A stretch of 64,000 nucleotides of DNA from Geobacter sp. (GTDB lineage Bacteria > Desulfobacterota > Desulfuromonadia > Geobacterales > Geobacteraceae), in the NCBI GenBank assembly GCA_003574885.1, contig PJFC01000007.1:1-64000 (forward strand), written 5' to 3'. This document shows positions 1 through 64,000 of this stretch, in pieces. Below the pieces are notes generated by a model. The model had not been told where the DNA came from. It was given only the letters and a program-made list of their open reading frames with translations, and searched no databases. Position 1 is the first letter of the stretch; each line of letters opens with the position of its first letter. Made by a program: the position numbers and the translations under genes.

Positions 1-31
1 TAGTTCAACTAGTTATTGACCAGTTTCCCTA

Positions 32-105
32 TACAAGAAACTTATTTCCTTTATAAGAAATATATTTCTTTTACAAGAAACTTGCATGGTTACCTATATA
101 AGTAA
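32..105. repeat. Phased AT-rich direct repeats (TAYAAGAAA)
   Basis: The 9-mer TAYAAGAAA starts at 32, 52 and 72, exactly 20 bp apart, and a degenerate fourth copy (TATAAGTAA) starts at 97. The array lies just beyond the stop of the leftward gene at 107-481 and at the window edge, so it may be the upstream control region of a gene to the left. The 20-bp period is two helical turns, as for iterons or multi-site operators. Only the repeat itself is seen; function is inference. Confidence 0.55.
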
Positions 106-106
106 T

Positions 107-481
107 TTACGGCTTCTTGCGGCTATGAAGAAATTCTCCCGGAATTCTTGACTCAAGCTCCGTTCCCCGTATCTTACCATACGGCACCAGCCATACTTTT
201 GCTTCCGGGTCCCATTTTGCCCGCGCCTTACGGAGCCGTTCCCGCAAGTCGGTTTCCTCGAACTTCACCACAACCGGTGCAAGGTCGTCATCCCTGAACC
301 GGAACGGCGGCTGCCACGGCCTCTCTTCGACAATCAGCTCAACGGTCTTGAACCTGGTTTTGCGCGTCTCGTCGTAGCGATAACGAACGCAGAGCAGCTT
401 GTCCCCGTACTGTTCCAGCAAGCGCTTGGTTCCGTTCTGCCCAGGTTTCAGGTGACAGTATGATTTCATCTCCTTCAGCAT
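107..481 (-). CDS. Hypothetical protein, 124 aa
   Basis: Small basic soluble protein with no signal peptide or membrane segment. It opens with a lysine/glycine-rich stretch (LKPGQNGTKRL), continues with a strand-rich, arginine-rich middle (CVRYRYDE) and ends in a tryptophan-containing KVWLVPYGKI segment that suggests a small beta-rich fold. I do not recognise a named family and assign no function. It stands alone: phased AT repeats follow its stop and a 377-bp gene-free stretch precedes it. The start used is the first ATG of the frame; an internal ATG three codons in is an alternative. Confidence 0.6.
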   Translation of the reverse strand: MLKEMKSYCHLKPGQNGTKRLLEQYGDKLLCVRYRYDETRKTRFKTVELIVEERPWQPPFRFRDDDLAPVVVKFEETDLRERLRKARAKWDPEAKVWLVPYGKIRGTELESRIPGEFLHSRKKP

Positions 482-858
482 GGGTTCCTTCCGGGTATGT
501 GACGTCGCACCGCTGCCCGTCTCGTCACGCTCCCTGTACCGATATGAGTTGTAAAATCTCCTCGAAATATACGCATTCCCCGGCAGCCTGTAAATTAAAA
601 TATTTCAAGCAAATAAGCGGCGAAGTCCACCCCATGCGTGTGAGATGAACACCGTCTGTTATTTCTTCGGCCTGACTACTCGACATTCCCCCCTCCTACC
701 TCCCCCCTCCGGGGTGAGAACACTTTGCCCTCCCGCAACCTCTCCCTGAAGAACAACCCATCTGAGCCTACAGAGGCCCGCCTATTTCGTTGACACCCCC
801 CGGGAGCCCGTGATAAATTCGCCACTTATACGAGCATCCTCGAACCGGGAGTCGTTCC
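482..858. other. Gene-free stretch with probable MCP promoter
   Basis: No convincing gene is seen; a short rightward frame at 460-648 has no SD and low-complexity content. The left part is AT-rich around 590-615 and could hold the promoter of the leftward gene. On the + strand TTGACA at 790-795 is followed after 16 bp by GATAAA at 812-817, a plausible sigma-70 promoter about 40 bp upstream of the MCP start. Confidence 0.4.
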
Positions 859-2562
859 ATGAACCTGCGCACCTATCTGTCGTCCCTTCGAAGCACCTAT
901 TATTTCATGCTCAGCTTCGGCCTCCTCATGGGACTCATCTTTCCGTTCTATTCAGCTCTCTTCTTCGGCTCCCGCGCCTTTACCCCCCTGTACGTGATCG
1001 GTTGCCTCGTCGCCGGCGTTCTGGTCGGCTCCTTCTGCTACTACATAATCAAGCAGGTGATGAAGATTTACCTTGAGCGCCAATGGCAGGCGTTGAGCAG
1101 GCTGGCCACCAGCGACTGCGATACCGTTCTCACCGGCAAGGGTGACGAGTTGAATGCGCTCATGGGGTGTTACGACACAGTGCTGGAGAAGGTCCTCTCC
1201 ATGGTGAAAAACATCTCGATCCTTATGGACAAGTCAGCTCCGCTCAACAGACACCTGCAGGAAAAATCGCTTACCATGGTGACGGGAAACGAGCAACAGG
1301 CGGCAAAGGAAGAAGAAACCCTGCGGGCCGTGGAAGAGATGAATACCTTCCTGAACGTCCTCATCCGGGAGATCGAGGAACTGGCGGTGCGAACCGACGA
1401 GCGGGCGTCAATTTCGACGGAGATGAGCGCCACGACCGATACCATCGCCGAAAACATCAAGGACTATTCCTCTGCGGTGCTGGAGACCTCCGCCTCCATC
1501 GAAGAGATGGCGGTCAGCATCCGGCAGTCCGCGGACAACATAGAGGCGCTGGCGGTATCCACCGAGCAGACGTCGAGTTCCATCACCCAGATCAGCGCCG
1601 CTATCAGCAATGTCCGGGACAATGCCCAGCGGACCGCCGAGTGCTCCGAAGGTGTCCGCAAGCAGGCAGTAGACGGACTGCAGTCAATGGCATCGACCAT
1701 CAAGGCCATGAACGCCATCGAAAAAAGCACCGAGGAATCGTACGAAGCCATCCATCGACTTTCCGTGCATTCGGCACGCATCGGCAGCTTTCTCGAAGTG
1801 ATCCAGGAGGTGGTGGAGCAGACCAATCTCCTCTCCCTCAACGCCTCCATCATCGCCGCCCAGGCAGGGGAACGGGGGAAGGCGTTTGCCGTGGTGGCCG
1901 AAGAGGTCCGCTCCCTGGCCCACCGTACAGCCCAATCAGCACGGGAGATTGACGACCTGGTAAAGGGTATCCAGAAAGAGACTGCGGCGGTGCAGAGTTC
2001 GGTATCCCAGGGGAAGGATCGGATCAAGGAAGGGGTGAAAATCTCCGCCCTTACCAACGAAGCCCTGGTAAGGATCGAGGCAGGGGCCGAGGAGGCCTCC
2101 AGCATGGTGCAGAAGATTGCCACCGCAACCGTGGAGCAGGCTTCCGGCAGCCGGCTCATCACCGACGAGGCGGCAAAGAACCTGGACCGGGTAAAACAGG
2201 TGACGAGGGCTACCCAGGAGCAGGAGCGGGGGATCAGCATGATCGTCAAGGCGCTGGAGCAGATGCGGCTCCTCTCCCAGAAGATCACCAATTCGGCCCA
2301 GGAGCAGTCGCGGGGGAATCGTCTCTATCTCAAGAGCGTGCTTGAGGACAACGAAAAGGTCAAGAGGCTGCGTGATACGAGCATCCAGCAGATTATGATG
2401 GGGGATGTGCTACTGAACTACGTGCGTGAAGCGGGGCGGCTCATAGAGTCGAACGCTGCCCTGGCGAAGCAGAACATGGAAGAAATTGAGGCCATCACCG
2501 GCCTGAACAGCAAGCTCCAGAAAGAACTCAGCCCCTTCAGATCTCAAGATGGAGAACCCTGA
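859..2562 (+). CDS. Methyl-accepting chemotaxis protein without periplasmic sensor
   Basis: Predicted inner-membrane chemoreceptor of 567 aa. Two hydrophobic helices (about residues 15-35 and 43-65) are separated by only about eight residues, so there is no periplasmic ligand domain. A HAMP-like linker and a long coiled coil follow, with the signalling hairpin at about 315-355 ([10 protein letters not shown] then [18 protein letters not shown]). The hairpin differs slightly from the usual [18 protein letters not shown]. The ATG at 859 is preceded by GGGAG at 7-nt spacing. No che genes lie next to it. Its 3' end overlaps the convergent arsR-type gene by 26 bp. It may sense a cytoplasmic or membrane signal, which is inference. 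Confidence 0.93.
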
Positions 2563-2809
2563 CCAACTCCGCAAGCATCTCACTACGCAGGGCGTAATGG
2601 ATCCGAGTGCCGTCCCGACGGGCCTCCACGATGCCGTGCTCCTTCATCACCTTGAGATGCTGGGACACCACCGCCTGGGACATATTCAGGCACTCCCAGA
2701 TATCCTTCACGCACGCCCCTTCCCTTGCCAGTCCAGCAACAATCCTGAGCCGCACCGGATGACCCAGTACCTTGAGCAGCGACGCCTTTTCCTGAAAACT
2801 GTTGTCCAT
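2537..2809 (-). CDS. ArsR/SmtB-family transcriptional regulator
   Basis: Winged-helix repressor of 90 aa, typical of the family. The recognition region is [25 protein letters not shown]. Two cysteines (C33 and C40, in ACVKDIWEC) sit where many ArsR proteins place sensing thiols in or near helix 3, though the classical CVC metal box is absent. The start is ATG with AAGGA at 8 nt. It is the last gene of the leftward RND/redox run, directly after a rhodanese, a pairing reminiscent of sulfide- or persulfide-sensing ArsR regulators (BigR/YgaV/SqrR type). It is a natural candidate to bind the palindrome in the operon promoter at 11244-11265. The ligand is unknown. Confidence 0.9.
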
Positions 2810-2853
2810 ATATACATTCCTTCTTTCCCGAATCCGTGGGGGGTGAGCGCCCC

Positions 2854-2873
2854 TGGAGCGAATGTGCCCGAGA
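2854..2873. repeat. 20-bp sequence repeated at 21400-21419
   Basis: TGGAGCGAATGTGCCCGAGA occurs here, between the arsR-type gene and the rhodanese stop codon, and again identically at 21400-21419 upstream of the dodecin gene. Twenty identical bases in two intergenic sites point to a dispersed element; this copy appears to be a fragment of the longer structured element seen at 21388-21488. Confidence 0.6.
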
Positions 2874-2879
2874 AGATTT

Positions 2880-3257
2880 CTAGCGAGAGAGAGGGTAGCC
2901 GCTGCGATACCAACCGACTATCCCGTCCTGCATGTTGTAGACCTCCCGGTATCCGTTTCCCGCCAGATACCCAGCCACCAGCCCTGAACGGGAACCGACC
3001 GCGCAGTAGACAAGCACCGGCCGGTTCTTCGGGATCTCGCCCAACCGCCGCTCGATCTCGTTAACGGGGATCAGGACCGATCCCGCCAGACGTGCCTGAC
3101 GGTACTCGTCCGGCGTCCGGACATCCAGCAGATAGACCGACCTGTTCTTTGCCAACAGCCCTCTGGCGTCGCGGGACACAATGTTTTTGTAACCCGCCGC
3201 AAAAGCCATACTCACCAGGGCCGTCACCATTGCGGCAACAACGAGCACCATTTTCAT
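2880..3257 (-). CDS. Exported rhodanese-domain protein
   Basis: Single-domain rhodanese of 125 aa with an N-terminal signal sequence (hydrophobic residues 3-20, ending AFA), so it probably acts in the periplasm or on the membrane. The catalytic cysteine is C85 in the loop YCAVGSRSG, and LLDVRTPDEY is the usual strand before it. Rhodaneses carry sulfane sulfur as a cysteine persulfide. The start chosen is the ATG at 3257, with GAGAGG ten bases upstream; an in-frame ATG at 3287 is the alternative. It belongs to the leftward redox run and precedes the ArsR regulator. Confidence 0.88.
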   Translation of the reverse strand: MKMVLVVAAMVTALVSMAFAAGYKNIVSRDARGLLAKNRSVYLLDVRTPDEYRQARLAGSVLIPVNEIERRLGEIPKNRPVLVYCAVGSRSGLVAGYLAGNGYREVYNMQDGIVGWYRSGYPLSR

Positions 3258-3321
3258 CGACACATAACCTCTCTTGTTTACGGCCATGAGTTCAGCCGGA
3301 TGACTTTGCTGTTGAACCGGA

Positions 3322-4152
3322 TCAGACTTCCAGCGTGTAGCCGACCTGTGCCGGATGAAACTCTGCCGGGAACTCCCGGGACAGTCGCGCCGCCGCAGTG
3401 AAACCGGTACAGTGACTGACACAGAGCTTCCGCACGCCATAGCCGCGCAGGGCTTTTATCGTCTCTTCCAACTGCTCCGGCGAAGAAAAGCCGAGATGGG
3501 TACCGCCGACCACGGCATAGACCTTCGAAACCCCCGTCTTTTCCCGCGCCAGATCCATGGTATTGACAACCCCCGCATGGCAGCAACCGAGCAGCAGAAC
3601 GAGCCCCTTGCCGGTGCTTATGATAAGGGACTGGTCGTCCGGCAGGGTATCGACGCTGCACCCTTTCTCGTCGCAGTAGAGACCGCTGTCCCCCTTTTCG
3701 AACGGGGTCAGGCGCGGCACCTCGCCGGTGAGAAAGAGTCCCGGTCCAACCTCCCGAAAGGATGATGAAAGATCGAAGGTAGCGCCGAGTTTGAGCAGTT
3801 CCGCCTCACCAAAGGGAATGCCGATGGCGACGCTATCCCCTGTATCCTTCACCCGGTAGCGGCATGCGAAGACCGATGGATGGGCCAGCACCTCCTTCGG
3901 CCCGCAGGTCTGCAGAAGGGGCTTCAGACCGCCGGTATGGTCGTAGTGGCCATGGGAAAGAATCACCCGCTCTGTCCGGCAGAGGTTCTTCCCCATCCGA
4001 CGGGCATTGTTGACCAGGGTCTCCCCCTGGCCGGTATCGAACAGGAGTGCCCCGCCACCGAACTCCACGAAAGCGGCAAACCCGTGCTCTCCAAGGGTGC
4101 CGGTCATGGGGCCGACACTGTTGTCACACAGAATGGTAATCCGGTAGCTCAT
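3322..4152 (-). CDS. Metallo-beta-lactamase-fold hydrolase
   Basis: A 276-aa cytoplasmic protein with the di-metal motif SHGHYDHTGG near residue 88, further histidines at GCCHAG and GGTHLG, and a C-terminal VSHCTG. The overall pattern fits the branch annotated as 7,8-dihydropterin-6-methyl-4-(beta-D-ribofuranosyl)aminobenzene 5'-phosphate synthase-like rather than persulfide dioxygenases. The ATG at 4152 is preceded by GGAGGGCACC. The neighbours (rhodanese, YgaP-like segment, DUF302) suggest a thiol or sulfur detoxification context, but the substrate cannot be read from sequence. Confidence 0.88.
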   Translation of the reverse strand: MSYRITILCDNSVGPMTGTLGEHGFAAFVEFGGGALLFDTGQGETLVNNARRMGKNLCRTERVILSHGHYDHTGGLKPLLQTCGPKEVLAHPSVFACRYRVKDTGDSVAIGIPFGEAELLKLGATFDLSSSFREVGPGLFLTGEVPRLTPFEKGDSGLYCDEKGCSVDTLPDDQSLIISTGKGLVLLLGCCHAGVVNTMDLAREKTGVSKVYAVVGGTHLGFSSPEQLEETIKALRGYGVRKLCVSHCTGFTAAARLSREFPAEFHPAQVGYTLEV

Positions 4153-4234
4153 GGTGCCCTCCTGCCATATTGCAACTCTGATAGTGAACGTTTCAACGTG
4201 TTCTATCACGTCTCACGAGATACCAGATCCGCTC

Positions 4235-4447
4235 CTATTTCCCGCAGCAATCTTTCGGGAACCTGGGTACTCCAGCCTTCTCCAGAATGGTAATCATGGG
4301 GCACCAGTTGGTAAATCCCGACTGGAACAGGTTGAGCCCGACGAAACCGGTGAACCAGAGCCAGTTTATGTTATGGAAATGGGCCAGCAGCAGTGACAGG
4401 ACGATAAAGCTGCCGGCGATGATTCTAAGCAGTCGGTCTACGTACAT
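4235..4447 (-). CDS. Small membrane protein, DUF2892 / YgaP-like C-terminal domain
   Basis: A 70-aa protein with two hydrophobic segments (about residues 8-24 and 28-40) and a C-terminal cysteine cluster ([13 protein letters not shown] then DCCGK). This matches the DUF2892 domain which, in E. coli YgaP, is fused to a rhodanese; here the two are separate genes of one operon. The SD AAGGAG is 9 nt from the ATG. It probably anchors or partners a sulfur-carrier protein at the inner membrane, inferred from the YgaP architecture. Confidence 0.8.
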
Positions 4448-4504
4448 TGTTTTTTCTCCTTATTGCTGAGTAAACAGGTGTGAGCTTCCACCTGCAGGTA
4501 ACAT

Positions 4505-4903
4505 TCACAGGGCGGCAAGCACCCGCTCCATCTTTTCCCTCACCTTGCGTGCCAGGTCGTTCAACGCTGGGTTGCCGATGACGCCGAGGGTTGCCACCGG
4601 GTCCATGGCCATCACCACCGTTTGCCCGTCGTCACCGGTGTAGACTACCACGTTGCAGGGAAGCAGCGTCCCGATGTTGAGTTCCCGTCCGAAGGCCTCC
4701 CAGGCGAGGGGGGGATTGCAGGCACCGAGGATGATGTAGTCGCGGAAGTCCCGGCCGAGCTTCTCCCTGAACTTTTCCTTGATGTCGATTTCGGTGAGAA
4801 CACCGAAACCTTCCTTCTGGAGTTCCTCCCGTACCTTTCGTTCCGCTTCTGCATAGGGGAGTGAAACGGTCCTGCCGAACGCATACGCAGTCGTCAATTC
4901 CAT
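4505..4903 (-). CDS. DUF302 domain protein
   Basis: A 132-aa soluble protein covering one DUF302 domain: an N-terminal VREELQKEGFGVLTEIDI strand-turn, a central ACNPPLAWEAF segment with a conserved cysteine, and LLPCNVVVYT. No signal peptide is present. The start ATG has AAGGAGG at 7 nt. DUF302 proteins are often found beside sulfur-oxidation or RND efflux genes, as here; the biochemical role is unknown. Confidence 0.87.
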   Translation of the reverse strand: MELTTAYAFGRTVSLPYAEAERKVREELQKEGFGVLTEIDIKEKFREKLGRDFRDYIILGACNPPLAWEAFGRELNIGTLLPCNVVVYTGDDGQTVVMAMDPVATLGVIGNPALNDLARKVREKMERVLAAL

Positions 4904-4960
4904 GTCCTGCCTCCTTTTTTCCCTTGTGTCACGGTGAAACGGCCAGGCCCGCGATCCAAC

Positions 4961-5386
4961 CTACTTCTCCAGCAACTCTGCCGCTTTCCCCGCCACAGCT
5001 CCCGTCAGTTCGGCACATATTCCCTTGTGATTGGCTCGGACGACCTTGCAACAAGTGGCACCGTACTGGCTCTTGAACCAGTGATGAAGCTCCTGGGTCA
5101 GCTTGCTGACCTGGCGCTTGTCGTGGGGAAGGACCAGGCCGATTGCCATGGTTCCTCCCACCACGGCCCCGCAGAGGCAGCCGGTACCCGATCCGCCGCC
5201 AAAGCCGCCCGCCATCTCAACCACCGAGTCGGGAATCTCCGGCCGCAAGTTGTTCTTTACCGCCATGAGCGCCGCCTCGGCACAGTTCATCCTGCCCGAA
5301 CGATAGAACCCTTCCGCCTCCAACGCCACCTTTTCTGCCAGTCCCAACCCTTCGTTCACAACCGGTTTCTCTTTCTGCCAGAACAT
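4961..5386 (-). CDS. C_GCAxxG_C_C family protein (putative redox protein)
   Basis: A 141-aa protein carrying the family signature: NCAEAA around C35, GCLCGAVVGG around C70/C72, and a later CCK pair. The conserved cysteines imply metal or redox cofactor binding; the family is uncharacterised. The start chosen is the ATG at 5386 with AAAGGAG at 6 nt; the longer reading frame would run back into the pump gene. It sits between the pump and the DUF302 gene, in the same direction. Confidence 0.86.
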   Translation of the reverse strand: MFWQKEKPVVNEGLGLAEKVALEAEGFYRSGRMNCAEAALMAVKNNLRPEIPDSVVEMAGGFGGGSGTGCLCGAVVGGTMAIGLVLPHDKRQVSKLTQELHHWFKSQYGATCCKVVRANHKGICAELTGAVAGKAAELLEK

Positions 5387-5417
5387 CGCATCTCCTTTGT
5401 ACAGTTTGTCGCTCACA

Positions 5418-8400
5418 TCAAGCTCCGCCTTTTGCCGCCTTTTGCCGCTCCTGATGCCGCTGGAACAGGAAGTAGAGGAGCGGGATGGTAACCATGGAGA
5501 GGGCTGTGGAAGCCACCTCGCCACACATCAGGGCAATGGCCAGCCCCTGGAAGATCGGGTCGAAAATAATGACCACGCTCCCCACCACGACAGCCGCTGC
5601 GGTGAGAAGAATGGGCCGAAACCTGACCGCGCCGGCATCGATGATCGCCTCGTCCAGCGGCATCCCTTCCGCGCGCCTGAGTTCCGTAAAGTCGATCAGA
5701 ATGATGGAGTTCCGGACGATGATGCCTGCCAGGGCGATAAAGCCGATCATGCTGGTTGCGGTGAAAAAGGCGCCGAACAGGGCATGACCGGGGAGAATGC
5801 CGATCAGGGTGAGGGGGATGGGAGCCATGATGACGAGCGGTGTGGTGAAATTCCGGAACCAGGCCACCACCAGGACATAAATCAGCACCATGACCGCGGC
5901 AAAGGCAATCCCCAGGTCGCGGAAAACTTCATAGGTTATGTGCCATTCGCCGTCCCACTTGAGCCCTACCTTATCCTCGCTCCATGGCTGCCGTGACGCA
6001 AGCTGCTCGATGTGGTACCCCCCCGGCATCTTGATGGCATCGACCTCTTTCTGCATCTTGAGGATGGCATAGACCGGCGCCTCGATCACCCCGGCAACGT
6101 CGCCGGTGACATAGATGACGCTCTTCAGATTTTTCCGGTAGAGAGTCTTGTCCTCGTTCTGCCGTGTCACCCTCACCAGCTGGGAAAGGGGGACACTCCC
6201 TCTCGGCCCCGGAATATAGATGGAGGATAGTGCATCGATGGAGCTCCGTTGCGCTACCGGCAGCCTGAGATTTATTGCAACCGGCTCCTTCTCCTTGGGG
6301 AGATGGACAAGACCGGCATCCATGCCGTTCAGGGCTATGGTGAGGGTCTTCGCCACATCGTCGGTAGATATGCCGGCCAGCGCCGCCTTCTCCTTATCCA
6401 CCGCAAAGCTGTACTTCAGCTGGTCGTCTTCCACATACCAGTCGGTATCGACCACACCGGGAGTCTTGAGGAAGATCTCCTTAACCTTGCGGGCAATGTC
6501 CATCCGGGTCGCCTCGTCGGGGCCATACACCTCGGCCACCAGCGTGGAAAGGACAGGCGGGCCGGGGGGAATCTCCGCCACCTTGACACGTGCTCCGTAC
6601 TTGTCCGCAATCGTCTTGACCAGAGGCCGGATCCGTTTGGCGATGTCGTGGGACTGATCCTTCCGGTCTCCCTTGGGAGTGAGGTTCACCTGCAGATCGG
6701 CCACGTTTGCGCCATTGCGGAGATAATAATGCCGGACGAGGCCGTTGAAGTTGAACGGTGCCGAAATACCGACATAGGTCTGGAAATCGGTCACCTCCGG
6801 CACGTTGCGCAGCGCCGCCCCCATCTCGCCGGCTATCCGCGCCGTCTCCTCCAGGGTGGTGCCGTTGGGCGCATCGACAATCAGCTGCAATTCGTTCTTG
6901 TTGTCGAACGGGAGCATCTTGACCGTCACCAGTTTGAAGTAGATGAGGGAACAGGAGGCAAGCAGGAGCACGACCACCGTCGTAAGGAAACCGTAGCGAA
7001 GCGTCGGCGTGTGGATCAGCGGCCCCATGATCCGGCGGTAGAACGACGTAAGCCACATTTCACTGGCGGTTTCGTGAGCCCCCTCGTGGGACTCGTTGCG
7101 CATGAAGCGGTAGGAAAAATAGGGGGTGACGATGAAGGCGACCAGCAGGGAGAATATCATCGCCATACTGGCCCCGACCGGAATCGGCCGCATGTAGGGC
7201 CCCATCAGGCCGGAGACGAAGGCCATGGGGAGTATCGAGCCAATGACCGCGAAGGTGGCCAGAATGGTCGGGTTGCCGATCTCGTCCACGGCACGGACCG
7301 CCGCGTCAAGCGGCTTCAGCTTCATGGTGGTGAAATAGCGGTGGATGTTCTCCACCACCACGATGGCGTCATCCACCAGGATACCGATTGAAAAAATGAG
7401 GGCAAACAGCGTGATCCGGTTAAGCGTATAGCCGATGAGGTAGAAGAGGAACAGGGTGATGGACAGGGTGACCGGAATGGCAATGGCTGCCACCGCCCCG
7501 GACCGCCACCCCATGAAAACAGCGATCAGGATGGTGACCGAAATGGCCGCCAGGAACATGTGGAACAGGAGCTCGTTATTCTTCTCCTTGGCCGTCTCGC
7601 CGTAATTGCGCGTGACCGTCACCTTGATATCGTCAGGAATTACCTTCCCCTTGAGAAACTCGACCTTTTTCAGGAGATCCTCGGCAACCCAGGTGGCGTT
7701 GGCCCCTTTACGCTTGGCAACGGAGACGGTAACCGCCGGATAGCTTTCCTGCGGGTTGCCACTGATCCCCTTGGTAGCGGCGGCGGGGCCGGGGGTAAAG
7801 AAGACATAGTCCTTCGGCTCCTCCGGACCGTCAGTGATGGTTGCCACGTCGGCAAGCTTGACCGGCCGCCCCCCTGCGACATTCACCACCAGGTTGCGGA
7901 TTGAATCGGCGCTGTCGAGAAAGGCGCCCGTATCCACCAGGTAGTCGTAGTTGTCGCTCCTGAACGTCCCCGAGGGAAGAGCGAAATTCCCTTTCTGGAG
8001 CGCCCCCATAACCTGGAGGGGCGAAAGCTGGTGGGCCGCCATCCGCCCCGCATCGAGCTGCACCCGGATCTGCCGGGGGAGCCCCCCCTTGATGGCGGTC
8101 TCGGCCACATTGTCGCTTTTCTTCAGCTCATCGCACACTTCCCGCGCTACCCTGCGCATGGTGTAGTGGTCGTAGCGGTCGGACCAGAGGGTAAGGGTCA
8201 GAATGGGGACATCGTCAATGGATTTGGGAACAACCAACGGCTCCAGTGCCCCCGGCGGCAATGACGGTCGATTGCTCATCATCTTGTTGTAGAGCTTGAC
8301 GAGGGATTTTTCCATGTCCTCGCCGACCTTGAAGCGGACGGTGACAATCCCGAGGCCGGAACGGCTGGCGGAATAGACGTACTCCACCCCCTTGATTTCC

Positions 8401-8633
8401 CACATCTTCCCTTCAATCGGCTTGACCACCCGCTCTTCAACTTCCTTTGGCGTGGAACCGGGGAGTGGCAGGTAGATATCTACCATCGGCACCACAATCT
8501 GCGGCTCCTCTTCGCGGGGTGTCATCTGTACCGCAAAAACGCCGAGAAGCAAGGCGGCTCCCACAATCAGCGGGGTCAGCTTCGAATCTATGAAGGCGTG
8601 GGCAATCCTGCCGGCTACACCGAGTTTGTCCAT
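5418..8633 (-). CDS. RND efflux pump inner-membrane permease
   Basis: A 1071-aa proton-driven RND transporter, normal length for the family, with the duplicated 6-TM plus large periplasmic loop layout. The proton-relay region appears as [14 protein letters not shown] in TM4, and the second half contains [13 protein letters not shown]. The start is the ATG at 8633 with GGGAG eight bases upstream; the TTG five codons earlier is less likely. It lies between the membrane-fusion lipoprotein gene and small redox genes in one orientation. Substrate is unknown: the AcrB-like sequence argues against a pure heavy-metal CusA type. Confidence 0.95.
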
Positions 8634-8749
8634 TACATCGTCTCCCAAAATCAGTCAAAATCTGCTACAGAGAAAAACCTGAAAGACAAATCAACAGGGA
8701 TTTGCTCTTGATCTACTTCCATTCCCGAGCATCCCCGGGGCAGGTTATC

Positions 8750-9865
8750 CTATTCGATCCGTGCCCCGTCCACCACTTTCTCTACCCCACCGATGACGAT
8801 CTGCTCACCGGCAGAGAGGCCGGAAAGGACCTCCAGCTGGTCACCGACCGGTTTGCCGATCTTGACCAGCCGCATCCGGGCAATCTTATCCTTGTCCACC
8901 ACCCATACCGACGTAAGCGCGCCCCGCTCCACCACCACACCCTTGGGCACCAGCACCCCCTGCCGGCTGCCGACCGGGAACAATGCCCGGCCATAGCTGC
9001 CGGACCTGAGCCCCTTGGCGGCTACGTCAACCTTCACCGTAAAGGTGCGACTGGCAGGATCAACAGTCGGCACCACTTCGGCTATCCGGCCGGTTATCGC
9101 TGTGGAGACACCGTCCACCGCCACCGCCACTTTTTGCCCGACCCGCGCCTTGCCAAGCAATGATTCCGGAGCAGACGCCTCCAGCCGGTAGTTCCCCTCT
9201 TCCTCGACTGTCAGAAGCGGAGCGCCGGGGAAAACCGTCATCCCCACATCAACCGACTTGCCGGTGACTATGCCGTTGATGGGCGAGGTCACCCGATTGT
9301 ACCCCGCCATGGTCCCCGCCGCCTTAGCGCCCTCGCGAGCCTGGGCAAGCCCCGCTTCAGCCCGGGCAAGCCCCTGGGTTGCCATCTGCTGCTCGGCCTT
9401 GCGGGTGTCGAACTCCTGGCGGGTCACCGCCTGTTCCTGTAAAAGCTTGCTGTATCGCTCAAGGGTTACATCCGCGAGCTGCTTGCGGGCTCGAGCCTCT
9501 TCAACACCACCGGACGCCTGTTCCACCCCCGCTCGGGCACCTGCTGCGCCTGCCACGGTCTCAGTGGCCTGCAGCGTAACCAGCAGCTTCCCCCTGCCGA
9601 CCCGGTCCCCTTCCCTCACCAGCACCGCAGTAACTGTTCCGGGAATGCGCGCGGCGATCATCGCAGAATTGCGGGCGCGAACCGTCCCGACCGCCTCCAG
9701 CTGATCGGGGATTGCCGTGGCGGTAACCGCCTGCACCGTAACACCCTTCACCACCGGTGGTGCCGTTACCGTGGTGCCCTCTTTTCCATTTCCGCCACAG
9801 CCGGCGATTATCAGCATGCTCGCGGCGACGGCCAGAAATGCCGACCTCACAGCAACGTTCCTCAT
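8750..9865 (-). CDS. RND efflux periplasmic adaptor lipoprotein
   Basis: A 371-aa membrane-fusion protein (AcrA/MexA family). The N-terminal signal ends in a lipobox (LIIAGC, C23), so it is anchored to the inner-membrane surface. It shows split biotinyl-lipoyl half-motifs (ARIPGTVTAVLVREGDRV and VTSPINGIVTGKSVDVG) flanking an alpha hairpin of about residues 95-170, then a beta-barrel domain. The start ATG overlaps the stop of the TolC gene in an ATGA, with AGGAGG just upstream, so the two are translationally coupled. It joins the RND permease to the outer-membrane channel. Confidence 0.95.
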   Translation of the reverse strand: MRNVAVRSAFLAVAASMLIIAGCGGNGKEGTTVTAPPVVKGVTVQAVTATAIPDQLEAVGTVRARNSAMIAARIPGTVTAVLVREGDRVGRGKLLVTLQATETVAGAAGARAGVEQASGGVEEARARKQLADVTLERYSKLLQEQAVTRQEFDTRKAEQQMATQGLARAEAGLAQAREGAKAAGTMAGYNRVTSPINGIVTGKSVDVGMTVFPGAPLLTVEEEGNYRLEASAPESLLGKARVGQKVAVAVDGVSTAITGRIAEVVPTVDPASRTFTVKVDVAAKGLRSGSYGRALFPVGSRQGVLVPKGVVVERGALTSVWVVDKDKIARMRLVKIGKPVGDQLEVLSGLSAGEQIVIGGVEKVVDGARIE

Positions 9866-11202
9866 TTCACAACCTCCTTCAGGAATATCCCCGCAGCCTG
9901 ATACAGTCGGGCTGTGGACAGGGCATAATTGCTCTCGTTCTCGACCAACTGGGTGCGCGCCTGATTGAGAGCGGTCTGAGCATCCAGCAACTCAGTCATG
10001 GTCGAAAGGGAATTCTCGAAGCGCCTCCCCACTAGGCGGACCACCTCTTCAGCGTCCAACAGCCCATGACGGGCAACTTCAAGCCGCTTGCCCGCCTCTT
10101 CTCTCCGCATCGATGCCTCTTTCACCTGCATAACCACCTCGCTGCGGTAGCTCTCAAGATACTCGGCAGCCGCCTGCTGCTGCAGCCTCGCCTTTCCCAC
10201 TTCACCGTTCCGACGCAGGCCGTCAAACAGCTCCCAGCGCAGATTGCCAGCAACAATCCAGGAATCGTTATCACGGCCGAAGGGGATGTCGCGATCATTC
10301 TGCTGGTAGGTGGCACTGCCGTAGACCGTCGGAAGATACGACTTACGGGCCAGCCCCACTCCTATCGCTGCTTTTTCCACTCCTGCCTCGATCTCTTTCA
10401 CATCCTGGCGGTTTTCCAGCGCCAGGGTGATCAGCCGGGTGGTATCGACAGGGGGTTGCCAGGGCTGTGCGTCTTCTGCTATGTCGTAGCTCTGGCCGGT
10501 ATCACTCCCCATGGCCTGGCCGAGCCGAAGCTTTGCCAACTGCAGGTTATTGCCGGCGGTAATCTCCTGCTGCTCCATTTCCGACAAATAGGTACGGGCT
10601 CGGAGCTCGTCGGAACGAAGTCCGACTCCCGCCTCGTTACGGACAGAGGCAAGACGCTGGTGCTCCCTGGCACCGAGAACCGCCTGGTCAGCCGTCTTGA
10701 GGTAAGCCCGGGCCTTCTGCACTTCAAGATACGTCTGGTATACCTGAAAGGTTACCTCCTGGCGACGCCTTTCCAGGGCGAAACCGCGGGCATCCTCTTC
10801 TTTCCTGGCAATGTCGAGGCCACCACCGATGCTGAAATCCAGGAGGGGCTGTTCCAGGGTTAAGGCGGTCTGGAAATCGTTGTAGGTCGAGGGACTATTC
10901 AGATTGTTGATCTGGAAATCATTCTGGGTGAAGCGCCCCTGGTTCAGCTTCATCATGAATACGGAGGTCGGGCTGTTTGATGCCGCCAGTGTCTCGTTCA
11001 GGTAGATACGGGGGAAATAGCGGCTGCGGCTGATTGCAACGTCTTTCGCCGCGGCCTGGCGTTCATACTCCGCCGCCTTGAGAAGATGGTTATGCTCCAA
11101 AGCCCTCGTAACCGCTTCACGAACCGTGACCTGCCCGTTCTCAGCCCACCCGCCCGCAGGGAACATCATGGCCAGCCAGGCCAGCACAACAGCTCTCTTC
11201 AC
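9862..11202 (-). CDS. TolC-family outer-membrane efflux protein
   Basis: First gene of the leftward operon, 446 aa with a signal peptide cleaved near GWA-EN. Two repeats of long coiled-coil helices typical of TolC are visible (LEHNHLLKAAEYERQAAAKDV early, and LNQARTQLVENESNYALSTARLY at the end). The start is GTG at 11202 with GGGAGG at 6 nt. It forms the exit duct for the pump encoded by the next two genes. The promoter and a palindromic operator lie 40-85 bp upstream. Confidence 0.94.
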   Translation of the reverse strand: MKRAVVLAWLAMMFPAGGWAENGQVTVREAVTRALEHNHLLKAAEYERQAAAKDVAISRSRYFPRIYLNETLAASNSPTSVFMMKLNQGRFTQNDFQINNLNSPSTYNDFQTALTLEQPLLDFSIGGGLDIARKEEDARGFALERRRQEVTFQVYQTYLEVQKARAYLKTADQAVLGAREHQRLASVRNEAGVGLRSDELRARTYLSEMEQQEITAGNNLQLAKLRLGQAMGSDTGQSYDIAEDAQPWQPPVDTTRLITLALENRQDVKEIEAGVEKAAIGVGLARKSYLPTVYGSATYQQNDRDIPFGRDNDSWIVAGNLRWELFDGLRRNGEVGKARLQQQAAAEYLESYRSEVVMQVKEASMRREEAGKRLEVARHGLLDAEEVVRLVGRRFENSLSTMTELLDAQTALNQARTQLVENESNYALSTARLYQAAGIFLKEVVK

Positions 11203-11243
11203 CGGAAACCTCCCTTATCACCGACTTCCATCACCTGTACCTT

Positions 11244-11286
11244 TATATATGGTTTTACATATATATGCTTAACAAAATATTGTCAA
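11244..11286 (-). promoter_or_regulatory. Promoter and palindromic operator of the RND/redox operon
   Basis: Read leftward, TTGACA (11281-11286) and TATATG (11258-11263) are spaced 17 bp apart, a good sigma-70 promoter for the TolC gene. A perfect inverted repeat TATATATG-6 bp-CATATATA covers 11244-11265 and overlaps the -10 box. AT-rich dyads of this kind are typical ArsR/SmtB or TetR operators. The only regulator gene in the operon is the ArsR protein at its far end, so autoregulation is the simplest model. A single half-site TATATATG also covers the arsR start codon at 2807-2814. Confidence 0.65.
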
Positions 11287-11414
11287 CGGAAATTATACCG
11301 CATCATGCGTCCCTGTCAGTAGATCATCACTTACTTATACGGTTTTTCAGGCGGGGGAAAGAGATTGACAAACTGAGGTGCGGACCTTAGACTTGGTGCT
11401 CTGCGAGGTGACGA

Positions 11415-11897
11415 TTGTTCGACAAGGAAAAATGGAAACAGCGCTTCAAGGAAATTCTTTCCCTCGACAGCCATCCCGGCCACATTGCTGCCGGTTTTGC
11501 GGTAGGGGTTTTCATCAGCTTCACACCTTTTTTCGGCTTCCATACCGGCATAGCCATAGCTGCCGCCTTCCTGTTCCGTCTTAACAAGCTCACCTGCATC
11601 ACCGGCGCCTGGGTCAATACCCCCTTTACCGTTTTCCCCATACTGGCCATAAGCTATAAACTCGGGCGCATTCTACGCTGCCTCCCTCCCAAGGAGTTGC
11701 ACCTGAAAAGCCTGGAGTGGCAGCACGTGAAGGGATATGCAGCATCCCTGCTCCTCGGCACCTCCATACTCGGTTTCATCGCCGCCATCATTGCCTACTT
11801 CCTCTGCTATTACCTGGTGGTTCGCTTCCGGCAGAAAGACGAAGCCCTGGCGGAATTGACGGAGGAGATGGAAGAGACGGGGGAGGAGCTGGATTAA
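11415..11897 (+). CDS. DUF2062 membrane protein
   Basis: A 160-aa protein with the DUF2062 pattern: an amphipathic start, then GFAVGVFISFTPFFGFHTGIA, an N-T-P-F motif (WVNTPFTVFPI) and a C-terminal TM (about residues 115-137) followed by an acidic tail. Three hydrophobic segments place it in the inner membrane. The start is TTG at 11415, preceded by GAGGTGA at short spacing. It is monocistronic with a strong hairpin terminator 33 bp after the stop. Function of the family is unknown. Confidence 0.85.
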   Translation: MFDKEKWKQRFKEILSLDSHPGHIAAGFAVGVFISFTPFFGFHTGIAIAAAFLFRLNKLTCITGAWVNTPFTVFPILAISYKLGRILRCLPPKELHLKSLEWQHVKGYAASLLLGTSILGFIAAIIAYFLCYYLVVRFRQKDEALAELTEEMEETGEELD

Positions 11898-11930
11898 CAG
11901 GAACGTCAAACAGGAATAGGCGCATAAGAA

Positions 11931-11958
11931 AAGGGGCGGTCAACAGTGACCGCCCCTT
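11931..11958. terminator. Bidirectional hairpin terminator
   Basis: A perfect 12-bp stem (AAGGGGCGGTCA / TGACCGCCCCTT) with loop ACAG lies between the convergent DUF2062 and Pit transporter genes. The A/T-rich ends of the stem can serve both directions. Confidence 0.85.
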
Positions 11959-11980
11959 GTGCATTCTTCGGGGTGCAGGG

Positions 11981-12982
11981 CTATTTGCCGAGGGTTGGGC
12001 TCATGATCATGTAGGCCATGTAGGCAACCAGGGCAGAGGCGGGAATGGTGAGAATCCACGCCCAGAGGATCCGGTAAGCGACATTCCAGTTGACGGCGGT
12101 TATCCGTTTGGAGAGACCGACACCGAGGATACTGGAGGTTATGACATGAGTGGTACTGGTCGGCATACCAAGGGCGGACGCACCGAGAATGACCCCGGCG
12201 GATGCGGTTTCCACACAGAAACCATGCACCGGCTGGAGCTTGACGAAATCATGACCAACCGTCTTGATGATACGCCAGCCGCCGGCGGCTGTTCCTAACG
12301 CCATGGAGATCGCACAGGCCATCTTCACCCAGGTCGGCACGTCAAAACTCGGCAGCATGTGGTAGCTGACCAGGGCCATGGTGATCACCCCCATGGATTT
12401 CTGGGCATCAGCGGTACCGTGGGAAAAGGCCATGAAACCGGCGGAAATTATCTGCAGTTTCCTGAACCCCTTGTTGAGGCCGTAGGGTGCGCTGTTGCGG
12501 AATATCCGCATGACGAGCAGCATGAATAAATAACCGAGGATGGCACCGAAGATGGGAGATATGAGCAGGCCGAGCAGTATCTTGTCCAAACCTCCCCAAT
12601 GAAGGGCTCCCATACCGGCATGGGCGGTAACCGCCCCCATGAGGCCACCGATGATGGCGTGGGAGGATGAGGCAGGAAGACCGTAGTACCAGGTGATGAG
12701 GTCCCAGATAATGGCTCCGACCACCCCCGCCAGCACCACCATCTGGGTGACATTGTTCGCGTCGACGATCCCCTTGCCGATGGTTGCCGCCACCTTGGTG
12801 GAGATCATGGCCCCGGCGAAGTTCAGGACGGCGGCCATGATGATCGCCCCCCTGACCGACAGTGCCCGGGTGGAAACGCAGGTGGCAATGGCATTGGCAG
12901 TATCGTGGAAGCCGTTGATATAGTCGAAGAGTAGCGCCACGGCGATCACGAGGATCAGCATGACGAGGGTGACATCAAGCAT
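11981..12982 (-). CDS. Inorganic phosphate transporter, PiT family
   Basis: A 333-aa integral membrane protein, about ten TM helices, with the two PiT signatures: GFHDTANAIATCVSTRAL near residue 25 and GVILGASALGMPTSTTHV near residue 255. Low-affinity phosphate (metal-phosphate) uptake driven by the ion gradient is the family role. The ATG overlaps the 3' end of the upstream DUF47 gene by 8 bp, the usual PhoU-like/Pit pair. At 333 aa it is a short PiT form, without the extended central loop of E. coli PitA. Confidence 0.94.
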   Translation of the reverse strand: MLDVTLVMLILVIAVALLFDYINGFHDTANAIATCVSTRALSVRGAIIMAAVLNFAGAMISTKVAATIGKGIVDANNVTQMVVLAGVVGAIIWDLITWYYGLPASSSHAIIGGLMGAVTAHAGMGALHWGGLDKILLGLLISPIFGAILGYLFMLLVMRIFRNSAPYGLNKGFRKLQIISAGFMAFSHGTADAQKSMGVITMALVSYHMLPSFDVPTWVKMACAISMALGTAAGGWRIIKTVGHDFVKLQPVHGFCVETASAGVILGASALGMPTSTTHVITSSILGVGLSKRITAVNWNVAYRILWAWILTIPASALVAYMAYMIMSPTLGK

Positions 12983-13592
12983 TTTTTACCACCACGCTTT
13001 CAAGGATGTTGGCGGCGTCTTCGCACTTGTCGGTGGCCCGCTCAAGAGTTTCGTAGATCTCCTTCCACTTGATGAGCTGGATGGGGTCCTTTTCCTCGTC
13101 GAACAGCCGGCTTACCGCTTCCCGGCAGACCCGGTCCGCCTCGTTCTCCAGGGCGTTCACCTCGACGCAGCATTCGCTGATATGCTCCAGCTTCCCCCCC
13201 AGGAGAGAAACCCCCTTTTCAAGGGTCTGGCAGGACTTGAGGATGATAAATGCGAGCTCCTTCGCTTCCGGGGTCGGCTTTTCCACGTTGTACATGACGA
13301 CCCGCTGAGCCGAGGCGTCGATCAGGTCGAGAATGTCGTCCAGGGCGCTTGAAAGAGCATAGATGTCCTCCCTGTCGAGGGGGGTGACGAAACTCGTGTT
13401 CAGCTTCTTGATGATCTCGTGGGTTATGGAGTCACCTTTGTGCTCCACATCCTTGATCTTCCGCTGCATTTCCTGCGGGTCGTTGAAGTTGTCGAGCATC
13501 TCCTTCAGCAACCGGGCGCCTTCATTTATATTTCGCGTCATCTCCTTGAAAAGGACAAAAAATTTTTCTTCCTTGGGAATCAATCCGAACAT
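12975..13592 (-). CDS. DUF47 family (PhoU-like) Pit accessory protein
   Basis: A 205-aa all-helical soluble protein of the DUF47/PhoU-like family, with acidic-residue motifs such as EHKGDSITHEI and ENEADRVCREA that bind metals in PhoU structures. The ATG at 13592 has GGAGG at 5 nt; a longer frame reading upstream is unlikely. It overlaps and precedes the Pit gene, whose activity these proteins are thought to control. Confidence 0.92.
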   Translation of the reverse strand: MFGLIPKEEKFFVLFKEMTRNINEGARLLKEMLDNFNDPQEMQRKIKDVEHKGDSITHEIIKKLNTSFVTPLDREDIYALSSALDDILDLIDASAQRVVMYNVEKPTPEAKELAFIILKSCQTLEKGVSLLGGKLEHISECCVEVNALENEADRVCREAVSRLFDEEKDPIQLIKWKEIYETLERATDKCEDAANILESVVVKNA

Positions 13593-13788
13593 CACTGCCT
13601 CCATACGACCGATGTGTTCTGCACACCATGCCGGTTTATTTAGAAAACGAGTATTGATAGCATAAATATGCCGGTCGTGCCACATTAATGTTATAGATTG
13701 ATGGTGAGTCTGTTGGCGTTAATTAACTTGATTTTGCATTGCGCATCAACTACCCTTCCCTCCCGACACAGTCATAAGGAGATTCCCC

Positions 13789-14604
13789 ATGAATCCGCTC
13801 CACGCCGCCATTCTCGGCGCGCTTCAGGGACTTACCGAAGTCCTCCCCATCAGCAGTTCCGGGCACCTGATCCTCCTCCCCTGGCTCCTCCACTGGCCTG
13901 CATCGGGGCTCACCTTCGACGTGGCGCTGCACCTGGGAACCCTGATCGCCCTGTGCCTTTATTTCTGGCGGGATATCGTCGAACTGACCTTCAATTTTTT
14001 CAAGGGAATCGCTGGCGGCGGACTCCACACCGCTTCCAATCGCCTGCCGTTCTACATAATCGCCGGCACCATCCCGGCGGCAATTGCCGGGAAAACCCTG
14101 GAAGGGCCTGTCGAAGAAATGTTCCGCAACAGCCCAGCCCTCATCGCCTCTTTTATCATCATCTTCGGTCTCGTCCTCGCCTTCAGCGACACCATCGGCG
14201 CCAAGCGCTGGAAAATGGACAGCATCACCCTGCGGGCTGCTCTTATCATCGGCCTCGCCCAGTGCCTCGCCCTCGTCCCGGGGGTCTCCCGTTCCGGCAT
14301 CACCATCACCGCTGCGCTCCTCATCGGTTACAACCGTGAGGCAGCGGCACGGTTTTCTTTTCTCCTCTCCATCCCTATCGTGGCTGGAGCAGCCATCCTC
14401 AAGGTCGGCCATCTGGCCAGGACCGGTATTCCCGCAGGTGAAATGCAGCCTCTCATCATAGGCATCGTCACGTCGGCGGTCTTCGGGTACCTAAGCGTCG
14501 TTTTCCTCCTCCGTTTCATCCAGAGTCGCACCCTCTACCCCTTCGTCTGGTACCGTCTGATTATCGGAAGCGGCGTCCTTGCCTACCTGGCATTTTTCCA
14601 CTGA
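13789..14604 (+). CDS. uppP: Undecaprenyl-diphosphatase UppP (BacA)
   Basis: A 271-aa polytopic membrane enzyme that dephosphorylates undecaprenyl pyrophosphate for peptidoglycan and polysaccharide carrier recycling. It contains both family motifs: the glutamate-rich GALQGLTEVLPISSSGHL at residues 8-25 and the PGVSRSGITI motif near residue 165. Length is normal. AAGGAG lies 8 nt before the ATG. It is divergent from the DUF47/Pit pair across 196 bp and appears monocistronic. Confidence 0.97.
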   Translation: MNPLHAAILGALQGLTEVLPISSSGHLILLPWLLHWPASGLTFDVALHLGTLIALCLYFWRDIVELTFNFFKGIAGGGLHTASNRLPFYIIAGTIPAAIAGKTLEGPVEEMFRNSPALIASFIIIFGLVLAFSDTIGAKRWKMDSITLRAALIIGLAQCLALVPGVSRSGITITAALLIGYNREAAARFSFLLSIPIVAGAAILKVGHLARTGIPAGEMQPLIIGIVTSAVFGYLSVVFLLRFIQSRTLYPFVWYRLIIGSGVLAYLAFFH

Positions 14605-14793
14605 CCGAGAAACCAAATTCCGACACAAGACGCAGGGGACTCATTAACCCAAACAGCACTCTGCGCCACTGCACCACATCAGACCCGGATTGCACGCATT
14701 TTCGCCCCCCGTACATAAACATATTTTAATATTTCTGCGTTCATGCTAACCTGCTGACGTCTGTTGCTGAATACCGTGTAGCGGGAGGGATGC

Positions 14794-15480
14794 ATGGCAG
14801 GGGGGATAAAAGTGTGGCCCGAGGCCGAACGGCCAAGGGAAAAGCTTTTGAACAAGGGGGTGGATACCCTGACCGACGCGGAGCTTCTGGCACTCATTCT
14901 CCGGACCGGAGATGCCACCACCGGACAGAGTGCCATCGACCTTGGGCGGCAACTGCTGCTGGAGTTCGGTGACCTGCGTACTTTGGCGGCCGCCGGCGTT
15001 ACGGAAATCTGCCGGGTCAAGGGGGCGGGAACTGCCAAGGCTGCATCCATAATAGCAGCACTGGAACTTGCCAACCGCTGCCAGGGAAGGCGACTCGTCA
15101 ACGGGGACCGGTTCACCTCCCCCCAGCAGGTTTACGAGCACTACAACTTCACCTACCGGGACCGGCGCAAGGAGTACTTCCTCGCTCTGCTCCTGGACGG
15201 CAAGAACCGGGTGATCCGCGAAGTCCGCATTTCCGAAGGGTCGCTTAATCAGAGCATCGTCCATCCGCGGGAAGTTTTCAACCCGGCGGTGCGGGAATCT
15301 GCCGCCGCCATCATCCTCGTCCACAACCACCCCACCGGCGACCCGGCCCCGAGCCGGGAGGACCGGGAGATTACCCGCCGCCTCAAGGAAGCGGGGGATC
15401 TCATGGGGGTCAAAGTCCTCGACCACATCATTATTGGCGACGGCGCCTTCCTCAGCTTCACCAGCGAAGGGATGCTCTAG
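14794..15480 (+). CDS. radC: RadC family JAMM/MPN-domain protein
   Basis: A 228-aa protein with an N-terminal helix-hairpin-helix region (LRTLAAAGVTEICRVKGAGTAKAA) and a C-terminal JAB/MPN domain with the metal motif VHNHPTGDPAPSREDREIT. The DNA-repair role once given to RadC is now doubted; the activity is unknown. GGGAGG precedes the ATG by 5-6 nt. It is single, followed by the long inverted-repeat element. Confidence 0.96.
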   Translation: MAGGIKVWPEAERPREKLLNKGVDTLTDAELLALILRTGDATTGQSAIDLGRQLLLEFGDLRTLAAAGVTEICRVKGAGTAKAASIIAALELANRCQGRRLVNGDRFTSPQQVYEHYNFTYRDRRKEYFLALLLDGKNRVIREVRISEGSLNQSIVHPREVFNPAVRESAAAIILVHNHPTGDPAPSREDREITRRLKEAGDLMGVKVLDHIIIGDGAFLSFTSEGML

Positions 15481-15504
15481 GCTCAACCCGTTGACCCTAA
15501 AAAA

Positions 15505-15684
15505 GGCAGTTGAATACTGCCGGAAGGAGTACATGAGGGCTATTTCGTCGTAATTCTTGGCGAAATGAAGCGTCCGCAGCCGATCCTGTCTGAACCCGCA
15601 GGGTGAGTTGATCGGATGCAGCGCGATGAGTCTAGAATTACAGAAATAGGCCTTTAGTACGAGTGCAGGCAGTGTTCAACTGCC
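15505..15684. repeat. 180-bp nested inverted-repeat element
   Basis: The element is bounded by two copies of a 17-bp dyad, GGCAGTTGAATACTGCC at 15505-15521 and, inverted with one mismatch, GGCAGTGTTCAACTGCC at 15668-15684. Inside, CTATTTC/GTAATTCT (15540-15557) pairs with AGAATTAC/GAAATAG (15634-15649), CCGATC (15580-15585) with GATCGG (15610-15615), and ACCC-GCA-GGGT forms the tip. It fills the gap between radC and the convergent epimerase gene. It has no coding potential and looks like a MITE/REP-type element or a structured RNA. Confidence 0.8.
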
Positions 15685-15698
15685 GAATATAGGTTAAT

Positions 15699-16583
15699 TC
15701 ACGGGCGTAGGTACTTGCTGATGCCGGGGAGAAAATACTCCGGTTCAAATTTGAAGGTCTCGCGCCAGCCTCCGTCGCAGATGTTTTCCTCCGTCAGCAT
15801 GGCAATCTGGTCCATGGTGATGGGAAAGAAGGAGAACCTCTGGAGCAGGGGGACCACCAGTTTCATGATACCGAGGGGATTGTGAAGCTTGGGCACAGGG
15901 GACTTGCCGAGCACCCGGCCGATGGTGTCGAGCATCTCGTTGTACGTGAGCCGGTCAGGACCGCACAGCTCGTAGGTCCGTCCGATGGTCTCCGGCATCT
16001 CCAGGGCGAGGGCGAAGCAGCGGGCCACATCATCGGCGGCAATCGGCTGCAGGCGGTACATGCCGTCGCCGATCACCGGTATGACCGGATAGTTTCGGAT
16101 ATAGCCGGCCAGCAGGTTTATGAAGGCATCCCGTGGACCGAAGACGATGGAGGGGCGAAAGATGGTATGGTCGAGGCCGGATGCGCGAACCAGTTCCTCA
16201 GCCTGGAACTTGCTACGGTGGTAGTTGGAGACGGCATCGGGGCGGGTGCCGAGGGCCGACATCTGCAGGTAGCGCCGCACCCCCGCCTGCCGGGCGGCCT
16301 CAAGCATGGTGCGGGTCGCCTCAACGTGGAGATGGGCGAAGGTCATCCCCCGCCCGGGAAACTCCCGGATGATCCCGATGAGGTTGATGACTGCGTCGCA
16401 GCCCGCCACCTGACCGGCAAAGCTTTCCGGCCAGGTGACATCACCCTCGACGAACTCTACTCCCGCTTCCGGCCTGGCCTCGCGCCTGTGCACGAGAAGT
16501 CGGAGCTGGTGCCCTCTGAACAGGAGCTCCCGGCGCAAATGCCCACCGATGAAACCACTCCCGCCGGCAAGAAATATTTTCAT
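15699..16583 (-). CDS. NAD(P)-binding epimerase-like protein (NDUFA9 type)
   Basis: A 294-aa extended short-chain dehydrogenase. The Rossmann motif is GGSGFIGGHL at residues 7-16, and YHRSK near residue 133 is a variant of the catalytic Tyr-x3-Lys. The sequence resembles the complex-I-NDUFA9-like atypical SDR group, which often bind NADPH without a known reaction. It is convergent with radC and divergent from the nuclease gene. A second member of this type lies at 54347-55258. Confidence 0.88.
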   Translation of the reverse strand: MKIFLAGGSGFIGGHLRRELLFRGHQLRLLVHRREARPEAGVEFVEGDVTWPESFAGQVAGCDAVINLIGIIREFPGRGMTFAHLHVEATRTMLEAARQAGVRRYLQMSALGTRPDAVSNYHRSKFQAEELVRASGLDHTIFRPSIVFGPRDAFINLLAGYIRNYPVIPVIGDGMYRLQPIAADDVARCFALALEMPETIGRTYELCGPDRLTYNEMLDTIGRVLGKSPVPKLHNPLGIMKLVVPLLQRFSFFPITMDQIAMLTEENICDGGWRETFKFEPEYFLPGISKYLRP

Positions 16584-16708
16584 GGCACACCCTCTTCACT
16601 TTCTCATGAAATATGGAAAGAGTGTATCGCACAATTAGCCATTTGCCACCCCGCGTCGGCTCGGCTATAATCGGTCCGGCAGAAAAATAACACATCAACA
16701 GGATCTAT

Positions 16709-16728
16709 TGAATGATACTGAATGATAC
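16709..16728. repeat. Tandem 10-bp duplication upstream of the nuclease gene
   Basis: TGAATGATAC is repeated twice without a gap, ending 16 bp before the ATG of the RecB-like nuclease gene, which lacks a clear SD. The duplication lies in the leader; it may be a chance slippage product. Confidence 0.45.
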
Positions 16729-16744
16729 TGGTCTGTAGTCAAAC

Positions 16745-19700
16745 ATGACTGAACGACTCCACATATTCCCCTCAACCGCGGCGGTAGAGGCGTTCAACCG
16801 TGCCGCCCTGGCGGAAACCGGAATCCTGTTCGGGATCCGGGCGCTCACCCTGAAGCGGCTCTGCGAGGCATTATATGCCGCCTCCTCCGATGAACGGCGG
16901 CCCGTTTCGGCAGTAGGGCAAAAGCTCCTCATGGAGGACCTTGTAGTTGGGCATTACGCCGGCAGGACCGGTTTACTGGCCGGCATAATCGAGTTTCCCG
17001 GCTTTGTTACCAGCCTGGACAGCCTGTTCGGCGAACTGAAGCAGGCACTCGTCACCGCCGAAACCTTCGCGGCAACCGTCCGTGCCATGCCGGACAACGG
17101 CCGCCTCACCGAACTTGCCGCCCTCTTCGGACATTATTCCCGCTCCCTGAACGAACGGGGGCTGCTGGACCACCATGACAAGGATTTGCTGGCGCTTCAG
17201 GAACTGCGAAACGGCGCCCCCCTCCCCCCCCTGTTCGACCGCATCACAGGGGTGACTATCCATGCCATCTACGACTTCACCCCTCTCCAGCTCGCGGTCG
17301 TCGCCGAACTGTCCCGGCGCATGCCCGTCACCATCGACCTCCCCTACGATACCGGCCGGGAGCAGCTGTACTCCTATGTGGCCCGGACTGCCGACCGGAT
17401 CGAATCCCTCGACGACAGCAACCTGGCTCTTGAGCCGGTTTTCACCGAACCGGACGGCGTGTTCCTCTCCCCGCTCAGGGCAGCGGTCTTCGACGCCGGA
17501 GAGGAGGCACCACCCCTCCCGCCGGCAAACCTCTCCCTCCTGGCCGCACCGGGTGCCTACCGGGAATGCGAGGAAATCGGCCGTCGCATCCGCGACCTCA
17601 TGGAGAGGGGAACCGATCCTGTCTCCATCGCTGTCATCTGCCGTGAACTGCGCAACTACGGACCAATGCTGGAAGACGTCTGCCGCCGCTTCGCCATCCC
17701 GGTCTCCTACCGGCGGGGAGCACCCCTTGCCACCGCTCCGCTGGTGAGCGCCTGCCTCGCCCCCCTCACCCTGGTGCAGGCACGATTCGGGCGGGAAGAG
17801 CTGCTGGCGTTGCTCAAATCGAGCTATTACGACCTGTCGCCCCATGGCCTCGACCCGGACCAGGTGGAGGAGGTACTGCTGGACATCCGTTACCTGGATG
17901 AATCCGTCGGCCGGCTGGAGGAGCTCCTGGCCAGACGCATCGCCTGGCTGGAACAGCGACACGCCGCGAACCGGGATGACCGTTCCACGGGTCGCCGTCT
18001 CGCCTCCACCCGTGCAGTCGGGCGGGAGATGGCACCTCTCCTCGGAGAACTGCGCCGCTTCGGTGGCGCCAAGACCCTTGCGGAGTTCAGCACGCTGCTT
18101 GCCGGGTTCATCGACCGCCACCACCTCTACCGGCGCGGTATCGAGGCCGCCGACTCACGGGCATTGAAGCGGGACGCTTCTGCCATCACCCTTTTCCAGC
18201 AGGTCCTTGACGACCTGGCACGGGACATCCGGTCCCTCGGCATGGAGGAACGAACCTTCACGCCGGCCGACTTCCTGGAACTCATCCAGCAGGGGATGAC
18301 CGGCGTCTTCCTGGCTGGGGAACGGCGCAGCGGCGTGGGCATCATGAATTTCCACGACGCCCGTGGGCTCACCTTTCCCCACGTCTTCATCGCCGGACTC
18401 AACGAGGGGATATGCCCCCCCCGCCATGACGGCCATCCCCTCTTCAAGGACAGCGACAAGCTCCAGTTCCAGAAAACAGCCGGCCAGCGGCTGTTCCGCA
18501 CCGCCATTGAAAAGGGGGAGGAGGAACCGCTCCTCTTCTATCTCGCAATAGGCTGCGCCGGGGAAGCACTGACCCTTTCCTACAGCTATGTGGACGGGAG
18601 GGGAAATGAAATGCTCCGTTCGCCGCTCCTGGATGAACTGCTGGCTGCCGTCCCTCTTCATGAAGAGCGAATCCCTGTAAACCGCATCATCCCCGACCCG
18701 ACCGACTGCCGGGAGCGTGAGGAACTCCTCAACTCCCTTGCACGCAACCGCCGGTTCGAGGCTTCCTCCACGGTGACGGAACTCGCCCCGGCCCTTGCCC
18801 GCATCGCTGCAACGGCTGCCATCGAGGCAACGCGGGAGAACTTCTTCACTACCGACGAACTCTCTGCCCGGGCCGCCCTCTCCACACCCTATACCGGCAC
18901 CCTCCATGACCCGGCCATCCTTGCCGACCTTGAAGCCTGCTATACCTCATCCCCCGGCAACCGGTTCGCCCCCACCACCCTGGAGGAGTACGGCTGCTGC
19001 CCGTTCCGCTATTTCCTGAAGCGGCTCCTCCACCTGGCACCGGTAGAAAAACCGGAGCTGGAACTGGCGGTTAAAGACGAGGGAAGCCTGGTCCACGAAA
19101 TTCTGCAGAGGTTCTTCGAAGAGCGGATGGCTGCCGGGCGACTTCCCCTGAAGGGAGACGGCACCGATAAAGATGCCATGGCTGCCGCTGCCGCCGGGGT
19201 GTTCGACCTCTGGGAGAAGGAACTGGCTGTGGGGAAGCCCCTTTTATGGGAACTGGGGAAAGAAAAACTCCTCCCGCTCCTGGAACGGCTGGTGGAACTG
19301 GAGGCGGCGGACGACTCGGGACTGGTCCCGGCGGCATGTGAACTTCCGTTCACCGACCTGGAGGTGACCGACCTGGATGGGAGCAGGTTCTTCCTCCACG
19401 GGAAGATCGACCGGGTGGACATCTCCTCCGACGGGGGATTGCGGGTGGTTGATTACAAACTGGCGGGAAACACCCAGCGGTACCGCCAGCTGATGAAAGA
19501 GGAGAACCTGGGGGAAATTTCTTTCCAGGTACCGGTCTACCTCCTCGCCGCTGCAAAAGAACTGGAACTGAGAGGCCTCGGACCGTCCCGGAGAATGAGC
19601 GCTCGCTACTGGCTTCTCCGCAAGGTGGAACCACTGGAGAAACCTTTCGGAGATGATGAATCCGCCCCATTCCTCGCCACCGACCCGATCACGAGGAGCA

Positions 19701-19861
19701 GACGGGGAGACGACAATTTTCTCAACCGACTCTGTGCCAAAGTCAGGGCCATGAAGCGGGGGGAGTTTCCCGTAACACCCCGGGAATGTGAACAGTGCGA
19801 TTTTGCCAGCGTCTGCCGCTACGTGGCGGTCGGCCTGCGGGAAGAGTCATCGGACGGCTGA
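16745..19861 (+). CDS. AddB-like protein with Fe-S PD-(D/E)XK nuclease domain
   Basis: A 1038-aa protein resembling AddB/RexB of ATP-dependent double-strand-break resection enzymes. The N-terminal helicase-like half is degenerate: I see no GxGKT Walker A where AddB has one. The C-terminal RecB-type nuclease has GKIDRVD near residue 885 and VVDYKLAG near residue 903. A cysteine at YGCCPFRYF (about 750) and the C-terminal CEQCDFASVC (about 1015-1024) form the four-Cys iron-sulfur staple of AddB/Cas4 nucleases. The AddA-like partner is 3.2 kb downstream on the same strand, separated by five genes (two of them opposite), which is unusual. The start ATG has no strong SD. Confidence 0.85.
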   Translation: MTERLHIFPSTAAVEAFNRAALAETGILFGIRALTLKRLCEALYAASSDERRPVSAVGQKLLMEDLVVGHYAGRTGLLAGIIEFPGFVTSLDSLFGELKQALVTAETFAATVRAMPDNGRLTELAALFGHYSRSLNERGLLDHHDKDLLALQELRNGAPLPPLFDRITGVTIHAIYDFTPLQLAVVAELSRRMPVTIDLPYDTGREQLYSYVARTADRIESLDDSNLALEPVFTEPDGVFLSPLRAAVFDAGEEAPPLPPANLSLLAAPGAYRECEEIGRRIRDLMERGTDPVSIAVICRELRNYGPMLEDVCRRFAIPVSYRRGAPLATAPLVSACLAPLTLVQARFGREELLALLKSSYYDLSPHGLDPDQVEEVLLDIRYLDESVGRLEELLARRIAWLEQRHAANRDDRSTGRRLASTRAVGREMAPLLGELRRFGGAKTLAEFSTLLAGFIDRHHLYRRGIEAADSRALKRDASAITLFQQVLDDLARDIRSLGMEERTFTPADFLELIQQGMTGVFLAGERRSGVGIMNFHDARGLTFPHVFIAGLNEGICPPRHDGHPLFKDSDKLQFQKTAGQRLFRTAIEKGEEEPLLFYLAIGCAGEALTLSYSYVDGRGNEMLRSPLLDELLAAVPLHEERIPVNRIIPDPTDCREREELLNSLARNRRFEASSTVTELAPALARIAATAAIEATRENFFTTDELSARAALSTPYTGTLHDPAILADLEACYTSSPGNRFAPTTLEEYGCCPFRYFLKRLLHLAPVEKPELELAVKDEGSLVHEILQRFFEERMAAGRLPLKGDGTDKDAMAAAAAGVFDLWEKELAVGKPLLWELGKEKLLPLLERLVELEAADDSGLVPAACELPFTDLEVTDLDGSRFFLHGKIDRVDISSDGGLRVVDYKLAGNTQRYRQLMKEENLGEISFQVPVYLLAAAKELELRGLGPSRRMSARYWLLRKVEPLEKPFGDDESAPFLATDPITRSRRGDDNFLNRLCAKVRAMKRGEFPVTPRECEQCDFASVCRYVAVGLREESSDG

Positions 19862-19906
19862 CCCTGAACCGGCAGAGGGAAGCTTCATAGACGTTTCGGG
19901 ACAATC

Positions 19907-19921
19907 TGCATACTGTATACA
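19907..19921. promoter_or_regulatory. GntR-type operator upstream of ferritin-like gene
   Basis: TGCATACTGTATACA is a 15-bp near-perfect dyad that matches 14 of 15 positions of the palindrome TGTATACTGTATACA (read on the - strand) upstream of the GntR/FCD gene at 45850-45864. It lies 67 bp before the ferritin-like start, in a promoter position. Regulation of this gene by that GntR protein is inference from the shared site. Confidence 0.55.
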
Positions 19922-19987
19922 AAGTTCTTGTACTCATCTCCCCGGTATGTTAAAAGAATCATATCCTTCAGCGAGGAGGCTGACACA

Positions 19988-20455
19988 ATGAGCGACGTAT
20001 GTTATACCTTTGAGGCCGCCGTGGAGATGGCGGTAAAGATGGAAGACGAGGGGTTCAGGCACTACCTGGACGCCATGCGTGTAGTAAAGAACAAGGGTGC
20101 CCGGGAGATCCTGCGGGATGCCGCCCTGGACGAACTTGAACATAAGCACGAACTGGAAAAGGCCCTCGTAGAGGGCCAAATGGAGGGGGGAGACGTACTC
20201 ACCAAACCGGTACCCACCATGAACCTTGGCTACGTGCTGACAAAGCCGGAACTAGGTAACGACTCCGACGCCCGGCAGGCTCTTACCTATGCCATCCATC
20301 TGGAAAAGGGATCCATCGACTTTTACAAGCGGATGGCGACTGGATGCGCCGGGGCGCCCATGGCAGTACTGTTTGAACGGCTCCTGGCCGACGAAAGCCG
20401 CCACCTCCAGTCACTTGAAGACATGTACGAAGAGCACTACATGACCGAAAACTGA
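19988..20455 (+). CDS. Ferritin-like (rubrerythrin-type) diiron protein
   Basis: A 155-aa four-helix protein with repeated carboxylate/histidine motifs: MEDEGFRHY, LDELEHKHEL, LEKGSIDFY and LADESRHLQSLE, i.e. two E(x2)H-like helices on each half that can hold a diiron centre. There is no rubredoxin-type CxxC domain, so it is not a full rubrerythrin. Likely roles are peroxide or iron handling. The ATG at 19988 has GAGGAGG at 8 nt. A GntR-type operator lies upstream and a strong terminator follows. Confidence 0.87.
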   Translation: MSDVCYTFEAAVEMAVKMEDEGFRHYLDAMRVVKNKGAREILRDAALDELEHKHELEKALVEGQMEGGDVLTKPVPTMNLGYVLTKPELGNDSDARQALTYAIHLEKGSIDFYKRMATGCAGAPMAVLFERLLADESRHLQSLEDMYEEHYMTEN

Positions 20456-20497
20456 AAAAACAGCCGACCCGGTCGGCCGTCAACCGCACAAACAAAG

Positions 20498-20530
20498 AAG
20501 GGGCCACGTTCACCACGTGGCCCCTTTTCG
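20498..20530. terminator. Bidirectional terminator
   Basis: A 12-bp perfect stem AAGGGGCCACGT / ACGTGGCCCCTT with a 5-nt loop and TTTT follows the ferritin-like gene and faces the convergent FKBP gene; it can serve both. A second hairpin (GCCGAC / GTCGGC) lies just before it at 20463-20477. Confidence 0.9.
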
Positions 20531-20557
20531 TTTCATCTCAACCCTTGACAAGGACTG

Positions 20558-21010
20558 TCAGCAGATTTCCACCAGCTTCAGGTCGAAGGTCAGGTCCCGT
20601 CCCGCCAGAGGGTGGTTGGCATCTATGGTTACCATGGTGTCGGTCACGTTGGTGATCACCACCTGGAAGACCTGGCCACCCTCCTGCTCAACCTCCAACT
20701 GCTGGCCGAGTTCCGGTGTAATGGTAGGGGGGAGGGCCGACCGCTCCACCTCGGCCACCATTTCCTCCATCCGCTCTCCGTAAGCCTGGTCAACCGGGAT
20801 GACAACCGTCTTGCTGTCTCCCGGATTCATACCGATAATTGCATCTTCAAAGCCGGGGATAACCTCACCCTCGCCGATGGTAAATTCCAAGGGGCCGGAG
20901 GAACAGCCGCAGTCGTCCTCCTTGCACTCCGATGAATCGAATACTTCGCCGTCCGAAAGCCTTCCCGTGTAGTGGACCTTGACCCGGTCCCCCTTCTTCG
21001 CCTGTGCCAT
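20558..21010 (-). CDS. FKBP-type peptidyl-prolyl isomerase, SlyD-like
   Basis: A 150-aa cytoplasmic foldase/chaperone. The FKBP core (VKVHYTGRLSDGEVFDSS then FTIGEGEVIPGFEDAIIGM) is interrupted by an insert-in-flap region (about residues 75-125), and it closes with NHPLAGRDLTFDLKL, the SlyD signature. An extra cysteine-rich flap loop (CKEDDCGC, residues 29-36) could bind metal, unlike E. coli SlyD, which uses a C-terminal tail. Convergent with the ferritin-like gene. Confidence 0.93.
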   Translation of the reverse strand: MAQAKKGDRVKVHYTGRLSDGEVFDSSECKEDDCGCSSGPLEFTIGEGEVIPGFEDAIIGMNPGDSKTVVIPVDQAYGERMEEMVAEVERSALPPTITPELGQQLEVEQEGGQVFQVVITNVTDTMVTIDANHPLAGRDLTFDLKLVEIC

Positions 21011-21134
21011 CGCACTCCGCCTTTCCCGCTCAATTTTACACCTGGGCGAACTATAGCAGAGTAGAGGGGATTATGCCACGAGAAACAAGCTGCGCAGCCC
21101 GACGATGCAAGCACCCTGGTGCGCCCCGGGAGCC

Positions 21135-21353
21135 CTACCCCTTCAGCTCGAAAGCGACCTTTATCACCACCTGGTATTCGGTAATCATGCCATCGTCCCC
21201 CACATGTCCCCGTACTTCCTGAACCTCGAACCAGGAAAGCTTATCCAGCGTTTTGTGGGCCTTGGACACCGCCGACTGGATCGCCGCCTCAACACTCTCT
21301 TTGGCAACGCCGATCACTTCCACCTTTTTGTAGACCCTGCTCGATCCGTACAT
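21135..21353 (-). CDS. Dodecin family flavin-binding protein
   Basis: A 72-aa small protein with the dodecin fold signature: VYKKVEVIGVAKESVEAAIQ, KTLDKLSWFEVQEVRG and a final beta strand QVVIKVAFELKG. Tryptophan W36 in LSWFEV is the residue that stacks on flavin in dodecins. Dodecins are homododecameric flavin-storage shells. The ATG at 21353 has AAAGGAGG at 6 nt. Transcribed leftward; the region upstream holds the structured element at 21388-21488. Confidence 0.93.
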   Translation of the reverse strand: MYGSSRVYKKVEVIGVAKESVEAAIQSAVSKAHKTLDKLSWFEVQEVRGHVGDDGMITEYQVVIKVAFELKG

Positions 21354-21387
21354 GGACAACCTCCTTTGGGCTACGTGTATATGAGAA

Positions 21388-21488
21388 CTGGATGCATCGT
21401 GGAGCGAATGTGCCCGAGATCCAGCCACTGTAGGCGAAATTGAGCAGAGCCGGCTGAAAGGCCAGCGCGAAATAAAGCTGTACAGTGG
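21388..21488. other. Structured intergenic element (possible ncRNA or REP)
   Basis: Two adjacent closed stems are visible: CTGGAT (21388-21393) with ATCCAG (21419-21424), whose loop carries the repeated 20-mer, and CCACTGTA (21425-21432) with TACAGTGG (21481-21488), a perfect 8-bp pair enclosing a GC-rich internal hairpin. Part of it recurs at 2854-2873. It sits between the divergent dodecin and NUDIX genes. Whether it is transcribed is unknown. Confidence 0.55.
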
Positions 21489-21649
21489 CGGTTCGAGGGA
21501 ACGCTGAGCGGAACTGTGCGTTCAGTCCTCACAGATTCACGTCATTCGTGACAAGTTTACCACCCGCCACCCGTAACTCAAGACTTCCCTTCCCGCCACT
21601 CCAGTGGTATCTTCATCATCTGTTCAGTGCGAAAGGAGAGGCTGTCGTC

Positions 21650-22171
21650 ATGGAAACCCGCAACCGTTCCATCATCTTCCGGGGGTTGGTCGTAAACCTG
21701 GAACAGATGGACGTCAAAATCGGCCACAAGGGGTGGCACACCTACCAGATCGTCCGCCATCCGGGAGGGGTGGGGGTGCTGCCGCTTCACGCCGACGGAA
21801 CCGTCACCCTGATCAGGCAGCTGCGCCCCGCCGCCGATGGAAAGCTCCTGGAGATTCCCGCCGGGAGGCTCTCGCCGGGAGAGGAACCGGCAACCTGTGG
21901 CAGCCGCGAACTTCTGGAAGAAACCGGGCTGAGAGCCGGAAATCTGGAGCCGCTGGGCATCCTCCACTCCTCGCCGGGGGTGTTCGACGAGGTAATCCAC
22001 CTTTTCCTGGGGCGGGACCTTGTCCAGGGAGAGGCGCAGCCGGAGGCTTACGAGGATATCGAAACGGTCAGGCTCCCCCTCTCCGAGGCGGTGGAAATGG
22101 CACGGGACGGCCGGATCAGTGACGGAAAGACCATTGCCGCCCTCTTCCGCGCGGCGGGTAGGGTAGAATGA
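21650..22171 (+). CDS. NUDIX hydrolase, ADP-ribose pyrophosphatase-like
   Basis: A 173-aa enzyme with a complete Nudix box, GRLSPGE then seven residues then RELLEETGL. The preceding strand LIRQLRPAADGKLLEIPAG is characteristic of ADP-ribose/nucleoside diphosphate sugar hydrolases. The ATG at 21650 has AGGAGAGG upstream; the longer frame back to 21485 runs through non-coding sequence. Its stop overlaps the RluA-family start by ATGA, so it is the first gene of a three-gene coupled operon with the pseudouridine synthase and the UvrD-like helicase. Confidence 0.93.
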   Translation: METRNRSIIFRGLVVNLEQMDVKIGHKGWHTYQIVRHPGGVGVLPLHADGTVTLIRQLRPAADGKLLEIPAGRLSPGEEPATCGSRELLEETGLRAGNLEPLGILHSSPGVFDEVIHLFLGRDLVQGEAQPEAYEDIETVRLPLSEAVEMARDGRISDGKTIAALFRAAGRVE

Positions 22172-23085
22172 TCCTGACCTCAACCGTAACAACCGAGCAG
22201 GCGAATATGCGCCTGGATGACGGGGCGAAGGCCCTCTTCCCCCAGCTCTCCAAGGGGCAGATCCGCAAGATTATCGACTGGGGGGGTTGCACCGTTAACC
22301 AGACCATGGTGCGGGTCGCCTCCCGCACACTTCGGCGGGGTGAGGAGATTATCCTCGGCGTCATGGAGCCGGAGAGATACGTGGAATTCGTCTACTGCCG
22401 CGACGAACTGCTCATGGAAGACAGCGAGTTCCTGGCGGTCAACAAGGCCGCCGGACTCAACTGCCAGCGCACCCCCTACCAGCTCAAGGGTACGGTGGAG
22501 CACGCCGTGACCATGTACCTGAAGGGAGAGGGAAGCGTCGAGCCCGCCCGGGTGATCCATAGGCTGGACAGGGGAACGTCGGGGGTCATGTTCTTCCCGA
22601 AGCACAAACCGGCCGCCACCCACATCTCCTACCAGCTCAAGGCAGGGCTCGTCACCAAGGTCTACTGGGCTCTGGTGGCCGATCTCCCGGAACAGGATGC
22701 GTGGCGGATCGACGCCCCAATCGCCAAGATCAGCAAGTTCCGTTACGGTGTCTCCCTCCCCGGAAAGGATTCGAGCACTGAGTTCCGGGTGCTGGCCGCC
22801 GGGCGGGGAGCCACCCTCCTGGAAGCGCGCCCCCTTACCGGCCGGACCCACCAGATACGGGTCCACCTTGCCCACTGCGGCCTTCCCATCGTCGGAGATC
22901 TCCCCTATGACGGCATTCCCGCCCCACGCATGATGCTCCACTGCCGTTCCATGTCCTTCATTGCCCGGGACGGCCGCACCGTTGCAGCAACCGCGCCGGT
23001 CGATGCAGCGTTTGCCGCTGCCTGCGCCGGATACGACATCGACCTTGCTCCTCTTCAGGCCCTGGAGGAGACTGTTTCTCCATGA
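22168..23085 (+). CDS. RluA-family pseudouridine synthase
   Basis: A 305-aa RNA-modifying enzyme. N-terminal S4-like RNA-binding domain (MRLDDGAKALFPQLSKGQIRKI region), then the catalytic motif RVIHRLDRGTSGVMF with the active-site Asp near residue 132, and GRTHQIRVHL later. The target uridine cannot be assigned. It is coupled to the NUDIX gene in front and to the helicase gene behind by ATGA overlaps. RluD is encoded separately at 59483. Confidence 0.94.
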   Translation: MILTSTVTTEQANMRLDDGAKALFPQLSKGQIRKIIDWGGCTVNQTMVRVASRTLRRGEEIILGVMEPERYVEFVYCRDELLMEDSEFLAVNKAAGLNCQRTPYQLKGTVEHAVTMYLKGEGSVEPARVIHRLDRGTSGVMFFPKHKPAATHISYQLKAGLVTKVYWALVADLPEQDAWRIDAPIAKISKFRYGVSLPGKDSSTEFRVLAAGRGATLLEARPLTGRTHQIRVHLAHCGLPIVGDLPYDGIPAPRMMLHCRSMSFIARDGRTVAATAPVDAAFAAACAGYDIDLAPLQALEETVSP

Positions 23086-26000
23086 CAATGCACTGGTCCG
23101 ACACCAAACAGGAGCTCTTCCGCCTGGAAACCGATCTCGCCGTCTCAGCCGGCGCCGGTTCGGGAAAGACCGCCGCCCTTGTGGAACTCTACCTGCGCCT
23201 GCTGGCTGGCGAGACATCCCTGGGGGAACCCCTCCCTGTCGATAGGATCGTCGCCATCACCTTCACCGACAAGGCGGCTGCGGAGATGAAGGAACGGGTA
23301 CGGCGCGGAGTGGAAGAGCGCCTGGCACGCACCGGAGAGAGGTTCTGGAAGGAGCGACAACGGGAGCTGACGACTGCCGGCATCAGCACCTTTCACTCCT
23401 TCTGCGCCCGTATCCTGCGGGAAAATCCGGCAGAAGCGGGAGTGGACCCCGCTTTCTCCCTCCTGGACGAACTGGAGGCAGGCGCCGAACTGGAAGCCTC
23501 CCTGGACGAAGTGATCGAGGCGGAACTGACCGCCCGCACCCCGGCCATCCGCCTCCTCCTCGGGAATTTTCCCCTCTCGGGCCACGGGCATGGCAAGGGG
23601 CTCCGCGAATACCTGCGGGACCTGCTCCGCCGCGAAGGGAGCCTTGCTGCTGACCGCCAAGGGGCGGCATGGGAGGCAGAGGCGGAGGAGCTGTTCGCAT
23701 CCGGCTGCAGGGAACTGGCCGAACTGGCAGATGAGGTGAAGCGGATTCTCGGCATGAAGGAACTCACCTTCCATCGGGCGCTCTCCCGGCTGCCGGAGCT
23801 GTACGGAGAGGGACCCCTCGACCTGACCGGCATCACTACCGGGACCCGACTCCAGGAAATGGCTGACTGCATCGCCGGCAACTGGGGAAAGGAAAAACCG
23901 GTGAAGGACCGGCTGTCTGAATGTCTTGTGCAGCTGCAGCTCGCCTACTGGCAAGTCAGGAGCGCCCCGCTTGCGGAAGCACTCCTCGGTCTGACCGGAC
24001 AGGTGGCCGCTGCTTACGGACGGCGCAAGGGACGGCGCGGGGGGCTGGATTTCGACGACCTCCAGGTCAAGTGCCGTGACCTCCTGGCCCGGGACTCCTC
24101 CATCCGCGACGACTGCCGGCAACGGTGCCGGGTGCTCATGGTGGACGAGTTTCAGGACACCAACCCACTCCAGAAAGAGCTGATCGATCTCCTCTGCGGC
24201 CCGGAGCAGCGGCTCTTCGTCGTGGGGGATCCGAAGCAGTCCATCTACCTCTTTCGCGGTGCGGACGTGGGGGTGTTCCTCCAGACCAGCCGTGGGATAG
24301 TGACCGCAGGGGGACGTAACCTCTACTTCCAGGAATCGTTCCGCTCCCGGGAAGGAATCATCCGCTTCGTCAACGGGCTTTTCGCCCAGGTCATGAGGGA
24401 AGGCGGCGCGGACTTCGACCCGCCCTACGGAGAGGGGGATATCCTGGACCCCCGGCGGCAGGACTGGGACGGCACACCCTGCGTCGAACTGCTCGCCGGT
24501 TCGTGTGAAGGGGACGCGGACGCCAGGAGGCGCAGGGAAGCCGCCGCCATTGCCGGCCGGATCAAGCAGATCGCCGGCGGCACGGCCGGTATACTTGTCT
24601 ACGACAAGGATCGCAGCGGGGAATTCATCCCCCGGCAGCCCTCCTACGGAGACATCGCCATCCTGTTTCGCCGCTTCAGCAACCTCAAGCTGTTCGAACG
24701 GGAACTGCGCCGGGCCGATATCCCCTATTACGTGGTGAGGGGGCGGGGTTTCTACCGCTGCCAGGAGGTGCTCGACATCCTCAACGTCCTCACCTTCCTG
24801 GAGTACGGCAATGACCTTGCCGCGTTGGCGGGAGTCCTCCGTTCACCCCTCTGCGGGGTCTCCGATGAAACCCTCTACTGGCTCGCCCGGAACGACGGCG
24901 GCCTCGCCACCAGTCTGGCCTGTTTTTCCCGGTTCCCGGTTTCCGGTCCCCAATCCCCGATTCTTGATCGCATAACCCCGGCCGACCGGGAACGGCTCGC
25001 CTCGCTGGCATCGCTCGTCAACCGGCTTCGTCCCCTGCGCGATCGGCTCACCCTGGCAGAACTGCTGGAGGAGATCCTCACCGGCACCGACTTTGCCTCC
25101 ACGCTCCTCACCACCTTCCAGGGGGAACAGAAGGTGGCAAACCTGCGCAAACTGATCGAGATGGCCCGCTCCTTCTTTCGCCATGGCGAAGTTTCACTCC
25201 GCAGCTTCATCAACTATCTCACCGACCTGGTGGAGGCGGAACCGACCGAGGCGGAGGCAGCCATCGTCGCCGAAGGAGAGGACGTGGTCCGGCTCATGAC
25301 CATCCACCAGAGCAAGGGGCTGGAATTCCCCCTTGTCTTCGTCCCCGAACTGGGGGCGGGACAGCCGGGCAACCACCCCTCCGTCCGGTACGACCCCACC
25401 CTCGGGATCGGCATCAAACTTTCCCTTCCCGGCGGCGTCCCATGTCCCTCCCTGGCTTACCGGGCAATATCCGACCTCCGCAAGGCCAAGGAAGCGGCCG
25501 AGCTGAAACGTCTGTTCTACGTGGCAGTCACCCGTGCACGGGACCATCTGGTCCTCTCCGGCGAAGGGAGGGGAGAATGGCGCGCCTGGCTCGACGCTTT
25601 CCGGACCGGACCGGATGGCGGACTGGTGATGACGGTGGATATGGAGGGAATACCTGAGGAATATGCCCTCCCGCCACAAACTATGGAAACGCCCCCCCTG
25701 TCTCCGGAAATCCTCTCCCTGGCGGCAGACCGTGCCCTCCACTACGCCCCGCCCCCGCCGTCGGCAATGATCTTTTCCCCCACGGCCCTGGAAGATTACG
25801 CCCACTGTCCGCGTAAATACTTCTACAAGGGGGTACTCGGCCTGGACGAAGGGCTCTTTGCCCGGCTCCTCGCCCCTTACCGCCCCACGCCGGAACGGAA
25901 AAAACGGAGCGGAATGACCCCCCTGGAACGGGGAAACCTTGCCCATGCCATCCTGGAACGACTCGATTTCGGAGGAGCCCCTGACCACCAAAGGCGCCGA

Positions 26001-26519
26001 TGCCGGCAATTGGCCACAGCCTTGGGAGGAGAGGGCTCGGAAGGGGAAGAGGTGGTCGAGCAGGTTCTGGCCCTCGTCTCCTCACCCCTCGGGAAAGAGC
26101 TCGCCACGGCACGGCTCCTGCGTGAGTACCCCTTCACCCTCCATCTGAAGGGTGCCGCCGACTACTACATCCGCGGCGCCATGGATCTGGTGGCGGTGGA
26201 AAACGACCTGGTGACGGTCTACGACTACAAATACATGGCGCGGGACGGGGCAGACCTTGAGGGATACCGTTTCCAGCTCGGCACCTACCTGGTCGCCCTT
26301 GGCCGGGCCTTTCCCGGCCGGCGGCTCGAAGCACAGCTGCTGTTCCTCAAGGACGGAGGGAGCGAACCGGTGGAATGCGACAGGGAAGCCTTCGAAGGAA
26401 ATCTCCTCTCGATCATGGACGCCATCCGGGAGAGGAGCAGGGAAGGAGACTTTGCCCTGATGGAAGGGTGCGACGGGAGTCACTGCCCGTTCCGGCTGAG
26501 GTGCGGCGCTGTGGCGTGA
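23082..26519 (+). CDS. AddA-like UvrD helicase with C-terminal Fe-S-type nuclease
   Basis: A 1145-aa superfamily-1 helicase-nuclease. Walker A is SAGAGSGKT at residues 22-30, Walker B VDEFQDTNP near 352, motif III GDPKQSIYLFRG near 385, then MTIHQSKGLEFPLVF and VAVTRARDHL near 815. The C-terminus is a RecB-type nuclease (IRGAMDLVAV ... VYDYKYMA, about 1027-1050). A cysteine in YAHCPRKYF (about 908) and three in CDGSHCPFRLRC (about 1130-1141) form an iron-sulfur-type quartet that classical AddA lacks. It likely resects double-strand breaks together with the AddB-like protein at 16745-19861. The start overlaps the RluA-family stop. Confidence 0.93.
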   Translation: MTMHWSDTKQELFRLETDLAVSAGAGSGKTAALVELYLRLLAGETSLGEPLPVDRIVAITFTDKAAAEMKERVRRGVEERLARTGERFWKERQRELTTAGISTFHSFCARILRENPAEAGVDPAFSLLDELEAGAELEASLDEVIEAELTARTPAIRLLLGNFPLSGHGHGKGLREYLRDLLRREGSLAADRQGAAWEAEAEELFASGCRELAELADEVKRILGMKELTFHRALSRLPELYGEGPLDLTGITTGTRLQEMADCIAGNWGKEKPVKDRLSECLVQLQLAYWQVRSAPLAEALLGLTGQVAAAYGRRKGRRGGLDFDDLQVKCRDLLARDSSIRDDCRQRCRVLMVDEFQDTNPLQKELIDLLCGPEQRLFVVGDPKQSIYLFRGADVGVFLQTSRGIVTAGGRNLYFQESFRSREGIIRFVNGLFAQVMREGGADFDPPYGEGDILDPRRQDWDGTPCVELLAGSCEGDADARRRREAAAIAGRIKQIAGGTAGILVYDKDRSGEFIPRQPSYGDIAILFRRFSNLKLFERELRRADIPYYVVRGRGFYRCQEVLDILNVLTFLEYGNDLAALAGVLRSPLCGVSDETLYWLARNDGGLATSLACFSRFPVSGPQSPILDRITPADRERLASLASLVNRLRPLRDRLTLAELLEEILTGTDFASTLLTTFQGEQKVANLRKLIEMARSFFRHGEVSLRSFINYLTDLVEAEPTEAEAAIVAEGEDVVRLMTIHQSKGLEFPLVFVPELGAGQPGNHPSVRYDPTLGIGIKLSLPGGVPCPSLAYRAISDLRKAKEAAELKRLFYVAVTRARDHLVLSGEGRGEWRAWLDAFRTGPDGGLVMTVDMEGIPEEYALPPQTMETPPLSPEILSLAADRALHYAPPPPSAMIFSPTALEDYAHCPRKYFYKGVLGLDEGLFARLLAPYRPTPERKKRSGMTPLERGNLAHAILERLDFGGAPDHQRRRCRQLATALGGEGSEGEEVVEQVLALVSSPLGKELATARLLREYPFTLHLKGAADYYIRGAMDLVAVENDLVTVYDYKYMARDGADLEGYRFQLGTYLVALGRAFPGRRLEAQLLFLKDGGSEPVECDREAFEGNLLSIMDAIRERSREGDFALMEGCDGSHCPFRLRCGAVA

Positions 26520-26585
26520 GGCCAGGGACCAGGGAAATCTGCCGTAGTGAATTGATAATTTCAACTGCTATTATCGCTAAACGCA

Positions 26586-26617
26586 ACGAAAGGCTCCCCT
26601 CACGGAAAGCCTTTCGT
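26586..26617. terminator. Hairpin between convergent genes
   Basis: A perfect 10-bp inverted repeat ACGAAAGGCT / AGCCTTTCGT with a 12-nt loop lies after the helicase gene and before the convergent BCAM0308-type gene. No clear T-run follows, so it may be a weak terminator. Confidence 0.45.
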
Positions 26618-26651
26618 CACTCTCTGACGCCTTTGTGCCGGAACGTCCAGG

Positions 26652-27164
26652 TCACCGCATCCAGCTGACCCGGACGAACTCCTGGTCGTGGCTCCACTGG
26701 TAGTGGAGTTCCCCCTTGTGGGCCTTGTAGATCTCCTGCCCCAGCTTCTGGGCCAGCTTATCCACCGTGGTGCCGATGGTCATTACGTCCCGCTCCTGCT
26801 GTATCTCCATGATACGGCCGAGGGGGTTCTTGGCCCGGGATTTGGCCTCCACATTCTTGATGATGTTGAGGATCTCCTCCACGTGCTGGAGCAGGTAGTC
26901 ACCGCTCAGGGTGATAATACCGGCAGGGTTATTATCCTCCATCCGCTGGCATGCCGGGCAGACCACCTTGCCGATACCGGCCTCTCCCCGCAATTGATTG
27001 GACTCCACCTCGTCGAGACTCCACCGCTTGTTCCGATAGATGGCACCACATTTGCGACAGAGTGCCACCTCCCCGATCCCTCCCCGGGGCGTATAGACAC
27101 TGGTGCTTCGGGGCGCCCGCAGCCCCTTCTCGTCGATGCCCAACTTGTTGGATAGACGTGCCAT
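26652..27164 (-). CDS. BCAM0308 family zinc-ribbon protein
   Basis: A 170-aa protein with two CxxC knuckles, LCRKCGAIYRNKRW and VVCPACQRM, separated by about 40 residues, the arrangement of the BCAM0308 family (an uncharacterised bacterial family likened to the NMD3 zinc region). The rest is a predicted alpha/beta domain with DKLAQKLGQEIYKA. The ATG at 27164 has AAAGGAG at 9 nt. A single gene; function unknown, an RNA or ribosome link is speculative. Confidence 0.87.
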   Translation of the reverse strand: MARLSNKLGIDEKGLRAPRSTSVYTPRGGIGEVALCRKCGAIYRNKRWSLDEVESNQLRGEAGIGKVVCPACQRMEDNNPAGIITLSGDYLLQHVEEILNIIKNVEAKSRAKNPLGRIMEIQQERDVMTIGTTVDKLAQKLGQEIYKAHKGELHYQWSHDQEFVRVSWMR

Positions 27165-27249
27165 AATGTCATCTCCTTTCTCCAGAAAGTCACCTGGAAT
27201 TGTAAGTATATCACGTATGTCCCTGTCATCCCGCGAACTGAGGGAAAAA

Positions 27250-27927
27250 TCAGGAGAGGGGCCACCTGCTCGTGTGGGGGTCAAACGAAGGGGAAGTAAT
27301 CCCTTCCTGGCTCCGGAGGATCGCGCGGACCGGGGCGCCATCTCCATCCCGTATCTTCAGGGGGAGACAGATCAGTTCGTAATGCCCCGCAGCCACCCCG
27401 TCCAGGTTCAAACCTTCCAGCACCACCACACCATTCCCCAGCAGCTGTCGATGCACCTCCCCATCTCCATCGAAACGCTCGATGGAGAGGTAATCGATGC
27501 CGACCAGCCTGACCCCCTCATCCAGGAGATAGCGGGCACCCTCTTCCGTGAGGTGGGCATACTCCTCGTGGAATCCGGGCTGGTCCCATAAACGGGAATT
27601 GTCGGTTTTGAGGAGTATCCTTTCCTCCCCCTTCACGTGAAAGCGGGCCAGTTCACGGCGTCCGATCTCCCGCACGCCGGACAGTTCAATCACCAGGGCC
27701 TTCCCCACGAGAAGGGTCAGGGGGACATGGTCGACGGCCATGCCATGCTCGCTGTAGTGGCGCATCACATCAAGGTGGGTCCCGCAGTGGGTTGAGATGG
27801 TGAGGCGGGAGACATTGGCGGTATCCCCACGACTGATAGAAGTCACCGACTCGATCCTGACCGGCGGGTCCCCCGGATAGACGGGGAGATCGGATGAAAT
27901 GGGTGTGGAAATGTCGTATATCTTCAT
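27250..27927 (-). CDS. Cyclase / kynurenine formamidase-like hydrolase
   Basis: A 225-aa protein of the cyclase superfamily (PF04199 type). It starts MKIYDISTPISSDLPVYPGDPP and carries the metal motif STHCGTHLDVMRHY, matching HxGTHxD, near residues 52-60. Arylformamidase activity is the best-known family reaction but is not certain here, since no tryptophan-catabolism genes are nearby. The ATG at 27927 has GAGGTG at 4 nt. Divergent from the lipoprotein gene at 28118 across a 190-bp gap. Confidence 0.86.
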   Translation of the reverse strand: MKIYDISTPISSDLPVYPGDPPVRIESVTSISRGDTANVSRLTISTHCGTHLDVMRHYSEHGMAVDHVPLTLLVGKALVIELSGVREIGRRELARFHVKGEERILLKTDNSRLWDQPGFHEEYAHLTEEGARYLLDEGVRLVGIDYLSIERFDGDGEVHRQLLGNGVVVLEGLNLDGVAAGHYELICLPLKIRDGDGAPVRAILRSQEGITSPSFDPHTSRWPLS

Positions 27928-28117
27928 GGTCACCTCGCTCCGTTTGTGATACATATCAGCAGATAAAGTATACCCATTCCTGTGGATTTTGCGACCTCGG
28001 GACACGCTCTCCCGTTCCGCAGTTTTTGATTACCATCACTGTTTCCCTCTCTCCCTGGCCCTCGGGAATGCTGAAGGGCTTTTGCAACAAGCTCAAGATT
28101 AGTGCAAAGGAGTCACC

Positions 28118-29266
28118 ATGTCCCGAACCAGCATGCCGCGCCCGTTGGTCCTTGCTCTCGCCGTCTGGGGGGCAGGAATCATCGCCGGCTGCACATCCCT
28201 GCCGGTCAGCGGCTCGCAAGCCGCCAATCTCTCCGTCACAGCGTTGACACGCGTGGCGCCGACCGCACCATGGTGCGTCAACCCGGCGGATTCCAGTATC
28301 GCCATGGGTGACAACGGCTTGCAGCTGTTCGAACCGGCCGCAGGCACCAGAATCAGGCTCGCCACCCCATCACCCACGGCCCTGGCATGGTCGCCCGACG
28401 GCAAACGGCTGGCTGCCGCTCTTCCCGACGGTGATTCCACCACGCTCGCCATCTTCTCCCGGCAGGGGAAGCCTATCGCCCAGGCCCCCGTCCCCGGACG
28501 GGTAACAGGCATCGAGTGGATGTCATCAGCGGACCTGGTCGCCCTCGGGGTGGGAATACGGATATTCTCATTCGGCGACGCCATCACGGCAACCCTCTAT
28601 CGATGGGACGGTACGTCGGCGCCACAGTCTACCACACTCTTTGAAACTACCGTCAAACCGCTCACCGTGCGGCAATGGGGAGAGCGCATCATCACCTCAA
28701 TCTCCATGGCCATTTCGTCGGACCGTGATGAAATGCTCTATACCCGGCTCCATGACCCTCCCGCCTTCTCTCCTTACCTGCGCATTATCCTGCGCAACCT
28801 GGAGAGCGGGGCCGAGAGGGATGTTGCAACAACCGCCGCTCTCTCGTCAGGTGGCGGCAGGTTTGTCGGTACCGGCGACCGGATCGTCTACGGCGACGGT
28901 TCCTCCTTATCCCGCGTCATGGCCCCCTGGAGCGACAAGGTTATCCAGTCATTCCTGGCCCCGGGAAAACAACTGGCAGCCTCACCGGCAGGAGAGGATC
29001 TTCTCCTTGACGGCCATCTCTACCAGGGGGAGACGGAGATCGCCTCCTTCCCCCCGGCGTCAGACGGAAGCTTCGCCCCGGGTGGCACGCTTTACATTAG
29101 ACATGACACGGCCATCTACCGCATAGGCGGCCTGACAGAAGCTATTCCTGCGCCCCTTCAGCCGGCCGTTGCCGAACGACTCCGCACCATGCGTGCATGG
29201 CGGAGCGAAGGACTCATCAGCGACCGGGAATACCGTGAAAACAAGAAAAGGATTATGGAGCCATGA
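28118..29266 (+). CDS. Beta-propeller-like lipoprotein with SHOCT-like tail
   Basis: A 382-aa exported protein with an N-terminal lipobox (IIAGC, Cys about 27), then strand-rich repeats with WD/TolB-like blades (ALAWSPDGKRLAAALPDGDS). The last about 28 residues (LRTMRAWRSEGLISDREYRENKKRIM) look like a SHOCT oligomerisation motif. AAAGGAG precedes the ATG. Its stop overlaps the start of the multihaem cytochrome gene by ATGA, so the two are coupled; the cytochrome ends with a similar motif, suggesting the two proteins associate. Otherwise unrecognised. Confidence 0.75.
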   Translation: MSRTSMPRPLVLALAVWGAGIIAGCTSLPVSGSQAANLSVTALTRVAPTAPWCVNPADSSIAMGDNGLQLFEPAAGTRIRLATPSPTALAWSPDGKRLAAALPDGDSTTLAIFSRQGKPIAQAPVPGRVTGIEWMSSADLVALGVGIRIFSFGDAITATLYRWDGTSAPQSTTLFETTVKPLTVRQWGERIITSISMAISSDRDEMLYTRLHDPPAFSPYLRIILRNLESGAERDVATTAALSSGGGRFVGTGDRIVYGDGSSLSRVMAPWSDKVIQSFLAPGKQLAASPAGEDLLLDGHLYQGETEIASFPPASDGSFAPGGTLYIRHDTAIYRIGGLTEAIPAPLQPAVAERLRTMRAWRSEGLISDREYRENKKRIMEP

Positions 29267-30561
29267 CCATGGGGAGAGCTTTTTCGGTAGGTTTTATCCT
29301 TCTGTTGACCGCACTGCCGGCTCTGGCCGACGAATGCCTAAACTGCCACCGCCTCAAGACCCCCGCCGCGGTCCGCCAGTGGGAAGAAAGCGCCCACGCT
29401 AAGGCCAGAGTCGGCTGCGCCGACTGCCACGGCAGCGACCACGCCCGTCTCGACAAGGGGGAGATGGTTGTCGACCAGAAGGTCTGCGGACGCTGTCATG
29501 CCAAGGCGCTCGAAGAGCACGCAAAAAGCCGACACGGCATGGGACTCCACTCCGGCTGGGGATGCACCAGGAACCTCCCGGGACGGGACCAGAACGAATG
29601 CCGCCACTGCCACGAAGAAGGGAGCGCCAAACCTCTCACCCCGGTTCAATGCGCCCGATTCCTCAAACAATCGAGCGAAATGGGAGACCTGGGGTGCAAC
29701 CGGTGTCACAGCGTGGAAAGTTCCTGCGCCTCCTGTCACACCAACCACGGCACGAGCCTCGCCATTGTCCGCGACCCCAACGTCTGCGCCGCCTGCCACA
29801 TGGGCCCGGATCATCCCCAGTGGGAGATGTGGCAGACATCCCGCCACGGCACCCTGTTCACCAGTGCCGGACCGGCCCTCGGCCCGACCTGCCAGCGCTG
29901 CCACATGGCCGGGGGGAGCCATAACGTCTCCGCCGGTATCACCATGAACTCCGGAGGGATCCCCTACCCCGCTGAGCAGGAACGGAAAGGTCGGGAGGAA
30001 ATGGTGAAAATCTGCACCGACTGCCATGCATCAGCCTTTGCCCGCAAGGAACTGGCCCAAGGTGACGGGATTCGCACCCAGAGTCTGACCATTCTCAAGG
30101 AGGCGGAGCAGCTGATCCAGGACCTGGCCGACCGCAACATGCTGGACCCAATGCCGGAAAAGCGGCCACCCCACCCCCTGAGCGGCCCCCGACTGGTACT
30201 GGACAGTCAGATGCTCTACGAGGACACCTCACACATCGAACGGCTTTTCTTCAAGATGAAAAAGTACGATTATGCCCGAACCGTCAAGGGTGCCTACCAC
30301 CAGAACGCTGCCTATACCCATTGGTACGGCAACGCCGAACTGAAGATGGACCTCATCGACATCAAGGCCGAAGCGAACCGCCTCAGGGAGCGGGGGAACC
30401 CCGTGGCGGCACCGGCGGGAAAGACGGTTAAACCTGCCGCGGCAGCAGAGGAGCAGCTGCGGGTGCTGAAGAAAAAGGCTGAACGGGGAGAACTGAGCCA
30501 GACGGAGTACGAGCAGGAAAAGGGAAAAGTGCTGCGGGAACTTAAAGAGACAGCGCCCTGA
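29263..30561 (+). CDS. Nine-CxxCH multihaem cytochrome c (HAO-like)
   Basis: A 432-aa periplasmic cytochrome with a signal peptide (cleavage after ALA near residue 22) and nine CxxCH motifs (CLNCH, CADCH, CGRCH, CRHCH, CNRCH, CASCH, CAACH, CQRCH, CTDCH). The haem spacing and the WQTSRHGTLF segment recall the hydroxylamine oxidoreductase-like octahaem family, but the catalytic crosslink tyrosine cannot be judged. The C-terminus (LRVLKKKAERGELSQTEYEQEKGKVL) is SHOCT-like, matching the lipoprotein before it. Role in electron transfer or nitrogen-oxide chemistry is inference. Two starts, ATG at 29263 or 29269, are possible. Confidence 0.88.
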   Translation: MTMGRAFSVGFILLLTALPALADECLNCHRLKTPAAVRQWEESAHAKARVGCADCHGSDHARLDKGEMVVDQKVCGRCHAKALEEHAKSRHGMGLHSGWGCTRNLPGRDQNECRHCHEEGSAKPLTPVQCARFLKQSSEMGDLGCNRCHSVESSCASCHTNHGTSLAIVRDPNVCAACHMGPDHPQWEMWQTSRHGTLFTSAGPALGPTCQRCHMAGGSHNVSAGITMNSGGIPYPAEQERKGREEMVKICTDCHASAFARKELAQGDGIRTQSLTILKEAEQLIQDLADRNMLDPMPEKRPPHPLSGPRLVLDSQMLYEDTSHIERLFFKMKKYDYARTVKGAYHQNAAYTHWYGNAELKMDLIDIKAEANRLRERGNPVAAPAGKTVKPAAAAEEQLRVLKKKAERGELSQTEYEQEKGKVLRELKETAP

Positions 30562-30650
30562 CAGTCAAGGGGAGGGTTCCGCAATCAAGGAAACTTTGAC
30601 ATCTTCCTGTTGCGCAGCAGGCACCCCAGTGATGAACAAGTGAGGCACCC

Positions 30651-30806
30651 ATGTCCCACCGGAAAATCCTTTCCATCAAGAACGTCGCCCAGCTTCTCGG
30701 CAAGAAGGGGATCAACCCCACTGCCCACTACCAGCCATCCTCTCTGCCACCAAAAACAAAGCCCGCGGAAGCGGGCATTTTCGGAGTAATCTTCGGAGTA
30801 ATCTGA
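30651..30806 (+). CDS. Possible 51-aa small ORF, may be a gene remnant
   Basis: Open frame of 51 codons (begins MSHRKILSIKNVAQLLGKKG) in the gap after the multihaem gene. No good SD: GTGAGGCACCC precedes the ATG with GAGG 5 nt away, which is marginal. The last third reads through the cysS terminator hairpin and ends in a repeated FGVIFGVI from a duplicated 11-bp sequence, so the C-terminus is probably not natural. It may be the 5' remnant of a lost gene. Confidence 0.25.
   Translation: MSHRKILSIKNVAQLLGKKGINPTAHYQPSSLPPKTKPAEAGIFGVIFGVI
30751..30780 (-). terminator. cysS terminator
   Basis: GCCCGC-GGAA-GCGGGC at 30761-30776; read leftward the stem is followed by TTTGTTTTTG, an intrinsic terminator 33 bp past the cysS stop. 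Confidence 0.85.
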
Positions 30807-30812
30807 GTTGGT

Positions 30813-32279
30813 CTACTTCACCTTCCAGGTCGTCCCCTGAGGGCCATCAAGGAGGATGATGTTCCGGGAGAGGAGATAGTCCCGAATCTCATCACTCCGG
30901 GGAAAGTTCTTCGCTTTCCGGGCGGATGCCCGCTCTTCGATGAGCTGCTCTATTTCGGCGGCAGAAATTTCCATATCCGCCACCTTTCTCCCCTTGATCC
31001 GCTCCAGGTATTCACCGGGCTCCGACACAAACAGACCGAGCACTCCGCCGACCTCGCCGACCATCTTCCGCACGGTCCCGAACATTGAACGGGCAGCTGC
31101 TGATTCTCCGCCGTCTTCCGTCAACACCCGGTTTGCCCCGCGGATCAGGTCAAATACGATGCCGAGAGCCTGGGCGGTGTTAAAATCATCGTCCATCGCC
31201 TGTTCGAAGCGCCCCATGAACCCATCCAGCTTCTCATGCAGCTCCCGCTCAGCCTCCGTCGCCGGGAGGGCATCCGCGCCGGCAGCTTCCCCGCCATGCC
31301 ACCCGATCGCGACCAGGGTCGAATAAATCCGCTCCAGGCCAATTCCCGCTTCCGACAGATTCTGGTCGGAAAAATCGAGGGGAGAACGATAATGGGCAGA
31401 AAGGAGAAAGAAACGGAGCACCTCCGGGTCGTATTTCTCCAGGACATCCTTGATAGTGAAGAAGTTCCCCAGGGATTTGCTCATCTTCTCCGCGTTGATG
31501 TTCACGAACCCGTTATGGAGCCAGTATTTGACGAACTGCTTGCCATTGGCGGCCTCAGACTGGGCGATTTCGTTCTCGTGGTGGGGGAAGATCAGGTCCT
31601 TGCCACCACCGTGGATATCAAAGCTCTCTCCCAGATATTTCATGCTCATGGCCGAGCACTCGATGTGCCACCCCGGCCGACCTTTTCCCCAGGGGGACTC
31701 CCAGAACGGTTCACCGGGCTTGGCTTCCTTCCAGAGGGCGAAGTCCATGGGGTGCCGTTTCCGCTCGTCCACCTCGATGCGGGCTCCCGCCTGCATCTCA
31801 TCAAGGTTGCGTTTGGAGAGTTTCAGGTAGGAATCGAACTTTTCCACGCAGAAATAGACATCTCCCTCCGCCTGATAGGCGAACCCCTTATCCACAAGCC
31901 GCTGGACGATGGCGATGATCTCGTCGATGTGTTCTGTCGCCTTCGGCTCTACCGTTGGCCTGACCAGGCCCAACCGTGCCATGTCCTCGTCGAACGCCTT
32001 GATGTAGCGCTCGGAGATGACGTCGTACGTCACCCCTTCCTTGTTGGCCCGGTTGATGATCTTGTCGTCGATGTCGGTGTAGTTGCGCACATAGGTGACC
32101 GCATAGCGGGTGCGCAGATAGCGGTAGATCACATCGAACACCACGTTGGCCCGGGCATGGCCGATATGGCTGTGGTCGTAGACAGTGACCCCGCAGACGT
32201 ACATCTTCACCTCACCCGGCGTAAGGGGAACAAACTCCTCCTTCCGGGCGGAGAGGGTATTATAAACTCGCAATGCCAT
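30813..32279 (-). CDS. cysS: Cysteinyl-tRNA synthetase
   Basis: A 488-aa class I synthetase charging tRNA-Cys. The HIGH motif is [12 protein letters not shown] near residue 35, with the upstream zinc cysteine in [10 protein letters not shown], and [10 protein letters not shown] near residue 265 is the second signature. Further zinc ligands are in HIECSAMSM and [15 protein letters not shown]. The start chosen is the ATG at 32279 with GAGG at 6 nt; the GTG four codons earlier is unlikely. It follows the chemosensory cluster in the same direction after a 131-bp gap. Confidence 0.97.
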
Positions 32280-32410
32280 GAAAATCCTCACAGGGGAATT
32301 GACTGCCGCCCCCGTTTATTACCACAACGTACCGCCCATGTGAAGCTATTTCCGGACTCGACCGGGCCGACAGCGGCACAGACAGGCGTTTTGCGGAAAA
32401 GGCTCGCACA

Positions 32411-32782
32411 TCAGCCGATAATTTCCCTGACCCGGGCCACGATCCCCTCGCTGGTGAACGGTTTACGTATGAAACCGTTGGCCCCGGACTCGGAGACCAT
32501 GTAGCGCAGTTCCTCCTCCCCCTTCGAAGAGAGGAGGAGGATCGGGATTTCTTTGCTGAAATCCTTCTCCCGGAGCAACTTGGCCTTTTTGTTCCCGTCG
32601 AGCATGGGAAGCATGACATCAAGAATGATCAGGTCCGGCTTTCGGGCCGCAAAGATGTAACTGTTGGCCTCGATGCCGCTGGAAGCGGTGACCACTTCGT
32701 ACCCTGCCGCTTCGAGGGGATCTCTGGCCATGACCAGCACCAGTTCGCTATCGTCTACAATGAGAATCCTCTTCTGTGCCAT
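32411..32782 (-). CDS. Single-domain response regulator (CheY-like)
   Basis: A 123-aa receiver domain with acidic pair DD (10-11), phosphoacceptor D55 (ILDVMLPMLDG), LLLSSKG and the lysine in FIRKPF. No output domain. Last gene of the chemosensory cluster, two bases after cheB with GGAGG before its ATG. In Wsp-type pathways the equivalent position is a receiver-GGDEF diguanylate cyclase; here only the receiver is present. Likely the phosphorylation target of the cluster CheA. Confidence 0.93.
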   Translation of the reverse strand: MAQKRILIVDDSELVLVMARDPLEAAGYEVVTASSGIEANSYIFAARKPDLIILDVMLPMLDGNKKAKLLREKDFSKEIPILLLSSKGEEELRYMVSESGANGFIRKPFTSEGIVARVREIIG

Positions 32783-32784
32783 AT

Positions 32785-33810
32785 CTATTCCTCCGTGATA
32801 TTCGTAAATAGTTCAATTATAGCTGCGGGAATCGCATCCAGCGGCAATACCCTGTCAGCCGCAGCCAGCGAAATGGCTGCCTTGGGCATGCCGAAGACAG
32901 CGCAACTCTGTTCGTCCTGAACTATTGTCGCCCCCCCATGCTCCTTGATACTGCGCAATCCCTTGGCGCCATCCTTCCCCATGCCGGTGAGGAGAACGCC
33001 GACAACCTCCTCTCCCCTGGAGACCAGCGACGCGAAAAGCACATCAACAGAAGGACGACAGCAATTGACCGGCGACCCGTCTGTCAGCCGGACCCGTCCT
33101 TCGGTCACCATCAGGTGACTGTCGGTAGGAGCAACGAGGACCTCCCCTTCCTTCAGCAGATCCCCCTCGACCGCCAGCCTCACGTTGAGCGGACATTCCC
33201 CGTCGAGCCATTGGGCAAACCCACGGGCAAAGCCGCTGGCTATGTGCTGCACGATCAGGACGGTCCCCCGAAAATCCGGAGGGAGCTGTTTGACAATGAC
33301 CATCACCGCCTTGGGACCACCGGTGGATGCGCCGATGGCGAGTATCTTTCTCCCCCCTGCCAGGGGGACGGGAGCCGTCAGTTCCCTGTGCCGGAAGGGA
33401 CGGCGTATGACCCGGATGCGCGCCAATAGCCGGACTTTCTCTATGATGCTGGCGCCGAACACGGACAGATTGGCGAGCCCGTCACCGTCCGGTTTACTCA
33501 TCACATCCAGGGCGCCTTTCTTGATGGCGGCAAAGGCACGATTTACCTCGCGGTCATCAAGGGTCCCCGACAGGACCAATATGGGAGTCGGAGAACTGGA
33601 CATGATCGACTCAATGGCGGCCAGGCCGTCGAGAACCGGCATCATCAGGTCCATTATGATCAGGTCCGGCCGCAATTTCCCGGAGAGGTCCACAGCCTCC
33701 AGGCCATTGGCAGCCTCCCCAACCACCTGGATATCATCGGTAGTTGCAAAAATATCCTTCAGTATCGCCCGTACCAGGGGCGAATCGTCTGCCAGAAGCA
33801 CCTTGATCAT
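32785..33810 (-). CDS. cheB: Chemotaxis methylesterase CheB
   Basis: A 341-aa two-domain CheB. N-terminal receiver with D54 (IIMDLMMPVLDG), then the methylesterase with the catalytic Ser in IGASTGG, His in VQHIASGF and Asp in LTGMGKDGAKG. It removes methyl groups from (and deamidates) the MCP at 35934. It follows cheA after a 67-bp gap and touches the downstream receiver gene. Confidence 0.96.
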   Translation of the reverse strand: MIKVLLADDSPLVRAILKDIFATTDDIQVVGEAANGLEAVDLSGKLRPDLIIMDLMMPVLDGLAAIESIMSSSPTPILVLSGTLDDREVNRAFAAIKKGALDVMSKPDGDGLANLSVFGASIIEKVRLLARIRVIRRPFRHRELTAPVPLAGGRKILAIGASTGGPKAVMVIVKQLPPDFRGTVLIVQHIASGFARGFAQWLDGECPLNVRLAVEGDLLKEGEVLVAPTDSHLMVTEGRVRLTDGSPVNCCRPSVDVLFASLVSRGEEVVGVLLTGMGKDGAKGLRSIKEHGGATIVQDEQSCAVFGMPKAAISLAAADRVLPLDAIPAAIIELFTNITEE

Positions 33811-33877
33811 CGGTCCATCATTCCTTTATTTTCCCCCGCCGCGCAGAAACAGCGGTACAAGCTGAAGCCCAATCTAC

Positions 33878-35932
33878 TTATCCAATCAGCGACTCAACCG
33901 TTTCCAACAGCGTCCCCTGGTCGAAACTCCCCTTGACGATATAGGCCTGTGCACCCGCATCAAGCGCCTGGCGCTTGTGCTCATCACGGGAAAGGGAGGA
34001 GACGATGATGATCGGCACTTCCCGATAGTTTTCCATCCCTCTCAGACGCCGCGCCAGTTCGAATCCGTTGATACCGGGCATCTCCACGTCGGAGACCACC
34101 AGATCGAACTGAAAACCGGCCACCTTTTCCAACGCATCTTCCCCCGAAATCGCCACCTCCACCTGGTAGCCGTGACTCACCAGGATGCTCCGCTCCATGG
34201 TCCGGGTGGTAATGGAATCGTCCACCACCAGGATGCGCCCCCGTACCCGTGTAGCCTCCTGTTCCGCGAAGGCCTGGCGGAAGCCGGTGCTCGTTGTCCC
34301 CTCTGCATGGGCGAAAAGATCGGGAACATTGAGGATCAGGGCGGGATTGCCGTCCCCCAGAATGGTGGCGCCGAAGATAAAGGTGACTTTCTTCATTTGG
34401 GAGCCAAGCTGCTTCACCACTATCTCTCCACTCCCCTGGTGGCGGTCGACAGTACAGGCAAGCAGCTGCTCTCGCAGCCTCAGGACAACCGCAGTGACCT
34501 TCCCCGTATCAAGGAGGGTCTTCTGCTCCGGCAACCCGAACAGCACCGCCAGGGAAACCAGCGGCACCGTGGCACCACGCAGGGAAACGACTTCCTTGCC
34601 GCCGACGGTGACGATATCGTCACTCCGGACCTTGATGGTTTCCAGCACGTAGCTCACCGGAATGGCATAGGACTCCCCGCCACACCCGACGAGAAGGGCC
34701 TCGACGACTGAAAGGCTCATGGGGAGCCTGAGGGTTATTTCGGTGCCGACACCGACGGAACTCCGGAGGGAAAGTGTCCCCTTGACCCGTTCCAGGTTTT
34801 TCTGCACCACGTCGAGGCCGACACCCCGCCCTGAAACGTCGGTGACGGTCTCACTCGTGGAAAAACCGGGACGGAGGGTCAGATAGAGCGCCTCATCATC
34901 CCGCAGGAGCTCCGCCTCCTCCTTGTCGATCACTCCGCGTCGCAGTGCCGCCTGCCTGATCCGGCCCGGGTCCATCCCCCGCCCGTCATCCCGGACAACT
35001 ATCTGCACGCTGTCCCCCTCATGGCGGGCGCTGATGGTTATGGCTGCCTTTCCCGGCTTCCCGTGCATCTTGCGCACATCGGGTGGTTCAATGCCATGAT
35101 CGACGGCATTGGTGAGCATGTGGAGAAACATCGGTTTCAGACTCTCCAGAAGAACCCGGTCGAGTTCAATGCCGTCACCCTCGATAACCAGATCGACCTC
35201 TTTGCCCTGTGTCCGCGACAGGTCCCGCACCAGGCGCTGGAACCCGTCAGTTATGGTGCGCAGGGGAAGCATGCGCAACGCCATTGCTTCGCCATGCAGT
35301 TCCTGAATGATATAGTCGAGATAGAGGACGTCATCTTCCAGATCCCGCTGGAACGTTCCCAGCTCCCGGAACGATGGCGAACCACCGGTGCTGCGCACCA
35401 GCGACTTCAGGTCGATTACCCTGGACTCAAGCCGCTTCTTGTTGATGATCAGCTCACCCAGGAGATTCACCATGCTGTCCAGAGTCCTGACCCGGGCCCG
35501 CACCGTATCCCCCAGCCCCTCCTCCTCAGGGCCGGCCGATGACTTTACCTCCAGCCCGGCCACATCCCCCCGGTCCAGGGCATCCAGAAACTCATCCACG
35601 AGGAACGGAGGGGGTTCCCCCTTGGCCAGCGCGCCGACCAGCCGGGAGATTGCATCACTCCCCCGCAACAGGATATCGGTCGCACTCTGATCCATCTCCC
35701 GCTCACCCTCTTCCATCTCCTTCAAGAGGTCTTCCAGACGGTGGGCAACATTGCTCACCCCTTCGAAGCCGAGCATGCGGGCCGACCCCTTGAGAGTATG
35801 GGCGTTGCGGAGCAGTTCGTGGATAAGGACCTTGTTGCCAGGCTCCTTTTCCAACCGCAGGACCCCCTGCTGGAGGGAGGTCAGGTGTTCCTCTGCTTCG
35901 CGGAGGAAGATGTCGAGGTACTTGCCGGACAC
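33878..35932 (-). CDS. cheA: Hybrid chemotaxis histidine kinase CheA with C-terminal receiver
   Basis: A 684-aa hybrid kinase. P1 Hpt domain with H45 in NAHTLKGSARM; no obvious P2 docking domain; P3 dimerisation (about 150-230); P4 ATPase with the N-box MLTNAVDHGIE, DDGRGMD and GRGVGLDVV; P5 CheW-like domain (about 400-530); then a receiver (about 560-684) with D615 in SDVEMPG. The C-terminal receiver may act as a phosphate sink or relay, as in WspE and FrzE. The start is GTG at 35932, one base after the MCP stop, with GAGGGG before it. Confidence 0.96.
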   Translation of the reverse strand: MSGKYLDIFLREAEEHLTSLQQGVLRLEKEPGNKVLIHELLRNAHTLKGSARMLGFEGVSNVAHRLEDLLKEMEEGEREMDQSATDILLRGSDAISRLVGALAKGEPPPFLVDEFLDALDRGDVAGLEVKSSAGPEEEGLGDTVRARVRTLDSMVNLLGELIINKKRLESRVIDLKSLVRSTGGSPSFRELGTFQRDLEDDVLYLDYIIQELHGEAMALRMLPLRTITDGFQRLVRDLSRTQGKEVDLVIEGDGIELDRVLLESLKPMFLHMLTNAVDHGIEPPDVRKMHGKPGKAAITISARHEGDSVQIVVRDDGRGMDPGRIRQAALRRGVIDKEEAELLRDDEALYLTLRPGFSTSETVTDVSGRGVGLDVVQKNLERVKGTLSLRSSVGVGTEITLRLPMSLSVVEALLVGCGGESYAIPVSYVLETIKVRSDDIVTVGGKEVVSLRGATVPLVSLAVLFGLPEQKTLLDTGKVTAVVLRLREQLLACTVDRHQGSGEIVVKQLGSQMKKVTFIFGATILGDGNPALILNVPDLFAHAEGTTSTGFRQAFAEQEATRVRGRILVVDDSITTRTMERSILVSHGYQVEVAISGEDALEKVAGFQFDLVVSDVEMPGINGFELARRLRGMENYREVPIIIVSSLSRDEHKRQALDAGAQAYIVKGSFDQGTLLETVESLIG

Positions 35933-35933
35933 G

Positions 35934-37670
35934 TTACCCCTCTTCCTCCGCCAGATCCTTCAGCCTTTCCGTAAGTCCCATGATCTCCCTGATGGACTGC
36001 TCGGTCTCCCGTGCGCTTCCCGCAACCTGCTGCGCCACATCCCGCACTTCCGCCATGGTCTCCGCCATCTGCTCGCAGGCCGATGTCTGCTGCTGGGTTG
36101 AAAGGGTGATCTCCTTGGCTGAACGGGCCGTCTCTTCGACCATGCCGATGATGTTGCCGAAGGAGAGCTGCACCTTGTCCACCAGGGTCGCTGCCGAATC
36201 AACCCCCTTGGTTCCTTCCTCCGTCACCATGATGGTGCTGTTGGTAGCTTTCTGTATCTCCTCTATCAGCCCCTTGATCTGCCTCGTCGCCTCAACAGTG
36301 CGCTCCGCCAGACGCCGCACCTCCTGGGCCACTATGGCAAAGCGTTTCCCTGCCTCACCCGCTCCCGCAGCCTCGATGGCGGCGTTCAGTGCCAGGAGGT
36401 TCGTCTGGTCGCTGATCTCGTCAATGATCTCGACGATCCCGCCGATCTTCTGGCTGTTGTCCCCCAGCTGCAACATACTGTGGGCAATGCTCTGGACCTG
36501 GCTTTTGAGGTTCGCCATCCCTTCAATTGCATTGCTCACATCCCCCGTACCCGCCATGCAGCTCCGGGTTGTCTCCTCCGCCATCGACTCCACCGATTTG
36601 GCATTATCGGTGATCTGCTTGGCGGTAATGGCAATCTCTTCAGACGTGGTGGAGACCTCCTGCACCGCCGTCGCCTGCTGCGTGGCCCCCGCCGACTGCT
36701 GGGCGCTGATGGCCATCATTTCGTTGGCCGAGCTGGAAAGCTGGATGATCGCCTCCTTGATGGAGGCGACGAGGCGGTTTGTCTTGTCGATCTCCCCCTT
36801 CAGGTTCTTGACGATGACATTGGTCATCTTGTTGAACGCCTCTGCAAGGGTGCCGATCTCGTCGCTGCTCTCTATCGGTATGGACTCGTCCAGATTGCCA
36901 TCAGCAATCCGCCGGGCCACCTGGGTCAGACGGAGAAGGGGACGGACGGTGAAGCTCACCACGAGGTAGATGGTGACGCTCGCGACCAGAAGCATGATGA
37001 GCATGGCAATGATGATCTGGTTGCGAAGCGCGGCAATCTTCTTGTCGGTCTTCTCCATGGAGAACCCGATCCGGAATCCCCCCCAGTGCTTGCCATTGAC
37101 ATAGATCGGCGACGAGATGTCCCACATCCGCTCTCCCGTATCCCGGGAGTAGACCTGCTTCAGCAGTTCCTGTTCGTTCTTGGCGGCCTTCAGCCCCACC
37201 TCGTCGCTGAACATCCGCTTCGTACGGTTGCCGATCTTGTCCTTTTCCTTATCCCCCGTCAGGGGCTTGGAATAGATACTGTTGTGGGTCGGAAGATAGC
37301 CGTTCCGGTCCACCAGCACGGCGAATACCACCTGGTCATCCTTCAGGTACTCGTCTTCCAGAGCCTGGATGGCCTTATCCAGATAGGTATCGTACTTCGT
37401 ATGGAATTTCTGCGGGTCGGTGCCGGGAATCAGCACGTAATCGGTATCAAAGATATCTTCAACCGTAAGACGACCGCTGGCAACGGCATCAGCAAGGATA
37501 CGCTCCATCATTTTTGCGCCGGTAAGGGCCTCGATCCGCCCCTTGGAAAGAAGTTCCTCTTCCATGGCAGCGCTCCGCGATCTGACAAAGTAGATGGTGA
37601 AGATCGACATGATGACGATCATGACCGTGATGAGCGTAGCGGCAATTTTGATTGACAGCTTGTTGAACAT
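35934..37670 (-). CDS. Methyl-accepting chemotaxis protein of the chemosensory cluster
   Basis: A 578-aa transmembrane receptor: TM1 about 8-28, a periplasmic region of about 190 aa (Cache-like; [11 protein letters not shown] and [21 protein letters not shown] are typical Cache fragments), TM2 about 221-243, HAMP, and a long cytoplasmic coiled coil with the hairpin near 405-445 ([31 protein letters not shown]). A GEAGKRF variant replaces the usual GE-GRGF. The ATG at 37670 has AAGGAG at 5 nt. It likely sets the input of this pathway; the ligand is unknown. Confidence 0.95.
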
Positions 37671-37737
37671 GATCACTCCTTATCCCAGAAGGTTGCGAAT
37701 TGATAGACTGCGAAGCAGGATACACGGGGAGAGCCGG

Positions 37738-38283
37738 TCAGCCGTGGTTCACCACGATTTCGGGCGCCCCGAGGAGCCGCTTGATATCCAGCAGGATCAC
37801 CAGACCGTCGGGGAGCTGGAGCTGGCCACGAAGATAGTCACGCTGGGCACCGCTCAGGGATTTGACCGCCACCTCGAAAGAGTCCAGGGGAAGCGCCGTA
37901 ACCCCCTTGACCGACTCAACCAGGATGCCAGTGTTGAACTGCTCCCCCTTCACCACGATGATCCTCCCCGCCGGGCCAAAGGCCGACGGGGGAAGTCCCA
38001 GGAGGGGCCGGATGTCCATGGCTGCGACGATTTCACCCCGCAGGTTGAACACTCCGACTATTAGTTCCTGGACCTTGGGAATCTTCACCAGCCGCGGGAT
38101 ACGCAGCACCTCCGCCGCATAGATGGTCTCAAAGGCATAGGTTTCCCCGCCGAGGGCAAATGTTACACATTCAAGCTGCTCCTCGGCCACTTCTTCCACC
38201 GCATCCAGCCCTTGCCAGTATTCGTCGCGCATCTCCCTGAGGATGCCGTCGATATTGTAACCGGCCCTGTTTTTCTCTCCCAT
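37738..38283 (-). CDS. cheW: CheW-like adaptor
   Basis: A scaffold protein of about 181 aa with a 40-residue N-terminal extension before the CheW domain (CVTFALGGETYAFETIYAAEVLRIPRLVKIPKVQELIVGVFNLRGEIVAAMDIRPLLG). It couples the MCP to CheA. Two starts are possible: the ATG at 38283 with GGGGAG at about 8 nt (used here) and an ATG at 38310 that abuts the cheR stop with no SD (190 aa). The single CheW distinguishes the cluster from Wsp, which has two. Confidence 0.92.
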   Translation of the reverse strand: MGEKNRAGYNIDGILREMRDEYWQGLDAVEEVAEEQLECVTFALGGETYAFETIYAAEVLRIPRLVKIPKVQELIVGVFNLRGEIVAAMDIRPLLGLPPSAFGPAGRIIVVKGEQFNTGILVESVKGVTALPLDSFEVAVKSLSGAQRDYLRGQLQLPDGLVILLDIKRLLGAPEIVVNHG

Positions 38284-38310
38284 GGTCAAACTCTCCCCGA
38301 AATCCTTCAT

Positions 38311-40149
38311 TTACTGTATGCGCGCCAGTTCCGTCCGTACCCTTTCCATGAACATCTCCCGCGACAATCCGCCCCCGTAGAGAACCACGTTACCTTCGGG
38401 TGAGTGCTCCAGCAGCCTGAGGCAGTTGCGGAACTCCCGCATGCCGTCACGCTCCCGCCCCATACGGAAGTAGAGGCGTCCAATGCAGTAGTGGGGCATG
38501 ACGAAATCCATGCTGAGAAGAAGCGCCTTGCGATATTCAACCAGTGCGTCCGGCAGGTTCTCTTCTATTTCCAGCACCAGCCCTCGCAGGAAATAGGCCT
38601 CGGGGTGAAGATCGTCCCTCGCCAGCACCGTGTTGCACAAGGCCAGGGCCTCTTGGAACTGGGCCCTGTTGGCAAAGATGAATCCTTTCATAACAAGGGC
38701 GTTCAAATGGTCGGGCTGCTGCCGCAGCACTTCTTCAAGCAGCGTCTCCGCACCGCTGAAATTCTCCCCGTCGAAGAGTTCCCGGGCCTGACGGAAAAGC
38801 TCTTCGGGGGGCGGGACAACTACCGCCGGGGGAACCGGCACCGGCACCGGAACCTTCGGGTGGACCGGTGCCGACGGCCGGGGGGGCAGAGCCGCTTTTT
38901 TCACTGGGCGGGGCTTGGATGCCGGCGCAGTCGCCACGGCCGACGGGGACTTCTTCCGGTAATAAAAACCGCTCTCCCGGCTTACCCGCTCGAATTTGGT
39001 CGAAATATTGGTGAGGGCCTCGGCATGGCCGAGAAACAGATATCCCCCCGGAGTAAGGGTAGCGGCAAACTTGTCGATGACCTGCCGGGTCGTGGCAAGG
39101 GTAAAGTAAATGGTCACGTTGCGGCAGAAAATCACATCAAGTCCGCGGAACACGCCGTCCTGCTGGGGAAACGTCGCGGTCTGGAGATTGAGATGGGAAA
39201 ATTCCACCATCTGCTTGACGTCATCGCGGATGAGATAGCTGTCGCCGACCCGTTTAAAATAGTGCTCCGCATACCGCGGTTCCGTTGCCCGGAGAGACCA
39301 GGGGCGATACACCCCTTCACGTGCCCGCTGCAACACCCGATTATTGATATCGGTGGCAAGAATTTTGATGTCCCGTTTGCGCCAGTCGGGAAGCGACTCC
39401 ATGATGGTCATTGCCAGGGAGTAGGGTTCCTCGCCAGTAGAGCACCCGGCCGACCAGATGCGCAGCGGTTTCCCCGCAAACTCACCCGTGATAAGCTGGC
39501 GGAAGGCGTCGAAATGTGCCCGGTAGCGGAAAAAGTAGGTTTCACCGACGGTCAGGTGCTGGAGAAGCTTCTGCAACTCCTGACGGCTCTCCCGGTATTC
39601 AGTCAGATAATCGAAGTACTCCCGGTACGAAGCGAACTGGAGCGCGGCCATCCGGCTGGTGATCCCCCGCTCAAGGGGTTTCAGATTGCGCCGTTCGAAA
39701 TGGAGGCCGCTGTGGGTCAGGAGAAACTCGCAGTAGAGACTGCTTTCCGCCTCCGTCAGATGTCCCAGCCGCGCCGGCGCCACCCGTTTCTGTCCGCCCC
39801 GCGACAGGAGCACCAGGTCCTGGCGGAGACGCTCCACATCCACCGGTTTGAGGATAAAATCGAAGACCTGGTGGAGTTCATATTCCATCGCCGGGTCGGC
39901 GGAGATGACGATGACGGGGAGGCGCCCTTCCCCCCCTGAACGCTTTATCCGCTGCACCAGATCAACGGTTGACATCCCCTGACAGTCATCATCGACGATG
40001 ACCACATCGGGCGCAGCGGTCTGCACCGTCCGTACCGCTTCTTTAATGGAGCCGGCCTGTACGATCCCGTAGCCGTCCTTTTGCAGCAGAACGGCCAGGA
40101 AGCGCCCGAGGGCTTCATTGCTATGGACCAGAAGGACGGTACGCGACAT
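38311..40149 (-). CDS. cheR: Receiver-CheR-TPR methyltransferase
   Basis: A 612-aa protein with an N-terminal receiver-like domain (about 1-118; phosphoacceptor region VIVDDDCQG, D53), a CheR SAM-dependent methyltransferase (about 130-395; IWSAGCSTGEEPYSLAM for SAM, VIFCRNVTIYF), a proline/valine-rich linker (about 405-440) and a C-terminal TPR array (about 445-600). CheR-TPR fusion is typical of Wsp-like or Frz-like alternative pathways; the extra receiver is uncommon. It is the first gene of the chemosensory run, 66 bp after glnS, so it may be co-transcribed with it. Confidence 0.94.
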   Translation of the reverse strand: MSRTVLLVHSNEALGRFLAVLLQKDGYGIVQAGSIKEAVRTVQTAAPDVVIVDDDCQGMSTVDLVQRIKRSGGEGRLPVIVISADPAMEYELHQVFDFILKPVDVERLRQDLVLLSRGGQKRVAPARLGHLTEAESSLYCEFLLTHSGLHFERRNLKPLERGITSRMAALQFASYREYFDYLTEYRESRQELQKLLQHLTVGETYFFRYRAHFDAFRQLITGEFAGKPLRIWSAGCSTGEEPYSLAMTIMESLPDWRKRDIKILATDINNRVLQRAREGVYRPWSLRATEPRYAEHYFKRVGDSYLIRDDVKQMVEFSHLNLQTATFPQQDGVFRGLDVIFCRNVTIYFTLATTRQVIDKFAATLTPGGYLFLGHAEALTNISTKFERVSRESGFYYRKKSPSAVATAPASKPRPVKKAALPPRPSAPVHPKVPVPVPVPPAVVVPPPEELFRQARELFDGENFSGAETLLEEVLRQQPDHLNALVMKGFIFANRAQFQEALALCNTVLARDDLHPEAYFLRGLVLEIEENLPDALVEYRKALLLSMDFVMPHYCIGRLYFRMGRERDGMREFRNCLRLLEHSPEGNVVLYGGGLSREMFMERVRTELARIQ

Positions 40150-40215
40150 GGTCCCTTTTCCCCTGCTTTAACAGTCTCTTGATGCCACCATCAGCGTCGC
40201 CTGCTCCGGCAGGAG

Positions 40216-41907
40216 TCAGGCGGTCTGTTCCTTGCTCCAGGAATCGCGGAGGGTGACCGTCCGGTTGAATATCGGCGCACCGGGGTGGGAATCCCGGCAA
40301 TCCACCGTAAAATACCCCTGCCGTTCAAACTGGAAACGGCTCTCTCCTTCGGCATCCGCCAGGCTCGGCTCCAGGCGGGCGGAGGGGAGCACTTCCAGAG
40401 CATGGGGATTGATGAATGATTTGTAGTCCTGTCCCCCCTTGTCCGGATTGGAAACGCTGAAGAGCCTGTCATAGAGACGCACCTCAGCCGTGAGGGCATG
40501 GCGCGCCGATACCCAGTGAATGGTCCCCTTCACCTTCCTGCCGGCCGCCGGTCCGCCGGTCCGGGTATCGGGATCATAGGTACAGCGTACCTCCACCACC
40601 GTTCCGTCCCCGTCCTTCACCACCTCTGTGCATTTAACGATGTAGGCGTAGCGCAGCCGCACCTCCTGGCCAGGGACCATGCGATGGAACCCCTTGACCG
40701 GCGTTTCCATGAAATCGTCCTGCTCGATATACAGTTCCCGGCTGAAGGGGATCTGGCGGCTCCCCAGTTCAGGCCTCTGGGGGTGATTGGCTGCTGTAAA
40801 CATCTCCACCTCCCCTTCGGGAAAGTTCTCGATGACAAGCTTCAGGGGACGGAGCACACCCATGGCCCGCGGTGCATTGGCATTCAGGTCGTCCCGGACG
40901 CATTCCTCGAGAATCCCCATGTCGATCCAGCTGTCGCTTTTCCCCACCCCGATCCGCTCGCAGAAGGCGCGGATGGACCCGGGAGTGTAGCCGCGCCGGC
41001 GAAGGCCGACGAGAGTCGGCATGCGCGGGTCGTCCCACCCCGCCACATCGCCGTCCTGAACCAGCTGGAGGAGCTTCCGCTTGCTCATCACCGTGTAGGT
41101 AAGGTTGAGCCGGGCGAATTCGTACTGACGGGGGCGATAGATGCCAAGCCGGTCGAGGAACCACTCGTAGAGGGGGCGGTGGGACTCGAATTCCAGGGTG
41201 CAGACCGAGTGGGTAATTCCCTCGATGGAGTCGCTCTGGCCATGGGCGTAGTCGTACATGGGGTAGATGCACCAGGAATCACCGGCATGGGGGTGAGGTG
41301 CATGGAGAATCCGGTACATGACCGGGTCACGAAGGTTCAGGTTAGGCGAAGCCATGTCGATCTTCGCCCGCAGCACCCGGGCACCGTCGGCAAATTCACC
41401 GCTGCGCATCCGCCGGAACAGGTCAAGGTTCTCTTCGACAGTGCGGTTCCGGTAGGGGCTCTCCGTGCCGGGTTCGGTCAGGGTCCCCCTATGGGCACGT
41501 ATCTCCTCGGCGGTCAGGTCATCCACATAGGCGTCACCCTGAAGGATGAGCTGCTCGGCCCATTGGTAGAGCTGCTCGAAGTAGTCGGAGGCATAGTAGA
41601 GATGTTCCCCCCACTGGAATCCAAGCCAGTTGACGCTCTCCTTTATGGATTCGGCATACTCTATCTCTTCCCTGGCCGGGTTGGTGTCATCGAAACGAAG
41701 ATGGCAACAGCCACCGAAATCCAGCGCCAGGCCGAAGTTGAGACAGATGGATTTGGCGTGACCGATATGGAGATACCCGTTAGGCTCAGGTGGAAAACGG
41801 GTAACAATGGTCGAGTGCCTGCCGCTCTGCAGGTCATCCTCGATGATGGTGCGGATGAAATTGCCGGTTGTTGTCTGTTTAGTAATGTCAGTTTCGGATG
41901 TACTCAT
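40216..41907 (-). CDS. glnS: Glutaminyl-tRNA synthetase
   Basis: A 563-aa class I synthetase charging tRNA-Gln directly. HIGH appears as [11 protein letters not shown] near residue 50 and [11 protein letters not shown] near residue 272; the C-terminal beta-barrel anticodon domains are present. [12 protein letters not shown] and [13 protein letters not shown] distinguish GlnRS from GluRS. Typical length is 550-560. It sits 23 bp after ispF in the same run. Confidence 0.97.
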
Positions 41908-41930
41908 TTCTTCGTCTACCTTCCAGCTGT

Positions 41931-42404
41931 TTATTTTTCTTCCATGAGCGCCACCGCGTAGGCGGCGATCCCTTCGCCCCGGCCGCAGAAGCCGAGCTCT
42001 TCGGTGGTGGTCGCCTTGACGTTGACCCGGCCTGCATCCGCATTCAGTACCCGGGCGACGTTCTCCCGCATGACCGGAATGTGGGGGGCGAGCTTGGGGC
42101 GCTGGGCAACGACCGTTGCATCGACGTTCCCCAGCCGGTACCCCTTTTGGTCGGCAAGCCCCATGACGTGGGACAGGAGCTTGAGGCTGTCGGCACCCTT
42201 GAATTTGGGGTCGGTGTCGGGAAAGTGCCTGCCGATGTCACCCTCGCCGATAGCGCCGAGAATGGCATCGGAGATGGCATGCAGCAGCACGTCTGCATCC
42301 GAATGACCGAGAAGCCCCTTCTCCCAGGGGATATCCACCCCGCCAAGAATCAGCTTCCGCCCCTCCACCAGCCGGTGCACGTCATAGCCATGACCAATGC
42401 GCAT
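41931..42404 (-). CDS. ispF: 2-C-methyl-D-erythritol 2,4-cyclodiphosphate synthase
   Basis: A 157-aa enzyme of the MEP isoprenoid pathway forming the cyclodiphosphate. The metal residues are in GHGYDVHRL (Asp, His) and [21 protein letters not shown] ends the protein. The start is the ATG at 42404; the longer frame is an artefact that runs through the structured element. IspD, which acts two steps earlier, is encoded directly upstream. Confidence 0.97.
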
Positions 42405-42447
42405 AGAATGTCTCCGAATATCTCTTGTTTCGAATTCTGACTTGCTG

Positions 42448-42586
42448 TAAACGCGATTTTTTCGCAAGGTCAAGGCGATCGAAGGATCGCGCGGAGGCGT
42501 CGTACCCAAACATCGGGCATAAACAGCGCTACGTCGCACAAGCGGTCCTGAAGATCCCCGCAGAGATTGCGGAAAAGGCGCGTTTA
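42448..42586. repeat. Inverted-repeat element between ispD and ispF
   Basis: The ends TAAACGCG (42448-42455) and CGCGTTTA (42579-42586) are perfect inverted repeats, extended inward by TTTT.CGCAA-type pairing. A perfect hairpin GCGATC-GAAG-GATCGC sits at 42475-42490 and a near-dyad (GGCGTCGTAC / GCTACGTCGC) brackets the centre. The right end overlaps the ispD stop codon. It fills almost the whole ispD-ispF gap and would be transcribed in the ispDF message, so it could act on mRNA stability or be a mobile REP/MITE-like insert. Confidence 0.65.
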
Positions 42587-43267
42587 CTTAAGAAATGCTT
42601 CCGCCAGGACAAGGTCCTCCGGCGTTGTGATCTTTATATTCCGGTAATCCCCCATCACCACATGGACATCCTTCCCGAGGCGCTCCACCAGGGATGCGTC
42701 GTCGGTACCGAGATACCCTTCGGCGGCTGCTATTTCGTGGGCAGCCCGAATCACGCCGTAACGGAACGCCTGGGGAGTCTGGGCAAGCCAGAGCTGTTCC
42801 CGCGGCGGGGTCTCCCGGATAACCCCGTCGACGACCACCTTGATCGTATCCTTGGCCGGCACGGCCACGAGGGCGCCGTCATGTTCCGCCGCCACCCGGA
42901 TCGACTTTTCCAGCACCGGTACGGGAACGAACGGCCGCACGCCGTCATGGATGAGAATCACCGCGTCGTCCGGCGTACCCTCAATGGCCCGCAGTCCGTT
43001 GAGCACCGAATACTGCCGTTCCGCCCCCCCTGCCACGATCTCCCGCACCTTGCGGAACCCGTAGCGCTCCACCACCTGCTCCCGACAATAGGGAATCTCC
43101 GCCTCCGGTGAAATGACATAAATATCATCAACATCGGGGAGAGAATCGAATACTTCGATCGTATGGGCAACTATCGGCTTTTCGTCCAGAAGGAGGTACT
43201 GCTTGTTAATGGCGGCACCCATCCGTTTTCCCATTCCCGCAGCAGGTATGAGTGCAATCACTTTCAT
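42584..43267 (-). CDS. ispD: 2-C-methyl-D-erythritol 4-phosphate cytidylyltransferase
   Basis: A 227-aa cytidylyltransferase of the MEP pathway. N-terminal nucleotide loop [12 protein letters not shown] with later [15 protein letters not shown], and the second motif [12 protein letters not shown]; IspD-type [19 protein letters not shown] closes it. The start is the ATG at 43267. It is followed by the inverted-repeat element and ispF. An AT-rich promoter and a terminator-like hairpin precede it. Confidence 0.96.
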
Positions 43268-43614
43268 GAACTGGTCCCTGTCATTGCGACGTTCTGAAAC
43301 GGCACAACAGATAAAATCAAACAAAACCCGCCAGGGCGGGTAATCAGCCTTTCCGGGCGAAAGCCAACTATAACGACCGGTTACTTTCCCGGTCAACGAA
43401 AAAATCCCACTGCATATAAAAAACTGTTTTATTATACAAAATAAAACAAAAAAAAACAGTCTTAATTACGCTTCTCACGATGAAATTCGATTTACTATCG
43501 GAATCCTTGCGAAGAACCTGGAAACCAGTAGTGTCACATCCGGTGTTTCCGCATGGACACTATTCAGCAGAATGAAGCATTCCGGGTGGTTGCGGAAGGA
43601 ATGTATCGCCGGTA
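43268..43614 (-). other. selA-ispD gap: AT-rich promoter and leader hairpin
   Basis: This 347-bp stretch has no gene. Read leftward, TATAAT lies at 43431-43436 inside a dyad formed by AAAACAGT/ACTGTTTT (43453-43460 and 43423-43430); the -35 is weak. About 90 bp downstream ACCCGCC-AG-GGCGGGT (43326-43341) is followed by TTTTGTTTGATTTT on the - strand, an intrinsic-terminator shape lying between that promoter and the ispD start. It could be the end of the selA transcript or an attenuator of ispD. Confidence 0.5.
43308..43341 (-). terminator. Terminator-like hairpin before ispD
   Basis: Stem CCCGCC / GGCGGG (43327-43340) with small loop and a T-rich tail in the leftward direction, 274 bp after selA and 59 bp before ispD. 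Works as selA terminator or leader attenuator. Confidence 0.5.
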
Positions 43615-44997
43615 TCAGGCAAGCGCCTTGAGGGCTTCGACGAGGAGGGGTACATCGGCATCGAGGATGGTGCGAAGGTCGAGAAGGAACTCACCCCGGG
43701 CAATCCTTCCCACAACAGGCACGGAGCCGGTGCGCAGGCGTACTTCCATCTCCTGGGGAGAAACACCGGCCATACGGATGGAGAGAAGGACCGTGGGCAA
43801 CTCCTGACCGGGAAGCGCCCCGCCACCAACCTGCGAGGCACCTTTAACCAGGGCGATCTCGACACTGGAAGAGAGATTCCGGCGCAGAAGCCGGACGACC
43901 CGTTTCCCCTTTTCCGACAGTTCGGCGGGGCTGACCGTGAGCATGCGCAGGGTCGGTATGGAGGCAAGGGCCAACCGTTCGTCCCGGTAGAGCGCCAGGG
44001 TCCCTTCAAGGGCGGCAAGAGTGAGCTTGTCTATCCGGAACGCTCTGAGGAGCGGATGTTTCTTCATCGGCTCGATACACGCCTTTCGGCCGACGATGAG
44101 CCCCGCCTGGGGGCCGCCGAGGAGCTTGTCGCCGCTGAATGTGACAACGTCCACACCGGCCCGGACGAAATCCTGGATCGTCTGTTCGTTCCCCACGCCC
44201 AGCCGGGCCAGATCAATAAGGTTGCCGCTCCCCACGTCAGCCATGACCGGCAGGCCGTATTCCCTACCGAGTTCCACCAGTCGGGGCGCAGTTACCTCGG
44301 CGGTAAAGCCGGTCATGGCGAAGTTGCTGGCATGGACCTTGAGGAAGAGTGCGGTTTCTCCGGTCACGGCGGCACGGTAGTCCGCCGCGTGAGTCCTGTT
44401 GGTCGCCCCAACTTCACGCAGCAGTGCCCCGCTCTGTCCCATGATGTCAGGAATCCGGAACGATCCTCCAATCTCCACCAGCTCGCCGCGGGAAACGACT
44501 ACTTCCCTGCCGTGAGCCATGCTGGCTAGTGCCAGAAGGACAGCGGCCGCATTATTGTTCACCACCAGCGCAGCCTCGGCCCCGGTCAATTCACAGAGGA
44601 GCTCCTCCACGTGGGAATAGCGACTCCCCCGTTCTCCCGCCGCCAGGTCGAATTCCAGGTTGGAATAGCCGTAAGCAATGCTGTCAAGCTGCGCCCTGAT
44701 TTTTTCCGGGAGGGGTGAGCGGCCGAGATTGGTGTGGATGACCACCCCGGTTCCATTCACCACCCGTTTCAGGCTGGGGGCTGTCCCTTGCTCCACCGCT
44801 GCCTCTATTCGGGCAGCGATCACCTCCTCCGGCGGCAACGCCGACGGCATTTCCCTCACGACATCACGCCGCAGCGACTCCAGTACGGTCCGCACTGCTT
44901 TGAGCACCACTGGTCGGGGATGGGCACGGAGGAGCACCTGAACTCCTGCCCACTCCAGCACCTTGTCAACCTTGGGAATTCTCTTGAGAATCGGCAC
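43615..44997 (-). CDS. selA: L-seryl-tRNA(Sec) selenium transferase
   Basis: A 460-aa PLP enzyme converting Ser-tRNA(Sec) to Sec-tRNA(Sec) with selenophosphate. The PLP lysine is in TFSGDKLLGGPQAG; NGTGVVIHTNLGRSPL and YSNLEFDLAAGERGSRY are SelA signatures. The start is GTG at 44997 with AAGGAG at 5 nt; the ATG 15 codons upstream lacks an SD. selB, selD and the tRNA-Sec gene are not in the window, and I saw no in-frame UGA selenoprotein here, but SelA implies the organism makes selenoproteins. Confidence 0.96.
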   Translation of the reverse strand: MPILKRIPKVDKVLEWAGVQVLLRAHPRPVVLKAVRTVLESLRRDVVREMPSALPPEEVIAARIEAAVEQGTAPSLKRVVNGTGVVIHTNLGRSPLPEKIRAQLDSIAYGYSNLEFDLAAGERGSRYSHVEELLCELTGAEAALVVNNNAAAVLLALASMAHGREVVVSRGELVEIGGSFRIPDIMGQSGALLREVGATNRTHAADYRAAVTGETALFLKVHASNFAMTGFTAEVTAPRLVELGREYGLPVMADVGSGNLIDLARLGVGNEQTIQDFVRAGVDVVTFSGDKLLGGPQAGLIVGRKACIEPMKKHPLLRAFRIDKLTLAALEGTLALYRDERLALASIPTLRMLTVSPAELSEKGKRVVRLLRRNLSSSVEIALVKGASQVGGGALPGQELPTVLLSIRMAGVSPQEMEVRLRTGSVPVVGRIARGEFLLDLRTILDADVPLLVEALKALA

Positions 44998-45122
44998 GGA
45001 AACTCCTTGGAGGAACGAGGATCGATGAGATTTTGGAAACAACGGGGAGTGAGTATATCAGAAGAGATAGCTACGCGCCAGCCATTGACCGGCGCTCGCA
45101 GTTTCGGTGTATAAAAAACGGA

Positions 45123-45821
45123 TCAGATATCCAGATGGAGGGCGGCCTTCCGTTCCGCCGCCTTGAGCGGCGTATGTTCCTGCATGAGCACCTTGCCGCC
45201 GTACTCCGCATTTTTGCGCACGAGCTTCTCGGCCATGTCTGCATTCCGCTTGCGGAACGCCTCGATAATCTTCTCGTGCTCCTGCACCGAGATGTGCATC
45301 CGGCCGGGGAGGCTCAAGGACGCAACCCGAAGCCGCTTGAACTTGTTCACCAGGGTGGAGATCAGCTCCTGGAGCTTTTCATTTTCGGACGCGCGGATGA
45401 ACAGATCATGGAAATCATTGTGAATCCTGAAGAAGTTGCGCACGTCACCACCGTCCGCCATCTGACGCAACTTCTCGTTGATCGCGTCAAGTTTCTCAAT
45501 ATCCCTGTCCGACAGCTTATCGCAGGCGCAGCGCGCCGCATACCCTTCAAGAATGCTCTTTATCGCGTAGAACTCCTCCACATCACGGGCCGAAAAGGCT
45601 GTCACGACCGCGCCTTTGCGGGGAATCACCGTCAAATACCCCTCCGATTCCAGTTGCCGGAAGGCCTCGCGGATAGGTGTCCGGCTTATGCCAAACCGCT
45701 CCGCCAGCTCGGGTTCCGCCACTTTCTCCCCCGGTTTCAACCCTCCACTCATGATGGCATCGCGTATCGTTTCAAGGATCTTTTCCCTGAGGGTCAGGTG
45801 CTTTTCGATGCTTTTCTTCAT
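45123..45821 (-). CDS. GntR-family (FCD-type) transcriptional regulator
   Basis: A 232-aa regulator of the FadR subfamily. N-terminal winged helix (about 8-75; KPGEKVAEPELAERFGISRTPIREAFRQLESEGYLTVIPRKG) and a C-terminal all-helical FCD ligand domain with probable metal residues in RIHNDFHDLF and QEHEKII. The ATG at 45821 has AAGGAGG at 6 nt. A perfect 15-bp palindrome in its own promoter suggests autoregulation; the same site occurs near the ferritin-like gene at 19907. Effector is likely an organic acid, as usual for FCD proteins, but unknown. Confidence 0.93.
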   Translation of the reverse strand: MKKSIEKHLTLREKILETIRDAIMSGGLKPGEKVAEPELAERFGISRTPIREAFRQLESEGYLTVIPRKGAVVTAFSARDVEEFYAIKSILEGYAARCACDKLSDRDIEKLDAINEKLRQMADGGDVRNFFRIHNDFHDLFIRASENEKLQELISTLVNKFKRLRVASLSLPGRMHISVQEHEKIIEAFRKRNADMAEKLVRKNAEYGGKVLMQEHTPLKAAERKAALHLDI

Positions 45822-45847
45822 AAAAGCCTCCTTATGAGGATAGCCGA

Positions 45848-45875
45848 ATTGTATACAGTATACATTATTTGTCAA
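45848..45875 (-). promoter_or_regulatory. GntR promoter with overlapping palindrome operator
   Basis: Leftward TTGACA (45870-45875) and TACAAT (45848-45853) are 16 bp apart, a good sigma-70 promoter for the GntR gene. The perfect palindrome TGTATACAGTATACA (45850-45864) covers the spacer and most of the -10, the classical position for a repressor. It also lies upstream of the divergent K+ channel gene at 45987. Confidence 0.75.
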
Positions 45876-45986
45876 GAAAATCCCTCAAATCTGGCTTCCA
45901 GCGGAGCTTGATCAGCACCGGAACCATTCAATTATCTTGAATTTTATATCGTCCGATAGTAATCTGTTTCCCCTAAGGAGCTTGGC

Positions 45987-46982
45987 ATGGATCCCGTCCG
46001 GCATCTGAAAATTTCGTTTTCCGTACTCGCCCTGCTCGTCACCATCGGCGTGACCGGATACATGAGTATCGAGGGATGGCAATTTCTCGATGCTCTTTAC
46101 ATGACCATCATCACGCTGGGGACGGTTGGGTTCAGGGAAGTCCACGATCTAAGCGCTGTTGGCAAGCTGTTCACCATGGGACTGATCGTGGTCGGCGTCA
46201 GCGTCCTCGGCTACATTGTCGGAAGTCTCGCCCAGATCATGTTCGAAGGGCAGTTCCAACGGATTATCGGGAGGAAAAAGGTGGAAAAGAGGATCGACGC
46301 CCTGAGTGACCATTACATCATCTGCGGTTTCGGGAGGATCGGCGCCCTTATATGCAGAGAATTCGCTGCCAAGCCGCTTCCGTTCCTGGTCATCGAGAAA
46401 CACCCCGAGGTCCACGAGAAGCTGCACCAGGAAGAGTACCTCCATATCAGGGGTGATGCCACCGAGGACGAGACCCTGCTCCGGGCAGGCATCAAGCGCG
46501 CCAAAGGACTCATTTCGGTGGTCACGTCCGATACGGAGAACGTGTACATAACCCTCACCGCACGAGGGCTCAACCCCGATCTTTTCATCCTGGCCCGTTC
46601 AGGGGAAGAAGGGTCGGAAATAAAGTTGAAGCGTGCCGGCGCCAACAAGGTGGTTTCACCCTACCTGATAGGCGGAAGCCGGATGGCCCAGGCGATTCTC
46701 CGCCCCAACGTGATGGATTTCATCGAAATTGCCACCGGACGGGAGCACATGGAACTGCAGATGGAGGAACTCCTCATCCCCACAGGTTCAAAGTTTGTGG
46801 GGGACAACCTGATCAGCTCCGGCTTTCGCAAGGAGACCGGCGTTATCATCGTCGGCATCAAGAAGTCTACCGGCAAGATGGTTTTCAACCCCAGCCCCCA
46901 CTCAAAATTGGAGGCAAACGACACCATGATCGTCCTGGGTGAACCGACTGCCATCCAGAAGCTCGAGCAGTTGGTCAGCTGA
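45987..46982 (+). CDS. Two-TM potassium channel with TrkA-N (RCK) domain
   Basis: A 331-aa channel of the MthK type: TM1 about 8-27, pore loop with filter TLGTVGF near residue 44, TM2 about 61-85, then the NAD-binding RCK-N domain (YIICGFGRIGALICREF from about 108) and a TrkA-C domain (about 250-331). The filter reads TVGFREV, not the usual TVGYGD or TVGFGD; the Asp after the filter is missing. AAGGAG precedes the ATG. Divergent from the GntR gene and followed by a sugar-phosphate-isomerase-like gene. Confidence 0.93.
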   Translation: MDPVRHLKISFSVLALLVTIGVTGYMSIEGWQFLDALYMTIITLGTVGFREVHDLSAVGKLFTMGLIVVGVSVLGYIVGSLAQIMFEGQFQRIIGRKKVEKRIDALSDHYIICGFGRIGALICREFAAKPLPFLVIEKHPEVHEKLHQEEYLHIRGDATEDETLLRAGIKRAKGLISVVTSDTENVYITLTARGLNPDLFILARSGEEGSEIKLKRAGANKVVSPYLIGGSRMAQAILRPNVMDFIEIATGREHMELQMEELLIPTGSKFVGDNLISSGFRKETGVIIVGIKKSTGKMVFNPSPHSKLEANDTMIVLGEPTAIQKLEQLVS

Positions 46983-47016
46983 CACCATAAACAACAAAAG
47001 GAAGAACTTGCTCACC

Positions 47017-47778
47017 ATGAATGACAGACTGTTTGTCCACGTCCCCTACACCTTCCTCGCGCAGAACCTGGAACTTGTGCTCGCCAGGAAGGTCAACCCT
47101 GAGGTGTTCTTTTCCGGCGATATGCTCGATTGCCTCATCCCGGAGCAACTGGCTGCCATCACCTCAACCCTGGCCGAACACAGCCTTTCCGCTACCATAC
47201 ACGCCCCATTTATTGACCTGAACCCTGGCTCAGCAGAGCGGCTCATCCGCGAAGCGACCCGCCACCGCCTGAACCAGGTCATTGACGCCGCCGCCATCCT
47301 CAAACCACGGGTAGTCGTCTTTCACCCCGGCTACGACCGCTGGCGCTACGGAGAGAACCAGGAAACGTGGCTCCGGCACAGTATCGAGGCATGGGAGGAA
47401 ATACTGCCAAGGGCCGCAAAAATTGGCTTTATCGTAGCGGTGGAGAACATCTTCGAAGAGGAACCGTCCACGCTTCTGGCACTTTTCGAGGCGCTCCCCC
47501 GACTCCGGCACTGTTTTGATGTGGGGCACTGGAACCTGTTTACCAAGGTGGGAATGGAGGAATGGTTCGCCACGGTGGGAAGCTTCATCGCCGAAGCCCA
47601 TATCCATGACAATCACGGCCAGCGTGATGACCACGCCCCGGTCGGAGAGGGTTCTATCGACTTCGACCTTTTTTTCCGGTTAATGGAGAAATACGCACCC
47701 CAGGCCGTCTGGACCATCGAGGCCCACAGCAAGGAAGACCTTGACCGCTCCCTCGTAAATATCGGGAAGTTTCTGTAG
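47017..47778 (+). CDS. Sugar phosphate isomerase/epimerase-type TIM-barrel protein
   Basis: A 253-aa AP-endonuclease-2-like TIM barrel. Metal-binding residues are spread as in the family: VVFHPGYD, VAVENIFEE, CFDVGHWNLF, EAHIHDNHG and WTIEAH. The reaction is unknown. Start uncertain: ATG at 47017 (used) has AAGGA too far upstream, while a TTG at 47008 has it at 5 nt. Follows the K+ channel in the same direction after 34 bp and ends at a strong terminator. Confidence 0.85.
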   Translation: MNDRLFVHVPYTFLAQNLELVLARKVNPEVFFSGDMLDCLIPEQLAAITSTLAEHSLSATIHAPFIDLNPGSAERLIREATRHRLNQVIDAAAILKPRVVVFHPGYDRWRYGENQETWLRHSIEAWEEILPRAAKIGFIVAVENIFEEEPSTLLALFEALPRLRHCFDVGHWNLFTKVGMEEWFATVGSFIAEAHIHDNHGQRDDHAPVGEGSIDFDLFFRLMEKYAPQAVWTIEAHSKEDLDRSLVNIGKFL

Positions 47779-47801
47779 CCGGCTCCTTCCGGATGCGCCA
47801 C

Positions 47802-47840
47802 AAAAAAGCCCGGAACGTTTCGCTCCGGGCTGAGTTTTTT
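47802..47840 (+). terminator. Terminator after TIM-barrel gene
   Basis: AGCCCGGA (47807-47814) pairs with TCCGGGCT (47824-47831) followed by GAGTTTTTT; the A-run before the stem gives it activity toward the convergent OmpA gene too. Confidence 0.9.
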
Positions 47841-47857
47841 CTACGTTTTTGAAAAAT

Positions 47858-48511
47858 CTACTTGGCCTCAATCGGTTCGATGGTGATCTTGACCCGTCGA
47901 TTCTGTTGCCGACCGGCTGCCGTGTCATTGCTGGCAATCGGTTGAGTCTTCCCATATCCGACAGCGACAATACGGTCGCCACTCACCCCGTTGCCTACCA
48001 GAATGCTTTTTACTGCATTTGCCCGACGCTCCGACAACTTCTGGTTCAGTTCATTTGAACCGGTACTGTCCGTGTGACCTGCCACCAGGATTCTCGTTTG
48101 CGGATATTCGTTCATGACTTTCGCCACCTGCTGAAGGTCTGTGATACTTGAGCCCTTTACCTCTGCCGAGCCGGAATCAAAAACAAGATCCGACTTGAAG
48201 TTGAGATTCAGGTTATTCCCTTGGCGCTGGACGGAAACCGCTTCCGAATCGGCCAGTTTCTGGCGCATGGCCGCCTCCTGCTTATCCATGTAATTGCCGA
48301 TAAGGCCGCCGGTCAGTCCTCCGGCCACAGCTCCAGCCCCTGCCCCGATGAGGGTTGACGTGGTATCCCCACCGATCAGCTGGCCAAGCCCCGCGCCGAC
48401 CAATGCACCGGCGCCGGTGCCAATGCCCGCGCCTTTTGTAGTTGTTGACATATCTGCACATCCCCCGACAATCAGCGAGGCAAGCAGCATTCCGGCAAGT
48501 AATTTTTTCAT
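47858..48511 (-). CDS. OmpA-family lipoprotein with glycine-zipper region
   Basis: A 217-aa outer-membrane lipoprotein of the Pal/YiaD type. Lipobox IVGGC (Cys about 18); a glycine-zipper stretch (about 30-75; GAGIGTGAGALVGAGLG and AGAGAGAVAGGLTGGLIG) that can insert in the membrane; then an OmpA C-terminal peptidoglycan-binding domain (about 105-215) with LVAGHTDSTGSNELNQKLSERRA and NRRVKITIEP. It tethers the outer membrane to peptidoglycan. Single gene facing the TIM-barrel gene. Confidence 0.94.
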   Translation of the reverse strand: MKKLLAGMLLASLIVGGCADMSTTTKGAGIGTGAGALVGAGLGQLIGGDTTSTLIGAGAGAVAGGLTGGLIGNYMDKQEAAMRQKLADSEAVSVQRQGNNLNLNFKSDLVFDSGSAEVKGSSITDLQQVAKVMNEYPQTRILVAGHTDSTGSNELNQKLSERRANAVKSILVGNGVSGDRIVAVGYGKTQPIASNDTAAGRQQNRRVKITIEPIEAK

Positions 48512-48773
48512 GAAAATTTCTCCTTTCCATTGTGTTAGCTCACATGAAGCACAGTTTATATATCACGCCGGCGGTTGCCGGTCAACCGCACTGCCCTAAC
48601 GACCTGAATACGTGAATCAATTCTTGATGTACTTTGACATTTAAGGACTTGTGGCGGTTGTCATTTACATCCCGGTATGCCATAACACCCCTGAAGCAGC
48701 CGATTGACACGCCCGGCAGTAAAGGGTATTAAAGACCATCGACACCATCATCGTTTTTCAAAAGGAGTTACCC

Positions 48774-49064
48774 ATGTTCACCCACATCGTGTTCTTCCGC
48801 CTAAAGGACCAGTCCGCCGCCAGCATGACGGCGACAAAGGAAAAACTTCTCAGCATGGATGGCAGAATCCCGCAACTGCGCGGTCTTGAGGTGGGAGTGG
48901 ACGTCATTCGCTCGGAACGCTCTTACGACGTGGCACTCATAACGCGCTTCGACTCCTTGGAAGAGATGCAGGAATACCAGGTTCACCCCTACCATGAAGG
49001 AGAAATCCTCCCCTACATGAAATCGGTCAGCGCTTCAGCGGCGGCCATCGACTATGAATCATAG
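48774..49064 (+). CDS. Stress-responsive A/B-barrel (Dabb) domain protein
   Basis: A 96-aa dimeric alpha+beta barrel protein of the Dabb family: MFTHIVFFRLKD at the start, DVALITRFDSLEEMQEYQVHPYHEG in the middle. AAAAGGAG is 7 nt from the ATG. The family includes stress-induced plant proteins and several bacterial enzymes; role here unknown. Stands alone. Confidence 0.9.
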   Translation: MFTHIVFFRLKDQSAASMTATKEKLLSMDGRIPQLRGLEVGVDVIRSERSYDVALITRFDSLEEMQEYQVHPYHEGEILPYMKSVSASAAAIDYES

Positions 49065-49476
49065 CTCTTGCCGGTAAAAACAGCCAGCCGCAGAGGTCAC
49101 GGAGAACACTGAAAAACCGGGCAGTTTTGCCTCCGGGCAACGATGCCAGACACAAGAATCTCTGTGCCCTCTGCGGTGAAGATACGGGCTGCCCCCTCCG
49201 GGAGACCTGATATCCCCCTCCACGATGAACTCGAAATTCAACCGCGAATCCAATCAGAAAGAAATTCCTGGCAGCCGGACAGGTACTGTTCCCCCTTTGA
49301 CGCTGACAGCAGATTGACACCTGGGCCGAACCGCTAAACAGAAAAACGGGATCGGAGTCCCTGACATTCCTCTTTGCCGTTGTAAATATGGCCATGACTG
49401 GTAGATTTATTACACACCTGTCTTTCGACCGGCTTCCGGGCGCCCGGCAGGACAGTATGACAGGGGAGGTACATGC
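49065..49476. other. Gene-free stretch with inverted-repeat element
   Basis: No supported gene in this 412-bp stretch. It holds an imperfect long inverted repeat at 49088-49176 and then unstructured sequence. The promoter of the respiratory operon should lie in the right part (about 49380-49460); the region near 49385-49420 is the most AT-rich, but I cannot assign boxes with confidence. Confidence 0.5.
49088..49176. repeat. Imperfect inverted repeat (CAGAG/CTCTG type)
   Basis: CCGCAGAGGTCACGGAGA (49088-49105) and TCTCTGTGCCCTCTGCGG (49159-49176) are inverted with 16 of 18 bases matching, with a smaller stem TTGCC/GGCAA inside. The CAGAGGnCACGGAGA / TCTCTGTGnnCTCTG wording is a repeat type commonly seen dispersed in bacterial genomes; it is probably an extragenic palindrome or ncRNA. 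Confidence 0.6.
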
Positions 49477-49950
49477 GTGAAGAGTCATGTCTGGCGACCG
49501 CTTTATATCGTGGTCGGTGTCGTCGCGCTGGTCTTGCTGGCCAGGACGATCCTCGTGCCTGAGGATTTCGGCATTGGCGAACGGGGCTATATGTACGGGT
49601 GGCACCGCAAGGGGAACGAAGCCGACTGGAAGGCGGTCAAGGTAAAGTATAAGACCATGGATTTCTGCAAGGAGTGCCACCAGGACAAGTACAACGACCT
49701 AAGGCACTCCCCCCACGCCGCCATCCAGTGTGAAAACTGCCACGGCCCGGCACTGGGCCATCCGGACGACCCGCCAACCCTTACTATCGACCGCCATCGG
49801 GATCTCTGCATCCGCTGTCACGCCCGCCTCCCCTACAATGGCAGCGGCAGGGGCGCAATCCGCGGCATAAACCCCGAAACCCACCACCCGGAAGCGGAAT
49901 GCGTCCTCTGCCACTATCCCCACAACCCCAAACTGGAGGCAAAACGATGA
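49477..49950 (+). CDS. cbcS: Tetraheme cytochrome c subunit, CbcS-like
   Basis: A 157-aa membrane-anchored cytochrome: one N-terminal TM (about 8-24) and four CxxCH motifs (CKECH, CENCH, CIRCH, CVLCH) in the periplasmic part. It fits the cytochrome subunit of the Geobacter Cbc4 menaquinol oxidoreductase. Start is GTG at 49477 with GGGGAGG at 7 nt. Stop overlaps the ferredoxin gene by ATGA. Likely accepts electrons from the FeS subunit and passes them to periplasmic carriers. The symbol rests on gene order and haem count. Confidence 0.8.
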   Translation: MKSHVWRPLYIVVGVVALVLLARTILVPEDFGIGERGYMYGWHRKGNEADWKAVKVKYKTMDFCKECHQDKYNDLRHSPHAAIQCENCHGPALGHPDDPPTLTIDRHRDLCIRCHARLPYNGSGRGAIRGINPETHHPEAECVLCHYPHNPKLEAKR

Positions 49951-50732
49951 TCGACCGGCGCGATTTCTGTAAAAAAGCCCTCCTCATTGCGGGAGGGATG
50001 GCCATCCCCTTGTCGGCTCTGGAACTGTTCGATCCCAAAAGGCTTCAGGCGGAAAAGAGCGATCCGTCTCCGACCCGTTGGGCCTTCCTGGTTGACACCT
50101 ACAAGTGCGTCGGATGCGGCTTCTGCGTCAAGGCGTGCAAGATCGAGAACGAGATACCCTACGATGCCAATGTTACCCGTACCTGGGTGGAACGCTACAT
50201 CGTGGCCCGTGACGGCAAGACCTACATCGATTCCCCCAAGGGAGCACGGGACGGGTTTACCTCGCCGAAGATCGACCAGGGAGTTGAACCTCCGGCGGAA
50301 GTCAGGAACGAGGACATCGAGAAAGCGTTCTTCGTCCCCAAGCTCTGCAACCAGTGCGACAATCCGCCCTGCGTCCAGGTCTGTCCGGTGGGAGCCACCT
50401 ACCAGACCCCCGACGGCGTGGTCCTCGTCGACCGCTCCTGGTGCATCGGCTGCGGCTACTGCATCATGGGTTGCCCTTACGGCGTTCGCTTCTTCCATCC
50501 GGTGTATCATGTGGCAGAAAAGTGCAACTTCTGTTATCACCGCATTTCCAAGGGGATGAAGAGCGCCTGCGTGGATGCCTGTCCCTTCGGCGCGCGGCGT
50601 ATCGGCAACCTGAAGGATCCCAATGATCCGGTGACCAGGGTCATCATGACCGAACGGGTCGGAGTCCTCAAGGAGGAGTACGGAACCAAGCCCCAGGTAT
50701 TCTATGTCGGTCTTTCCAGGGAGGTGAAATAG
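49947..50732 (+). CDS. cbcT: Four-cluster ferredoxin subunit, CbcT-like
   Basis: A 261-aa iron-sulfur protein of the PsrB/NrfC/DmsB class. It begins with a twin-arginine signal (DRRDFCKKALLIAGG), so it is exported folded. Four 4Fe-4S sites: CVGCGFCVKAC, CNQCDNPPCVQVCP, CIGCGYCIMGCP, and CNFC with the distal CVDACP. It links the quinol-oxidising membrane subunit to the cytochrome. ATG at 49947 with GGAGG at 7 nt and ATGA overlap with the gene before. Confidence 0.85.
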   Translation: MIDRRDFCKKALLIAGGMAIPLSALELFDPKRLQAEKSDPSPTRWAFLVDTYKCVGCGFCVKACKIENEIPYDANVTRTWVERYIVARDGKTYIDSPKGARDGFTSPKIDQGVEPPAEVRNEDIEKAFFVPKLCNQCDNPPCVQVCPVGATYQTPDGVVLVDRSWCIGCGYCIMGCPYGVRFFHPVYHVAEKCNFCYHRISKGMKSACVDACPFGARRIGNLKDPNDPVTRVIMTERVGVLKEEYGTKPQVFYVGLSREVK

Positions 50733-50734
50733 TC

Positions 50735-51988
50735 ATGGTGCATGGTGAAGCCTGGACCATCAAGGAGTTTTTCTGCTACCCCAACGAGTACATCTACTGG
50801 ACCATCCAGATCGTCATGTACCCCTTCATGACCGGTCTCGTTGCGGGGGCATTCGTCCTCTCCTCCCTCTATCACGTGTTCGGCGTCAAGCAGCTGAAGG
50901 AGATCGCCCGCTTTTCCCTGGTCTTTTCCTTCGCTCTCCTGCCGGTTGCGATGTTGCCCCTCATGCTCCACCTCCAGCAGCCCCAGCGGGGTATCGAGGT
51001 CATGATGACCCCCCATTTCACCTCGGCTATCGCCGCCTTCGGCATCGTCTTCACCACCTACGCCCTGATCGTCGCCTCGGAAATCTGGTTCGTCTATCGT
51101 GCCTACTTCGTGGAAACCGCCACTGCTCTCGGTGGAAAAAGGGAACGTGCCCTCTGGGAAAGGATTCTCTATCTCATCTACCGCATCCTCATTATGGGGG
51201 CCTGGGACATCAGCCATGAAGCCAGGGAAAAGGACGAAAAAGCGGTGAAGATCGTGGCCGCGACAGGCATCCCCGTTGCCTGCTTCCTCCACGGCTATGC
51301 CGGCTTCATCTTCGGCTCGGTAAAGGCCAATGCCCTCTGGATGACGCCGCTCATGCCGGTCATCTTCATCTGCTCGGCGGTCGTTTCCGGCATCGCCCTC
51401 TGCATCGTCACCTACACTGTCACCATGGAACTGCAGAAAATGATATCCGCCCGAAAGCGCCAGCAGAAACCATGGCTCCCCTCAACCGACGAACTGAAGA
51501 GCGCCGAGGTTCTGGTCGTTACCATGACCAGCAAGTACCTCCTCATGTTCCTGGTCCTTGCCATTACCCTGGAAATCCTCGACCTCGTCTTCCGCGGCTA
51601 TACGGCTCTGAAGTCCTGGGACATTCTCCGGAGCGTCATCTACGACAAGGATTTCTTCAAGATATTCGTTCTTCAGTACGGCTGCGGCAATGCCATACCG
51701 TTCGTCCTGCTACTCCTCCCACGGCTTTCGCTCAAGAGAGTGGTGTTCAGCTCCCTGCTGGTTCTCATGGGGGTTTTCATGATGCGCTGGAACGTGGTCA
51801 TCGGCGGCCAGGCTTTCTCTTCTTCGTTCGCCGGCTTCATGGAGTACCGTCTCCCCGTCTGGCCCGGAAGCATGGAACTTTTCAAGGAAGGGTTGTTCGG
51901 CGCCCTGCTGGTGGCAATCACGCCGTTCGTCCTCTTCTTCGGCCTCACCCGGATACTGCCGGTCTTCAACCTCAAGGATTCCCCTTGA
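50735..51988 (+). CDS. cbcU: NrfD/PsrC-type integral membrane subunit, CbcU-like
   Basis: A 417-aa polytopic protein of the NrfD/PsrC family with about ten TM helices; it is expected to bind menaquinone/menaquinol on the periplasmic side. It begins immediately after the ferredoxin gene, so the three genes form one operon ended by the terminator at 52019-52048. In Geobacter such complexes link the quinone pool to extracellular respiration; direct evidence for this copy would need mutants. Confidence 0.85.
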   Translation: MVHGEAWTIKEFFCYPNEYIYWTIQIVMYPFMTGLVAGAFVLSSLYHVFGVKQLKEIARFSLVFSFALLPVAMLPLMLHLQQPQRGIEVMMTPHFTSAIAAFGIVFTTYALIVASEIWFVYRAYFVETATALGGKRERALWERILYLIYRILIMGAWDISHEAREKDEKAVKIVAATGIPVACFLHGYAGFIFGSVKANALWMTPLMPVIFICSAVVSGIALCIVTYTVTMELQKMISARKRQQKPWLPSTDELKSAEVLVVTMTSKYLLMFLVLAITLEILDLVFRGYTALKSWDILRSVIYDKDFFKIFVLQYGCGNAIPFVLLLLPRLSLKRVVFSSLLVLMGVFMMRWNVVIGGQAFSSSFAGFMEYRLPVWPGSMELFKEGLFGALLVAITPFVLFFGLTRILPVFNLKDSP

Positions 51989-52018
51989 CCTGACCGGCAG
52001 GGGGTGTTTACACAGCAC

Positions 52019-52048
52019 AAAAAAAGGCGACCTTCCGGCCGCCTTTTC
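52019..52048. terminator. Terminator after cbc operon
   Basis: AAAAGGCG-A-CC-TTCC-GG-C-CGCCTTTT forms a 10-bp stem with symmetric mismatch; A and T runs on both sides allow use by the convergent gene at 52073. Confidence 0.8.
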
Positions 52049-52072
52049 CCTGCACTGCGTCTCTTTTTCCCG

Positions 52073-52510
52073 TCAAGCCGGGGTTGAAATTTCGTTGTCG
52101 GCAATCTCCGCTATCTCCCGGTAGATAGCGATCATCACCCCGACATCGCTCCACTTCTTAAACACAAGGCGGATCAGCGCCCCGCCATTGACGATAGTCC
52201 CCGCGAAAACACATATTCCCACGAACTGTTCATCATCAACGCTCATGAGGTAGCAGCTGAATGCACCGATGACCAGCATGGATGCAAGCCATGCCATTTC
52301 AGGCCCCCGGAAGGGATTCTCCATCACCCGGAGGAAGTCCATATAGTAGCGGGAGAGACCGCCGACCTTTTTCATGAACTCGCGACATTCTTCCCCCCCG
52401 TGCCGCAAGTAGACATAGGAGAGAAACCGCTCGACCGCCTTCTTCTTCCCTTTTTCCATCCGTTCATGAACATACTTGTCAATGGCCTCATCGATTGTCC
52501 GGGTATCCAT
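52073..52510 (-). CDS. Hypothetical membrane protein, 145 aa
   Basis: Unrecognised protein. Charged helical N-terminal half (about 1-70; IDEAIDKYVHERMEKGKKKAVERF) followed by two adjacent hydrophobic segments (about 73-90 and 93-112), then a charged C-terminus. Inner-membrane location is likely. GAGGTG precedes the ATG at 5-6 nt. A TATAAT (- strand, 52639-52644) about 130 bp upstream may be its promoter. Single gene convergent with the cbc operon. Confidence 0.7.
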   Translation of the reverse strand: MDTRTIDEAIDKYVHERMEKGKKKAVERFLSYVYLRHGGEECREFMKKVGGLSRYYMDFLRVMENPFRGPEMAWLASMLVIGAFSCYLMSVDDEQFVGICVFAGTIVNGGALIRLVFKKWSDVGVMIAIYREIAEIADNEISTPA

Positions 52511-52850
52511 ATCATCACCTCGCCTGTCAGCTGGTCGCGCCTTCCGTTATCTGACGGAAACCGCGAGAGATATCTTCTCCTTTACACAAATCGTGCCGAC
52601 TGAAAACAGGGGACCGCCGGTGCATGATGCATGAAATAATTATACTGCACATAAAGATTATGCACAGTGCGTTGTAGCTAATTTTCGCTGCAGCAGTTCC
52701 TCGCTCCCCAAGTCGGACAAAGGGTCAAAGGCCCCACGTCAACCTGCGTCAACATTTGCACACCTGCAAAGTCCCGGTCAAACTTTATGCATTTGTGCAA
52801 AAGAATCATGCAGAATAGTCGAAACTGCGGGGAGAGTGCTCTTCAGGCAT
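52511..52850. other. Gene-free stretch with TGCA-rich motif cluster
   Basis: No gene seen. A leftward TATAAT is at 52639-52644. Around it several TGCA-containing words repeat: TGCATGATGCATGA near 52621, TGCACA at 52646 and 52661, and TTGCACACCTGCAAAG / TGCATTTGTGCAAAAG between 52750 and 52803. The cluster may be operator sites for the 145-aa protein gene; no regulator is known. Confidence 0.35.
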
Positions 52851-52880
52851 AAAAAAAGGCGGCCCAGAAGGCCGCCTTTG
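52851..52880 (-). terminator. ompW-type gene terminator
   Basis: AAAGGCGGCC-CAGAA-GGCCGCCTTT (52855-52879) with seven T on the leftward exit, 20 bp after the OmpW-family gene. Confidence 0.9.
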
Positions 52881-52899
52881 TGTCCGGAAGAACGCCTGC

Positions 52900-53496
52900 T
52901 CAGTTGAAGAAGAAGCGGATCCCAGCCGTGGTTGTAAAATTGGTAGTGCTGAAACGCCCGACCCTCGTACCATTGCGGTTGATATCCGCTTCCGGTCCCG
53001 CGACGATTTTCGCTTCGGCGGTAAGAGCAAGGGGTTTGAGAATGAAGTAGTCGACCCCTCCGGCGCCGTGGACCCCCACGGTCGTATCCACGCTATGCCC
53101 TTTCAGGTCGTTGATCAGGATATCCAGGCCGGCCCCCAGGTAGGGGACGAGCTTTTCCTGGGGCATGAACCGGTACTGCCCCCCCAGGCTAACGTTTATG
53201 ATCTCGCCTTTGCGCCCCTCGTTGGGGATGTCCACATCAAATTCCGCCCGGGTGACATCAATCTCGGCGGCCCAGTTCTGGTCGATGCCATAGATGAGCC
53301 CGCCACCGAAGATGAAGTCGGGGTCAGCATCGTAATCGTGCAGAGTATTTCCGCTTACGTACACTCCATCCGTGGGAACGATAAAACCGAGCCGGCCGGT
53401 AACCCCTACCTTCCCCTTGATGGAATCGGCCATGGCGGCACCGGTAGTCAGCGCCATAGTGAGTGTCAGACAAGTCAGTAAACAGATTTTTTTCAT
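52900..53496 (-). CDS. OmpW-family outer-membrane beta-barrel protein
   Basis: A 198-aa small porin-like protein with a cleavable signal (MTLTMALTTGAAMA-DS) and an eight-strand barrel pattern of alternating hydrophobic residues; final residue pattern ends IRFFFN with a C-terminal aromatic, typical of barrels recognised by BAM. OmpW members carry small hydrophobic molecules or respond to stress. The ATG has GGAGG at 7 nt. Monocistronic with its own terminator. Confidence 0.88.
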   Translation of the reverse strand: MKKICLLTCLTLTMALTTGAAMADSIKGKVGVTGRLGFIVPTDGVYVSGNTLHDYDADPDFIFGGGLIYGIDQNWAAEIDVTRAEFDVDIPNEGRKGEIINVSLGGQYRFMPQEKLVPYLGAGLDILINDLKGHSVDTTVGVHGAGGVDYFILKPLALTAEAKIVAGPEADINRNGTRVGRFSTTNFTTTAGIRFFFN

Positions 53497-53639
53497 TGCC
53501 TATTCCTCCCGAAACTTGAATTGACATACATTTGCAGAGGATTTTAACTCATACCCCCCCTGCTGGCAAGGTCAAGTTCGCAACCATCCGTAATAGAAAA
53601 GGAAAAGACCCCCTCGAAATCAATTGCATCGAAACCATC

Positions 53640-54293
53640 TCAGATGAGCCCGATCACCGCCTTGACCGTCTTTTCGATCCCCTCGGCCGTCTCGGAAATC
53701 CGCTCGGCAAGCATATAGGCAGGGGTCGAAACAATCTTGTTCGCCGTGTCCACCACGAACTCGGTGACCGGGCACGGGACATGCTCGCTCCCCGTCTGCT
53801 GGATGGCCGCAGCAGTATCGGCATCGTTGCCGATGGTCACCTTCGGCTTGCACTCCTTCCCCAGGGTGGCAGCAATCAGGGCAGGGGCAATACAGATGGC
53901 ACCGATCGGCTTTTTTGCCGCCGCCATCTCCCGCAACAGCCGGGCAACTTCGGGATGGACGGTCGCGTCCGCCCCCTTTACGGCAAAGTTGCAGAGGTTC
54001 TTGGCCGCCCCGAAACCACCGGGGAAAATGACCGCATCCAGGTCGGCCTCCTTCATTTCGGCGATGTTGCGGATCTTGCCGCGGGCGATACGGGCCGATT
54101 CCACCAGCACGTTGCGCTTGGCGCCGGTTGCTTCACCCGTCAGGTGGTTCACCTCGTCCAGAGCAAGGTCGGGGGCCATGCAGACCGCCTCCGCACCGTT
54201 TTTGTCGATGGCAAGCAGGGTAAAAACCGCCTCGTGGATTTCGCTACCGTCATACACCCCGCACCCCGAAAGCACCACACCGATCTTCTTCAT
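53640..54293 (-). CDS. elbB: ElbB-type DJ-1/PfpI glyoxalase
   Basis: A 217-aa protein of the DJ-1/PfpI superfamily, ElbB branch (KKIGVVLSGCGVYDGSEIHEAV, VIFPGGFGAAKNL, and a nucleophile cysteine in IGAICIAPALIA). E. coli ElbB shows weak glyoxalase activity and was linked to isoprenoid metabolism. ATG with GGAGG at 5 nt. The gene after an epimerase-like gene in the same direction. Confidence 0.93.
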   Translation of the reverse strand: MKKIGVVLSGCGVYDGSEIHEAVFTLLAIDKNGAEAVCMAPDLALDEVNHLTGEATGAKRNVLVESARIARGKIRNIAEMKEADLDAVIFPGGFGAAKNLCNFAVKGADATVHPEVARLLREMAAAKKPIGAICIAPALIAATLGKECKPKVTIGNDADTAAAIQQTGSEHVPCPVTEFVVDTANKIVSTPAYMLAERISETAEGIEKTVKAVIGLI

Positions 54294-54346
54294 ACGCTCC
54301 TCCTGTTCGATTGAAAGAGTGGCTGTACTGATTAAGTGGAGTAATT

Positions 54347-55258
54347 CTAATTGGTTTTCGCCTCTTCCGCAAGGGCAATCCTTACCGCCTCATCATAGGG
54401 GGTGAGGGTCAGGGGAAGAAGTTCCCTGATCCGTTCTTCCCGACAGACGACCTCGTTGCGGACCCCCTCGATGAGCGGCATGGCGATGGATGGTCTGACC
54501 GGCGTCACCAGTCCCACCCAGTAGGAGGAGAGCTTGGGGGTGAGAAAGGGAACCGGAATGATGAAGCATGGGCGCCCCTCTATCCGGGCAAAGCGCTCCA
54601 TCATCTCCCGGTAGGAGAGGACCTCCGGACCACCGATTTCGAAGGTCGCGCCGGAAGTTCGCTCATCCTTGAGACAGCCGACCAGATAGGCAATCACGTC
54701 CCCCACCGCTATTGGCTGGCAGAGGGTAGAGACCCAGCGCGGCGTTATCATGACCGGCAGGCGCTCCACCAGCCCCTTCACCATTTCGTAGGAAGCGCCT
54801 CCGGCACCGATGATGACGGCGGCTCTCAGGAATGTGGTCCGGAACCGGCCGGCCTGCAGTATCTGCGCAACCTCCAGACGGCTCGCCAGGTGCTCGGAGA
54901 GATTCTCTCCTCCCTCACCCAGCCCTCCCAGATAGATGACCCGCCGCACACCGGCCCGTTCCGCAGCCGTCACGAAATTCCCCGCCGCCTCCCGGTCCCG
55001 CCGCTCGAAACCTGCCCGTCCGCCGGCCATGGAATGAACCAGGTAATAAACCGTATCGATGTCGGCCAGCACGGGACCGAGGGTATTCAACTCCAACAGG
55101 TCCCCCTTCACAAGCTCTACGCCGTCCGGCAGGCCCGCATCAGGGCGACGCACCATGCAGCGCACGCTGAGTCCCTCCGCAAGGAGAGCCCGCACCAACC
55201 GCCGGCCGATGAACCCGGTCGCGCCGGTAACAAGAACTTTGCCATCGCCCTGTTCCAT
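54347..55258 (-). CDS. NAD(P)H-binding SDR, NDUFA9-like
   Basis: A 303-aa atypical extended SDR with VTGATGFIGRRLVRALL as the dinucleotide loop. It lacks a clear YxxxK, so it may bind rather than reduce. Similar in kind to the protein at 15699-16583 but the two are distinct. Starts ATG after a G-rich SD (AAGGGGGGGAG). It precedes elbB by 53 bp. Confidence 0.85.
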   Translation of the reverse strand: MEQGDGKVLVTGATGFIGRRLVRALLAEGLSVRCMVRRPDAGLPDGVELVKGDLLELNTLGPVLADIDTVYYLVHSMAGGRAGFERRDREAAGNFVTAAERAGVRRVIYLGGLGEGGENLSEHLASRLEVAQILQAGRFRTTFLRAAVIIGAGGASYEMVKGLVERLPVMITPRWVSTLCQPIAVGDVIAYLVGCLKDERTSGATFEIGGPEVLSYREMMERFARIEGRPCFIIPVPFLTPKLSSYWVGLVTPVRPSIAMPLIEGVRNEVVCREERIRELLPLTLTPYDEAVRIALAEEAKTN

Positions 55259-55434
55259 CTCCCCCCCTTAGCAGCCTACCGATAATTGTACACTTTCCGA
55301 CGGGAAAGCAAGGAGTCGGAAATCGCGAAGGGCAGCATTCGTAGAGGCGGGCTTCGCATCGGCCCAAATGGTCACCTGCAAAGGACAACATGTGCTCCAT
55401 TGACGATCACTGTCTGTCATAGTACTTTAAAGCA

Positions 55435-56028
55435 ATGGAATCAACGGAAACAAAACCGCATCCTGAAAGCGTCATCGCCTGCCAGCAGGTACTCCTGGAG
55501 GATGCCGCCGTCTTTTCCATCCAGTGGATGGTCATGCCCGCCGTCCATGCCTCCCGGCTGACGCCCGATGCATTACTGGAAAGCTATCTTGCCCACATCC
55601 GCCGCTTCACCCTCGGTCTGATCCGGCCGGCCCGGACCGAGACAGGGATAGAATTCCGGCTCCTCGGGTCGACCTGTGCTCTCCTCCGCTTCACACCCCC
55701 ACTCTCCCAAGGTGATGGAGCCCTTACCCTTGCGATCTGCGGGGGGGTGCTCGTCCAGAGAGATCAGTGCAGGCGGGGGGAGCTGGCCTTCCTTGCCGAA
55801 CCGACCCCCGACGGCATCAAGGTGATCCTCCGGCTCAGCGACTACTGCCCTCTCCTTCTCGGCAGCCGCAGTCCCTCACCACTCCGCAAATGGCTCTACC
55901 GCATGACCCAGGCGTCCATCCACAAACTGGTAACTATCCGATTCCTCTCCCGACTCTACCGGGAACTGACCGGAAACCGATCTGTCCAGGTGGTCAAAAT
56001 ACGGGTGCAAAACGGGGAGGAGATATGA
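55435..56028 (+). CDS. Hypothetical protein, 197 aa
   Basis: Unrecognised soluble protein with no signal peptide. The pattern (an N-terminal LLESYLAHIRRFTLGLIRPARTETGIEFRLLGS, a strand-rich middle, and a basic helical C-terminus ending in SRLYRELTGNRSVQVVKIRVQNG) suggests an alpha/beta fold. No SD before the ATG at 55435, so the start is uncertain. It begins the rightward series hypothetical / 63-aa / PilZ gene. Confidence 0.55.
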   Translation: MESTETKPHPESVIACQQVLLEDAAVFSIQWMVMPAVHASRLTPDALLESYLAHIRRFTLGLIRPARTETGIEFRLLGSTCALLRFTPPLSQGDGALTLAICGGVLVQRDQCRRGELAFLAEPTPDGIKVILRLSDYCPLLLGSRSPSPLRKWLYRMTQASIHKLVTIRFLSRLYRELTGNRSVQVVKIRVQNGEEI

Positions 56029-56120
56029 TTCCGCAGTGGGTAAGGCGTTCCGTGCCCGTGCTTGCATTGCCCCGGTGTCGTGCTACTATTTCTGGAGAAA
56101 TGGTCCAAAGGAGACCCCCC

Positions 56121-56312
56121 ATGAAAGAATCCGAGCATATTGCCGTATGTAACCGGACTGAGCGTAAGGACGAACCGGTCCGTCTGAAAAACCTCAAGAC
56201 TGGCGAAACAGGACTCTCCTTCGGCTGCACCCTTGAAGGTGGCACCATCCAGGTGAAGCTGGAAAACGGCCAGTTGGACAGCTGGGATCCGGCCGACTGC
56301 GAAGAGCTTTAA
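56121..56312 (+). CDS. Hypothetical protein, 63 aa
   Basis: Short acidic protein (KESEHIAVCNRTERKDEP at the start, QLDSWDPADCEEL at the end) with two cysteines and two beta-strand-like stretches (GLSFGCTLEGGTIQVKL). AAAGGAG is 7 nt before the ATG. It lies 93 bp after the 197-aa gene and 37 bp before the PilZ gene, so the three may share a transcript. No family recognised. Confidence 0.6.
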   Translation: MKESEHIAVCNRTERKDEPVRLKNLKTGETGLSFGCTLEGGTIQVKLENGQLDSWDPADCEEL

Positions 56313-56348
56313 GTCAGAGGCCAAGGCTGACACAGAGGGATAGACAGC

Positions 56349-56672
56349 TTGGAAGAACGGACGTGCAAGCGAAAATCGGTTCAGGTAGGGTGTTGGCTGG
56401 TGGAGCTGGACGGTGCCTCCTGTTTCCATACCTTCGACCTGTCCGAGAGGGGGGTCTGTGTCAACACTGATGAGCCGCTACCGGTGGGACGGGTCGTCAC
56501 GCTCCAGTTTTTCACCCCCAAGGGGGCAGCGCCGGTCAGCATCACAGCCGAGGTGGTCTGGAGCCGTCTGGATCCGACCGCCGGCATGGGCCTCCGCTTC
56601 ACCGACCTCGACCCGAAAGCCCTGCAGGTAATCAAAGAGTTCACCGCCATCCTGGAACAGCAGCGAAAATAA
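56349..56672 (+). CDS. PilZ-domain cyclic-di-GMP receptor
   Basis: A 107-aa single PilZ domain. The c-di-GMP motifs are intact: RTCKR (residues 4-8, RxxxR) and DLSERG (about 29-34, [D/N]xSxxG). Such proteins alter motility, pili or export when c-di-GMP rises. The start is TTG at 56349 with GAGGGA upstream. It is downstream of two hypotheticals and has no obvious partner here; no GGDEF or EAL protein is encoded in the window. Confidence 0.88.
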   Translation: MEERTCKRKSVQVGCWLVELDGASCFHTFDLSERGVCVNTDEPLPVGRVVTLQFFTPKGAAPVSITAEVVWSRLDPTAGMGLRFTDLDPKALQVIKEFTAILEQQRK

Positions 56673-56761
56673 AAGAGGGGCGGCCAACCGGCTCCCCCCC
56701 TCTATAATTTTCCCTTTTTACTTTTTCCTTTTCACTGATCCCCAGTCTCCGGTCCCAGACT

Positions 56762-57352
56762 TCACCCCTTCGAATAAAGCACCGCCACCGCCTTTGCCCG
56801 TACATCACCCACCGAGAGGTAGCCATGGGGCTCCGACGAATCGTAGTAGACACTGTCCCCCGGCAGGAGGCGCATGACCTCCCTGCCGAAATGGAACTCC
56901 AATTCCCCCTCTACGATGTAAAGGAACTCCTCACCCTCGTGCCGGTAGAAGTGGCTGTCATCCCAGGAGGTGAGTTCGAACTCCACGAGGAACGGCTCCA
57001 TGTGCTTCTGGCGGATGCCGGGGGCGAGGGTCCGGTACAGGTAGCCACCGGTGACGTCGCTGTTAGGGCGGCGCGGCGTTGCAGCCACCTGTTCTCCGCG
57101 GACGAGAACGTACTTCTGCCGGTCCCCCTCTTCCTCGAAGAAATAGTGAATCCCCACCCTGAGTCCCTTTGCAATCCGCAGAAGGGTTGCAAGGGGGGGC
57201 ATCACCTGATCGTTCTCGATCTGGGACAGAAGCGGCTTGGAAAGCCCCGACAGTTCGGACAGTTCCTGCAGGGTAAAGCGCCTCTCCTGGCGGAGTTTCC
57301 TGATTTTCTCCCCCAGCCGCAGATCCTTCAGTTCTGTTTTTATATCCGTCAC
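56762..57352 (-). CDS. XRE-cupin transcriptional regulator
   Basis: A 196-aa regulator: an N-terminal lambda-repressor-type HTH (about 16-70; LGEKIRKLRQERRFTLQELSELSGLSKPLLSQIENDQVMPPLATLLRIAKGL) and a C-terminal cupin (about 130-196; HEGEEFLYIVEGELEFHFG, LLPGDSVYYDSSEPHGY). The family includes PuuR-type and other small-molecule sensors. Start is GTG at 57352 with AAGGAG at 6 nt; the frame before it is not coding. Tandem 13-bp repeats lie just upstream. Confidence 0.92.
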   Translation of the reverse strand: MTDIKTELKDLRLGEKIRKLRQERRFTLQELSELSGLSKPLLSQIENDQVMPPLATLLRIAKGLRVGIHYFFEEEGDRQKYVLVRGEQVAATPRRPNSDVTGGYLYRTLAPGIRQKHMEPFLVEFELTSWDDSHFYRHEGEEFLYIVEGELEFHFGREVMRLLPGDSVYYDSSEPHGYLSVGDVRAKAVAVLYSKG

Positions 57353-57362
57353 ACCCGGCTCC

Positions 57363-57388
57363 TTGTACGTGATAATTGTACGTGGTAA
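57363..57388. promoter_or_regulatory. Tandem 13-bp repeat upstream of XRE-cupin gene
   Basis: TTGTACGTGATAA (57363-57375) and TTGTACGTGGTAA (57376-57388) are direct tandem copies differing in one base, with no gap. They lie 11-36 bp upstream of the GTG start, overlapping the leader and next to the SD. Each unit carries a GTAC core. Autoregulation by the XRE-cupin protein is the simplest reading. Confidence 0.6.
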
Positions 57389-57595
57389 TCTTTTGAGTAT
57401 GAACTCCATGAGACATTGGAACCCATTCCGATCGGAAGCTCCCCGTTCCCTGAAACTCGTGGATTCAGGTATATGCAAAAGGGTGCCCCACGTCAAGGGC
57501 GATTTTCGGCCATGCTAAATGCGGATTGACATTGCAGCAGATTTTGGCTAACCTTTCCCAACCAACGTAACACAACGTATTCACGAGGTTTTATC

Positions 57596-59023
57596 ATGAA
57601 CTGGTCCCGCATATCGATCTGTCTGTTGCTGCTCGTGCTCCCGCTGGCTGCCTGCAAGAAGAAAGAGGTCCCTCTCTTTTCCGAATCGTCCCGCCAAGCC
57701 GAGGCACCGGTCAAGGAGGTACCCAAGGATATCCTGGCAAGCCAGCAGGCATTCTCCAACGTGGTCAAGGCGGTCAATCCGTCGGTGGTCAACATCTCCA
57801 CCGTCAGCAAGAAAAAACTCGTCCAGCCGTTCTTTGAATTCTCCCCCTTCTTCGACGATTTCTTCGACGGACGCCAGCCCAAGCCACAGTACCGCCGGGA
57901 GAACAGCCTCGGCTCCGGTTTCATCATCAACAAGGAGGGGTATATCATCACCAATGACCATGTGGTGCGTGACGCCGAAAGCATCAAGGTCAAACTCTCC
58001 AACGAAGAGGAATACAGCGGCAAGGTAGTGGGGAGCGATCCCAAGACCGATATCGCCGTCATAAAGATCAACACCAAAAACCCGCTGCCGCCCGTGGTGC
58101 TTGGCGATTCCAGCAAACTCCAGGTGGGGCAGTGGGCCATCGCCATCGGCAACCCGTTCGGACTCGACCGAACCGTCACCGTCGGGGTGGTCTCAGCCAC
58201 CGGCCGCTCCAACATGGGAATAGAGGCCTACGAGGACTTCATCCAGACCGACGCCTCCATAAATCCGGGCAATTCGGGAGGGCCCCTTCTCAACATCTAC
58301 GGCGAGGTAATCGGCATCAACACAGCAATTGTGGCTGCGGGACAAGGGATCGGATTCGCCATCCCGGTCAACATGGCCAAACAGGTAGTGGCACAACTCA
58401 TCAAAAAAGGGAGTGTGACGCGCGGCTGGCTCGGAGTGGCGATTCAGCCGGTAACCCAGGAGATCGCCCGGTCGTTCAATCTCGACAAACCCCGTGGTGC
58501 ACTGATAAGCGACATCATGGCCGGCAGTCCGGCCGAAAAGGCAGGGCTCCGCCGTGGCGACATCATCCTTAAATTCGCCGGCAGGGAAATCAGGGATTCC
58601 CGCCAACTCCAGCTCATTGTGGCAGAGACGCCGGTCGGTCAACGGGTTGAGACGGAAGTTTTTCGCGACGGGAAATCCCTCAGTGTCTCCCTGACAACAG
58701 GCAATGCCGACAGCGCTTCAGCAAACAAACCGCGTTCGACCGAGGCTCAGGCCGGCAGTTTCGGTTTCACGGTGGAAGAACTCCCCCGCAACAGGCAGGT
58801 CGGCGGTCTCAGCGGCGTCATCGTAAGCAGCGTAGAAGAAGATGGCGCTGCAGCCGAGGCGGGCATTAAGCCGGGAGACATCATTATCTCCATCAACCAG
58901 AAGAAGGTCGGCAATCTGGCAGATTACAGCCGGGCGATGAAAGAGGCTGAGCAGCGCGGGAGTGCGATACTCCTGGTACAGCGCGGTGATTCGAGCATAT
59001 TCTTTCCCCTTCGCATCCGCTGA
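57596..59023 (+). CDS. HtrA/DegQ-type serine protease, lipoprotein form
   Basis: A 475-aa envelope protease. The N-terminus (LLLLVLPLAAC, Cys about 20) is a lipobox, so it is membrane-anchored instead of soluble periplasmic. The catalytic triad is in TNDHVV (about H122), KTDIAVIK (about D153) and GNSGGPL (about S226); two PDZ domains follow (about 270-360 and 385-470). It degrades or refolds misfolded envelope proteins. GAGG precedes the ATG by 7 nt. Single gene. Confidence 0.94.
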   Translation: MNWSRISICLLLLVLPLAACKKKEVPLFSESSRQAEAPVKEVPKDILASQQAFSNVVKAVNPSVVNISTVSKKKLVQPFFEFSPFFDDFFDGRQPKPQYRRENSLGSGFIINKEGYIITNDHVVRDAESIKVKLSNEEEYSGKVVGSDPKTDIAVIKINTKNPLPPVVLGDSSKLQVGQWAIAIGNPFGLDRTVTVGVVSATGRSNMGIEAYEDFIQTDASINPGNSGGPLLNIYGEVIGINTAIVAAGQGIGFAIPVNMAKQVVAQLIKKGSVTRGWLGVAIQPVTQEIARSFNLDKPRGALISDIMAGSPAEKAGLRRGDIILKFAGREIRDSRQLQLIVAETPVGQRVETEVFRDGKSLSVSLTTGNADSASANKPRSTEAQAGSFGFTVEELPRNRQVGGLSGVIVSSVEEDGAAAEAGIKPGDIIISINQKKVGNLADYSRAMKEAEQRGSAILLVQRGDSSIFFPLRIR

Positions 59024-59139
59024 CCACACCTTGGAGGAAAAAACTGGCATACGGCAACATACTTGGTGTATAATCCCCCGAACCGCCAGATACAGGACTG
59101 ATTCGAGAGCGGCTGACGCCCGCAGGGGAAAGGATGTCC

Positions 59140-59403
59140 ATGAGTCTCATCGATAAGCCGGAGCAGGCACGACGCCTCGCCCGGGCCATCATCTCCGATG
59201 TCGCCATCTACAACCGGGACAAGGTGGAGCAGGGGATCAAGAACGACAACATCTTCGAGATCCTGAACGAAGAACTGGAAGAGGGACGCCAGCACTTCGT
59301 CTCCCGTGTCGAACCCCAGCTGGCTTCCTCCAACATTTTCGAGCTCGCCGTGGTGGACGTCCTGATCAAGCGGGCCGGCAAGATCGAGTCATCCATCTGG
59401 TAA
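59140..59403 (+). CDS. Hypothetical helical protein, 87 aa
   Basis: Small soluble protein predicted all-helical, with a charged core (DKVEQGIKNDNIFEILNEELEEGRQ). No cysteine, no signal. The start chosen is ATG at 59140 with AAGGA at 5 nt; an ATG two codons upstream (59134) is almost as good. It lies between htrA and rluD and matches no family I know. Confidence 0.7.
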   Translation: MSLIDKPEQARRLARAIISDVAIYNRDKVEQGIKNDNIFEILNEELEEGRQHFVSRVEPQLASSNIFELAVVDVLIKRAGKIESSIW

Positions 59404-59482
59404 TTCTCCAACAACATCCATTTCAGGGAAGGCGCGGTTAAGAGAATCGCGCCTTCTTCTATTTCAAGCCGGGATAATCTCC

Positions 59483-60472
59483 ATGGAAATACACGAATTC
59501 ACCTATGAACCGGACAGTGAACCGGCACGCCTTGACCAGGTGGTGGCGCGACTGACCGGCGGGATTACCCGGGCAGCCGCACAACGGCTCATCGAGACCG
59601 GCATGGTAACCGTGGAGGGATCGATCAAGAAACCTTCCGTCAAGCTGAGGGGTGGTGAAAGGGTCGTTGTCACCATACCCCCGCCGGTCCCTGCGACACC
59701 CGTTCCTGAGGAGATTCCCCTCACCGTCCTTTTCGAAGACAGGGACCTGGTGGTGATCAACAAGCCGGCCGGCATGGTGGTCCACCCCGGCGCAGGAACC
59801 AGCAGCGGTACCCTGGTCAACGCCCTCCTGGCCCATTGCCATGACCTGTCCGGTGTCGGCGGGGAGCTCCGGCCGGGGATCGTTCACCGGATCGACAAGG
59901 ACACCTCGGGGGTCATCGTGGTGGCCAAGCATGATGCATCTCACCAGTCACTGGCCCACCAGTTCAAGGAACATACCATCAAGCGGATCTACCTGGCCCT
60001 GATCTTCGGCTCTCCCAAGACGGACAAGGGACGGATCGAATCGGTCATCGGCCGGCATCCGACCGACCGGAAGCGGATGTCCGGCAAGGCACGCCATGGC
60101 AAACATGCGGTGACCCACTGGCAGGTCCTGGAACGCTATGCCGGCGTATGTCTGCTCAAGCTCAGACTGGAGACCGGTCGAACCCACCAGATCCGCGTCC
60201 ACCTCTCCGAGGCAGGCCACCCCCTGCTGGGAGACGAGACCTATGGCGGCACCGGCCGGCTCTCCGGCATTCACGACCCGGAGCTGCGCACGCTTATACG
60301 CGAAATGGGGCGCCAGGCGCTCCACGCCAAAACCCTCGGTTTCATACACCCGACCAGCGGCGAATACATGGAATTCGACACCGATCTGCCGACAGACATG
60401 GCACGGATCATCGAGTATCTGGAACACCAGGGACAAGACCCAAAGAACAGGTCTGAAGGGGCCGGCGAGTAA
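59483..60472 (+). CDS. rluD: RluD-type 23S rRNA pseudouridine synthase
   Basis: A 329-aa RluA-family enzyme. N-terminal S4 domain (AQRLIETGMVTVEGSIKKPSVKLRGGERV), catalytic VHRIDKDTSGVIVVAK with Asp near residue 139, and GRTHQIRVHL later. Its length and S4 domain fit RluD, which modifies helix 69 of 23S rRNA; RluC cannot be excluded. First in a row with the PgeF gene, 42 bp apart. Confidence 0.91.
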   Translation: MEIHEFTYEPDSEPARLDQVVARLTGGITRAAAQRLIETGMVTVEGSIKKPSVKLRGGERVVVTIPPPVPATPVPEEIPLTVLFEDRDLVVINKPAGMVVHPGAGTSSGTLVNALLAHCHDLSGVGGELRPGIVHRIDKDTSGVIVVAKHDASHQSLAHQFKEHTIKRIYLALIFGSPKTDKGRIESVIGRHPTDRKRMSGKARHGKHAVTHWQVLERYAGVCLLKLRLETGRTHQIRVHLSEAGHPLLGDETYGGTGRLSGIHDPELRTLIREMGRQALHAKTLGFIHPTSGEYMEFDTDLPTDMARIIEYLEHQGQDPKNRSEGAGE

Positions 60473-60514
60473 GGGCTGGGTTATTCTTCAGACCGTCATC
60501 AAGGAGCAACTTCC

Positions 60515-61321
60515 ATGGAAATGAAAAAAAACGGCAAGGTCCACTACCTGGAGCCGGCGAATCTTGCAAAAACAGGTATAGCGGTCCAGGGGTTCACTAC
60601 CCGCCATGAGGGTGTTTCACGCCCCCCCTACAACTCCCTCAACCTGGGGACCAACACCCTCGACTCCCCCCACAGCATCCAGGGAAACCGGAGCGTCCTT
60701 GCACGGGCCTTCGGCACCCGGCTGGAGCGAATGGTGACCGTCAACCAGGTCCATGGAGTGGACCTTCTGGTGCTCGACGCCCCCAATCCTGACTATAGCC
60801 ACTTTCTCAAACTGGAGGCAGACGGCATCGTCACCAACCAGCCCGGCGTGATGATCGGCATCTGCGTGGCCGACTGCGTTCCGCTCCTCCTCCTCGACCC
60901 GGTACGGAAAGTTGCCGCAGCGCTCCATGCCGGCTGGAAGGGGACTGCCGGCCTCATCGCCCACAAGGGGGTGGAGGCGCTCGTGAAGATGTTCGACAGT
61001 AAACCAGCCGACATACTGGCGGCGGTCGGACCCGGCATCGGCCCCTGCTGCTACCAGGTCGACGAACCGGTCATGGAGGCTTTCAAGAAGGGTGGCGCCG
61101 GCTGGGATCTGTTCGCCACGGAGTTGGAGAAGGGGAAATGGGGGCTCGACCTGGCAGCGGCCAACCGGCGCCATCTCCTGGAGTCCGGCCTTGCCGGGGA
61201 GAACATCAGCTCGGCGACACAGTGCGTCAGCTGCAACCACGACCTGTTCTTCTCCTACCGGCGGGACGGAGGAGACACAGGGAGACAGATGGGGTTCATC
61301 ATGCTGCAGGACAAGGATTAA
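60515..61321 (+). CDS. pgeF: PgeF-type purine nucleoside phosphorylase / polyphenol oxidase-domain protein
   Basis: A 268-aa protein of the Cu-oxidase_4 (YfiH/PgeF) family. Zinc-site residues are conserved: H in VNQVHG (about 74), C in VADCVP (about 121) and H in ALHAGWKGT (about 138). Members cleave purine nucleosides and edit peptidoglycan intermediates. The rluD-pgeF order is common in bacteria. SD AAGGAG at 8 nt. Confidence 0.93.
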   Translation: MEMKKNGKVHYLEPANLAKTGIAVQGFTTRHEGVSRPPYNSLNLGTNTLDSPHSIQGNRSVLARAFGTRLERMVTVNQVHGVDLLVLDAPNPDYSHFLKLEADGIVTNQPGVMIGICVADCVPLLLLDPVRKVAAALHAGWKGTAGLIAHKGVEALVKMFDSKPADILAAVGPGIGPCCYQVDEPVMEAFKKGGAGWDLFATELEKGKWGLDLAAANRRHLLESGLAGENISSATQCVSCNHDLFFSYRRDGGDTGRQMGFIMLQDKD

Positions 61322-61407
61322 TCCATGGCCATTTCGCGCCATTTCTGCTATAACGGCACATCGACGCCCCGGATACCACCGAGACAATTCCCCCAGGAGG
61401 CATGGCT

Positions 61408-62469
61408 GTGAACAGGATGCTGAAGCTTCTCCCCGTCGTTATCATTTCCATCTTCACCTTTGGCTGTTCCCACAATTACTACAATGTCCCGAAAGACACC
61501 TACACGAGCAAGGTAAGGGTGCTCGGCGTGGCGCCGCTACTGGTGGACGCCAACTCGGAGATCCGGTATCCGGACAAGGATGCCCTCGTCGGTCTCGTCA
61601 AGGAGGCCAATCGCAGGAACGAAAAGGAACTGGTTGCCATGCTGAGGGACACCGGCTCCTACTTTTCGGTACAGTTCCTTCCCGACGACCCCGACCAGCT
61701 CATGGGAAACCTGGTATTCCGCCGCGAACGGCGGGATGATGCCGGCGTGCTCTACAACAAGTATTTCTTCAAGATGCAGGAACTGCGCGATTACATAAAG
61801 AAAAACGGTGTGGATGCGGTCATGGTCATCGTCGTGAGTGGCATAACCCAAAAGGAATCGATCCGTTCCAGCAACCTCCTCTCTTACCTGGAAAGCAACT
61901 ACGACTATCTCATCATGACAGCCCAGATTCTTGATGCAGACGGCACCGTGCTCTGGGAGTACCCCAACTTCCGCCAGCGGCTGTTATCCTTCCCCCCGAT
62001 GCTGGCCCTCCAGTACCCCGATTTTGACGAGGCGGCGGCCAATGCCACCGACAAGGTGGAGGTCAGGTACAAAACCATCGAGGGACTCGGCCGGGCTTTC
62101 GACAAGACACAGACATCCGGGATCTCCTCGAAGAATCAGGTTTCCGTCCTGTACGCCGATCAGTTTGAAAAAATGGTTTCCCTCCTCACCCCCGACTCCA
62201 ACATGTTCGGCAACGGCAGCGAGGAGAAAAAGAAACCATCGATTCCGGATTCACAACAGCCTGCTCCGCTGAAACCTGTTCAGGCCTCACCCCAGGCTGC
62301 TCCAGCTGCTCCCCAGCCGGCGGCTCAAACCCTGCCTCCTGCGGTAGCCGAGACGACGACCGAACCGGCAATCGCCGCACCGGCGCCGGTGACAACCGAA
62401 TCACTGGATATCGGCGTTTCCTCGCCCATGCCGATTCCGCCGCCGGCCGTACCCCATTCGGACAGATAG
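61408..62469 (+). CDS. Unknown lipoprotein with Pro/Ala-rich tail
   Basis: A 353-aa lipoprotein: signal with lipobox FTFGC (Cys about 20), a folded central domain (about 35-275) with alternating alpha/beta elements (VDAVMVIVVSGITQK, YLIMTAQILDADGTVLWEYP) and a low-complexity Pro/Ala tail (about 280-353). The central region is reminiscent of LpoB/GNA1162-like lipoproteins, but this is a weak impression. Start is GTG at 61408 with AGGAGG at 7 nt; the ATG two codons earlier is too close to the SD. Single gene ended by a strong terminator. Confidence 0.75.
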   Translation: MNRMLKLLPVVIISIFTFGCSHNYYNVPKDTYTSKVRVLGVAPLLVDANSEIRYPDKDALVGLVKEANRRNEKELVAMLRDTGSYFSVQFLPDDPDQLMGNLVFRRERRDDAGVLYNKYFFKMQELRDYIKKNGVDAVMVIVVSGITQKESIRSSNLLSYLESNYDYLIMTAQILDADGTVLWEYPNFRQRLLSFPPMLALQYPDFDEAAANATDKVEVRYKTIEGLGRAFDKTQTSGISSKNQVSVLYADQFEKMVSLLTPDSNMFGNGSEEKKKPSIPDSQQPAPLKPVQASPQAAPAAPQPAAQTLPPAVAETTTEPAIAAPAPVTTESLDIGVSSPMPIPPPAVPHSDR

Positions 62470-62504
62470 GACAGGGTTAGAGTAACTGCCCGTTAATTAT
62501 TACA

Positions 62505-62534
62505 GAAAGGGGAGGTCAATCGACCTCCCCTTTC
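62505..62534. terminator. Bidirectional terminator
   Basis: Perfect 13-bp stem GAAAGGGGAGGTC / GACCTCCCCTTTC with loop AATC between the lipoprotein gene and the convergent hemerythrin gene. Confidence 0.9.
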
Positions 62535-62561
62535 CCGTTCATCATGCAAGCCGGCCGTCAA

Positions 62562-63137
62562 CTACGCTGCCCGGTCAACCACTTCACCCTCGCAACGTGC
62601 CACCAGTTCCTCATACCACCTCGCCGCAAAATCGCCGGACGTCCTGGCTTCAGCCGCGCCGTAGGCTGCGATGATGCCGTCCCGCACGGTGTCCGGTATG
62701 AGCCGTTCCGCCAGCGGATAGAGAATCTCATCCTCCTTGGCAATATGCTCCCGAAGCAGCTCCAGATAACCGAGGGCGTTTGCGGCAATTATCCCGTCCT
62801 GTCCCGGCTCACCCCGCAATGCAGCCTGGGCCGCTTCTTCCATGGCGCGGACGAAAGCCCGTCCCTGATCGTGCTCCAGCAGCATCGCCGCAACAGGGCT
62901 GTTCTGCCGCGGCATGCCGTTTGCCACCAGCGCCTCGAACAGCACATCTTCCTCCTTGGCGTGGTGGAAGCGATCCGCGTAGTTCCGGATGAAGTCCACC
63001 GCATCGAGATAGAACCGGTAATCGGTGTACGCCCCCTCTCCCGTCAGGCTGGCGTTCCGCTCCAGGATCGTCAGCATCCTTAGTATAAGCCTGTGCTCAT
63101 CGACCAATGCAGTCGTAATGTCCCGTTTCGTAGCCAT
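62562..63137 (-). CDS. Hemerythrin-domain protein
   Basis: A 191-aa four-helix diiron-binding protein with the HHE-type ligands: H15 in DEHRL, the HHAKEEDVLFE helix, LLEHDQGR and REHIAKEDEILYPL. Such proteins bind oxygen or NO, or serve in repair of di-iron or iron-sulfur centres. The ATG has GGAGG at 9 nt and lies 2 bp after the preceding gene's stop, so it is the last of a three-gene operon with the Cys-rich protein and the DUF1858-like gene. Confidence 0.93.
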   Translation of the reverse strand: MATKRDITTALVDEHRLILRMLTILERNASLTGEGAYTDYRFYLDAVDFIRNYADRFHHAKEEDVLFEALVANGMPRQNSPVAAMLLEHDQGRAFVRAMEEAAQAALRGEPGQDGIIAANALGYLELLREHIAKEDEILYPLAERLIPDTVRDGIIAAYGAAEARTSGDFAARWYEELVARCEGEVVDRAA

Positions 63138-63139
63138 TT

Positions 63140-63598
63140 TCAGTTCCTCCTCTCGCCATCAATGCCTATTACAAGTGTCTCCAGAGGAATGTCCCGCCCC
63201 GACTGGGCAACCGCCTGCTTCACCATGACATCGAGACCCCGGCAGCAGGGGACCTCCATGATGGCAACGGTAACACTCTTTACCCGGCTCTCACGAAAGA
63301 TGGTGGCAAGCTTCTCAACGTAGTTGCCGGTTTCGTCCAGCTTGGGACAGGCAATGGCAAGCGCCTTACCCTTCAGCAGGTCGCGGTGGAAACTTCCCAG
63401 TGCAAACGCTACGCAGTCGGCCGATACCAGAATGTCAGCCTCTTGGAAGTAGGGTGCCGTAGTGGGGACCAGGTGGAGCTGGACCGGCCACTGCCGCAGT
63501 TCTGAGGGTGCCTGTGCCGCCGTTTCGTTACCGTTAGTTTCGTTTCTTTCGATGACCCGCGCCATGCTGCCGGGACAGCCGCAACCGAGATGACTCAT
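63140..63598 (-). CDS. Cysteine-containing, putative iron-sulfur protein
   Basis: A 152-aa protein starting MSHLGCGCPGSM (a CxC cluster), with further cysteines in SADCVAFA, LAIACPKLD and MEVPCCRG. This cysteine pattern is seen in Fe-S proteins found next to hybrid-cluster and hemerythrin genes in anaerobes, but the family has no assigned function. AAGGAG precedes the ATG. It is one base after the DUF1858-like stop and two before the hemerythrin start: tight translational coupling. Confidence 0.75.
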   Translation of the reverse strand: MSHLGCGCPGSMARVIERNETNGNETAAQAPSELRQWPVQLHLVPTTAPYFQEADILVSADCVAFALGSFHRDLLKGKALAIACPKLDETGNYVEKLATIFRESRVKSVTVAIMEVPCCRGLDVMVKQAVAQSGRDIPLETLVIGIDGERRN

Positions 63599-63599
63599 G

Positions 63600-63827
63600 T
63601 TATTCTCCTTTTCCGTTGTCTGCCAGATAGGTATTGATTTCCGATTCTATTTTCGCCTCATCCTCTTTGGAAAGGCCGTGGATGGAAACCACGTCCTTGA
63701 GAAGGCATATCCCCACCTTGCAGGTAACACAGCCGATGTCGTAGCGGCTGAGAATGTCTCCGATGGGGGGGTGGGTGGCGATGACGTCCTGGATAGCCTG
63801 ATTGCCGAGATTCTGGTTGAATTCCAT
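63600..63827 (-). CDS. DUF1858-like small protein
   Basis: A 75-aa protein with the DUF1858/ScdA-N pattern: IQDVIATHPPIGDILSRYDIGCVTCKVGICLLKDVVSIHGL. Two or three cysteines (C38, C41, C46) may bind a cofactor. ScdA-like proteins relate to di-iron and iron-sulfur repair, consistent with the hemerythrin neighbour. The ATG at 63827 has GGAGG at 5 nt. First gene of the operon; a dyad upstream at 63881-63895 may control it. Confidence 0.82.
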   Translation of the reverse strand: MEFNQNLGNQAIQDVIATHPPIGDILSRYDIGCVTCKVGICLLKDVVSIHGLSKEDEAKIESEINTYLADNGKGE

Positions 63828-63877
63828 GGTTTCCTCCTCCTGTGATGATTTCAGCATAGCGCGGCGGAGGATAAAAG

Positions 63878-63895
63878 ATTATGACGTGGGTCAAT
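63878..63895 (-). promoter_or_regulatory. Possible Fnr/HcpR-like site before the hemerythrin operon
   Basis: On the - strand the sequence reads ATTGACCCACGTCATAAT: TTGAC-4 bp-GTCAT, close to the TTGAC-N4-GTCAA dyads of Crp/Fnr-family regulators, including HcpR of deltaproteobacteria. It lies 54 bp before the DUF1858-like start and partly overlaps a CATAAT that could be a -10 (63878-63883). The final base differs from a perfect dyad, so the call is tentative. Confidence 0.4.
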
Positions 63896-64000
63896 AATCG
63901 GCAGGTTGTAGCGAAAGTACAATTAAACTTGAAAAAAGGAATTGGAACGCGGGAAAGACTAAAAAATCAGGAGAACTGCGGGGTCAGGCCAAAACCTCAA

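Follow-up and report, generated by a model that had tools for sequence, protein, structure and literature searches.

The 26-bp dyad overlapping the −10 element upstream of a run of nine same-strand genes probably acts as the operator through which a stress operon regulates itself; we consider the ArsR-family product of the last gene its most likely repressor and persulfide or polysulfide its most likely signal. The run lies on a contig of Geobacter sp. (PJFC01000007.1) of which the first 64,000 nucleotides were analyzed, and we refer to this whole stretch as the window. The letters themselves show that the run and the dyad are conserved, where the dyad lies, and that it is linked to the operon; ArsR binding, steric repression, derepression, and the nature of the inducer are what we infer. 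The features on which the analysis turns are the following.

2537 to 2809, minus strand: ArsR-family regulator of 90 amino acids, whose only cysteines are C33 and C40
2880 to 3287, minus strand: single-domain rhodanese with a signal- or anchor-like N terminus, an optional member of the run
3322 to 4152, minus strand: metallo-beta-lactamase-fold (MBL) protein akin to 2p4z/3h3e
4235 to 4447, minus strand: YgaP-like transmembrane (TM) protein (PF11127), with C49 present in 19 of 19 homologs
4505 to 4903, minus strand: DUF302 protein, an optional member of the run
4961 to 5386, minus strand: C_GCAxxG_C_C redox protein, by domain match
5418 to 8633, minus strand: RND permease, with MexK, MdtB, and 6vej as nearest solved sequences
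8750 to 9865, minus strand: RND periplasmic adaptor (MFP), overlapping the TolC gene by 4 bp
9862 to 11202, minus strand: TolC-type outer membrane efflux protein, with a GTG start
11242 to 11267, minus strand: 26-bp operator-like dyad, consensus AATATATA-N10-TATATATT, which overlaps the −10 and contains a palindrome (11244 to 11265) with the same center
11258 to 11263, minus strand: −10 hexamer of promoter P2, TATATG, after a 17-bp spacer
11281 to 11286, minus strand: −35 hexamer of P2, TTGACA, with AATA directly after it in 15 of 19 ArsR-bearing promoters
11292 to 11319, minus strand: P1, a second promoter-like pair (CTGACA-16-TATAAT) directly upstream of the P2 −35

A sequence-only reading of this DNA had listed nine co-directional genes with named domains, and we confirmed both the gene order (TolC, adaptor, RND, C_GCAxxG_C_C, DUF302, YgaP-TM, MBL, rhodanese, and ArsR) and the domains. 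The intergenic gaps, in run order, are −4, 116, 31, 57, 57, 82, 34, and 70 bp, with the MBL start at 4152 picked from an alignment; a longer frame begins at 4209. Five of the six cysteines of the C_GCAxxG_C_C protein are present in 18 of 18 homologs, and the sixth is present in 17 of 18. The same reading had named internal promoters as the finding that would split the run. A consensus scan detected no same-strand promoter inside the run, which is weak evidence, as the scan also misses the main promoter itself; AT-rich promoters of the P2 type may therefore lie within the run. Terminator-like sites are not in excess there (7 found on both strands versus 8.2 expected from shuffles). The ArsR gene and a convergent gene on the plus strand (859–2562), which by eye resembles a methyl-accepting chemotaxis protein gene, overlap at their 3′ ends by 26 bp (2537–2562), and positions 1–80 of the window hold imperfect AT-rich direct repeats, also seen by eye.

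We asked how widely this arrangement is shared. At an E value of 1e-15, the ArsR protein had matches in 57 of 58 genomes, its own included, and these matches split into operon ArsRs (at least 53% identity; 20 genomes) and a widespread paralog (45–52%). We compared the 20 regions around the best ArsR matches and found that the match closes a TolC–adaptor–RND run in 18; of the remaining two regions, one is cut by a contig end (L038), and the other holds the paralog without the operon (L051). ArsR is present in all 18 loci by selection, because the loci were found through it. The rhodanese was not found in 4 of these 18 operons (L032, L034, L035, and L046), MBL was not found in L045 and L046, C_GCAxxG_C_C was not found in L046, and DUF302 was not found in most; the RND gene was read in pieces in L036 and L049. 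On gene content, we conclude that the run is conserved across 18 ArsR-bearing loci within the order, some of which have lost genes. In a tree of the RND proteins, which leaves out L036 (RND in two pieces), L038, and L049, the ArsR label requires at least four changes, which would mean repeated loss or gain, in either direction. With its neighbors disregarded, the MBL protein was matched in 47 of 58 genomes at an E value of 1e-60 and is thus commoner than the operon ArsR. Beyond the order, none of those relatives among the best 80 that are less than 57% identical to MBL was found with an RND gene, many of these loci being short. At L141 (9941–11157), a distant MBL relative (45%) has an ArsR gene (40%) immediately after it and no pump genes.

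The rhodanese bears on a further proposal of the sequence-only reading, that the operon carries a split YgaP. The YgaP-TM gene (4235–4447) and the rhodanese gene (2880–3287) are separate, with the MBL gene between them, and inspection by eye showed a hydrophobic, signal- or anchor-like N terminus in each of 15 rhodanese homologs; the rhodanese of YgaP is cytosolic. With the rhodanese also missing from 4 of the 18 operons, the proposal is weak, and “YgaP-like parts” is the safer label.

Upstream of the run, a pattern search of the window returned an exact TATATATG-N6-CATATATA palindrome at 11244–11265, just as the sequence-only reading had reported it. The minus-strand promoter P2 consists of TTGACA (11286–11281), a 17-bp spacer, and TATATG (11263–11258), so the palindrome covers its −10, and the GTG start of the TolC gene at 11202 lies downstream. 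When up to three mismatches were allowed, the window held two matches versus a shuffle mean of 0.02, the second of which (11260–11281) overlaps the exact copy. In the 3.47-Mb genome from which the window comes, the palindrome is the sole copy at up to two mismatches, but a reversed control pattern also had one site at this level, and at up to three mismatches the control had 11 sites versus 7 for the palindrome pattern. Thus, the letters of the palindrome are not overwhelming evidence alone, and we dropped their rarity as a main argument. These control counts, and the fact that TATATA is both −10-like and self-complementary, are what one would expect if the dyad were merely an AT-rich −10 region that is symmetrical by chance. 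The exact palindrome is peculiar to the window genome and is not kept within the genus. We rejected it as the conserved unit; relatives keep only its place and its arms, in the form of the 26-bp dyad, whose AATATATA-N10-TATATATT consensus the window copy (11242–11267) fits at 13 of 16 positions.

A TTGAC-type promoter is present in 19 of 19 sequences (the 18 loci and the window; L038, with its cut contig, was left out of the promoter sets), and a TTGAC box and an ATATAT block upstream of TolC are common to them. The best AATATATA-N10-TATATATT sites score 12–16 of 16, and between 0 and 25 of 500 shuffles equal these scores, which are partly circular, as the consensus was derived from the same promoters. 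A score of 16 was reached in four promoters that form two near-identical pairs, and related sequences in this comparison are not independent. In 13 of 19 promoters, the distance from the −35 to the start of the best site is 19 bp, the same as in the window; it is 17 bp in L041 and 15 bp in L047, and the best register is shifted toward the −35 in L032, L033, L042, and L045. Conservation of the left arms is inflated by their overlap with the −10, and the right arm was no better than shuffles at p < 0.1 in L032 (where it fits 5 of 8), L040, L042, L045, and L046. The lack of a clear right arm in some promoters again suits symmetry by chance. Against such an origin, the right arm lies outside the −10, beats shuffles across genera, and is weak at promoters of the same type that precede paralogs. 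Near-exact sites, among the matches listed, also occur almost only at this operon: when we searched 58 genomes with the promoter-plus-dyad pattern, 23 sites with no more than one mismatch were listed, of which 22 preceded the operon (21 before its TolC homolog and 1 before a C_GCAxxG_C_C–MBL–rhodanese run), and the remaining site, G007:C58, lies elsewhere. We consider chance symmetry very unlikely and the dyad a likely operator of the operon. A separate TTGACTTCC...TATAT site, at G000:C1:437556–437598 (L253 1057), is present in three genomes of the genus and has a small, exported-looking reading frame downstream.

Some operons of this kind have no regulator gene. A scan of named genomes based on the MBL alignment returned nine TolC-led operons without an adjacent ArsR, in hosts including Trichlorobacter thiogenes and Geomonas limicola, and the operator search returned six more. 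No ortholog of the operon ArsR was found in the 14 genomes searched, which have ArsR-less, cut, or L100-type operons (among them G059, G062, G064, and G067, which by coordinates are G046, G043, G037, and G044; 98–100% complete). Many ArsR-less promoters keep the dyad, in part or whole. This finding rejected the rule that the dyad occurs only with ArsR; it also means that the site is no proof of a cis-encoded ArsR and that a second regulator may bind it. The mean right-arm score (of 8) was 6.63 for ArsR-bearing promoters (n = 19), 5.60 for ArsR-less promoters (n = 15), and 4.00 for paralog promoters (n = 10), versus shuffled means of 3.89, 3.89, and 3.56, respectively. Six of the 15 ArsR-less promoters came from the operator search itself, which biases their right arm upward, and L109 and L084 were mis-anchored in this comparison. 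Rank tests, in which neither kinship nor the biased selection of these six promoters was corrected for, gave 0.0001 for ArsR-bearing versus paralog, 0.008 for ArsR-less versus paralog, and 0.02 for ArsR-bearing versus ArsR-less promoters. Two further features differ between the sets: TTGACAATA is present in 15 of 19 ArsR-bearing versus 1 of 15 ArsR-less promoters (13 of 17 versus 1 of 15 after removal of identical strings), and a TATAAT box lies 0–8 bp upstream of the −35 in 12 of 19 versus none of 15. This box (part of P1 in the window), which the sequence-only reading had missed, goes with the regulator gene, and it might sustain a basal supply of the last-encoded repressor.

The dyads kept in ArsR-less operons could mean that the operator is mainly the site of the trans-acting, order-wide ArsR paralog, with the operon's own ArsR as a partly redundant partner. 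In 14 of the 14 genomes searched, the best ArsR matches are only 44–52% identical; 11 of these were placed in a tree, and 11 of 11 group with the paralog. In addition, an operon of an uncultured Geobacteraceae genome (L100; YgaP-TM, MBL, rhodanese, and ArsR) ends in an ArsR (3342–3590) whose long branch in the tree falls on the paralog side, and genomes that have no operon ArsR carry a similar promoter before a reductase/rhodanese gene (see below). Weighing against this account, almost every genome of the order has the paralog, which makes its co-occurrence uninformative, and the right arm of the paralog's own promoters is near the shuffles, though 2 of 10 reach 6. Moreover, the operon ArsRs cluster together, separate from the paralogs (98/99, from few columns and with the bootstrap not settled; the tree leaves out L037, L049, L084, L172, L182, and L185), and three features of the promoter are either limited to or more pronounced in operons that have the operon ArsR. 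Primary control by the paralog strikes us as unlikely. The paralog, whose copy in the window genome is L082 7086–7337 (on C10), is very conserved, with the motif ECNVKHIWECL; by eye it adjoins ABC transporter genes, and its promoter in the window genome has one TATATATATA arm. As for the proposal of the sequence-only reading that the operon is controlled by its own ArsR, the conserved run ending in ArsR, the dyad on the −10, and the ArsR-linked promoter features speak for it, but sole control is doubtful because no ortholog was found in the 14 genomes searched whose operon has no such ArsR gene and many of their promoters keep the dyad. Judged from these sequences, autoregulation is likely but not exclusive.

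The regulator itself belongs to the ArsR/SmtB family (PF01022, 3.1e-12; NF033788, 87 bits versus a cut-off of 55). Its nearest solved sequence is BigR (2.9e-12), followed by an ArsR, 8qkf, YgaV, and HlyU. A structure model (pLDDT 90) matches SmtB, CadC, CzrA, HlyU, BigR, and SqrR with Z scores of 15.9–13.9, so the fold does not separate metal from sulfur sensors. In this model, C33 lies directly before helix 3 and C40 lies inside it. C33 is present in 20 of 20 operon ArsRs, the window's included, and C40 is present in 17 of 20, with a cysteine two places on in the remaining three; many other operon ArsRs have extra cysteines at 31 and 71. (In this alignment, the L023 row, in a wrong frame and 18% identical, was not used, and the L051 row is the paralog.) The cysteine pair of the BigR/SqrR/YgaV type, one in helix 2 and one near the C terminus, is absent, with Ala25 facing BigR residue 42; the protein scores 67 bits against the curated BigR model NF040642, below its cut-off of 155, and the window has no exact match to the SqrR-type operator ATTC-N8-GAAT. 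By sensor residues and by the curated model, the window ArsR is not BigR-class, although it may still work like BigR.

An ArsR-family protein together with an RND pump could also indicate a resistance unit for metals, metalloids, or organometals, in which ArsR would bind a soft metal via C33/C40 and the pump would export it. SmtB, CadC, and CzrA are the top fold matches of the model, and its C33, directly before helix 3, is near the usual place of ArsR thiolates. Tributyltin derepresses E. coli ygaVP, according to excerpts of PMC9774250. The permease points the other way, being nearer to the solved MexK and MdtB than to ZneA and scoring 302.8 bits against the CusA/CzcA model TIGR00914 (cut-off 701.45), although it is also below the multidrug cut-off (471.6 versus 1250). 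This ArsR has two cysteines only, and rhodanese, YgaP-TM, and C_GCAxxG_C_C proteins are, to our knowledge, unusual partners of metal efflux. We regard a metal-resistance unit as improbable.

We instead favor reactive sulfur as the signal, with moderate confidence, by analogy with ygaVP and bigR and from the gene content and the similar reductase/rhodanese promoter. A dimer of an ArsR-family protein, most likely the product of the operon's last gene, would occupy the dyad and with it the −10 and the start of P2, which would exclude RNA polymerase and stop transcripts coming from P1 upstream as well. A thiol-reactive signal, for which persulfide or polysulfide is the most likely candidate, would modify C33 together with C40 or its neighbor and make the repressor leave the dyad, so that the RND pump could be produced along with the sulfur/redox proteins. 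Where the operon has no ArsR gene, this site may serve another ArsR, which could be the order-wide paralog.

Several known systems resemble parts of this arrangement. According to excerpts of PMC5823870, BigR recognizes the −10 region of the operon it controls and dissociates in response to sulfide and polysulfide, and that operon includes an MBL-fold enzyme. The window operon shares with that of Xylella/Agrobacterium a candidate site at the −10 and an MBL-fold protein, and BigR is the nearest solved sequence, but the cysteines here are C33 and C40 rather than the Cys42–Cys108 with which BigR senses, an RND pump replaces the TauE-related transporter, and the MBL protein is nearest to 2p4z and 3h3e, with persulfide dioxygenase names in 0 of the 23 solved matches listed. 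YgaV, in the excerpted text of PMC9774250, footprints on ygaVP near the start and the sigma-factor sites and is released by sulfide, and the second ygaVP gene encodes a rhodanese. As in E. coli ygaVP, an ArsR-family protein and a rhodanese protein are encoded in one operon here, and the Pfam family of the TM gene is named after the YgaP membrane domain; unlike in ygaVP, the YgaP-like parts are separate with MBL between them, an RND pump, C_GCAxxG_C_C, and DUF302 are added, the regulator is the last gene, and its cysteines are C33/C40 rather than the C31/C98 of YgaV. In Azospira suillum, sulfide raises RND pump genes and a DUF2892 gene, and deletions leave the sulfide oxidation rate unchanged (PMC5358917, in excerpt). 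The H2S-induced RND operon there includes SQR and a different gene set, and the likeness of the pumps is one of gene content. The yrk cluster (YrkD) of Bacillus licheniformis is a long sulfane-sulfur cluster with more than one promoter (PMC9918477, in excerpt). It too combines a rhodanese-like protein with a repressor, but its repressor is CstR-like, SQR and persulfide dioxygenase are present, and the genes named in that excerpt include no RND pump. We found no description of the window operon in the listed titles or abstracts of open-licence papers, and PMC12423496 had no match for the operator terms.

Taken further, the operon could represent a Geobacterales system for the export of reactive sulfur, in which an RND pump works with an exported rhodanese, a YgaP-type protein, and the C_GCAxxG_C_C redox protein under an ArsR sensor with a new C33/C40 pair and a sensor-linked tandem promoter, and in which the paralog takes over the operator where the sensor gene is missing; we put this full picture forward tentatively, as a possible but rather doubtful one. 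Polysulfides are compounds that bacteria living on iron and sulfur have to cope with, and the excerpts of the literature cited on these systems name no pump for polysulfide-type compounds. The conserved operon and its candidate operator provide a reporter and a defined regulator for testing RND export of reactive sulfur or thiol adducts, as well as a test of how an ArsR protein could sense reactive sulfur without the BigR cysteines, and the operons with and without the regulator gene form a natural series.

A promoter similar to that of the operon was also seen before the gene for a 564-aa protein of the CoA-disulfide-reductase type that includes a rhodanese domain. Reductase–rhodanese fusions are persulfide reductases in other bacteria. 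Close homologs (85–100%) are present in 8 of the 58 genomes, and in 6 of these (G006, G013, G016, G018, G022, and G033; loci L243, L246, L248, L289, L290, and L291) a TTGAC promoter, an ATATAT block, and a partial right arm lie upstream; the promoter is missing in the other two (G026 and G031). Five of the six promoter-bearing genomes have no MBL match at an E value of 1e-60 (G022 is 84% complete), and G033 has one. The window genome's own homolog (44%) was rejected as a second target, as it is without a TTGAC...ATAT promoter; it and the homologs in the three genomes of the same genus score 12–13 of 22 and have no such promoter. In G033, the reductase gene directly follows the promoter, and in G006 and G022 the two are separated by a NapH-like gene.
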